This document shows, in pieces, positions 1-33,563 of a DNA stretch of 33,563 bases. Under the pieces are notes generated by a model. The model worked only from the letters and a program-made list of their open reading frames with translations. It did no database searches and was not told where the DNA came from. Positions within the stretch are counted from its first letter, which is position 1. Every line of letters starts with the position of its first letter. A program made the translations under genes and the position numbers. Origin of the DNA: a virus; the IMG/VR virus record IMGVR_UViG_3300030104_003193, positions 1-33,563 of that record; one strand, 5' to 3'.

Positions 1-99
1 CTACAACCTTCCTTTGGATGAAGTGAACATACCCAACTATTGGATTATACAAGATAGTGTTTCAATGCGCTCTCCCACAGTGGCCCCAAGTGTTAGTGC
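1..99. repeat. Left copy of 99-bp terminal direct repeat (circular join)
   Basis: Bases 1-99 are identical to bases 33465-33563. The reading frame of the adaptor gene passes through both copies in phase, so the window is a circular genome opened at an arbitrary point, with a unique length of 33,464 bp. An exact overlap of 99 bases is typical of a k-mer assembler closing a circle. It is shorter than the terminal repeats of T7-type phages, so it should not be read as a packaging end without further evidence. Confidence 0.95.
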
Positions 100-799
100 G
101 AATACGACATCAGCAGGACAAGGTTCACGTAGTGTTCGCGTAGCACAAACGTATGTAAAGTGGGATGTGAATGGCCAAAAGTATGAGATGGAAAGTGGTT
201 TGTCTCCATTTTCATCTGAGTTGCAGCTCAGTGATACTCAACAGTTACGTGTAGCTTTGCCTGTATTGGCATCTCGTATACCTTTTGCACGACGCATATA
301 TATATACGATGCGGCTACATCTCCCAACTTCCGAGGCATATATCAAGCAACAAAAGTAGATGTTGGTGGTGGTGGTAATGTAGACATTAACTTTACTCAA
401 ACGGCATTTGAGGATGGAACATTTGTATTGGAGACAGAAAGGTACAGTTATTTTGAGGGATACGCACAACAGTTACGTTTGTATCCTCGTCAATCTGAAG
501 ACTTTGAGTTGTCTGTTCGATATGTTAAACGTCCTGCACGATTGCAAGAAGACACAGATACACCAGAACTTCCTCAGTCACATCATCTTATACTTGCATA
601 TGCATGCCTTATGGATGTATTAAATAAGCATGACAATCCTACATTGGCAGGGATATATCGACGTAAGTATGAGCGTGAGGTTGTAAAGATGGAACAGAGA
701 TTCTTGACACAAAAGCCTAGAAGATTTGTAAAAGGATTTATGAAGGAATCCGGTGTTGATACAGTACCGATGTTTACTCCATTAAAGAGAATCCCATGA
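2..799 (+). CDS. Head-tail adaptor (tail tubular protein A / gp4-like), C-terminal part
   Basis: This is the continuation of the gene that starts at 32956. Joined across the circular overlap it encodes 435 residues. The N-terminal part looks like the helical adaptor that sits under the portal in podoviruses (T7 gp11 or P22 gp4 role). This C-terminal part begins in a beta-rich insert (around 145-310) with ESGLSPFSSEL and ARRIYIYDA, then returns to a helical end with LPQSHHLILAYACLMDVL. That helix resembles the last adaptor helices, where family members have a conserved 'hH.aL...a' stretch. At about twice the usual adaptor length, the insert is an addition. The stop overlaps the nozzle start by 4 nt (ATGA). 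Assignment rests on gene position before the nozzle and on fold-like pattern, not on a search. Confidence 0.7.
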   Translation, partial: YNLPLDEVNIPNYWIIQDSVSMRSPTVAPSVSANTTSAGQGSRSVRVAQTYVKWDVNGQKYEMESGLSPFSSELQLSDTQQLRVALPVLASRIPFARRIYIYDAATSPNFRGIYQATKVDVGGGGNVDINFTQTAFEDGTFVLETERYSYFEGYAQQLRLYPRQSEDFELSVRYVKRPARLQEDTDTPELPQSHHLILAYACLMDVLNKHDNPTLAGIYRRKYEREVVKMEQRFLTQKPRRFVKGFMKESGVDTVPMFTPLKRIP

Positions 800-2892
800 A
801 AGATACGAATGGCAAAGTAGATAATCTGAAAGGTGTTCATGAGAACTATCCTCAGCCGATAGAGACATTACAGGAGCTTGTAAACTTTCAAGTTGATCAG
901 TACACTGGTGGATGGTCTAATCGTTTGGGATATGAAAGATACGACAGTACAGCCAATGACTTTGATCCATTCGTCATTAATCGTGTAGACAGTATGTTTT
1001 ATGTACAGAGACATCAAGGCGCACAAGACTCAATACTGTTTGAGCAGAATGGTTCTTTGTATCAGCTGAATGATTTTGATGGAGTATTAAAAAAGAATGC
1101 ATTGTCTGAAGGTAGAACACTTCCTCGTTCATCTGAGATAGGTACACAGTTTTGCCAGTTTGGTAGATATATATTGTATGCCAATGGATATGACAGGCCA
1201 AGTAAATCAAGATTGTGGCCGATTACAGACTATTCTACATCCAACTATTTGGTAGAGTATCCATTGGGATTTGATGCAGCACCATCTGCTCCTGTTGCAT
1301 GGGAAGTAGAAACAGATCCTACAGCAGCAGCAAGTGGTCAAAACAGTGTATGTATATGGTTTTATACTACAGCATTTGTAGGTGATGATCCGAAGAACAA
1401 AGGTTTGGGTTCTTCTACACAAGACCATGAAAATAAATATAGATATAAAGTTTCGTTTGTAAACACAGCAGGTGCAGAGTCACCTTTAAGTGCACAGAGT
1501 AATACAATCACTTGGACAACTACAGGAAGTAATCTATTGTATGCGGTTCCTGTAGAGATTCCAGTAGGTAATAATGATGTGATTGCTAGACGTGTGTATC
1601 GTACAAAAAACTTTTCATCAAATGTTGGTGCTGATGGTGATACATATTATTTTGTTGCAGAGATTCCTAACAATGGTGATGACTTATATATTGATGACAA
1701 TCCTGATTCAGGACTTGGAAGTCAAGCACCTTCACAGTTAGAGTCTATACCTTTTCCTGGAATGAAATGTAGATACTTGGGTAGTTACAAAGATTGTTTA
1801 TTTATAGATGGTGGGCGTGATGATGACTTGACGTTGTTTTATAGTCAGCCTGCAAAGCCGGACCAGTTTGCTGCATTAAACTTTATTACTCTTTCACATA
1901 GACAAGGTGGTGGATTGACTGGATTGTTTTCATATTTTAATAATCTGTTGGCATTTCGTGAACATAGTATAGACATCATTCGAGGTACATATCCTAACTT
2001 TAATGCAACCAACTTGGTGCGGTATATAGGAACAAGAGCAACCAATACAATCGTAGGTGTAGAAGGACTTGGTGTTTTGTTCTTAAGTTATGATGGAATA
2101 TATAGTATCAATATAAACCTAGATTACAATGACCATCCCAATGTTCAAAATGTAACTCCACATTTACGTGATACGTTTGAGCGCATTAATAAAGATGCTA
2201 TATGTAAAGCATCTGCTGTGTACTCAAAGAAGAGAAGAGAATACATTGTGCATTTTCCTGTAGATGGAAGTCCTGTAAATAATATGGGATTGGTGTATCA
2301 TACAGATAAACTTGCATGGTCAATCCGAGAGAACATTCCAGTTGGTCCATTGCTTGTAAACTCTACAGGTGACGTTATGTTTGGAATGAATGACGGTTCA
2401 GTTTCTGCAAATCATGAGCATGGCATTATGGTATTGTCTCGCAAACGTGCAGCAGGAGCAACAATCACAGAAGATACAATGACAGACAATCCTCCGTTGA
2501 CTTCGATAATGCGTAGTGCTTGGTTGGATATGGGAGATCCATCTACCAAAAAGAAGATACATAGCGTGTATTTGTTTATTGCTACAGGTGGAGATCAAGA
2601 TATATCTTTGAGTTATTACATGGACTTTAACTACAACAGTCAAGAGCTCACAGAAGCTTTACGTCAGCAAAGGCCAGACTTTGAAGATCAAGTAGTATAT
2701 GATAAAGTTGTACTTAATGGTGGTTCATACTGGGAAGAACCTTTGGTAACAACGATTCGATATGATGTTCATAGTGCAGCATGTTCTCATTTTCAGTGGA
2801 AGATAGAGACAAATGCTGATGTACATGTGATAGGATATGCCATAGACTTTACAGGAAATGGTATGCGAGTGATACAAGGTAAGAAGGTATGA
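796..2892 (+). CDS. Tail nozzle protein (T7 gp12 / P22 gp10-like), 698 aa
   Basis: A 698-residue beta-rich protein. Around residues 215-275 it has an Ig/fibronectin-like module (YKVSFVNTAGAESPLS, then VPVEIPVG and ARRVYRT). After that comes the typical nozzle propeller pattern: CRYLGSYKDCLFIDGG, LTLFYSQPAKPDQF, LTGLFSYFNNLLAF and VEGLGVLFLSYDGIYSI. These 'small hydrophobic-G-S-plus-wS..p.pd.F' strands are characteristic of podovirus stabilisation/nozzle proteins that form the tip of the short tail and close the DNA channel. It follows the adaptor with a 4-nt ATGA overlap and is followed by another ATGA overlap, implying translational coupling. No signal peptide or membrane segment is seen. 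Exact family membership was not searched. Confidence 0.72.
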   Translation: MKDTNGKVDNLKGVHENYPQPIETLQELVNFQVDQYTGGWSNRLGYERYDSTANDFDPFVINRVDSMFYVQRHQGAQDSILFEQNGSLYQLNDFDGVLKKNALSEGRTLPRSSEIGTQFCQFGRYILYANGYDRPSKSRLWPITDYSTSNYLVEYPLGFDAAPSAPVAWEVETDPTAAASGQNSVCIWFYTTAFVGDDPKNKGLGSSTQDHENKYRYKVSFVNTAGAESPLSAQSNTITWTTTGSNLLYAVPVEIPVGNNDVIARRVYRTKNFSSNVGADGDTYYFVAEIPNNGDDLYIDDNPDSGLGSQAPSQLESIPFPGMKCRYLGSYKDCLFIDGGRDDDLTLFYSQPAKPDQFAALNFITLSHRQGGGLTGLFSYFNNLLAFREHSIDIIRGTYPNFNATNLVRYIGTRATNTIVGVEGLGVLFLSYDGIYSININLDYNDHPNVQNVTPHLRDTFERINKDAICKASAVYSKKRREYIVHFPVDGSPVNNMGLVYHTDKLAWSIRENIPVGPLLVNSTGDVMFGMNDGSVSANHEHGIMVLSRKRAAGATITEDTMTDNPPLTSIMRSAWLDMGDPSTKKKIHSVYLFIATGGDQDISLSYYMDFNYNSQELTEALRQQRPDFEDQVVYDKVVLNGGSYWEEPLVTTIRYDVHSAACSHFQWKIETNADVHVIGYAIDFTGNGMRVIQGKKV

Positions 2893-3500
2893 GCAAGAAG
2901 TGGACTGAAGCATATCCAAGAGACAATGCGATTGTAGATTACAAAGAGTTTAATCGTGGATACAATGAGTACAAGTCATCGTTTAATGGTGGCATTGATC
3001 GAACAATGATGCCGGCAGGTGCGTTTGGTAAAGCAGCAGTACAGGATAGAGCGTTTCATTCTATATCTTTGTTTCGACGTGGAGACTTAAATGTTTTTGT
3101 GGATTCTGCTACAGGTGCAACAGTGGGAGATTTCCGGGGACCTTCTTACAATACATATAATGGTGGGTGGGTTACAGTAGATGAGATTGATGTAACCAAT
3201 ATGAAAGATGGAATGATGCATTGGGAGTTTTCTTCTCACATATACAACAATACATACTATGTAAATAATCCTAAGAGTGTAAGTATACGATTGTTGTTTG
3301 ATGGAGTAGAGGTATGTAATGCATATAAGGTTCCAAGTCCTGTTGTAACATTTCGTATGGTGTGTGATTTTCCTATGACAGGAGCACCCAACAAAGCTAC
3401 AATACAAGCTCGTTCAGTATCTGAATCTAGCACAGAGAATACAAAGTGTTTGTTTACTCTGTTGGCCATGCAACATTTGTTTATAGGGAGATGGAGATGA
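2889..3500 (+). CDS. Putative tail appendage protein 1, beta-rich, 203 aa
   Basis: I do not recognise a named family. The protein has a short polar N-terminus with an N-rich helix (YKEFNRGYNEYKSSFNGG) followed by a region rich in aromatic and beta-branched residues, consistent with a beta-sandwich. It is the first of three consecutive genes (2889, 3497, 4312) with the same plan: a 40-70-residue N-terminal anchor followed by a beta domain. The three are linked by 4-nt ATGA overlaps and sit between the nozzle and the ejection proteins. This position and plan suggest subunits of tail appendages or receptor-binding structures. It starts at the ATG that overlaps the nozzle stop. No membrane segment or coiled coil is seen. 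Confidence 0.55.
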   Translation: MSKKWTEAYPRDNAIVDYKEFNRGYNEYKSSFNGGIDRTMMPAGAFGKAAVQDRAFHSISLFRRGDLNVFVDSATGATVGDFRGPSYNTYNGGWVTVDEIDVTNMKDGMMHWEFSSHIYNNTYYVNNPKSVSIRLLFDGVEVCNAYKVPSPVVTFRMVCDFPMTGAPNKATIQARSVSESSTENTKCLFTLLAMQHLFIGRWR

Positions 3501-4315
3501 GCAGAATAACAAATAGTAATCCTCCCAAACGTGGAGAACAGCTAACAAGTACAGAACTGAATCAAGTATTTACAGAAGCTAATGCTGCATTTCCATTAGA
3601 TGGAGACAATGTACGCAATGAAGGTATTGAGCAACCATCATTTAATCTTAGTGGTACAACAGGAAAGTCAGGTGTCATATTGATTGCAGCGGCAGATGAT
3701 GATGAAACAAGTAATACAGTTGTTCCTGCGAATACAAAGACAAATGTTCCATATGATTCACCAACAACTGTACATACATGGAACTTTACACAAGCATTTA
3801 ATAGTGCAAAGATTATACGTGTATATTGGCAGTTTAAAAATACTGTTGCAGGTTCAGCGACAACTCCTTTTTTTGCGGGAGGAAATGGTGTAGGATGGGC
3901 AGTGTGGTTGGAGTGGAAGTTATCTAGTGGTGGATTGTTTGTCCCTGTTCCTAATCAAAGTGACTTTGAAGACATACAGGTTAGTGCTGCTACACATGGT
4001 GCTGCTACATACAACACATATGGTTGTACACTTGTAAATCATGGATATGTGCACGATTCTGGAGCTCCAGCACCAAATGTTATTTTTCCTCCTGCTCGTA
4101 CTGGCTATGGGTGTTGGTGGTACAAAGCAGATCAGAACTATACAATCTATGGATTACGTTTACGTTGTCGAGGTTTGGTAGTAAACTTTTACAACTCTAC
4201 TCCTGTGAATGGTGCAGCTACAAATGCATGGGAGCTTGTGGATAGTCCGGCAGCAACGCATCAGATTACAATAGGAGATAGCAACATAGCTTATCTTTTG
4301 ATGGAGGAAGTATGA
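3497..4315 (+). CDS. Putative tail appendage protein 2, beta-rich, 272 aa
   Basis: Function not recognised beyond a likely virion surface role. The start at 3497 is chosen over an upstream in-frame ATG at 3446 because it overlaps the previous stop as ATGA and has GGGAG just upstream. The N-terminus (RGEQLTSTELNQVF then NVRNEGIEQPSF) resembles the short helix plus 'N-R-x-E-x-I' strand seen at the start of many podovirus fibre or appendage proteins. The remainder is Gly, Thr, Trp and Tyr rich (GVGWAVWLEWKL, GYGCWWYKAD), as expected for a compact beta domain that could bind a receptor or glycan. It is the middle member of the three-gene set 2889-4971. Confidence 0.55.
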   Translation: MSRITNSNPPKRGEQLTSTELNQVFTEANAAFPLDGDNVRNEGIEQPSFNLSGTTGKSGVILIAAADDDETSNTVVPANTKTNVPYDSPTTVHTWNFTQAFNSAKIIRVYWQFKNTVAGSATTPFFAGGNGVGWAVWLEWKLSSGGLFVPVPNQSDFEDIQVSAATHGAATYNTYGCTLVNHGYVHDSGAPAPNVIFPPARTGYGCWWYKADQNYTIYGLRLRCRGLVVNFYNSTPVNGAATNAWELVDSPAATHQITIGDSNIAYLLMEEV

Positions 4316-4971
4316 GCATAACTTTTCCTAAGACTTTTGGAACAGAGCAGTTAAATGCTCAAGATGTTCGAGGTAACTTGGATGCGATGAAGAACAAACA
4401 ACAACAGTTGGGTGGTTCGGATATGCAGACAGGAGCCAAATGGATTAATACGCATCACCTTATGCAAGGTAGATACACAACAACAACCAATACAGTAGAG
4501 AACATTTCAGGTACATTTGGTGGTCGTAACAATGGTTCTTTTGCAAACCGAACATCATATTGTTCAAAATGGCTTACATCTTCAAGTACAAGCAGTGCTG
4601 CAAATAGAAAGAGAATACCTTTTACAGCAATCACGTTTGATATATTACGTCCATGTACATTATTTTTTCAATGGCATATGATTCATCAAAGCAACAATGA
4701 TGCCGATGGAACCACAGGAAGTACCGTATTGTATACTGCTTTAAATAGTCCTGTGATTGCAGGGGTAGCAGTGCATCATCTTGTAGCTGAACAGCCTCAT
4801 ACAAGCACATTAAATGTGTTGGTAGACGGAACACAGATTACCAATGGTTTTATACTTCGTGATATAGGGTCACAAATAAAAGGCTATAATATAGGACTAG
4901 TGAATACATCCACATCAGGCATGTGTCAGAATATATCATGGTCAGTATCACTTGAATGTTTTTACATGTAG
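4312..4971 (+). CDS. Putative tail appendage protein 3, beta-rich, 219 aa
   Basis: Third of the tandem beta-rich proteins after the nozzle. The N-terminus is LNAQDVRGNLDAMKNKQQQL, a short helix like those of its two neighbours. The body is rich in Thr, Ser and aromatic residues (ITFDILRPCTLFFQWHMIH) and probably forms a beta-sandwich. The start overlaps the upstream stop as ATGA. I see no enzymatic motif. A role in a tail appendage is inferred from position, between nozzle and ejection genes, and from similarity of plan to the two preceding proteins. It could instead be a separate minor structural protein. Confidence 0.52.
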   Translation: MSITFPKTFGTEQLNAQDVRGNLDAMKNKQQQLGGSDMQTGAKWINTHHLMQGRYTTTTNTVENISGTFGGRNNGSFANRTSYCSKWLTSSSTSSAANRKRIPFTAITFDILRPCTLFFQWHMIHQSNNDADGTTGSTVLYTALNSPVIAGVAVHHLVAEQPHTSTLNVLVDGTQITNGFILRDIGSQIKGYNIGLVNTSTSGMCQNISWSVSLECFYM

Positions 4972-4979
4972 GAGCACAC

Positions 4980-5783
4980 ATGACAGGTTTAGAACTCGCA
5001 ATATTAGCAGGTGCAGGTAAGGCACTATTGAAAGGAGGGATTGGAGCAGCCAGTCAGTTTGGTTCTGCACAAGACTTGAAGTTAACTCCTGAGCAAGAGA
5101 AGAGACTACGTGAGCTCGAACGTATGCAGGCTCGTAATGCTTTGGGTATGACACAAGGTGAGCGTGAGTTATACCGTAGCCAAGCAATGAGTCCTGTTCA
5201 AGCAGCAGAGCGTGAGGTTATGGCTAGGTTTGGTGCGGCACAAAACATTGCAGACATTGGCCAAGGTACAGCGTTTCGTCAGCAACAAGCTATGGCAGAT
5301 GCCGGACAAGCGGCACGTGGCCAAGTATCACAAGCAGTGGCTCAACGAGATGCTCAAGTAGCCCAACAACAAGCAGAAGAACAATCACGTTTGCAAGAGC
5401 AACAACGTCAAGCCAAAGCTCTTGAACGTCAGGCTGCACTGTCACTAGTAGGTGGTATTGGAGAAGCGGTTACAGGTGCAGCAGAAGTAACTGCTGAGAA
5501 TAAGATGGCACAAGAGTTGTATGGTAAACAAATAAAAAATCTAAAAGGTGCAGCTCAAGCAACAAGTCAAGGAACACAGAACATGTTGGGTATTGGAAAG
5601 TCAGCAGGTATGAAAGCAGTAGAAAATACTGGAGCAACCGATGAGTCTTTAGGTGGAGATGCAAATAGGTTTGTAGATGGGATGATTCCATCAAGTATGA
5701 GAGTACAAGAAATGTCTCCAAATCCTTTTGATACTTTATTACAACAGTTAATAATGAAACAGTTTGGTATAGGGAGATACTAA
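4980..5783 (+). CDS. Putative internal virion (ejection) protein, 267 aa, T7 gp14-like position
   Basis: The start at 4980 is preferred over an upstream in-frame ATG at 4956 because TAGGAG lies 7 nt before it. The N-terminus has a small hydrophobic, Gly/Ala-rich segment (ELAILAGAGKALLKGG) that could insert in a membrane. The middle (about residues 60-150) is a long Ala/Gln/Arg-rich helical stretch (QQQAEEQSRLQEQQRQAK). A second Gly-rich hydrophobic patch (LSLVGGIGEAVTGAA) follows. Proteins with this composition, placed first of three before a very large virion protein, correspond to T7 gp14, which is ejected and forms a pore in the outer membrane. The function here is inferred from order and composition. 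The stop overlaps the next start by one base. Confidence 0.6.
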   Translation: MTGLELAILAGAGKALLKGGIGAASQFGSAQDLKLTPEQEKRLRELERMQARNALGMTQGERELYRSQAMSPVQAAEREVMARFGAAQNIADIGQGTAFRQQQAMADAGQAARGQVSQAVAQRDAQVAQQQAEEQSRLQEQQRQAKALERQAALSLVGGIGEAVTGAAEVTAENKMAQELYGKQIKNLKGAAQATSQGTQNMLGIGKSAGMKAVENTGATDESLGGDANRFVDGMIPSSMRVQEMSPNPFDTLLQQLIMKQFGIGRY

Positions 5784-7480
5784 TGTCTTTTGAAGTAGCA
5801 AGAAGGATTGTTCAGTCTTATCGACAAAGCAATGAAGAACGAATCAAGAGTTCTATGGAGATGGCTTATAGAGAAGCATTGCAAACATATAAGTCGGAAC
5901 AGGCTGCACGTGATGTAGCTTTAAAAGTATTACAGTCTGATCAAAAGTTGTTGGACACAATGTTAAAGAACATTGAGAAGTCAAGACAGCAGATGATTAC
6001 CGGAGACATGAAAATAGCAAAGGAGAATCAAAATAGAGAATATCGTAATGCTAAAGAAAGATCGAGATATGCTCATGATCTAATCATTGAAGACATAAAA
6101 CGAGAAGAAGGAAGACAACGAACATTGTATAATCAAGCTCGTTCTGATGTGGAGGTAGCAAAAGCAGAAGCAGTTGTTGGTGAGGGTTTTGATAAAGATA
6201 TGACACAAGCCCAAGATGATGCAGGTAGAGTCGTTTTGTCTCATGATATTTTTAAAAATAACTTAGGTACTGCTGTAGGTGATTTGGCTACAGTTTTAGA
6301 AAGTAAACCTGGAAATGAAAATGCAATAGCTAATGCAATAACGCAACAAGGTGGTTTGGCATCAAGTATAAATAACTATATCAGTGAAGCAAAAAGAACA
6401 GGCAATGGTATATCTACACCTGGTACAAGGGATGCTACAAGAGACAAACTAATGCCTTATCGTAAAGCAGATACTGCACATCAGATAATGAATGATTTAC
6501 GACAAATGGTTCCTAAAGCAAAAACAGAAGACTTACAGTTGATAGAGCAATATTTATATGGAGAGCTACCTAAAGACCTAGATTTAGGTATAAAAAACAC
6601 AGCAGGTAAACTATCTGAGGGTAAACAGTTTACTCCACAACAAGTTGAAGATGTATATCAAGAACAAGTTCGTCGTTATTACCTAACAAAAACAGGCAAC
6701 AAACTAAACAAAGGAGTCATTCGTAGACCGATTGCACCTGGCAGACTTGACAGGCCAGTAAGGGAACCTGTATTGCAAGAGATGTTGCCTACTAGAGATG
6801 CGTCAGCAGGAAGAGAGTTACGTCAAATAGCACAGCCAGTGTTTGATGCATTGCGTAATGACTTTGAGATAACAGCAGAAGAACAAGAGAAGATTCCTTC
6901 AGAAGCTATTGATGCATACAATAAGTTGAAAGAGGTTGTGATTGATAATCCATTGGCAGTAACACGTGAAGAACAGGTATTGCTCGATGACTTAGCATTG
7001 CAACGTCAGTATGATATACTACAACAAAAGCGTAGAATCTCTACAATGAATCCTCAGTTGGCAAGCACAGAACGAATCAAAGCTCGTGCAGGGGATCTTG
7101 CAGAGCCAGAGCAGAAGTTTGATGCAAGCCAGTTTTCTCCTGCGCAGCAAAAGTTTTTTGCAACAGAACGCAAGGCTTATGAGTTATCTGATAAGAGTGA
7201 CAATGATATAAGAAACATTGGTGTAGCTGAAAAGTTTGGATTGTCATTGTTTAATGAAACGTTTGATAAAGGAAGAAAGTCATACGTAGATGGACAATCA
7301 TATGATAGTGTATTGTCAAGATTAGAAACACAGTTTGAGGGTAAACCGGAAGAACAGTTAAGAGCATTGGCTGCATACAACAGCAGAGCAATGGCATTAC
7401 AACGTGCTTCGAATCCTTTGATTGTTGATGGACAAAAGAATCCAGATTATCTTGAGGCACTCAAAGCATTAGGGAAATAA
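5783..7480 (+). CDS. Putative internal virion (ejection) protein, 565 aa, T7 gp15-like position
   Basis: A highly charged, almost wholly helical protein with no membrane segment or recognised catalytic motif. The first 120 residues are rich in Lys, Arg, Glu and Gln and likely form coiled coils (NREYRNAKERSRYAHDLI). The rest is helical with many DxxQ and ExxK patterns. It is the second of three consecutive genes whose product sizes rise from 267 to 565 to 2330 residues, paralleling T7 gp14-gp15-gp16, the internal core proteins ejected with DNA. The start codon shares its A with the last base of the preceding stop (TAATG), indicating translational coupling. Identity rests on order and composition only. 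Confidence 0.58.
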   Translation: MSFEVARRIVQSYRQSNEERIKSSMEMAYREALQTYKSEQAARDVALKVLQSDQKLLDTMLKNIEKSRQQMITGDMKIAKENQNREYRNAKERSRYAHDLIIEDIKREEGRQRTLYNQARSDVEVAKAEAVVGEGFDKDMTQAQDDAGRVVLSHDIFKNNLGTAVGDLATVLESKPGNENAIANAITQQGGLASSINNYISEAKRTGNGISTPGTRDATRDKLMPYRKADTAHQIMNDLRQMVPKAKTEDLQLIEQYLYGELPKDLDLGIKNTAGKLSEGKQFTPQQVEDVYQEQVRRYYLTKTGNKLNKGVIRRPIAPGRLDRPVREPVLQEMLPTRDASAGRELRQIAQPVFDALRNDFEITAEEQEKIPSEAIDAYNKLKEVVIDNPLAVTREEQVLLDDLALQRQYDILQQKRRISTMNPQLASTERIKARAGDLAEPEQKFDASQFSPAQQKFFATERKAYELSDKSDNDIRNIGVAEKFGLSLFNETFDKGRKSYVDGQSYDSVLSRLETQFEGKPEEQLRALAAYNSRAMALQRASNPLIVDGQKNPDYLEALKALGK

Positions 7481-7481
7481 C

Positions 7482-10400
7482 ATGGCTGAAACATCTGTAG
7501 AAATATATCGTAGAAAGTTACGTGAGCTAGAAGATAAACGTTTAAAAGATGAGATTGGAGACTTTGAGTATTTTTCAGAACTAGATGTATTGCGTAAACG
7601 TTTGCAAGAAGAACAAATATCTGAGACACAGTTAGACTATACTCCTGGAGAAAAAGAACGTGAGTATTATTTTGATGTTCTTGGAAAACTGGAAGGTCAA
7701 GGAGCAGCAAATTTATATGGTGAGCGTTTTGAAAAGATGGGGATGGATCCTTCTGAGGCGTTTGCAAAAGGTAAGGAAAAGATAGCGGCAGACACAAAGA
7801 AGATTCGATATGGTACAGGAGAGTTTATTGAACCATTACCTTCTACGTTTGCAGTAAGTGACATTGTTGATCCTGTAAAGGGATTGATAAAAGATCCTGC
7901 AACAGGTAAAGTACGCAAGGCTACAACAGGTGAAATGGTTTCTTCTGCATTATTTGAACGTCAGCGTAAGCCTACAAAGTTGACTACAGAAGAAGCACGA
8001 TATCAGTTTGAAAGAGATACAGAAAAGTTTCGTAAAGACTTAACAACAAAAGCCAAGTTAAAAAAAATAGGTGCTGGACGTGGTGTACAAAATCTTAATC
8101 TTATTACGTTGTCTCCAGAAGAAGAAGAAGAGATAGAACAAGCAGTAAAGGAACGAGGTCCTTTAACAAGACTTGATGTAAGTCGACAACCAGATAGTCC
8201 TGCTGTGATTATGGAAACTCCTCTTGATTATGGATTACGTTTAATCAATACTTTGTCTGCTGTAGCTGAACCGGCTGTAAAAATATTACAAGAAGGATAC
8301 AGAGCTAGACAAAATGCTAGATTATATTTTAGAACAGGTAATCTTGAAACAATGCCCAAAGCAAAAACACGTAAAGGTGCAGGATTTAAAGAGACAGAAA
8401 TAGAAGGTACAGGTGGTCAGATACTTACGAATATGTTGACTGGACAAGGAGTTTTTGATAGGACACAGGCACAGATGTTGCCCCCAGATGAGAAGGCAAG
8501 TGGCATTGATTACTTTATGACACAAGGAACATTACCTACTATGGCAATGTCATTGGCAACTGAGCTTCCTATACCTATTACTCCATTGGGTATACCCGGT
8601 GTGGGTAAAGCAATAAAATATCCTTTTCGAGCATTTCAAAGTGCAGCGGCACGTGCAGAGATTGACTTGGCATTGCGCAGTGCAGAGACAAAGTTAACAG
8701 CAAAAGATTTACAAACACAAATAAAGGTTCAAGGTGGTACAGCTGACACACCTACATTGCGTAAGAAAGCAGCAGAAGTCATAGGCGATCAGTATGGTAC
8801 ACATGAGAATGCACGTCATTTGATAAAAACAAAAGGTCCACGCGAACTTGTTTTTAGAGATGATTTTGCTAATCAATCTACTTCTTATGTAGAAGAGATT
8901 TTTAAAGGAGCATCTGAAGTAGAGATTGAAGATGTATATAAAGTTTTTGATAAAATGGAAGAAGTATTTTCAGGTGCAGTTGTTGGTGGTAAAAATGAAA
9001 AGATAATACTACGAAGAGTAAAGCAAGTTGCTAATGATACAAGAGACAACATGTTTACAGGAAAAAAACCTGTTCGTGATGAAGGTATTATTAAACGTGC
9101 AATCAATAGATCTAAGATGGAGGATTTAAATGTTTGGAACAAAGCACGTGAGTCAGGTATTCCTCCAGAGTTTTCGAAGACTTTTGATGAGACATATGAC
9201 ATTCTTGAGTTACAAAAACATCAACAGTTAACTCCTGATGAGCTCATAAAACTAGGTAAAAACTTTAATATATTAGATGAAGCAGGTCTTCTTTCTTTTA
9301 GAAAAAGTGTTATTGAAGGAAAGCATATATATGCTGCTGTGCGTAATGCAGTATCAGATGTGATGCGTGATAACTTTTTAAAGAACGTACCTGACGATAT
9401 GATTTATGTGGGCCAAAATGTAGCGGTATCATATAAAAAGGCTACGAATAAATCTTTAATGGATAAGTTTACAAAACAAGTACAACCTTATTTTGAAGAG
9501 ACACAAGAAGGAATACTTGAATCTTTTGCTGCACAAAAAATATTACGATTGCAAAGTAGAAAAGGTTTTGAACTTCCATCATCGTTACAAGAAAAAGTAG
9601 CACAGTTGGCAAATGGAGTAGAGGTAAAGTTACATCCTATAGAGAGTCAGTATCTTACAAATGTAATCAAAGAAGAGTTTGCATTGGACTTACTAGATGG
9701 TGTGCGTATAAAGACAGGTACATTAACTGGTCAGTTAGCAGAAGTACCTAGAGGTGCGCTTCGACAAACATTAATCAAGTCAGGACAAGCACCAACCACA
9801 TCTGTGATATGGGGAAAGAGTATAGCCAACTCAATAAGATTGTTGTTAACAAAAGGTGGTGATTATAGCCAAGCAACAGGAGGAAGGATAAGTCAATGGT
9901 TTAAAGTATTATCTGATGATGTTCCTGCTCCGATGCGACAACTGAGTACAAGTGTAAGTCGAGCTCATGGTGCAGCTACAGATAAAGTTGGTGCAGCATT
10001 ACAGCCTCCTTCCGGAGTTAGACCGGAACAACATTTCCAAGACACTTTTAATAGATACGAACAAGAAGCTATGGATATAAATCTACAGCGGATTGAAGGT
10101 AATATACGAACAGGAGAAGAACTTGCTATTGATTCTACAGCTCGTAGTGAGTTTGTTGGTGAGATAGATTTTAGCAAACAATATGCACCTCGAATAGAAT
10201 CATTAATAGAGACTCGTCAATCATTAATGGATGATGCATTTGCAAAAGAATCTGAAAGGTTAGTAAGTAACTTTGAAAATAGATTAGAAACATCTAAACG
10301 TACATTATCTCAAAAGCATCAAAAAGATTTAGATCGTATTGAAAGAGATTACAGTAGAGAGTTTTTAAGAAATAAATCAAGTGTTCGAAAAATGAGAGAA

Positions 10401-13400
10401 CTGCATACTCAAAAGTATGTAGAGATGATGGATGATTTTGATAAAAAGATGAAGGTTGCAGAAGACACATTATCAAAGACATACCAGAAAGATTTTAATA
10501 AGATACGAAAAGATTATGAAAAAGAAGTACTTACTGCATCAATGAATAAACGTGCAGCACAACAAAAACTGGGTGATACTCGCGTACAAAAGATAGATCA
10601 GTTTGAAGATGCAGCAACAACAGCAAGACAAAGATTAGCAAAACAACAAGACAATGAACTTGAACGTATACACAAAGCATATAGCAGAAAGTTTATAGAG
10701 TTACGTAATAAACAGAGAACAGTAGTTTCAGATTATACAACAAAAGCTACACAAACAAAGAAGCGGTTTGGTCTTGCACGTCAAATAAAAGCTCTTGATA
10801 AAGAATACAAAGAAGCCTATGATATGGTTTTAAACAATAAAGAAGTTGCAGAAGAACTGTTGGAACAAAAGATTAGAGCAGATAGAAAGCGTTTGTACAA
10901 TACTTTTGGAAAAGAAGACACAGCAAAAATACAAAAGATTCAAGAAGTTATAGATAATGCACAGACAAAATATAGAGCACGAATAAATAAAAGTGTAAAA
11001 GAATATAAAGAAATGCGTAAGTTTCTTGATGAATCTATTGCTCCTGAGCGTGAGGAAATGTTTGCTTTAATGGAGCGTATTGATGTAGAAGATGAAATCT
11101 ATCAACAAAAGTTAAAAGATTTATTTAATGTAGAAGACAAGTATAAAGGCAAAGTAGATATAACAATCAATGAATATGAACAGTCTCAAAAGTTGTTAAG
11201 TCAAGTAGCTAAAGCAGAACGTAATGCTTTGTATGATACAATAGCAACCCTTGAAGAAGGAGAAAAATATCAGAAGTTAAAGCAAGCTACAGATACAAAG
11301 CTAGAAAACCTACAACAGCGTATTGATGAACAGGTTGCAAAGAAAGAAGCATTACAAACTCAAAAGAGTGAGAAGGTTGCTACTACTAGAAAGTTAGTGC
11401 AGTTGTCAGATACATATGGACGAGACAATGTAAAAGATTTTTTAGCTCAAGAGTTGGGTAAATCTCCTGATGAAATAAAGTATGAAGATTTAATAGAGCA
11501 AGTGGATTTTATTCAAGAGAATATGCAAGAAGCATCTCGTCAAATATATATGGCTAAAACTTGGAAGAACATGATAAAAGACTTTTTTGTATCTCCCAAG
11601 GATGTAGAAGCATTGGATCCTAGGTGGGTAGATAACATTGATGATTTGATTCGTATAGATAAAAGTCAGCCCTATTGGGTAGCAGGAAACATAAAGCCAT
11701 TAACCATTGATACTTACAAAGAAGTTATTGGACAGTTACGAGAGCTTGATCAGAGTTTAAAAAACTATGGATTAGAACAAACAACATTACTTACTGCGAT
11801 TGTTCCTACCCTTAGAAAAGAAGCATATGTGTTGCCTTTTATTAAAAAAATGATTCAGACACAACGTGCAATGGATATGAAAGTAGAGATTGATAACTTT
11901 ATTACAAAGTCTCCAGATATGTTTGTGAACTTGGACCGAGCAGTAGATGGCACATTAGGTCTTAGGTCTACAGAACGACTTGCAAAACAGATAACAAGTG
12001 AAATAAAAAATACATTTTCTTTTGCTAAGAGTAAAGGATTGGCCGATGATGAGATGATAGATTTATTTACTCATCAGATTCGAGAAGCATTGTTTGATGG
12101 ATGGGCAGCAGACATATGGAAGAACAGTAGCAGGAAAGTACAAACGTCTTTTATAGAAAAGTATATGACAAAAGTAATCCAAGACGGTACGCCTATCATA
12201 AATGATATGGATGGATTTGTTATAGATTTATACAATAGCAACATTTTAAAAAGCAATACGTTTGAATCTATCGAAAAAAAATCACGCGAGGTATTAAACA
12301 AAATCTCTTCTAAGTTTGCAGAAGAAGGAATGACAAAAGAACAAGGCAAAGTGTTTGAGATGTTGGAAAAGACTTTGCTTTCCGAAGAAGGTTTAATATT
12401 AGATATGCGTAAACAGTATCTGAATAATCTTACATTGCGCAGTGATGGTGTGATGGATGGATTGTTTACGCAACAGATAGAAAGTATTAATGACTACTTT
12501 GGAAGGTATGGTTTAAACAATGAAACTATGCTTGAGAATGTAAAGAGAATGGAACCTCGATTAAAGTACATGGGAGCTAGGAATATTGGTGTAATCTATG
12601 GAGACATGCATCAAAAAATGATGAACGAAGTAGTAGAGATTGCAAACAATACAAAGGGAAAACGTTTTATATCTGAGTTGCAGACACGTTTTGCAACAGC
12701 CAAAAATCCACAGTCTAACTTTGCAGGGTACTACTTTGCTGATGCAGTAAATGTTACAAGACGTTGGTCTATTGCAAGAATGTTGGGTGGTGTTTTAGAA
12801 CCAAGTACAAAGTTTTTTGGTATGAACCGAATGACAGCTCCATATTTATTTTTTGCGGCATTGGGTTCTGGTTCAATGAAAGCAAGTACAGCAGCAAAGT
12901 TTACAGCTTTAGCAACGGGAGGTGGGCTGGTTCCTCTTCCTATTGTTACTGCCGCAGTACGCAAACTAGGTAACAAATCTTTTACAGGTTTTATAGATTC
13001 TAATAAAGTAATGCTTGCTCCTGCTGAAGAAGTATTGATTAGACAATCAGATGGTGCAGTACGAAACATGACAGCAGGTGAGTTACGTGAAATAATGTTG
13101 AATGAAGGTGTGATGTATTCACGTGCAGATGCTGACTTCCTTGATACACAGTTTAATCGTTTGTTGATTGATGCAGGTATAACTGTAGATGGATTGGCTC
13201 GGTATTACAACCATCCAAAATCGTTGGCACGTAAGATATATGACAACTTATCTCCATCAGGTAAGAACTTGTGGGCTGAGTTTGCTAAGTTCCAAGATAC
13301 AGAGATGCGTAGATATGTGTTTATGCAAGCTCTGAAAGATGGAGAGAGCATACCTAATGCTGCTGAGAAAGCCAGACGTTCTATGTTGGACTATGGTTCA

Positions 13401-14474
13401 TTATCTGATATTGAAAAGAACATGTATTTTAGACAGATATATTTTTATAGTTTTATGCGTACGATGGGTGCAGAGACTATTAATGCGATTTATCGAGGTG
13501 TGTTGGGAGATAACTTTAATCCTGCGATGGGATTAATAAAAGCACAAAGCAGATTAAATCAAGAAACAGAAGATAGAGCAATGTCTATGCAAACGGATTC
13601 TCGTATCTATAATCTTTTTAAAGGAGGTGCAGAAGGTCAGAGCTCTTACATGGGTGGTCCGGTTAATCCATCTGTGTCTATGTTTGATTTAATGTCACGT
13701 GCTACATTAATGATGACAGCAGGTATACAGTCAATGACTAGAGAACAACAAGATTTTGAAATGTCATTGTTGGATTCAGTCAGTGCAGCACTTTCAGCTA
13801 CAGGTACAAGTGCAGGTGAAACTTATATAAGTGGGAATCCATTTTTAAGTATACTTATGGAAGGGTATCGTGCAAGTAAAGAAGAACGTCCTATACCTTT
13901 TCCATCAGAGTTACAATACGAAGCAGATAAAAATGGAAATATGTTAGAGGTTATAGAACAGTATGGATTGGAGCCTAGACACAGAACAGCAGGAAGACCA
14001 TTAACTACATCTCCTGTACGAGACAAAACAACGGGTGAGATTTTGTATCCGGCAGGAACATACTTTGATTTTCCTAGAACATCTAAGGGATTGGATGAAG
14101 GATACAATCTATATCTTTGGCAACGTGTTGTAGGATTAACAGCCTTTGCAGAAGTATTTTCACGTTCAGGTCTAGCTCCTGCTGCAATGACACGTTTTCA
14201 CAAAGACACATTGCGAGCATCAATGGCATCTGCAAGAGATCCTAGGATGGAAGGAAGAGAAGGTGAAGTTCGTATTCCAATGGAATCTGTGTATACAAAA
14301 ACTTTAAATCAACAAGACCTTGATATGCGTTCGAATATAGTTTATGCATTATATATGTTGGGTTTGGCTACACCAGTAAAAGCAACAAAACGAAATGTCA
14401 TAATGGAAAGATTATTGAGAAATGCCCAAAAGCAGATTAAACAAACAGAAGATAAACTTAATGAACAGAGATAA
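7482..14474 (+). CDS. Giant internal virion/ejection protein, 2330 aa
   Basis: This single gene takes about 21% of the genome. The N-terminal 300 residues are charged and helical. Residues around 340-390 contain hydrophobic segments (PTMAMSLATELPIPITPLG). About residues 880-1290 form a long Lys/Glu/Gln-rich coiled coil with repeated 'DF.KK....E.TL....QKD...I...Y' patterns. A later stretch (about 1760-1840) is hydrophobic and Gly/Ala-rich (LFFAALGSGSMKASTAAKF), a possible membrane-interacting part. I found no lytic transglycosylase, polymerase or peptidase motif by eye. Its place after two helical virion genes matches T7 gp16, the largest ejected core protein, though it is nearly twice that size. 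An alternative is a large polyvalent-type virion protein. The helical region could also measure length. Confidence 0.62.
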   Translation: MAETSVEIYRRKLRELEDKRLKDEIGDFEYFSELDVLRKRLQEEQISETQLDYTPGEKEREYYFDVLGKLEGQGAANLYGERFEKMGMDPSEAFAKGKEKIAADTKKIRYGTGEFIEPLPSTFAVSDIVDPVKGLIKDPATGKVRKATTGEMVSSALFERQRKPTKLTTEEARYQFERDTEKFRKDLTTKAKLKKIGAGRGVQNLNLITLSPEEEEEIEQAVKERGPLTRLDVSRQPDSPAVIMETPLDYGLRLINTLSAVAEPAVKILQEGYRARQNARLYFRTGNLETMPKAKTRKGAGFKETEIEGTGGQILTNMLTGQGVFDRTQAQMLPPDEKASGIDYFMTQGTLPTMAMSLATELPIPITPLGIPGVGKAIKYPFRAFQSAAARAEIDLALRSAETKLTAKDLQTQIKVQGGTADTPTLRKKAAEVIGDQYGTHENARHLIKTKGPRELVFRDDFANQSTSYVEEIFKGASEVEIEDVYKVFDKMEEVFSGAVVGGKNEKIILRRVKQVANDTRDNMFTGKKPVRDEGIIKRAINRSKMEDLNVWNKARESGIPPEFSKTFDETYDILELQKHQQLTPDELIKLGKNFNILDEAGLLSFRKSVIEGKHIYAAVRNAVSDVMRDNFLKNVPDDMIYVGQNVAVSYKKATNKSLMDKFTKQVQPYFEETQEGILESFAAQKILRLQSRKGFELPSSLQEKVAQLANGVEVKLHPIESQYLTNVIKEEFALDLLDGVRIKTGTLTGQLAEVPRGALRQTLIKSGQAPTTSVIWGKSIANSIRLLLTKGGDYSQATGGRISQWFKVLSDDVPAPMRQLSTSVSRAHGAATDKVGAALQPPSGVRPEQHFQDTFNRYEQEAMDINLQRIEGNIRTGEELAIDSTARSEFVGEIDFSKQYAPRIESLIETRQSLMDDAFAKESERLVSNFENRLETSKRTLSQKHQKDLDRIERDYSREFLRNKSSVRKMRELHTQKYVEMMDDFDKKMKVAEDTLSKTYQKDFNKIRKDYEKEVLTASMNKRAAQQKLGDTRVQKIDQFEDAATTARQRLAKQQDNELERIHKAYSRKFIELRNKQRTVVSDYTTKATQTKKRFGLARQIKALDKEYKEAYDMVLNNKEVAEELLEQKIRADRKRLYNTFGKEDTAKIQKIQEVIDNAQTKYRARINKSVKEYKEMRKFLDESIAPEREEMFALMERIDVEDEIYQQKLKDLFNVEDKYKGKVDITINEYEQSQKLLSQVAKAERNALYDTIATLEEGEKYQKLKQATDTKLENLQQRIDEQVAKKEALQTQKSEKVATTRKLVQLSDTYGRDNVKDFLAQELGKSPDEIKYEDLIEQVDFIQENMQEASRQIYMAKTWKNMIKDFFVSPKDVEALDPRWVDNIDDLIRIDKSQPYWVAGNIKPLTIDTYKEVIGQLRELDQSLKNYGLEQTTLLTAIVPTLRKEAYVLPFIKKMIQTQRAMDMKVEIDNFITKSPDMFVNLDRAVDGTLGLRSTERLAKQITSEIKNTFSFAKSKGLADDEMIDLFTHQIREALFDGWAADIWKNSSRKVQTSFIEKYMTKVIQDGTPIINDMDGFVIDLYNSNILKSNTFESIEKKSREVLNKISSKFAEEGMTKEQGKVFEMLEKTLLSEEGLILDMRKQYLNNLTLRSDGVMDGLFTQQIESINDYFGRYGLNNETMLENVKRMEPRLKYMGARNIGVIYGDMHQKMMNEVVEIANNTKGKRFISELQTRFATAKNPQSNFAGYYFADAVNVTRRWSIARMLGGVLEPSTKFFGMNRMTAPYLFFAALGSGSMKASTAAKFTALATGGGLVPLPIVTAAVRKLGNKSFTGFIDSNKVMLAPAEEVLIRQSDGAVRNMTAGELREIMLNEGVMYSRADADFLDTQFNRLLIDAGITVDGLARYYNHPKSLARKIYDNLSPSGKNLWAEFAKFQDTEMRRYVFMQALKDGESIPNAAEKARRSMLDYGSLSDIEKNMYFRQIYFYSFMRTMGAETINAIYRGVLGDNFNPAMGLIKAQSRLNQETEDRAMSMQTDSRIYNLFKGGAEGQSSYMGGPVNPSVSMFDLMSRATLMMTAGIQSMTREQQDFEMSLLDSVSAALSATGTSAGETYISGNPFLSILMEGYRASKEERPIPFPSELQYEADKNGNMLEVIEQYGLEPRHRTAGRPLTTSPVRDKTTGEILYPAGTYFDFPRTSKGLDEGYNLYLWQRVVGLTAFAEVFSRSGLAPAAMTRFHKDTLRASMASARDPRMEGREGEVRIPMESVYTKTLNQQDLDMRSNIVYALYMLGLATPVKATKRNVIMERLLRNAQKQIKQTEDKLNEQR

Positions 14475-14476
14475 AC

Positions 14477-14857
14477 ATGGAACACTACAAGCTATTAGAA
14501 ACATATGATGAGCAAGTTGGGACCAGTTTTGTTGGGTTTGATTTACTTCCTACTCAGCGTTCGTATCGAGCCTATCCAACATTGAGTGGTACATTGTCTG
14601 CGTTGTGGATATACGGTGATAGTTTGAGTGGAGCCAACAGTTTGACAGTGCGTGTTACTGAAGACACAGATGGAGACAAGTGTATTATTGGAGACACACA
14701 GGTTGGATTGTCAGCAGGTATAACAACAGCAACAATGACAAGTAGTGTAATCAAGATTGAGATTGACGTAGCAGATACATGGCCAACAAAGGTATGGGTA
14801 AAGACAGACACAGGAACAGTCAACGTGCGTGAAGTCAAGATAACCTGGAGAGTGTGA
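14477..14857 (+). CDS. Small beta-rich virion protein, hypothetical, 126 aa
   Basis: Not recognised as a named family. The sequence alternates Thr/Val/Ile strands with short turns (LTVRVTEDTDGDKCIIG, then TATMTSSVIKIEIDVA and VWVKTDTGTVNVREVKI), which suggests a small beta-sandwich domain of the carbohydrate-binding or structural type. It starts 2 nt after the giant ejection gene and ends with an ATGA-type overlap with the next gene, so it is in the structural operon, close to the fibre genes. A minor tail or fibre-connecting protein is likely. Confidence 0.55.
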   Translation: MEHYKLLETYDEQVGTSFVGFDLLPTQRSYRAYPTLSGTLSALWIYGDSLSGANSLTVRVTEDTDGDKCIIGDTQVGLSAGITTATMTSSVIKIEIDVADTWPTKVWVKTDTGTVNVREVKITWRV

Positions 14858-15129
14858 TGACAATCCCTAGTAATGTAGATGCGTTTGGTAGTAGCTCAGG
14901 AGCTTTTGGCACAGGCAATATAGCAGAAGATGTCAGTACACAAATCAATGGTGTTACACAGACATTCGTCACTGCTCAGGCATTTAATACAGACAGTTTG
15001 GTGATATATTACAATGGAGTGAGACAGAGAACAGGGGTAGAAATCACTGTAGTCGATGCTCGAACATTCACAACAACATTTATACCTGCATCTGGTACAA
15101 CATTAGTTGCAGAGTATCAGCCTTTATAG
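14854..15129 (+). CDS. Small fibre-associated protein, 91 aa
   Basis: The first half is Ser/Gly/Thr rich and polar. The second half has the pattern SLVIYYNGVRQRTG, then a strand, then TFIPASGTTLVAEY. This 'v.yNG..q..g..y.v.......f...P..g..v.v.Y' layout is a common small beta domain at the ends of phage fibre and baseplate proteins. The last 60 residues of the next gene product have the same layout (VYRNGLLLKQ to YYVVRYW), so the two neighbours share a domain. The start overlaps the upstream stop by 4 nt. Probably a short fibre or fibre attachment protein. Confidence 0.58.
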   Translation: MMTIPSNVDAFGSSSGAFGTGNIAEDVSTQINGVTQTFVTAQAFNTDSLVIYYNGVRQRTGVEITVVDARTFTTTFIPASGTTLVAEYQPL

Positions 15130-15137
15130 GAGAATCC

Positions 15138-16007
15138 ATGGCTATTCAACTCGTCCGCGATCAGTTAGTAAACTCTATTATCAATGTAGACAAACTTGAT
15201 AATGGTGCAGTAGCGTTTGCTAAACTTTTATCATCTGACATCGAAACTAACCTTGCAAGCTCAGCGTCTGCTACTAAGATTGCTACTGCTGCTGCAATCA
15301 AAACTTATGTAGATGCTCAAGTACCAGATACCTTCCAAGGTGGAGACGGTATCGCTATTGATTCATCTGGAGATCCGGATGTAATCTCTGTTGATCTTGC
15401 GACTAATCCTGGTATGCAGTTTACGTCTAATAAGTTGGACCTTAAACTTAAAAGTGAATCTGGCGGTAGTCTTACAAAAGATACAAACGGATTGTACATT
15501 GCTAATAATGCAATCGCAAATGCAAAACTGGCCAACTCTACTATTTCTGGTAAGGCTCTTGGTGCAAACCTTGATTCTTTGAGTGCCGGTGATGGTATCT
15601 CTATGACAGCATACAATGGTTCTGCTGCTGTTTCTAACCTTACAGTTGATCTTGATGGTGCTACTCTTGCCAAAGGTGGAAGTGGTCTTAAGGTTGCTGA
15701 CACAGGAATCGGGACTGGTCAACTTGCCAACTCTGCTGTAACTATTCCCAAGGTAGCTTTTGCTCCACAACTTGATCCCCTTACAATCCAAGCATCTACA
15801 GTAGCATACAATCTTTCTACTGAAGTTGGATCTGGATGGGAAGCAGGAGTTGCTGTATATCGTAATGGTCTTTTGCTAAAGCAGGTAGGGTCTTCTCCTT
15901 CTGATCTTGATGAATATACTGTTGCTTCTTCCGGTGGAAATACTACAGTAACATTTGGTGGACAACCATCTACAACTGATTACTACGTTGTACGTTACTG
16001 GGCGTAA
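15138..16007 (+). CDS. Tail fibre protein, 289 aa
   Basis: Repetitive fibre-type sequence. Two imperfect units of about 65-75 residues each carry a GDGI motif, a VDL(A/D) strand, a short (G)L.(I/V)A stretch and then an I...(K/Q)LANS.(I/V) motif (residues about 70-140 and 152-206). The N-terminus (LVRDQLVNSIINVDKLDNGAV) is a typical short helix plus strand of phage fibres. The C-terminal 60 residues form an 'NG...Y.V...T..F...P....VV.Y' domain shared with the preceding gene. It should assemble as a trimeric fibre that contacts the host surface. Start context is AGGAGAATCCATG. It is the last gene before a strong terminator. Codon use favours CTT, GCT and ATC, unlike the upstream ejection genes. 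Confidence 0.75.
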   Translation: MAIQLVRDQLVNSIINVDKLDNGAVAFAKLLSSDIETNLASSASATKIATAAAIKTYVDAQVPDTFQGGDGIAIDSSGDPDVISVDLATNPGMQFTSNKLDLKLKSESGGSLTKDTNGLYIANNAIANAKLANSTISGKALGANLDSLSAGDGISMTAYNGSAAVSNLTVDLDGATLAKGGSGLKVADTGIGTGQLANSAVTIPKVAFAPQLDPLTIQASTVAYNLSTEVGSGWEAGVAVYRNGLLLKQVGSSPSDLDEYTVASSGGNTTVTFGGQPSTTDYYVVRYWA

Positions 16008-16020
16008 TCAAACTATAAGT

Positions 16021-16054
16021 CCTCTCCCATCATAATGGGAGGGGCATTTTTTTT
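16021..16054 (+). terminator. Rho-independent terminator after the tail fibre gene
   Basis: CCTCTCCCAT and ATGGGAGGGG form a 10-bp stem with one G-U wobble and a 4-nt loop, followed closely by eight T's. It lies 14 nt after the fibre stop and ends the structural operon before the lysis block. Confidence 0.88.
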
Positions 16055-16066
16055 ATGAGGTTTGTC

Positions 16067-16300
16067 ATGGATAAAGAGAAACTAATCAGTTTAATCTTGG
16101 GACAAGGTGGCGCAACAGTATTGGCATGTGTTGCGCTTTGGTATATATCTCAGTTGTATGTTGAACAAATAAAGACTATGATGGAAAAGTGTGATGGTGA
16201 TCGAATCATGTATCAGCTCCACATTGAAAAGCTATCATTAAAACTTGATGATATATCAACAGATATAAAAGTGATTAAAGATGCCCAAACAGATAAATAA
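16067..16300 (+). CDS. Putative holin-like single-span membrane protein, 77 aa
   Basis: There is one clear transmembrane segment (about residues 14-30, ATVLACVALWYISQLYV) after a short charged N-terminus. A charged helical, likely coiled-coil tail follows (HIEKLSLKLDDISTDIKVI). Size, topology and position just upstream of a lysozyme-type amidase suggest the holin or a holin-associated protein that controls timing of lysis. I chose the start at 16067, which has AGG 7 nt upstream, over the in-frame ATG at 16055, which directly follows the terminator T-run. A spanin-like role is possible but there is no lipobox or proline-rich stretch. Confidence 0.6.
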   Translation: MDKEKLISLILGQGGATVLACVALWYISQLYVEQIKTMMEKCDGDRIMYQLHIEKLSLKLDDISTDIKVIKDAQTDK

Positions 16301-16592
16301 AAAGAACATGAAGTGTAACTCTCCAAGAGCATTGCGTAAAGGAGAACCTGGATATGGCAAGAAGAAGAAGGTAGTATTGGGTTGTAAGTCCGGAAGACAA
16401 AAGCTCATAAAGTATGGAGCAAAAGGATACGAACATAACTATTCAGATTCTGCAAAAAAATCTTTTCGAGCACGTCATAACTGTTCATCTAAATCTGATC
16501 AAACTACAGCAGGTTATTGGGCTTGCAAAGATCTTTGGCCTAGTGGTAAAAAAACAAAAAGACCTGGTGCAAAGAAGAAGACAAGGAGATAA
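16281..16592 (+). CDS. Small basic Cys-containing protein, 103 aa
   Basis: Lys/Arg-rich throughout with a KKTKRPGAKKKTRR tail. The core (YSDSAKKSFRARHNC, then KTTAGYWACKDLW-like residues) resembles, from memory, a small protein family common in marine and freshwater phages in which a 'FRARH.C' and a 'T.AGYW.C' motif recur. The role is not known to me. The four Cys residues (CNS, LGC, HNC, WAC) could bind a metal or form disulfides. The start is ambiguous: ATG 16281 overlaps the upstream gene by 20 nt, while ATG 16308 gives an N-terminus MKCNSPRALRKG that looks more like the family. It is the first of three Lys-rich small genes in this block. Confidence 0.65.
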   Translation: MPKQINKKNMKCNSPRALRKGEPGYGKKKKVVLGCKSGRQKLIKYGAKGYEHNYSDSAKKSFRARHNCSSKSDQTTAGYWACKDLWPSGKKTKRPGAKKKTRR

Positions 16593-16593
16593 G

Positions 16594-16764
16594 ATGGGTT
16601 GTGGATGCAAAAATAATATGTCTAACAAATATGGGGGATCCATGTACGGTAAAAAAACTAACAAAAAAAATCCTAAAGCATACAGTACAATAAAGGTACG
16701 CAAAGGTGGAATGAAGAAACCATCTGCGAAAGGTTTTCGTGGCTACAGTTACAGAGAATACTAA
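16594..16764 (+). CDS. Small basic Gly/Lys/Tyr-rich protein, 56 aa
   Basis: The start at ATG 16594 has an excellent AAGGAGAT site 3-10 nt upstream and follows the previous stop by 1 nt. The protein begins with a Cys-Gly cluster (MGCGCKNN) and is rich in Lys, Gly, Tyr and Ser (YGGSMYGKKTNKKNPKAY), with no hydrophobic segment. It could bind nucleic acid or be a minor virion protein. I do not recognise the family. The longer ORF that contains it (from 16414) overlaps the basic protein upstream and has no ribosome site, so it is not used. The stop overlaps the next ATG by one base. Confidence 0.62.
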   Translation: MGCGCKNNMSNKYGGSMYGKKTNKKNPKAYSTIKVRKGGMKKPSAKGFRGYSYREY

Positions 16765-16946
16765 TGCCAAAGATTGATATAACTCCTGCATCATGGGTGC
16801 AGATTTTTGCTTTGATTGGTAAACTTGTAAACTATGCTCAAGGTGGTTTTACTCCCAAAGAAAAAGAAGAACTTGTTAAGGATCTTCTTGAAGTGTTGGG
16901 TGTGTTGGCTGCTGACATTGGCGAGGACTTTGATGCCGAGAGGTAA
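16764..16946 (+). CDS. Small hypothetical helical protein, 60 aa
   Basis: An unrecognised 60-residue protein. It has a mildly hydrophobic helix (SWVQIFALIGKLVNYAQGG) and then an acidic amphipathic helix (PKEKEELVKDLLEVLGVL) ending in acidic residues. It is wedged between two lysis-block genes, shares a base with the upstream stop (TAATG) and overlaps the amidase start by 14 nt, so it is probably co-translated with them. The hydrophobic helix is too polar for a confident transmembrane call. A holin partner or antiholin is possible from position, but the sequence gives no proof. Confidence 0.55.
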   Translation: MPKIDITPASWVQIFALIGKLVNYAQGGFTPKEKEELVKDLLEVLGVLAADIGEDFDAER

Positions 16947-17361
16947 GCGTGCTATACGTAGAATCATTATCCATCATAGTGCAAGTCCAGTATCTACAAC
17001 AGTAGAAGATATTGACAAGTGGCACAAGGCTCGTGGTTGGCGTGGTATAGGTTATCATTTTGTATGTCTTGAGGATGGCTCGATTGCTACAGGAAGACAT
17101 ATAAACAAACGTGGTGCTCATACAAAAGGTGAAAACTATGACAGCATTGGACTTTGTATAACAGGGAACTTCCAAGATTATCATTGTCCCAAACCTAGGT
17201 TTGATAAGTTAATGGCTTTTGTTGGTGAGCTCATTGAAAAATATAAGTTATCTTGGGACCATGTATTTTATCATAAGCAGTTTGGTAACACAGCATGTTG
17301 TGGGCATTTTCTTATTGAGCAGATAAAGCAGCATAAGAAAGGAAGATTTGGTCAATGTTAA
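16933..17361 (+). CDS. N-acetylmuramoyl-L-alanine amidase (endolysin, Amidase_2/T7 lysozyme-like), 142 aa
   Basis: This enzyme cleaves the bond between N-acetylmuramic acid and L-alanine in peptidoglycan to release progeny. The zinc site is visible: IIIHHSA (H14/H15) at the N-terminus, then H114, T120 and C122 in YHKQFGNTACCGHF. These match the His, His and Cys ligands of T7 lysozyme, although the usual Pro after the Cys is replaced by Cys. GIGYHFV (Y41) and SIGLCITGNF are also family signatures. The length (142) is close to T7 lysozyme (151). The start is placed at ATG 16933 because upstream in-frame sequence overlaps the previous gene out of character. It has no signal peptide, so it needs the holin. 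In T7 the homologue also inhibits RNA polymerase, but no phage polymerase is present here. Confidence 0.88.
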   Translation: MPRGKRAIRRIIIHHSASPVSTTVEDIDKWHKARGWRGIGYHFVCLEDGSIATGRHINKRGAHTKGENYDSIGLCITGNFQDYHCPKPRFDKLMAFVGELIEKYKLSWDHVFYHKQFGNTACCGHFLIEQIKQHKKGRFGQC

Positions 17362-17639
17362 AGAAGTTTTTAAAAAGTCATCTTGCACATGGTGAGTTAA
17401 AGAAGGTTGCTATACGTGCAGGTATACATCAGAACAGTGTCTATGCGTGGGTGAAGGGTCGCAACCAACCATCGGTTGTGTCTCTTATATGGTTCTTTCG
17501 TGCTTTGTCTCAACTGAAAGATAAAGATTATGTGTTATTATGGATAGAGTATTTATTTGTTTTGGAGGGTAGTAAGGATGCCAATAAAGAAGTACAAGAG
17601 TGGTTACAAAGCCAAAGGGAAAAAGACCAAGATACGTAA
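17355..17639 (+). CDS. Helix-turn-helix-like protein, 94 aa
   Basis: Residues about 14-45 (ELKKVAIRAGIHQNSVYAWV followed by KGRNQPSVVSL) match the helix-turn-helix layout of XRE/Cro-like proteins, including a basic residue before the recognition helix and a 'g...P....l' continuation. The C-terminal half is helical with WIEYLFVLEG. It overlaps the amidase by 7 nt, so it is expressed late. It may be a late regulator or act on operators in the control region (24840-25552), but no direct evidence links it to those sites. Its last 62 nt also encode, in another frame, the start of the Lys-rich peptide at 17578. Confidence 0.6.
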   Translation: MLKKFLKSHLAHGELKKVAIRAGIHQNSVYAWVKGRNQPSVVSLIWFFRALSQLKDKDYVLLWIEYLFVLEGSKDANKEVQEWLQSQREKDQDT

Positions 17640-17673
17640 AAAGTCTCAGGGGAAACGAGCTAAGAAAGCATAG
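17578..17673 (+). CDS. Very basic 31-residue peptide
   Basis: A short ORF with ATG at 17578, preceded by GGAGG 9 nt upstream, ending at TAG 17671-17673. About half of the residues are Lys or Arg (KSGYKAKGKKTKIRKK and a KRAKKA end). It overlaps the HTH gene by 62 nt in the +1 frame and then continues beyond it, so it fills space that otherwise has no gene. Composition resembles the two Lys-rich proteins at 16281 and 16594. It could be a DNA-condensing or virion-packaged peptide. It is too short for a firm family call. Confidence 0.5.
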   Translation: MPIKKYKSGYKAKGKKTKIRKKSQGKRAKKA

Positions 17674-17709
17674 GTGTGTTACAAATAAATACACACACAC
17701 TGGTGCATT

Positions 17710-18618
17710 ATGGTAAAGATAGGATCTGCATTCTCTGGTATTGGAGGATTTGAACTTGGGCTTGAACGAGCAATACCCAACAGCAAAACAGTTTGGCAGA
17801 TAGAACAGAATCCTTTTTGTCAGAAGATACTGCGCAAGCATTGGCCTGATGCAAAGATATATGATGATGTACGAGAGGTGGGTGTTCATAACCTGGAGCC
17901 AGTTGATATTTTTTGTGCTGGTTTTCCATGTCAAGATATATCCATAGCAGGAAAAGGAGAGGGTTTAGATGGTAAGAAGTCTGGTCTTTGGTGGGAATGT
18001 TTCAGAATCATTAGCGAGTTACGACCACGAATCATCGTGTTGGAGAACGTCTCAGCTATCACTTTTCGAGGAGGAAGAGAAGTGGTTGGGTCGCTTACCT
18101 CAATCGGGTATGACAGATGCGAGTGGCAAGTTATATCAGCTCGGATGTTCGGTGCGCCTCATATCCGCAAACGATGGTTCCTTGTCGGTCATGCTTCCAA
18201 CACCAACAACGGACCAAAGACCACAGAGGTACAAGCAGGGAGGTCGGAGCACGTGGTGTGCGATACTGGAGGATGGAGTAATGTTGCCTACACCAACAGC
18301 AAAAGCAAACCAGACTGCTCCCACCATGCGCAAACATTGGAAGGGGATACTGCCTACACCATTAGCAAGCACAGCAAAGAACAATCCATCGACACCATCA
18401 GAATGGAACAGGAACGCCAGTCTAAATATAGAAGTAGTCAAAGCAATCGGACATACGAAGGAAACTATTGGCAACGACATGCGCCTCAATCCCCAGTTTG
18501 TAGAGTGGATGATGGGATTCCCAACAGGGTGGACAGACTTAGAGCTCTAGGTAATGCTATTGTTCCTCAGTGCTCAGAGTATATTGGCAAGTGTATTGTC
18601 GGTTCTGGTCTTCTATAA
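17710..18618 (+). CDS. DNA (cytosine-5) methyltransferase, 302 aa
   Basis: It transfers a methyl group from S-adenosylmethionine to C5 of cytosine. Motif I is FSGIGGFELGL (residues 8-18), motif IV is GFPCQDIS with the catalytic C74, then GKGEGLDGKKSGLWWE, motif VI is ENV (112-114), motif VIII is GAPHIRKRWFLV (148-159), and the C-terminal motif is LGNAIVP (280-286). All core motifs are present and intact. The target-recognition stretch (about 160-265) is short, polar and low in hydrophobic residues, unlike a normal folded recognition domain. That stretch and motif VI also encode a second protein in the +1 frame (17969-18550). The start has no convincing ribosome site. It may protect phage DNA against host or rival nucleases. 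It ends 6 nt inside the convergent nuclease-like gene. Confidence 0.9.
   Translation: MVKIGSAFSGIGGFELGLERAIPNSKTVWQIEQNPFCQKILRKHWPDAKIYDDVREVGVHNLEPVDIFCAGFPCQDISIAGKGEGLDGKKSGLWWECFRIISELRPRIIVLENVSAITFRGGREVVGSLTSIGYDRCEWQVISARMFGAPHIRKRWFLVGHASNTNNGPKTTEVQAGRSEHVVCDTGGWSNVAYTNSKSKPDCSHHAQTLEGDTAYTISKHSKEQSIDTIRMEQERQSKYRSSQSNRTYEGNYWQRHAPQSPVCRVDDGIPNRVDRLRALGNAIVPQCSEYIGKCIVGSGLL
17969..18550 (+). CDS. Overlapping +1-frame gene inside the C5 methyltransferase (LPTP-repeat, 'WMMGFP' protein), 193 aa
   Basis: An ATG-started ORF entirely within the methyltransferase gene. Its own ribosome site AGGAGA ends 8 nt before the ATG. The protein has SSCWRTSQLSLF (residues 22-33), LPQSGMTDASGKLYQL (43-58), three LPTP motifs (76-79, 106-109, 128-131) and ends with LNPQFVEWMMGFPTGW (173-188). 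From memory, this order of motifs recurs in many phage and bacterial proteins of unknown role, often near methyltransferases. Here each motif is the +1 reading of a methyltransferase motif: CWRTSQLSLF over VLENVSAITF, LPTPT over A(S/Y)TN, and GFPTGWTDL over GIPNRVDRL. That such a coherent family appears by chance is unlikely, but expression is not proven and some matches could be forced by the methyltransferase code. Confidence 0.55.
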   Translation: MVRSLVFGGNVSESLASYDHESSCWRTSQLSLFEEEEKWLGRLPQSGMTDASGKLYQLGCSVRLISANDGSLSVMLPTPTTDQRPQRYKQGGRSTWCAILEDGVMLPTPTAKANQTAPTMRKHWKGILPTPLASTAKNNPSTPSEWNRNASLNIEVVKAIGHTKETIGNDMRLNPQFVEWMMGFPTGWTDLEL

Positions 18619-19269
18619 GTTTGGAAGGAAAGGAGCGTGTTTATATATGGTCGGTATTTTTGGTTCCATCATACGTTGTTGGATAACATATAGGTATTGA
18701 TCTTCGATGTCTTCTCTTGTCGGTATCTGATCGACACATCCAATGTATCCATGTATGGTTGAGTCTTTTAAAAACTTAACTCCTTCAGCCTTTGCTCTTG
18801 GAGCTTTGATTCGATGCATGTACATTGACTTGACAGCAGCAACAAACATATCTCCATTGTACCAGTAGTGTCGGCCTGTTGGTATGTCGACGTATACAAT
18901 ATAGTTGGGAACATATACCAAGTACTCTGCATATCCCATGGTCGCTGTTTGTAGTATCTCAGCAAAGAATGTAGGATACCGATCACCACAGTTCGCTGAC
19001 TTAACCTCGATAGTACGTATGTCGTTTCCTATCTCCAACACTACATCATACGGTGTGCTCTTGCTCTTGGGTAGATGTGCATTCTTTAATCCCTGCATCA
19101 TGAAGAGAGAAAAGAAAGACTCGCTGTGATGGTTGAGCATGTCCACCACAGCGAGTTCTGATATGAGTCCGGTCTTGAGGAGTTTATGAAATGATTGGTT
19201 TGTCATCTTGTTCTGGGGAGTAGTACCATCCAGAACGGTTATCTCCATTTCGTCTACATCGCTTGCCAT
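18613..19269 (-). CDS. PD-(D/E)XK nuclease-like protein, 218 aa
   Basis: Near the N-terminus is the pattern LLKTGLISELAVVDML, followed by STPYDVVLEIG and RTIEVKSA. The Asp of YDVV and the E-x-K of IEVKSA form the PD-(D/E)XK catalytic set, and the Glu in the first helix (ISEL) fits the additional active-site Glu in many members. The C-terminal half has no obvious motif. Candidate roles are a recombination or replication nuclease, host DNA degradation, or a restriction enzyme paired with the adjacent methyltransferase. It is the last gene of the early minus-strand block, overlaps the helicase end by 86 nt if the ATG at 19269 is used (23 nt if ATG 19206), and meets the methyltransferase tail to tail. 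Confidence 0.68.
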   Translation of the reverse strand: MASDVDEMEITVLDGTTPQNKMTNQSFHKLLKTGLISELAVVDMLNHHSESFFSLFMMQGLKNAHLPKSKSTPYDVVLEIGNDIRTIEVKSANCGDRYPTFFAEILQTATMGYAEYLVYVPNYIVYVDIPTGRHYWYNGDMFVAAVKSMYMHRIKAPRAKAEGVKFLKDSTIHGYIGCVDQIPTREDIEDQYLYVIQQRMMEPKIPTIYKHAPFLPNL

Positions 19270-21427
19270 TATTTTGTAGCTCGCAACCTAGCTGAACAAG
19301 TAGAGAAGGATAGAAGTTAGGATAGGATACAGGTTTGATTGTGCGTCCTTGATAGACTGTCTCAATCATATCCGATATGAGGAAATACTGTCCAACTTTT
19401 TCGTCCACAAACTCTTGTATAAGCGTGTCATGTATGCCTGTCACAGTGTGAGATTGGTTTGTCTCACGTGATAGCTTTTGCTCATCTGGAGTTAGCCACC
19501 ATTGTTCGCCACTTTTGAATGCATACACAGCCTCTGCCCATAACTGATCGCGTTCACTGATCAGATCATCTGGATTGAATGACATGTAGTCTTCTCTTCC
19601 ATGACATTTGATGTACCAGTATCGACGTGAACCAGAACGATCCTTGAAGATTGCAACGTCTTCATCGTTTGCGCTTCCCAAGTTTATCGAAGATCGTTTT
19701 ACCTTCACTTCGTACTTGTCATACGCGCGTCTGAATGTATCGGTATCATCTGACAGAAAGTTCTTGATAACATTCGCATCCTTCTTTTGCATTGCGGATA
19801 GCTCTGCCATCTCATGCATCCATGCTGTGCGCAGGATAGACTGACCATCCTTGTGTCCGATGTTTATGGGACTACTGTTGTACCAACTATAGCCTGTGAT
19901 GGTACAACTTCCGGCCATGATTTTAATGAACGTTCCCTTGCCATGTCCTTGTGGAGCATTGAATACTGGCATCGTATCTACTTTGCAGCCTGGTGTTATG
20001 GCACGTGCGACGGCAGCGATCATCCACTTGCGTGAATATATCTGGTTGAGCTTGGTGTCTTCACACTTGAGATACTTGTGCAGTGTACCATGTATGCGCT
20101 TGTTCCCATCCCATACTAGTCCATTCAGATAATCGACAAGAGGATTGCATTCACGTTGTTCAGCATGTAGAGACATGGCATGTTGTACCATCTTGATCTC
20201 CAATGGTCGACCAGGGAAGAACATCTTGCGAAGATCAGTCATGACTCTAAGTTCTGTCACATCGTTGATCGGTTGATCTTTCGAGAATAATCGCTGTCTT
20301 ATCTCACACTTCCATAGATCCAGATCCAAAGACCATATCATTTCCACGAGATTATCTACTGTCTTAAGGTATCGCCATTGCTTTCCACCATCGGAGTATT
20401 GAAGCTCAAGTCCATTGTCTGTAGTGATGCAATCCAGATGTGCTTTACGTTCATTTACACATGTCAATCGGTATCGTGCAATACCCCACAGATCAGTAGA
20501 TTTGGAAATGAAAGCACTCCCAAGTGTGCCGGAACCTGGAGCATGACACTGATACTTTCCTTTGCGCTTGTATAGGTTTGGCCATTGATCTATGTACCAT
20601 TCGAATGGGTGTGTGCTACCATCTGAACCTGTTACAGGATAGTTGGATGGCACAGCTAGAACCTTGTATCGTTGTCCTCCAGTAGCAGTAGGAGTATAAT
20701 CCACAGACACAGGACTACTAGTGTGTACTGGTTGTGGGCGTGTGGCGTTTGGATAAGTAGGTACATAGTCTTTGAGTAGTTTGTCGATGTCGATCACGCC
20801 ACCATCTCCACACTTGCTCCATTTTTGATCTGCACGATCAACACGTGCACATGGGTAGAACCAGAACCGAGCAGGGTCTTTTGTTTGGATGTCATTCTCA
20901 GGGAAAAACTTTTGCATGGAAAACCAGACACGTGTGTACTCCTCTAGTTTTATGGGACGTGACACAGGGATAATCAAACGGAATGTATATCCTTCCTTGA
21001 GTCCCTGCGAGTAAGATGATGTTGCAGTATAACACACACCATCCAGACGTTGGAACACACTACGTGCTGTCTGCTCGTCAAGACCATCCAAGTCCAAGAT
21101 GAATGCATTGACTGTCAATACAGATTCTGACTGTCGGTTTCCTTCTTTTGTTACCCATGTAACAGGACAAAATAAAGGAACATCTTCTTTGCCAAGCTCA
21201 ATCTCTTTTCCTTTTGCGTTTGTCTTTGTTCGCATGTTATCGATGATGATGTGTCGCATGTCATCATCATCGCCTGCATGTAGTGTGATAACCTGTGCAT
21301 TGGATAGCTTGTTTGTTATCCACCATCGTCCTCGAGGAGCAGGATGTTTTGTTGCCAGAAAAGATATATCTTTTGATTGGTGTTTGTCGGTAGTGATGTA
21401 GTGTGTTATTGTATTTGTACTAGTCAT
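19184..21427 (-). CDS. Replicative primase-helicase (PrimPol-like N-terminus, VirE/SF3-type ATPase), 747 aa
   Basis: The N-terminal part has NAFILDLDGLD (acidic motif, D112/D114), then TATSSYSQG and FRLIIPVSRPI with a DPARFWFYP stretch (184-192), the usual arrangement of phage PrimPol-type primases. The C-terminal part is a VirE-type P-loop helicase: Walker A NAPQGHGKGTF (490-500), Walker B WMHEMAEL (536-543), an 'IKNFLSDDTDTFRRAYD' segment with Arg finger candidates, and RSGSRRYWYI (597-606). It should prime and unwind DNA at the phage origin, relying on a host polymerase since none is encoded. The start ATG has AGGAAACAACA upstream and overlaps the previous gene's end by 8 nt. The middle region (230-430) has no recognised motif. 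Confidence 0.82.
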   Translation of the reverse strand: MTSTNTITHYITTDKHQSKDISFLATKHPAPRGRWWITNKLSNAQVITLHAGDDDDMRHIIIDNMRTKTNAKGKEIELGKEDVPLFCPVTWVTKEGNRQSESVLTVNAFILDLDGLDEQTARSVFQRLDGVCYTATSSYSQGLKEGYTFRLIIPVSRPIKLEEYTRVWFSMQKFFPENDIQTKDPARFWFYPCARVDRADQKWSKCGDGGVIDIDKLLKDYVPTYPNATRPQPVHTSSPVSVDYTPTATGGQRYKVLAVPSNYPVTGSDGSTHPFEWYIDQWPNLYKRKGKYQCHAPGSGTLGSAFISKSTDLWGIARYRLTCVNERKAHLDCITTDNGLELQYSDGGKQWRYLKTVDNLVEMIWSLDLDLWKCEIRQRLFSKDQPINDVTELRVMTDLRKMFFPGRPLEIKMVQHAMSLHAEQRECNPLVDYLNGLVWDGNKRIHGTLHKYLKCEDTKLNQIYSRKWMIAAVARAITPGCKVDTMPVFNAPQGHGKGTFIKIMAGSCTITGYSWYNSSPINIGHKDGQSILRTAWMHEMAELSAMQKKDANVIKNFLSDDTDTFRRAYDKYEVKVKRSSINLGSANDEDVAIFKDRSGSRRYWYIKCHGREDYMSFNPDDLISERDQLWAEAVYAFKSGEQWWLTPDEQKLSRETNQSHTVTGIHDTLIQEFVDEKVGQYFLISDMIETVYQGRTIKPVSYPNFYPSLLVQLGCELQNNGKRCRRNGDNRSGWYYSPEQDDKPIIS

Positions 21428-21656
21428 TGTTGTTTCCTTTTGTAGTTTTGACTGGTGTGTGTGATGTTGCCGGGTGGTCTTCTTGTTCCCACCCGGCTTC
21501 TTTTATTAAGAGCATCATGAGATTATCCGCAATGAATAATCCCAGTGCCTGACGTATGCATGCAGACGTATTGAGTCCCTTCGCATTCGCTATCGTTTGA
21601 AATGTTTCGTATGTCTTCTTGTCCATTCGTAGCATGTATGCCTTACGTTTACTCAT
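21420..21656 (-). CDS. Small ribbon-helix-helix-like protein, 78 aa
   Basis: The N-terminal 45 residues have the layout of an Arc/CopG-like ribbon-helix-helix protein: a basic strand (KRKAYMLRMDKK), a first helix (TYETFQTIANAKG), then NTSACIRQALGLFI as the second helix. The C-terminus is acidic then polar. It is probably a DNA-binding regulator of the early block. The start has the GGAGACACCGACC leader shared with the two genes upstream, and overlaps the preceding stop (GDTDHE ending). The end overlaps the primase-helicase start by 8 nt, suggesting coupled expression with replication. Confidence 0.62.
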   Translation of the reverse strand: MSKRKAYMLRMDKKTYETFQTIANAKGLNTSACIRQALGLFIADNLMMLLIKEAGWEQEDHPATSHTPVKTTKGNNND

Positions 21657-21999
21657 GGTCGGTGTCTCCTTTTAAGAGCGTGTTCATTCTTTCCCAACTT
21701 TTGTGAAGCATCTCACTTGTAACATGCACCCCACTAACAGGTAATGTTCTCTGATAGTGGTACATCAAATGTTCAAGACGCTCTATATTTTCATCACTGA
21801 TGCGTGATTTATTATGTATCCATCTATGTATCGTTTGGAGTGACACACCCAAGTCGGAGGAAACCTTACCCTGAGTTAGGTTATATTTCATCATCATATA
21901 CTTAAGAGGAAACAACTTCTCGTTGTCGATAGGTTTCAGAATAGAATCAATGTAGTCTTTTAACTCTTGTATAATCTCTTGTTTTTGTTGTTCAGTCAT
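21649..21999 (-). CDS. HTH (XRE/Cro-like) putative regulator, 116 aa
   Basis: The central region has NLTQGKVSSDLGVSLQTIHRW followed by IHNKSRISDENIERL. This is a clear helix-turn-helix: Q-x-x-v-A-like first helix, a gly turn, and a recognition helix SLQTIHRWI, with the usual 'I.....I..L' continuation. The N-terminus is a helical, charged extension. It is a likely early repressor or activator that could bind the palindromic sites in the control region, although this is inference. Start leader is GGAGACACCGACC before the ATG. The C-terminus GDTDHE is encoded by the same junction motif that starts the next gene. Confidence 0.7.
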   Translation of the reverse strand: MTEQQKQEIIQELKDYIDSILKPIDNEKLFPLKYMMMKYNLTQGKVSSDLGVSLQTIHRWIHNKSRISDENIERLEHLMYHYQRTLPVSGVHVTSEMLHKSWERMNTLLKGDTDHE

Positions 22000-22011
22000 G
22001 GTCGGTGTCTC

Positions 22012-22263
22012 CTATATATATTGTTGTAGTATGGGCAGATGTTGTGCTTCTATCTTTTGAATGTGATAGAGTTGGTATCCTCTAGCTGATACTGGACACA
22101 CGTATGTGCGGCCGTACTCATTCCATAGCAAGTCATAGCCACACCAGTCTTCTAATACTTTTTTGATTTGAGATGTATCGTTAACTTGTTGGATTGCTTT
22201 ATCAGTGTATTGATACTCACCATCATATATCATAATGGTTATTAAATAGTAGTTGTTATTCAT
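22012..22263 (-). CDS. Small hypothetical early protein, 83 aa
   Basis: Not recognised. An alpha/beta pattern (YYLITIMIYDGEYQYTDKAI at the N-terminus, then a helix SQIKKVLEDWCGYDLLW and a strand with YVCPVS). The ATG at 22263 is chosen because GGAG lies 9 nt before it in the shared leader GGAGACACAGACC. An in-frame TTG 15 nt upstream is less likely. It overlaps the previous gene's stop by 8 nt and the following gene starts 12 nt after its stop. It is probably an early host-takeover or regulatory protein. Confidence 0.62.
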   Translation of the reverse strand: MNNNYYLITIMIYDGEYQYTDKAIQQVNDTSQIKKVLEDWCGYDLLWNEYGRTYVCPVSARGYQLYHIQKIEAQHLPILQQYI

Positions 22264-22552
22264 GGTCTGTGTCTCCAAATGTGGGTGTGTATATCATGGT
22301 CATGTCGTACTCTCCTTTGGTCGGGGGTGGTGGTGGTGGAAATAGTGTTGCCTCAATCGCACGTAGTTTGCGCTTGATGTCGATTATCTTTTGATGTATC
22401 GCACCAATGGATACCAGTCTCATCTCTTTAATATGGTCGGTCATCGCTTCTTGCGTACGTGCATATGTGAGCAAGTGAAAGCCCAGAATCTTTTGTTGCT
22501 CTTCGAGTTGGTCGGTTAGTTCGGTGTGTCGGTCGGTCGGTCGGTCGGTCAT
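22256..22552 (-). CDS. Small hypothetical early protein with N-terminal tetranucleotide tract, 98 aa
   Basis: The ATG at 22552 is set by its overlap with the stop of the upstream gene (ATGA) and by a leader AGAGACCGACC that is a variant of the shared junction motif. The first residues, TDRPTDRH, come from a run of GACC units (about 22529-22550). The rest is helical (TDQLEEQQKILGFHLLTYA; AIHQKIIDIKRKLRAIEATL) and then a run of six prolines. It ends with FGDTDHE from the junction motif. A longer in-frame ORF goes upstream to 22768, but it would overlap the SWIM-like gene in a different frame, so I rejected it. Function unknown. Confidence 0.6.
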   Translation of the reverse strand: MTDRPTDRHTELTDQLEEQQKILGFHLLTYARTQEAMTDHIKEMRLVSIGAIHQKIIDIKRKLRAIEATLFPPPPPPTKGEYDMTMIYTPTFGDTDHE

Positions 22553-22597
22553 GGTCGGTCTCTTGTGTCGGTGGTGTGTGTGTCGGTCGGTCGGTCG
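22530..22597. repeat. Two GGTC/GACC tetranucleotide tracts in coding DNA
   Basis: Two runs of the tetranucleotide GGTC (plus strand), five units each, lie at about 22530-22549 and 22580-22597, separated by a mixed GT-rich spacer. The first tract encodes the start of the 98-residue gene and the second the tail of the SWIM-like gene. Loss or gain of one unit would shift the frame. Confidence 0.75.
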
Positions 22598-22830
22598 GAG
22601 CTTAAAGCATCTTGCACAAAAGCTCGCGCAAGTTTTTTGTGATAGCATTCTTTCTTGTACCTGGTCGCAGCACAATAACAGACCACACCGAGTCCTCCAT
22701 TTAATCTCAAGTATACTCGAGTCACTGGCGTGTTTATGTCGGTCGTGTTCCATATGATTTGATAACATGTTATTGTGTGGTCGTTGATCTGTTGTACTCT
22801 CTTGATCATTTTTATTGGTGCACGTTTCAT
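22549..22830 (-). CDS. Small SWIM-type zinc-finger-like protein, 93 aa
   Basis: Residues about 50-72 contain CYCAATRYKKECYHKKLA. The C-x-C-x8-C-x-H spacing matches the SWIM zinc finger (C-x-C-x(n)-C-x-H), and the preceding strands (VYLRLNGGLGVV) fit the beta hairpin that normally carries it. The C-terminus DRPTDTHTTDTRDRP is encoded by GACC repeats and is probably unstructured. The ATG at 22830 overlaps the stop of the upstream 37-residue gene as ATGA. Its stop overlaps the next start in the same way. Stand-alone SWIM proteins often bind DNA or partner proteins, but no role is known here. Confidence 0.6.
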   Translation of the reverse strand: MKRAPIKMIKRVQQINDHTITCYQIIWNTTDINTPVTRVYLRLNGGLGVVCYCAATRYKKECYHKKLARAFVQDALSSDRPTDTHTTDTRDRP

Positions 22831-22940
22831 TTTTTTATCTTGTCGATTGTGATTAATGTAGCCGTGCACACTATCCAAAATGTAAAAAAGATAAGGGTAG
22901 GTTTAAAGATTGATTGTGAGAATAAGATTAAATCATGCAT
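22827..22940 (-). CDS. Small single-span membrane peptide, 37 aa
   Basis: A short gene in the gap between the 288-residue gene and the SWIM-like gene. ATG 22940 has AGGA 6 nt upstream, and its TGA overlaps the next ATG as ATGA, the same junction type as its neighbours. The protein has a short polar start, then a hydrophobic stretch of about 19 residues (PTLIFFTFWIVCTATLITI) and a basic tail (DKIKK), so an inner-membrane peptide with Lys-rich cytoplasmic end is likely. Such early phage peptides often inhibit host processes or block superinfection. The role here is unknown. Confidence 0.55.
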   Translation of the reverse strand: MHDLILFSQSIFKPTLIFFTFWIVCTATLITIDKIKK

Positions 22941-23005
22941 GGTATATCCTGTTAGTTTGTGTGATAAGTCGATCAGTTTAACAACGTGATCAGGTTTGAA
23001 TCTTG

Positions 23006-23872
23006 TTATGCGGTTCTTGCTATACGTGCTTTGTGTTGTGTATTGGTAGCACCGTGCAACACTTCGGTTATTGTCTTTTGCTTTCGGCTTTGACCATTGC
23101 ATAACATACAAGTTGCACACGTTGTAGGGAGTCCGTGTGTATCGGACTTGCCTGCACTGGCTAGGCATCTTATCCCTTCATTCTTTGCTTCTTCTTCGTT
23201 GTCAGTAACAAAGAATGTAGACCAACCAAGAGCACGCGCCTTTTCATTTTCGCGCGCGTTATCTACACTTGCAACAAATAAATCTTGCAGGTTTTGAAAC
23301 TGTGGTTTGTTCCATTGGTGTGTATATCCTGTAAAGTTTTCACATGATCCGAGGATCTTATTCCATACCGAAGCAGGGACAGCAGCAGGATCCCCGGCTG
23401 CACCAACTCGTACACGGAGACCCTTGAGAAACTCTCTTGTTAATGTGGTAGGTATAGCGGGTTGATCTTTTGCGGCCTTCCAAATACTTCCAAGTGTAGC
23501 CCAACGAACATAGCAACCATTGTTCCCGTTATACTTACAATCACCACATACAGATAGTCTTGATGGTACTATACCACCTTTTTTGTATGTACCGAAGTAT
23601 GTATCCTTGGGTGTTTCGTGTACAGGTAGGATATACAGTTGTACTAAGCCCCCGGTTTTTACATTGCTAGAATCTTTCGTGAATCCTGACATAACAATCA
23701 TGATAGGAGTCTCATTATCAAGAAGAGAGATACCCTTGTATAATACAAGAGTCTCTTTATATTTCAGTGCTTTTGTTATTGCTTTGTTGAGTCCCTTGTT
23801 GACTAGGTTACGTACAATAAAAGGTGTGTCTGTGTGTTTTGATTTTGCTATTGCTTTGATAGTGTTAAACAT
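23006..23872 (-). CDS. Cys-rich conserved phage protein of unknown function, 288 aa
   Basis: It has two Cys clusters: VCGDCKYNGNNGCYV (about residue 110) and CLASAGK followed by CATCMLCNG (about 235-258), which suggest a metal or Fe-S site. Between them lie GAAGDPAAVP, GYTHQW and ASVDNARENEKARALGW, a series of motifs I recall from a widespread phage family of unknown role (a domain of unknown function found near replication genes). The position upstream of the primase block fits. The start has the AGGAAACAACA leader, preceded by a long CA-repeat. It shows no signal peptide or membrane segment. The function is not known, but conservation of the Cys and GDPAA motifs suggests an enzyme or nucleic-acid-linked role. 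Confidence 0.72.
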   Translation of the reverse strand: MFNTIKAIAKSKHTDTPFIVRNLVNKGLNKAITKALKYKETLVLYKGISLLDNETPIMIVMSGFTKDSSNVKTGGLVQLYILPVHETPKDTYFGTYKKGGIVPSRLSVCGDCKYNGNNGCYVRWATLGSIWKAAKDQPAIPTTLTREFLKGLRVRVGAAGDPAAVPASVWNKILGSCENFTGYTHQWNKPQFQNLQDLFVASVDNARENEKARALGWSTFFVTDNEEEAKNEGIRCLASAGKSDTHGLPTTCATCMLCNGQSRKQKTITEVLHGATNTQHKARIARTA

Positions 23873-23886
23873 TGTTGTTTCCTTAT

Positions 23887-23908
23887 TGGGGTGTGTGTGT
23901 GTGTGTGA
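23887..23908. repeat. GT/CA dinucleotide tract in leader of the Cys-rich gene
   Basis: A (GT)n run on the plus strand, so (CA)n on the transcribed minus-strand message, lies about 15-35 nt upstream of the gene start at 23872. Shorter CACACAC runs precede the starts at 24734, 24469 and 21427. Confidence 0.75.
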
Positions 23909-23943
23909 AGTGAGCAGTTTTAAAACATGCTCAGGTTATAGAT

Positions 23944-24219
23944 TTATTTTTGTGATTCGTACCATTTTGTTAGTATTGCAAGCTCATTCTTTTTGAGTGT
24001 CTGAATGACATACTCGTATCCTTTAAAACCATGTTCTATCAGTTCGATACTATCCTTTTTAAATAGTACTGATCTATGATCAAATGATAAAGTAACAGTA
24101 CCATTGACCCATATATTTTTAAACTGATCAAGAGTCCCGAAGACTTTTGTGTATCCTTCTTTTGTTATTGTATCTCTGAGGTGTCTCTCTATTGTGTGTA
24201 AGTTTGCTGTATTAATCAT
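23944..24219 (-). CDS. Small hypothetical early protein, 91 aa
   Basis: Not recognised. The sequence has a helix at the start (TANLHTIERHLRDTITKEG), then strands (VTLSFDHRSVLFKKDSI) and a C-terminal helix rich in Lys and Glu (LKKNELAILTKWYESQK). It is of mixed alpha/beta type. The start overlaps the preceding gene's end by 8 nt. The ribosome site is weak (GGAA), which fits translational coupling. It is the third gene of the early block after the leftward promoter. No membrane segment or known motif was seen. Confidence 0.65.
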   Translation of the reverse strand: MINTANLHTIERHLRDTITKEGYTKVFGTLDQFKNIWVNGTVTLSFDHRSVLFKKDSIELIEHGFKGYEYVIQTLKKNELAILTKWYESQK

Positions 24220-24469
24220 TGTAGTATTCCGTTTTTTGTGTTGTTAGTTTGATCCCTTCAGGTAATAGACACCCGTTAAAAATGGATATCAGTTCGAAGG
24301 ATATATCATTATCCTTCATAACAAGATCAAGCGATGAGTTAATTATATCTATCTGATAAGGGTTTAGATCATTTTTCAATAGATTCATGAGAGTTTCAAA
24401 AACTTTTTCCTCCTCCACTATATGTATCGTTGTAATGTCTTTGTTTGTATAGATAAGTAGTTTTTTCAT
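24212..24469 (-). CDS. Small hypothetical early protein, 85 aa
   Basis: Not recognised. Begins with a strand (KKLLIYTNKDITTIHIVEE), then helices (FETLMNLLKNDLNPYQIDI; SSLDLVMKDNDISFELISI). The start has AAGGAT 6 nt upstream and the same CACACAC-to-AAGGATAGAA leader as the gene before it. It overlaps the following gene by 8 nt. It is acidic and mixed alpha/beta, as is common for early phage proteins that bind and redirect host factors. There is no motif that reveals the role. Confidence 0.65.
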   Translation of the reverse strand: MKKLLIYTNKDITTIHIVEEEKVFETLMNLLKNDLNPYQIDIINSSLDLVMKDNDISFELISIFNGCLLPEGIKLTTQKTEYYND

Positions 24470-24473
24470 TGTT

Positions 24474-24734
24474 CTATCCTTCTTTTGTTGTGTGTGTTCT
24501 AAAATCTTCGATGATTTGGTTAACCAAATCCATATCTAAATACCAAAAAGTCTTATTAGGTATTTTTTTGTTTAAGATAGATGCTAGATCATGAGCCTCT
24601 TTTTGTGTTAATCCTATTTGGTCTTCTACCCAATCATAATCATATCCATCATCAAAGAAAACTCCTCCGTAGTTTTTCCATGATTCGTTTCCTTCTTCAT
24701 CTACAAATGGAGATGCTTTAAAATAACCTTTCAT
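24474..24734 (-). CDS. First gene of the early block: acidic hypothetical protein, 86 aa
   Basis: The first leftward gene after the promoter. It is an acidic protein with many Asp, Glu and aromatic residues (GGVFFDDGYDYDWVEDQIGL) and a C-terminal helix (DLVNQIIEDFRTHTTKEG). It is not recognised. High acidity, small size and first position suggest a host-takeover or DNA-mimic type function, but that is inference only. The leader (AAGGATAGAAAAA before the ATG, CACACACACA further upstream) is nearly the same as that of the next gene. The stop lies 4 nt before the next ATG. Confidence 0.65.
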   Translation of the reverse strand: MKGYFKASPFVDEEGNESWKNYGGVFFDDGYDYDWVEDQIGLTQKEAHDLASILNKKIPNKTFWYLDMDLVNQIIEDFRTHTTKEG

Positions 24735-24790
24735 TTTTCTATCCTTCTTTTGTGGTGTGTGTGTGAGAGATAAAAAAACCTCTCCCTACT

Positions 24791-24819
24791 ACTGTAAATC
24801 ATTTTGATATACACGTCAA
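24791..24819 (-). promoter_or_regulatory. Leftward sigma70-type early promoter
   Basis: On the minus strand TTGACG (positions 24819-24814) and TACAGT (24796-24791) are separated by exactly 17 bp. The -35 box matches 5/6 and the -10 box 4/6 of the consensus. The start of transcription would be about 50 nt before the first early gene. A second possible box, TATACT, lies just upstream of it (about 24822-24827) with TTGAGT 19 bp further upstream. Confidence 0.6.
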
Positions 24820-25150
24820 GAGTATAAATAAAAATATACTTGTTCACTCAAAATATTTTTGTTCACTGATCTATACAGATTCTTTTGTTTTTGTGGTGTT
24901 ACACACGGTTTTACTGTTCGGGCCGTGAACAGTTTGCGAACAGCGAAAACATAGTTAGATACTACATTATCGTTTTTTTACTCTTTTACTGTTCAAGTAC
25001 TATCTAATAAAGATTATCCTCAAATCGATACATTACGGACTAGTGCAGGGATTTGACTCTATATGTTCTCGAGTCTTTTGAACACTTGAACACCAACTTG
25101 AACACGAGTATCATTATCTTCTTATCAGTAGGTTTTGCATGAGCTATTAT

Positions 25151-25516
25151 CTACTGACTCGAAGGTTTTACATTTAGGTCGCTTGAGCTATTTATTTACT
25201 CGCAAGTATATTACAGCGTGCCGTTAGTTAACACTGTTCAGTATGCAGGAAGGTAGCTAAGAGCTAAGTGAACACTGTTCGGAAAATGCTCCTTCTCCAT
25301 TACTAGCAGACACTATTCTACTAGTGAGTAGATTATCGCCCCCTTCGACGATGAGCCACTTATCTACTGACGAGTAGGTTACACACATCTGTTATCTACC
25401 GACGAGTAGGTTAATGACTCACTTATCTACTGGTGAGTAGGTTTGAGCCAGTTTATCTACTGACGAGTAGATTATTGCCCCCTAAGACGATGAGCCACTT
25501 ATCTACTGGTGAGTAG
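25151..25516. repeat. Array of CTACT-N4-AGTAG interrupted palindromes (iteron-like)
   Basis: Six clear copies of the 14-bp element CTACT-N4-AGTAG start at 25318, 25364, 25396 (CTACC variant), 25427, 25457 and 25503. Loops are AGTG, GACG, GACG, GGTG, GACG and GGTG. Start-to-start spacings are 46, 32, 31, 30 and 46 bp. Degenerate copies at 25151 and 25196 (45 bp apart) extend the array left. Most copies sit in TTAT(element)GTTA context. A 64-bp block (25318-25381 and 25457-25520), including a GCCCCCT...GACGATGAGCCACTTAT spacer, is duplicated with about 8 mismatches. Confidence 0.85.
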
Positions 25517-25552
25517 GTTATCGAACACTGTTCGGAGTACTGAACACTGTTC
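25229..25552. promoter_or_regulatory. GAACACTGTTC palindromic operator sites
   Basis: Perfect 11-bp palindromes GAACACTGTTC lie at 25270-25280, 25523-25533 and 25542-25552, the last two 19 bp apart. A variant TAACACTGTTC is at 25229-25239. Half sites in both orientations occur at 24914, 24927, 24938 and 24988. They are likely sites for a dimeric HTH or ribbon-helix-helix regulator of this phage. Confidence 0.7.
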
Positions 25553-25755
25553 GGTAGGGGTACCCCCCCAAACTCTTGACATGCCTATACTTGGGGAGAC
25601 ACAAAAATATCTGGGTGACTTTTTAAGGTTTTGATTGTTTTAGGGCATTGTGGACATGTTTTTGTTATACTATTTTTGCAGATGCTTTTTGGGTGGTATA
25701 TTTATTTAGTATAAACACGCATGGAGGTACTGTGTACGCAGATTATGGAGCAGGA

Positions 25756-26184
25756 ATGGAAGATCAAAAAGGAACGACACCTACAAAAATACAGACTTTT
25801 ATAGTCAGAATGAATCCAGTAGCAAAGGGTAGGCCGAGATTTACAAAGGTAGGAAGAGCTTATACTCCGAAAAAGACGAAGGAGGCAACAGATGTGATAG
25901 CAAAGAAGATAGAGGAGACACGTGGAGAGCAGATTGGTAAGGGTGTTCCGGTTGCTATATATTGTAAGTTTATGTGTAAGCGTCCTGCTCGTTTGGGTAA
26001 AGGTGACAAGGTGTTGAAGACAACCAAGCCGGATGTAGATAACTATTTGAAGTTGGTAATGGATGCTTGTAATCAGGCTCAGGTTTGGGAAGATGACAGT
26101 CAGGTGGTTGAAGTTCTTGCGCAGAAATGGTATTGTGCAGATTATCAGGAGCCAGAGATACAGATACAGATTAGTAGGATATGA
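25756..26184 (+). CDS. rusA: RusA-type Holliday junction resolvase, 142 aa
   Basis: RusA cuts Holliday junctions, and phage versions process branched DNA before packaging or replace host RuvC. Visible features are a basic N-terminal stretch with NPVAKGRPRFT and GRAYTPKKTKEA, then TKPDVDNYLKLVMDAC (D93, D95 and D103) and WEDDSQV (D113/D114), the acidic set that coordinates metal in RusA. The 142-residue length is close to family members (about 120). The start at 25756 has GGAG 5 nt upstream. An in-frame ATG at 25648 lies in the control region and would add a hydrophobic leader unlike RusA, so it was rejected. It is the first gene of the late block, directly before the terminase, as in many phages. 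Confidence 0.82.
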   Translation: MEDQKGTTPTKIQTFIVRMNPVAKGRPRFTKVGRAYTPKKTKEATDVIAKKIEETRGEQIGKGVPVAIYCKFMCKRPARLGKGDKVLKTTKPDVDNYLKLVMDACNQAQVWEDDSQVVEVLAQKWYCADYQEPEIQIQISRI

Positions 26185-26185
26185 T

Positions 26186-26563
26186 ATGAAGATTACACAG
26201 AAGCATAAGAAGGCTGCGTTGTTATGTGCGCAGGGTTATTTGAGTTTAAAGCAGATAGCGAATGAGGTGGGTGTAGCTCGTCAGACGTTGGTGCAGTGGA
26301 AGACCAAGGCAGATTTTAAAGCATTGATAATCGGGTATAATGAGCCTTTGTTTGATACTGAGGTTCGAGAGCGCAATCTTTTAGATCAGGCATATAAGAC
26401 ATTGCAGATAGTAATGGAGAATGGTCAGAATGATGGTGCGAAGGTAAATGCTGCTAAGTATGTGATTGACACGTTTCGTAATAAAAAGGGAGTCAAGGGT
26501 AAGTTTACGAATGCGAATGATGGTGAGATGAAGAACATCTTAAAGCTGGTAGAGGATAAATGA
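26186..26563 (+). CDS. Terminase small subunit-like protein, 125 aa
   Basis: A helix-turn-helix near the N-terminus (LSLKQIANEVGVARQTLVQW) followed by long helices (LLDQAYKTLQIVME, VNAAKYVIDTF) fits the small terminase, which recognises the phage DNA and loads the large subunit. Gene position between the resolvase and the large terminase supports this. Start is ATG 26186, one base after the resolvase stop. The stop overlaps the large subunit start by 4 nt (ATGA). A specific packaging site was not identified. Confidence 0.75.
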   Translation: MKITQKHKKAALLCAQGYLSLKQIANEVGVARQTLVQWKTKADFKALIIGYNEPLFDTEVRERNLLDQAYKTLQIVMENGQNDGAKVNAAKYVIDTFRNKKGVKGKFTNANDGEMKNILKLVEDK

Positions 26564-28104
26564 GCGTACCATATATATCGTACAAGATTCCTAGAAGGCA
26601 TCGTAAGGATTTGCAGGAGGTGTTGGCTGACCCGATAAAGTTCTTCCGGTTGTTGCGTGTGCAAGACAAGTATAGTGGTGCGTACAAGCAGTTTGACTTG
26701 TATCCAGAACAGGAACAGTTATTGAAGCAGATATGTTGCAGTAAGAAGATTATTGTGGTGAAGCCGAGACAGATTGGTGTGAGTACTCTTTTGAGGGCGT
26801 ATGCATTTTGGAAAGTATATACCAGTAAGAATCCGATTAAGTATGGTGTATTGAGTTTTCATGATCGATCTGCAAAGCATTTGCGGAAGATGGACAACAA
26901 CTTTTTGGCAGGATTGCCTGAGATGTTGAAGCGTCATTGTTCGATAGACAATACAACGGACTTGATATTTGATGATACGCAAGCGGGCCTGTCTTCGTAT
27001 ACTGCTAGATCTAGTGGAGGAACAAGATCATTTACACTGAATGCAGCACACTTGAGTGAGTTTGCTTTCTACCCAGATCAGGAAGAGGTATTGGCACAGG
27101 TTGTTGCGACAGTAGGTAAGGGGCAGATTGTGATAGAGTCTACTCCTAATACAGTGGGTGATATATTTCACAAGTTGTGCAAAGAGGCTCCTGACAATGG
27201 ATGGACGCTTGTAACTTTTTGGTGGTGGCAACATCAGAACTACCGGACTCCTGCACCAACAGATATGATATACACAGAAGAGGAAGAGAAGCTCATAAAC
27301 TTGTATGGATTGGATGAAGATCAGATACAATGGCGTAGAGATCAGGTTGCTACGATTGGCATTGACAAGTTTAAGCGTGAGTATCCTGGTTCTATTGATG
27401 ATGCATTCTCATTTGGTAGTTCTGCCTATTTTGATCCAGATGCGTTGGACCGAATCGAGCCTATTATTTTTGATGGTAATGAGCGAGTGTATGAAAAGAA
27501 GGTGTACAGTGATGATGTTTATGCAGTTGGAGTGGATGTTGCAGGTGGCGTTGGTGGTGATTATAGCTGCATTTGTGTTGTGTCTTGTTCTAGCCGTGAG
27601 GTAGTGTATCAGTATAGATGTAATACAATCTCTCCTGTAGAGTTCTCCGAGAAGATAATGCACATTGCTCAGAAGTATAATGAAGCAATGGTGTTGTGTG
27701 AGTCAAACAATCATGGACATGTAGTGATACAGAAGTTGATTGACTATGATTATCACAATCTTTGGTATAGTGCAGAGGGTAAGCATTGGGTTACTTCATC
27801 CAAAAGTAAGATTGAGGCATATGAGATTTTGCGTGAGATGATATCAGCAGACATGTTATCAAGGTTGGATATGACTACATTGATGGAGCTTCGCAGTATG
27901 ACTATATATAAGGTTGCACCAGAGGCTCCCAATGGATTGCATGATGACTTGGCAGACTCAATGGCATTGGCCTACAGGTGTGCAAGAGATATACCAAGTT
28001 ATATGGTTCGCAATGCAAAGCAGGGATTAATGGATAGAATGATTAGCAATCGACGAGCAAAACGTATAAGATTGATGCGATTACCTTATAGGAGTGCGCA
28101 ATGA
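26560..28104 (+). CDS. terL: Terminase large subunit, 514 aa
   Basis: The DNA packaging motor. ATPase: Walker A VVKPRQIGVSTLL (66-78; the common form is 'K.RQ.G.ST'), Walker B LNAAHLSEFAF (160-170, catalytic E167), coupling motif ESTPN (193-197). Nuclease: GVDVAGGVGGDYS (D326), ESNNHG (E381) and HDDLADSMALA (D462/D463), the RNase H-like metal set. The length fits the family. It couples to the small subunit by ATGA overlap and to the portal by another. The full motor and nuclease indicate it makes its own cuts, but from sequence alone I cannot say if it packages by headful or at a fixed site. Confidence 0.93.
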   Translation: MSVPYISYKIPRRHRKDLQEVLADPIKFFRLLRVQDKYSGAYKQFDLYPEQEQLLKQICCSKKIIVVKPRQIGVSTLLRAYAFWKVYTSKNPIKYGVLSFHDRSAKHLRKMDNNFLAGLPEMLKRHCSIDNTTDLIFDDTQAGLSSYTARSSGGTRSFTLNAAHLSEFAFYPDQEEVLAQVVATVGKGQIVIESTPNTVGDIFHKLCKEAPDNGWTLVTFWWWQHQNYRTPAPTDMIYTEEEEKLINLYGLDEDQIQWRRDQVATIGIDKFKREYPGSIDDAFSFGSSAYFDPDALDRIEPIIFDGNERVYEKKVYSDDVYAVGVDVAGGVGGDYSCICVVSCSSREVVYQYRCNTISPVEFSEKIMHIAQKYNEAMVLCESNNHGHVVIQKLIDYDYHNLWYSAEGKHWVTSSKSKIEAYEILREMISADMLSRLDMTTLMELRSMTIYKVAPEAPNGLHDDLADSMALAYRCARDIPSYMVRNAKQGLMDRMISNRRAKRIRLMRLPYRSAQ

Positions 28105-29783
28105 AAGCAAAGATTGCTGAGGCATTATTTAGTAAACATGAAGCATATTGGGATGACCAAAAGGCAGAGCTCAGGAAACTTCGTGCTGCGTATATGACTA
28201 GGTATTGGGACAAGGACTACGCGCCTGATCAGATTTTGATTGAAACAACACGTGCGTATGAATATATTGAAGGTTATATAGCCTCGTTGTATGCTCGCAA
28301 TCCTTCTGTGATTGTCAAGGGTGATGTACGAGGAAGAGGGGATTCACAGAAAGTTCAAGCCCTATCCAATGCGTTCCTTGATAAGATACGAACACAGATA
28401 GAGGATGTGTCACGACTTGCTTTGATATACCCATGTGCTTTTTTAAAACTGTATGCGACACAGCATCCAGATCCATTTAAACGTGTGGGTGTGTCAGCGG
28501 TTGCAGCATGGGACGTGATTGTAGATACAGATGCACCAAGTTGGTCCGAGCAAAAGTATGTTGGCCACAGATACCATATGACATTACAGGATGCCAAGGC
28601 CAAGTATGGGAACAAGAAGTATGCAGCACATCAGCTGATTCGATTCCTAGATTATGATAATAGTCATGACAACTCATCGTATGCAGTAAACTTGTCAGCA
28701 TTGAATGATAGTGGTCAAGAACCAGATAATCCATTTGAGTATGTTCAGGTTGTAGAGTTTTATGATTTGGAGAACAACAAGATGTATGTGTGGAGTCCAG
28801 ATTACGCGAATGGTGATAAGTGGTTGTATGATGGTGTGGAGATTGAGATTGGTGATGGTGAGAATACAGAGGTACAAAAGTATGATCAGATACCATTTAC
28901 TGACGCGGCTAATAATCCTTTGGCTCCTTTGGTTCCTTTATTCTTCTCTCGTCAGCCTGATGTTCCTATGCGTGGTTATTCAGCACTTCGCAGAGTCTAC
29001 TCACAGGTAGAAGAGACAAACATTATTCGTACATATCAATCTACAATGGTGCGTAGAGCAGCACGACAATGGATTGTAAAGAAGGGTGTGTTTACCGATG
29101 AGGATATGGCAAAGCTAGCATTGGGTGCAGATGGTGAATACATTGAGGCAGAGCTCAGTCCAAGTCAGAATCTTAGTGGCTCGATACAGGCAGTCCCCCA
29201 TACAGGTGTTCCTCCAGAGTTAGAAGCATACATACGTCAGGTCAATGATGATTTCCAACGTGGTTCTATCATGGCTCCCTTTACAAGAGGTGAAGCCACA
29301 CGTGCTACGGCAACAGAGATTACAGCGTTGGCATCATACAGTTCAAGTGAGATTGGACGCTTGGCTCGAGAGCGTGATGCAATGATTGAGTATGCAGCAT
29401 CTGTGTATGTCAGTATGATGAAGATCTTTTTGGAAGATGATCCTGACGTGATTGTCATAAATGGGAAGACACAGGTTGTACGAGCAGATGATTTAGATGG
29501 AGATTTTAGCTTTTACGCTTTAGATGCAGGAGCGACACCAGTATCAGAGGCCGTGAAAAAGCAAGACTTTCTGAATGCAATCGGTACTTTAATAGAGTTG
29601 GGTGTTCCACAACAAAAAGTTTTACAAGAACTCGTACGGAGACTGGACCTTCCAGAGGATTTTTTGGAGACTCAAGTTGAAGGAATACAAGATTTAGCAC
29701 AAACACAACAACAACCTTCCCCTACTGCAACGATAGAACAAGGAGTCCCCGGATCTCCTGAGCAAGTTGCACAACTATTATAG
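28101..29783 (+). CDS. Portal protein, 560 aa
   Basis: The portal forms the ring at one capsid vertex through which DNA enters and leaves. Length, position straight after TerL, and general features support this: a helical N-terminus with RAYEYIEGYIASLYARNPSV, a 'stem' region (MVRRAARQWIVKK) and a central RATATEITALASYSSSEIG stretch, which resembles the portal motif 'ATATE(I/V)..' in podovirus and related families. The C-terminal 50 residues are Gln- and Pro-rich and probably disordered. Start overlaps the TerL stop (ATGA), and the downstream gene begins 10 nt after its stop with a TATAGGAGTATAAC leader. Confidence 0.85.
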   Translation: MKAKIAEALFSKHEAYWDDQKAELRKLRAAYMTRYWDKDYAPDQILIETTRAYEYIEGYIASLYARNPSVIVKGDVRGRGDSQKVQALSNAFLDKIRTQIEDVSRLALIYPCAFLKLYATQHPDPFKRVGVSAVAAWDVIVDTDAPSWSEQKYVGHRYHMTLQDAKAKYGNKKYAAHQLIRFLDYDNSHDNSSYAVNLSALNDSGQEPDNPFEYVQVVEFYDLENNKMYVWSPDYANGDKWLYDGVEIEIGDGENTEVQKYDQIPFTDAANNPLAPLVPLFFSRQPDVPMRGYSALRRVYSQVEETNIIRTYQSTMVRRAARQWIVKKGVFTDEDMAKLALGADGEYIEAELSPSQNLSGSIQAVPHTGVPPELEAYIRQVNDDFQRGSIMAPFTRGEATRATATEITALASYSSSEIGRLARERDAMIEYAASVYVSMMKIFLEDDPDVIVINGKTQVVRADDLDGDFSFYALDAGATPVSEAVKKQDFLNAIGTLIELGVPQQKVLQELVRRLDLPEDFLETQVEGIQDLAQTQQQPSPTATIEQGVPGSPEQVAQLL

Positions 29784-29792
29784 GAGTATAAC

Positions 29793-30278
29793 ATGTCAAT
29801 ACCACAAGAAATGCTAATGCAAGCAGAAGAGATCGGAGCAGGAATGGATGCTGCCGAACAACAAGGAATGGAAATCATGACCCCACAAGGCCAGTATTCA
29901 GCACGTGCGCTTAATGCTGTTGTAGATGTAATCAATGAGATTATGCCTATGTTTGGTGAAATGAATCCCATGCCACAGTACACAGAAGATATGACAATGA
30001 TGCCACAGGAACTAATGAATGCGCTTATGGCAATCATGACTGTAGCAGAGCAAGCAGGTGTTCCTGTAGAGATGGAGCTCAGTGCGATTGTATCTGACAA
30101 TGATTTGGCTAAACTTGCAGCATTGATTAAACGATTGGTAAAAGATCAAACTTTAAAAGACTTTCTGACACAAGGTGAAACAGAAGAAGTTACAGAAGAA
30201 GTTACTATGGAATCTGCCCCTGCGCCCGAGGGTGGTATGGAAGTATCGGACGAAGAACTATTTGCCCAGAGAGTATAA
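29793..30278 (+). CDS. Met-rich hypothetical protein between portal and scaffold, 161 aa
   Basis: The first half is unusually rich in Met, Gln and Glu (QQGMEIMTPQGQYSARAL; EIMPMFGEMNPMP), the middle is helical (MNALMAIMTVAEQAG) and the tail is acidic (GETEEVTEEVTMESAPA). Not recognised by me as a named family. Similar Met-rich acidic proteins sit between portal and scaffold in several podoviruses and may help assembly or be a minor head protein. Start leader TATAGGAGTATAAC is strong. The last base of the stop is the first base of the scaffold start (TAATG). Confidence 0.65.
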   Translation: MSIPQEMLMQAEEIGAGMDAAEQQGMEIMTPQGQYSARALNAVVDVINEIMPMFGEMNPMPQYTEDMTMMPQELMNALMAIMTVAEQAGVPVEMELSAIVSDNDLAKLAALIKRLVKDQTLKDFLTQGETEEVTEEVTMESAPAPEGGMEVSDEELFAQRV

Positions 30279-31141
30279 TGTCAGAAGAGAACAACGATAA
30301 TACAGCAAACCTTGAAACTGTGACTCCTACGGAGGACACTCCCGCAGTCTCCGAACAACCAGAAGTCACATCAAATGATCGACCATCTATTGATAACTAC
30401 AAGGATGATTATGACAAACGAGTAGAAAATCTTCTTGCTCGTCATGAAGCAGAGAAGCGTGGTGAACCTGCTCCAGAACCAGAAGGACTTCGCGAAGGAG
30501 AATCTTGGGACAAGTTGTTTGACCAAGCAGATGACCAAAGCCAAAGAGCAATGCAACAACTTCGTGCAGACTATACACGTAAGACGCAAGAGTTAGCAGC
30601 AGAACGCAAAGAACTTCAAGAGCAAGCTCAGAATCTTCAAGCAATGAAGATGAGTTTAGAAGATAATGCTGCATACAAAGCGATTCAAGAAGCGGCCAAA
30701 CAAGATACTGGTGATTTTGATCCATATGATACAGCATCATTTGAACGATATGTGAATAAGATTGTGGCTGAACGTTTGCAATCTGTGTTGCAGCCTATGG
30801 CAGAGCAACAGATGAAAGCAAGTGCGCAAACCAAGGTACAGTCTTTTATGAACAATCATCCAGATTTACAAACAGATGAAGCATTGAAAACAGAGGTACG
30901 TCAAACATTGCTTGACAATGAATCTTTGTCACTACAAGATGCGTACTGGATTGTAAAAGGAAGAAGAAGTCATAGTGTATCTGAGCGAAAACAGATACAA
31001 GCACTTGCGTTTAAGAACGCTGCAAAGGCAAGTGGACTCAAAGTAGGAGTAGGTCAGAACAAGGGTGCAACAGTACCCAAAGGTGCTACAAAAATGAGAG
31101 CTGCTGACTTGTACCAACATTTACTTAAACAACAGAAATAA
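30278..31141 (+). CDS. Capsid scaffolding protein, 287 aa
   Basis: Scaffolding proteins guide capsid assembly and leave the head before DNA enters. This product has the hallmarks: an acidic, Asn/Thr/Pro-rich disordered N-terminus (about 1-90), a long charged helical coiled coil (residues about 90-130, RADYTRKTQELAAERKELQ), and a basic C-terminal part (AKASGLKVGVGQNKG), which may be the coat-binding end. It sits just before the major capsid gene as in T7 and P22. No protease motif is seen. Confidence 0.8.
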   Translation: MSEENNDNTANLETVTPTEDTPAVSEQPEVTSNDRPSIDNYKDDYDKRVENLLARHEAEKRGEPAPEPEGLREGESWDKLFDQADDQSQRAMQQLRADYTRKTQELAAERKELQEQAQNLQAMKMSLEDNAAYKAIQEAAKQDTGDFDPYDTASFERYVNKIVAERLQSVLQPMAEQQMKASAQTKVQSFMNNHPDLQTDEALKTEVRQTLLDNESLSLQDAYWIVKGRRSHSVSERKQIQALAFKNAAKASGLKVGVGQNKGATVPKGATKMRAADLYQHLLKQQK

Positions 31142-31143
31142 AT

Positions 31144-31245
31144 ATGTTATACAATAATCATGTCGCATTGTGGATTCCCCTGAAAACAGGACACGTTGAA
31201 ACAACTCCCCCACGAGGATACGAGGCGATAGATACAAACCTTTAG
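31144..31245 (+). CDS. Possible 33-residue ORF between scaffold and capsid genes
   Basis: ATG at 31144, 2 nt after the scaffold stop, to TAG 31243-31245. The peptide (start MLYNNHVALWIPLKTG, then HVETTPPRGYEAIDTNL) is not low-complexity and looks protein-like, but has only a weak ribosome site. It fills most of a 118-nt gap that otherwise serves as the capsid leader. It might be a small structural or regulatory peptide, or a chance ORF. Confidence 0.35.
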   Translation: MLYNNHVALWIPLKTGHVETTPPRGYEAIDTNL

Positions 31246-31259
31246 CGTAGGAGCCTATC

Positions 31260-32390
31260 ATGGCAATCCAACCCGACATTCTAGCGTCAACCCTGCGTAT
31301 CTTGAAAGATCGTGAGGTAGACAATACATTTAAAAACATTCCATTGCTTGATGCAATCCGTAGTCACGGAGCAGTTATCGAGAGTGATGGTGGTAGCAAG
31401 GTAAACTGCCCTGCTATTATGACTGAACATTCAATGATTACTCAGCTTTCTAGCGGATACGAGTCTGTAAATCTTGCAGTCAAAGATCCTCTTCGTCAGA
31501 CTGAATACAACTGGTGTGATTTTATTGCTCCTGTAGTAATCACTGAGAAAGAACAACTATCCAACAAAGGTGATCGTGCTGTAATTAATATTGCAGAAGC
31601 TCGTCTTAAGTCTGTAATGGGTATGTTGCAACGTGAGTTTTGTAAGCAAATCGTAAACAACGAATCTACTATTCTTTCTGAACTTCAAACCTTGTCTCCT
31701 AAAGGAGCAACTGGTTGGTTTGGATGTCAACCATTTGGTCGTCAAGAAGGACTTGTTGGTGGACTTGATAAAGCTACATATACAGATACATTCCAAAACC
31801 AATATGTAGATTGCCCATCTGCTTTTCCTACTGAGACTGACCATGCTGTTCGTCTTTTCCGTGCAATGAGCAAGTTGTATATTGATTCTCAAGTATATGC
31901 TCCAGAAGGAGAGGTAGACATTATCCTTATGTCACCACGATGCTACGAGCTTTACAAGAATAGTTTGTTTGCGCAAGAGCGTTATACTTCTATTCAAGAG
32001 CAACGTGACATGGCCGGTAAACTTGGACTTATGTTCAATGGTGCAAAGGTTTATGTTGAGCCTAATCTTGCAGGAACTTTTGTACAAACTGACTTGACAA
32101 AAGATGCAGAAGATATGGATGGTTCGGTTATTACATACTCAACAGCATCTACAGCAAAGCATTACAGTACAGATGGTGCTGCTGTTGGTACTATTGATGC
32201 AATGTTCCTTAACTCAAAACTTATGTCATTGTATTTTGATCGTGATGCTTACTTTGAAATGGGTGAGTTTGAGCGCATCAGTGGATATGCAGCTATGGCC
32301 GCAAACATCATGACTCGTACACAACTTGCTACTGCAAACTTGTCTGGACATGGTATCCTTATCAATGCTTTTGCTACTAGAAATCCATAA
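31260..32390 (+). CDS. Major capsid protein (HK97-fold, inferred), 376 aa
   Basis: The protein that makes the head shell. Typical features are an N-terminal helix (DILASTLRILKDREVDNTF), a VNLAVKDPLRQTEYNWCD strand region like the E-loop side, a long spine-like helix around RAVINIAEARLKSVMGMLQ, and a C-terminal 'domain P/A' with AEDMDGSVITYS and DAMFLNSKLMSLYFD. The size and position after scaffold fit. It has a strong ribosome site (GTAGGAGCC). Codon use (CTT, GCT, ATC, AAC) differs from the ejection genes and suits high expression. HK97 fold is inferred from context, not from a search. Confidence 0.82.
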   Translation: MAIQPDILASTLRILKDREVDNTFKNIPLLDAIRSHGAVIESDGGSKVNCPAIMTEHSMITQLSSGYESVNLAVKDPLRQTEYNWCDFIAPVVITEKEQLSNKGDRAVINIAEARLKSVMGMLQREFCKQIVNNESTILSELQTLSPKGATGWFGCQPFGRQEGLVGGLDKATYTDTFQNQYVDCPSAFPTETDHAVRLFRAMSKLYIDSQVYAPEGEVDIILMSPRCYELYKNSLFAQERYTSIQEQRDMAGKLGLMFNGAKVYVEPNLAGTFVQTDLTKDAEDMDGSVITYSTASTAKHYSTDGAAVGTIDAMFLNSKLMSLYFDRDAYFEMGEFERISGYAAMAANIMTRTQLATANLSGHGILINAFATRNP

Positions 32391-32400
32391 GAGGTGAATC

Positions 32401-32886
32401 ATGGCTACTCAAAACTTATTACAACGACTTGATCAAGCATCAGAGACTACAGGTTCTTCTGTTGACGCATCAAATCGTCGAATCGAAGAAGTATTTATTG
32501 CATCAGCAGCAATCACAGCAGGCGACTTTGTTTGTCTTGACTTGAGCAAATCTGCTGACAGTGATAAAATCTTGTTTGTAAAACAACTTACTTCAACAGC
32601 AGCAACCAACTTGTGTATAGGAGTGGCAATCGCTACTGCAGCAGTTGGTGCAAATGTTCGCGTATGTATTCGTGGAATGATTTCAGCTAATGTTGATTCT
32701 AGTATTGCGCAAGGCGATATGCTTGTTGCTTCTTCTACAGCAGGCCGAGCAGAACTATATGCAGATGTATCAATCAACGAAGGTGGCAGTGCAACTAAGA
32801 CTGTTTCTTTCAAGCCGATTGTTGCTTTTGCTGTTGGTGCTGAGTCTGGTAACTTTGCAACAGTATACGTTTATCCCAAGTTCTAG
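32401..32886 (+). CDS. Capsid decoration/head-fibre-like protein, 161 aa
   Basis: Small beta-rich protein right after the capsid gene with high Ala, Ser, Val and Gly content. It contains VFIASAAITAGDFVCLDLSK, then IGVAIATAAVGANVRVCIRG and a SIAQGDMLVASSTAGRAELY stretch. This 'a..I.aGd.v.l......v..a....a.(G)v....a.aG..v.v...G' pattern is shared with capsid decoration proteins of the DUF2190/gpD-like type. It would bind the head surface to stabilise it. It has a strong start (AGAGGTGAATC) and shares the codon pattern of the capsid gene. A terminator follows. Confidence 0.7.
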   Translation: MATQNLLQRLDQASETTGSSVDASNRRIEEVFIASAAITAGDFVCLDLSKSADSDKILFVKQLTSTAATNLCIGVAIATAAVGANVRVCIRGMISANVDSSIAQGDMLVASSTAGRAELYADVSINEGGSATKTVSFKPIVAFAVGAESGNFATVYVYPKF

Positions 32887-32904
32887 GCATTCTCCATGCT
32901 ACAT

Positions 32905-32944
32905 GGGCTAGGTTATTCCATTCGGTCTAGCCTAGCCCTTTTTT
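32905..32944 (+). terminator. Rho-independent terminator after the decoration gene
   Basis: GGGCTAGG (32905-32912) pairs with CCTAGCCC (32931-32938) in an 8-bp perfect stem with an 18-nt loop, followed by six T's. It separates the capsid genes from the tail genes. T7 also has a terminator at about this point, after its capsid gene. Confidence 0.85.
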
Positions 32945-32955
32945 ATAGGTGACAC

Positions 32956-33563
32956 ATGAATCTACAAGACATCCGACAATACATAGCCAACATTATTGAC
33001 TACGATCCTTCGACGAATCGTGAGTACACACAGCAGATAGATGACATTATTAATCATCATTATCGTATGTTGTTTGCTGAGAAAGCATTTACGTTTGCAC
33101 AGAAGGAAGTAAAGTTAAGTATATACACAGATGATACACGAACAGCATCAGGCACATATAGTGCAGTCACAAAACTTACAACAGTCGATGCTACAAGTGA
33201 TTTACCTACATGGATTGAAGGAAACATTGTAGAGATTGAAGGTGTGGAGTATGATGTATTGTACAGAGATCCTGTTACATTGACTCGTTTTTTTATTAAT
33301 GCAAGTTTTGGACTGTTTACATCTAAGACCATTAAGTTTAAACAAAGATTTATTCGTCTTCCCCAGGATTGTGTGAGCTTGCTTCAAGTTGGAAGACGGT
33401 CTGCTTCAATCTCTCCATCGGCAGTAGGACGTTTTATTCCATTGACTCGATACGAAGATGAATACTACAACCTTCCTTTGGATGAAGTGAACATACCCAA
33501 CTATTGGATTATACAAGATAGTGTTTCAATGCGCTCTCCCACAGTGGCCCCAAGTGTTAGTGC
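32956..33563 (+). CDS. Head-tail adaptor, N-terminal part (continues at base 2)
   Basis: ATG 32956 has AGGTGAC just upstream. This part encodes the helical N-terminus (LQDIRQYIANIIDYD; YTQQIDDIINHHYRMLFAE) and a strand region ending FIRLPQDCVSLLQVG. These residues resemble the adaptor helices and the 'R.....LP.D...l..v' pattern of podovirus gp11/gp4-type adaptors, the ring between portal and nozzle. The reading frame runs to the end of the window and resumes in phase at base 2 through the 99-bp overlap, giving 435 residues in total. Confidence 0.7.
   Translation, partial: MNLQDIRQYIANIIDYDPSTNREYTQQIDDIINHHYRMLFAEKAFTFAQKEVKLSIYTDDTRTASGTYSAVTKLTTVDATSDLPTWIEGNIVEIEGVEYDVLYRDPVTLTRFFINASFGLFTSKTIKFKQRFIRLPQDCVSLLQVGRRSASISPSAVGRFIPLTRYEDEYYNLPLDEVNIPNYWIIQDSVSMRSPTVAPSVS
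33465..33563. repeat. Right copy of 99-bp terminal direct repeat
   Basis: Identical to bases 1-99. See the left copy. Confidence 0.95.

Follow-up and report, generated by a model that had tools for sequence, protein, structure and literature searches.

A predicted C5 cytosine methyltransferase gene on a virus contig contains, in its +1 reading frame, a second open reading frame of 193 codons, and this raises the question of whether the latter is a gene in its own right and, if so, what its product would contribute. The contig (33,563 bases, the whole of which is referred to below as the window) also carries phage terminase, VapE-type and amidase genes. A preliminary description of the window had proposed a real overlapping gene, possibly an old overprint that also exists as a stand-alone family. 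The analysis bore out the gene but not its supposed nature, since the +1 product appears to be the recognition and motif IX half of the methyltransferase itself and not a foreign second gene.

The locus and its two reading frames

The methyltransferase frame (alpha) matches PF00145 over residues 3-248 (E 2e-44) and contains both catalytic signatures of C5 methyltransferases, GFPCQ and ENV. Motifs I-VIII and motif X are located in alpha, with a neutral linker in between, and motifs IV-VIII are overlapped by betaN, the conserved N-terminal part of the +1 frame gene (beta). The features of the locus are listed in Table 1.

Table 1. Features of the methyltransferase locus (positions in the window).
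Feature	Position	Strand	Basis
Alpha, C5 cytosine methyltransferase frame, 302 aa	17710..18618	+	PF00145; tiling of the single-chain profile
Alpha, catalytic part, motifs I-VIII	17713..18190	+	single-chain profile (domain E 1e-54); M.HhaI match, residues 7-164
AGGAGA, ribosome-site-like, for beta	17955..17960	+	enrichment in relatives (z 5.7 for at least 4 bases)
Beta, +1 frame gene, 193 aa, putative recognition cassettes and motif IX	17969..18550	+	conservation, selection, profile; phrog_1008
BetaN, conserved N-terminal part of beta (CWRTSQLSLF ... LPQSGM)	17972..18193	+	relatives, selection
Cassette 1 of beta (LPTPTTDQRPQRYKQGGRSTWCAILEDGVM)	18194..18283	+	cassette clustering; missing from L005 and L086
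Cassette 2 of beta (LPTPTAKANQTAPTMRKHWKGI)	18284..18349	+	cassette clustering; missing from L086
Cassette 3 of beta (LPTPLASTAKNNPSTPSEWNRNASLNIEVV...)	18350..18481	+	cassette clustering
Beta, motif IX (RLNPQFVEWMMGFPTGWTDLEL)	18482..18547	+	motif IX region of the single-chain profile (domain E 6e-7)
Alpha, motif X, RALGNAIVPQ	18541..18570	+	sequence; weak profile match (5.5 bits), right place

The position, length and quoted motifs of the +1 frame agreed with the preliminary description, as did the AGGAGA sequence placed 8 nt upstream of the beta ATG; no evident ribosome site precedes the ATG of alpha, as judged by eye. CWRTSQLSLF is indeed the +1 reading of VLENVSAITF in alpha, and MGFPTGW that of DDGIPNRV. 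A TAG codon of the beta frame (17966-17968) directly abuts the beta ATG.

Several other features of the window were recorded. An ORF of 218 aa without a Pfam match (18613-19269, minus strand) is convergent with the methyltransferase gene and shares its last 6 bases, a phage protein of 2330 aa (7482-14474) likewise has no Pfam match, and approximately 17 imperfect copies of GTCG are arranged in tandem at 22528-22598, inside overlapping minus-strand ORFs.

Conservation of the +1 frame and the constraint on each frame

Relatives of the locus were found in phages of Synechococcus, Acinetobacter, Paenibacillus, Lactobacillus, Mycobacterium, Gordonia, Arthrobacter and Streptomyces, in plasmid records (including those of Leptospira, Acinetobacter and Enterobacter) and in many bacterial genomes; in the Paenibacillus phages Diva and Lily, beta carries the annotators' label "internal gene". 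We fetched 80 viral loci with the alpha alignment alone, hence without any choice for beta; in 76 of them the +1 frame contains betaN and motif IX, and motif X is in the alpha frame. Beta is free of stops in 116 diverse loci (representatives that had to carry betaN and motif IX in +1), where 397 stops would be expected. In the window, the +1 frame remained open in 0.57% of the synonymous permutations of the alpha codons, and in 0.1% when the codon order was shuffled. Judged from these comparisons, double coding appears to be the normal layout across a large methyltransferase family of phages and prophages.

Stops in close relatives had been named beforehand as a sign against beta; their absence from the 116 loci speaks for the gene, but one close relative of the window (L007) does have such a stop, a TAG at positions 1879-1881 (TGG in L005) that breaks beta and leaves alpha open. 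This may perhaps reflect decay or a sequencing error.

Conservation and selection are evident in both frames, and the constraint is divided between them. In the cassette region of 24 close relatives with a gap-free overlap, which were used for per-position rates, we found 0.140 changes per site at alpha position 1 (the third position of beta), against 0.021 and 0.015 at alpha positions 2 and 3; outside the overlap, alpha position 3 was the fast one, as usual. The dN/dS of beta in the cassette region of these relatives was 0.11 (0.04-0.24) and that of alpha was 1.09, with a very wide interval (0.28-9.0). The corresponding values for the window's own clade were 0.58 (0.42-0.77) for beta and 1.53 (1.05-2.48) for alpha. 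In 69 independent pairs, beta was under purifying selection both in betaN (0.77; 0.68-0.87) and in the cassettes (0.78; 0.68-0.89), and alpha gave 0.35 in betaN and 0.97 (0.91-1.03) in the cassettes. Cassette-region estimates obtained from widely diverged sequences were discarded as alignment noise.

These estimates indicate that alpha is constrained over the catalytic motifs and drifts over the cassettes, while beta is constrained in both. In the cassette region alpha therefore looks like a passenger frame, and this stretch of it appears to serve as a linker whose frame stays open so that motif X can be reached, which would account for the earlier remark that the recognition stretch of alpha is unlike a folded domain. 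The term "overprint" suits only the first 75 or so codons of beta, where alpha is the more constrained frame; it does not suit the cassettes, where this relation is reversed.

Ribosome sites of at least 4 bases occurred at the expected start of beta in 60 of 92 loci, compared with 36.3 when the alpha codons were resampled synonymously (z 5.7). This enrichment favours a separate start of beta over frameshifting, and the ribosome-site test thereby joins conservation, selection and codon permutation in supporting the proposal of a real overlapping gene. No start codon was present near the expected position in 24 of the 116 loci.

Beta as the probable missing part of the methyltransferase

The family phrog_1008, annotated as "DNA methyltransferase", matches beta at E 2e-22. 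A profile was built from 24 actinobacterial relatives whose single polypeptide has motif IX as well as motifs I-VIII and X, and this single-chain profile is tiled by the two products of the window (scores in Table 1): alpha covers motifs I-VIII and, weakly, motif X, and beta covers motif IX, which reads LNPQFVEWMMGFPTGW. Motifs IX and X of C5 methyltransferases are consequently both present across the pair. In Streptomyces and Mycobacterium phages the first gene ends once motif VIII is complete; LPTPT stretches, a motif-IX-like sequence (LxPxFxEWMMGxxxGW) and motif X are encoded by a second gene, which lies in +1. Taken together, the alignments suggest that beta encodes the part missing from the overlapped C5 methyltransferase, namely the recognition cassettes and motif IX.

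A structural model of a single-chain relative (L125; pTM 0.79) could be superimposed on M.HhaI over residues 1-347 (Z 26, rmsd 3.8, 241 residues aligned), with the cassette region of the model being of low confidence. The AlphaFold model of beta alone (105 sequences, the alignment lacking two rows from the annotated phage collection) had a mean pLDDT of 59 and was set aside for claims about fold. Searches with beta gave no matching model in Pfam, NCBIfam or PADLOC and only a chance match among PDB sequences, and none of 107 betas matched Pfam.

BetaN also occurs without any overlap, in two Bifidobacteriaceae genomes. In that of Bombiscardovia coagulans (L147) all of the parts are joined in one frame of 690 residues, in which betaN lies behind motif VIII and matches the +1 betaN of other loci (BLASTP, E 4e-8). 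In the other genome (L253), found by searching the same family, betaN is likewise in frame behind motif VIII, and the +1 frame over motif VIII is closed. This location identifies betaN as a protein segment in its own right, and the matches to the +1 protein are thus not all second-frame readings of methyltransferase genes. The stand-alone family that had been envisaged was not encountered, as we found none away from methyltransferases. The caveat that +1 similarity might be forced by conserved alpha codons proved to be justified in part, since a relative with a closed frame still scores 20.7 bits against the betaN profile, but most of the nested relatives score about 50-88 bits.

The cassettes of beta are modular. 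Mostly one to four are present per locus (277 in total, median length 40 residues), each is opened by an LPTPT-like anchor, and 18 clusters of at least three related cassettes recur over different loci and positions. The window has three cassettes, L005 retains the second and third, and L086 only the third, the breaks being located at the anchors, where the DNA repeats closely. In actinobacteria, one cassette type is found both in the +1 frame (L110) and in the alpha frame (L105). Multispecific C5 methyltransferases of Bacillus phages carry serial recognition units of approximately 40 residues in a single chain and a single frame; the window resembles them in its serial modular cassettes and differs from them in placing these in a second frame. 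By position, size and modularity the cassettes look comparable to such units, and the LPTPT-anchored cassettes, at about 40 residues each, probably act as separate recognition units.

A putative two-subunit enzyme, alternative readings and known systems

We consider it probable, on the strength of the comparisons described above, that this single stretch of DNA encodes a two-subunit C5 cytosine methyltransferase, composed of alpha and a separately started beta. Motif X and the large catalytic domain with motifs I-VIII would come from alpha; the recognition cassettes and motif IX would come from beta, for which translation in the +1 frame would begin at a ribosome site of its own. The two would assemble into a complete enzyme methylating the phage DNA, most likely as a protection against host restriction. 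With several cassettes, each probably a separate recognition unit with a target of its own, the enzyme may be multispecific; loss and reuse of the cassettes proceed unit by unit.

Ribosomal frameshifting from alpha would instead yield a single trans-frame chain, in which motifs I-VIII are joined to the cassettes and motif IX. The existence of single-chain relatives agrees with this, the alternating cassette frames of actinobacteria would fit recoding, and the loci without a clear beta start point the same way. We nevertheless regard frameshifting as unlikely, because ribosome sites are enriched at the beta start and because the TAG abutting the beta ATG of the window means that any shift must fall inside betaN; part of betaN would in that case be left out of the product, yet it is constrained as a protein.

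If, on the other hand, beta were a real gene with a separate function, such as a regulator or an anti-restriction protein, the lack of a match among the Pfam, NCBIfam and PADLOC models would be understandable. The phrog_1008 match is to a family annotated as DNA methyltransferase, however, beta fills the part that is missing relative to single-chain relatives, and in the split forms the +1 gene carries motif X as well, all of which makes a separate function quite improbable. Least credible of all is an artefact, with the open frame and its motifs forced by conserved alpha codons. The similarity of betaN is partly forced, as the score of the closed +1 frame indicates, and L007 has an in-frame stop, but an artefact is contradicted by selection on beta where alpha is neutral, by the absence of stops where hundreds were expected, by betaN without overlap, and by the homology of the beta motif IX to the in-frame motif IX of single-chain relatives.

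Actinobacterial forms whose cassettes alternate between frames, some with motifs IX and X in frame with alpha and the first cassette alone in +1, are not accounted for by a two-subunit enzyme of the simple kind. Relative to alpha, motif IX has switched frame at least 11 times in a FastTree phylogeny of 177 alpha sequences, in which many branches are weakly supported. A broader proposal, to which we give slightly more credence than doubt, is that these phage methyltransferases form a large family, for the most part unannotated, whose recognition subunit would be a swappable cassette array in the +1 frame of the catalytic gene. Over the array the catalytic frame would be neutral and would stay open for no other reason than to extend to motif X; specificity would change through recombination at the repeated LPTPT anchors, and motif IX, motif X and single cassettes would have switched frames repeatedly.

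To our knowledge, nested split C5 methyltransferases are represented by very few enzymes, such as M.EcoHK31I, whose small subunit is reportedly encoded out of frame within the gene for the large one, as beta of the window is within alpha. This precedent means that the architecture as such is already known. According to the motif description in PMC3404938, which cites Lee, Kam and Shaw (1995), M.EcoHK31I (YGGCCR) is a C5 methyltransferase made of two polypeptides, the larger containing motifs I-VIII and X and the smaller motif IX, which is the distribution seen in alpha and beta. The recognition domain of M.EcoHK31I was predicted to be part of the large subunit, whereas in the window selection places the recognition-like cassettes in beta and leaves alpha neutral. 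M.AquI (CYCGRG) is described in PMC3404938 as two polypeptides that jointly carry the motifs and are split within the variable region. Those actinophage relatives whose second gene carries both motif IX and motif X resemble M.AquI; the window does not, since its motif X stays in alpha and its genes overlap over the entire length of beta. A literature search for YdiO/YdiP of BsuMI found nothing.

Gene pairs annotated as phrog_1008 or "DNA methylase" in mycobacteriophages and in Streptomyces and Paenibacillus phages belong to the same family and have the same +1 arrangement as the window. Their annotators noted the overlapping gene and assigned to it at most "methyltransferase" or "hypothetical"; some records of the phrog_1008 family annotate alpha only. 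What is apparently new here is the spread of the layout, the placement of recognition cassettes in the +1 frame, the loss and reuse of cassettes, and the changes of frame. The nested layout is the usual state of the family, which spans bacterial genomes as well as phages infecting a wide range of hosts; several records annotate just one gene of the two. If both subunits are needed, many phage genes annotated as "DNA cytosine methyltransferase" would code for only one half of the enzyme, and any recognition site predicted from the alpha frame would be based on a neutral linker. The family is, in addition, a clear example of dual-frame coding that has lasted a long time, with the constraint shared out between the frames, and L147 and L253 represent relatives without overlap.

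In four loci, L105, L133, L232 (Gordonia phage Bibwit) and L246 (Mycobacterium phage Seagreen), betaN and the first cassette are read in +1, and motifs IX and X are found in frame with alpha. Phage methylases can contain homing HNH insertions (PMC11855218), which were considered and set apart as a phenomenon separate from the overlap described here. The annotation of Bibwit (L232:1654-3363) gives the methyltransferase as a joined gene and places an HNH endonuclease gene within it.
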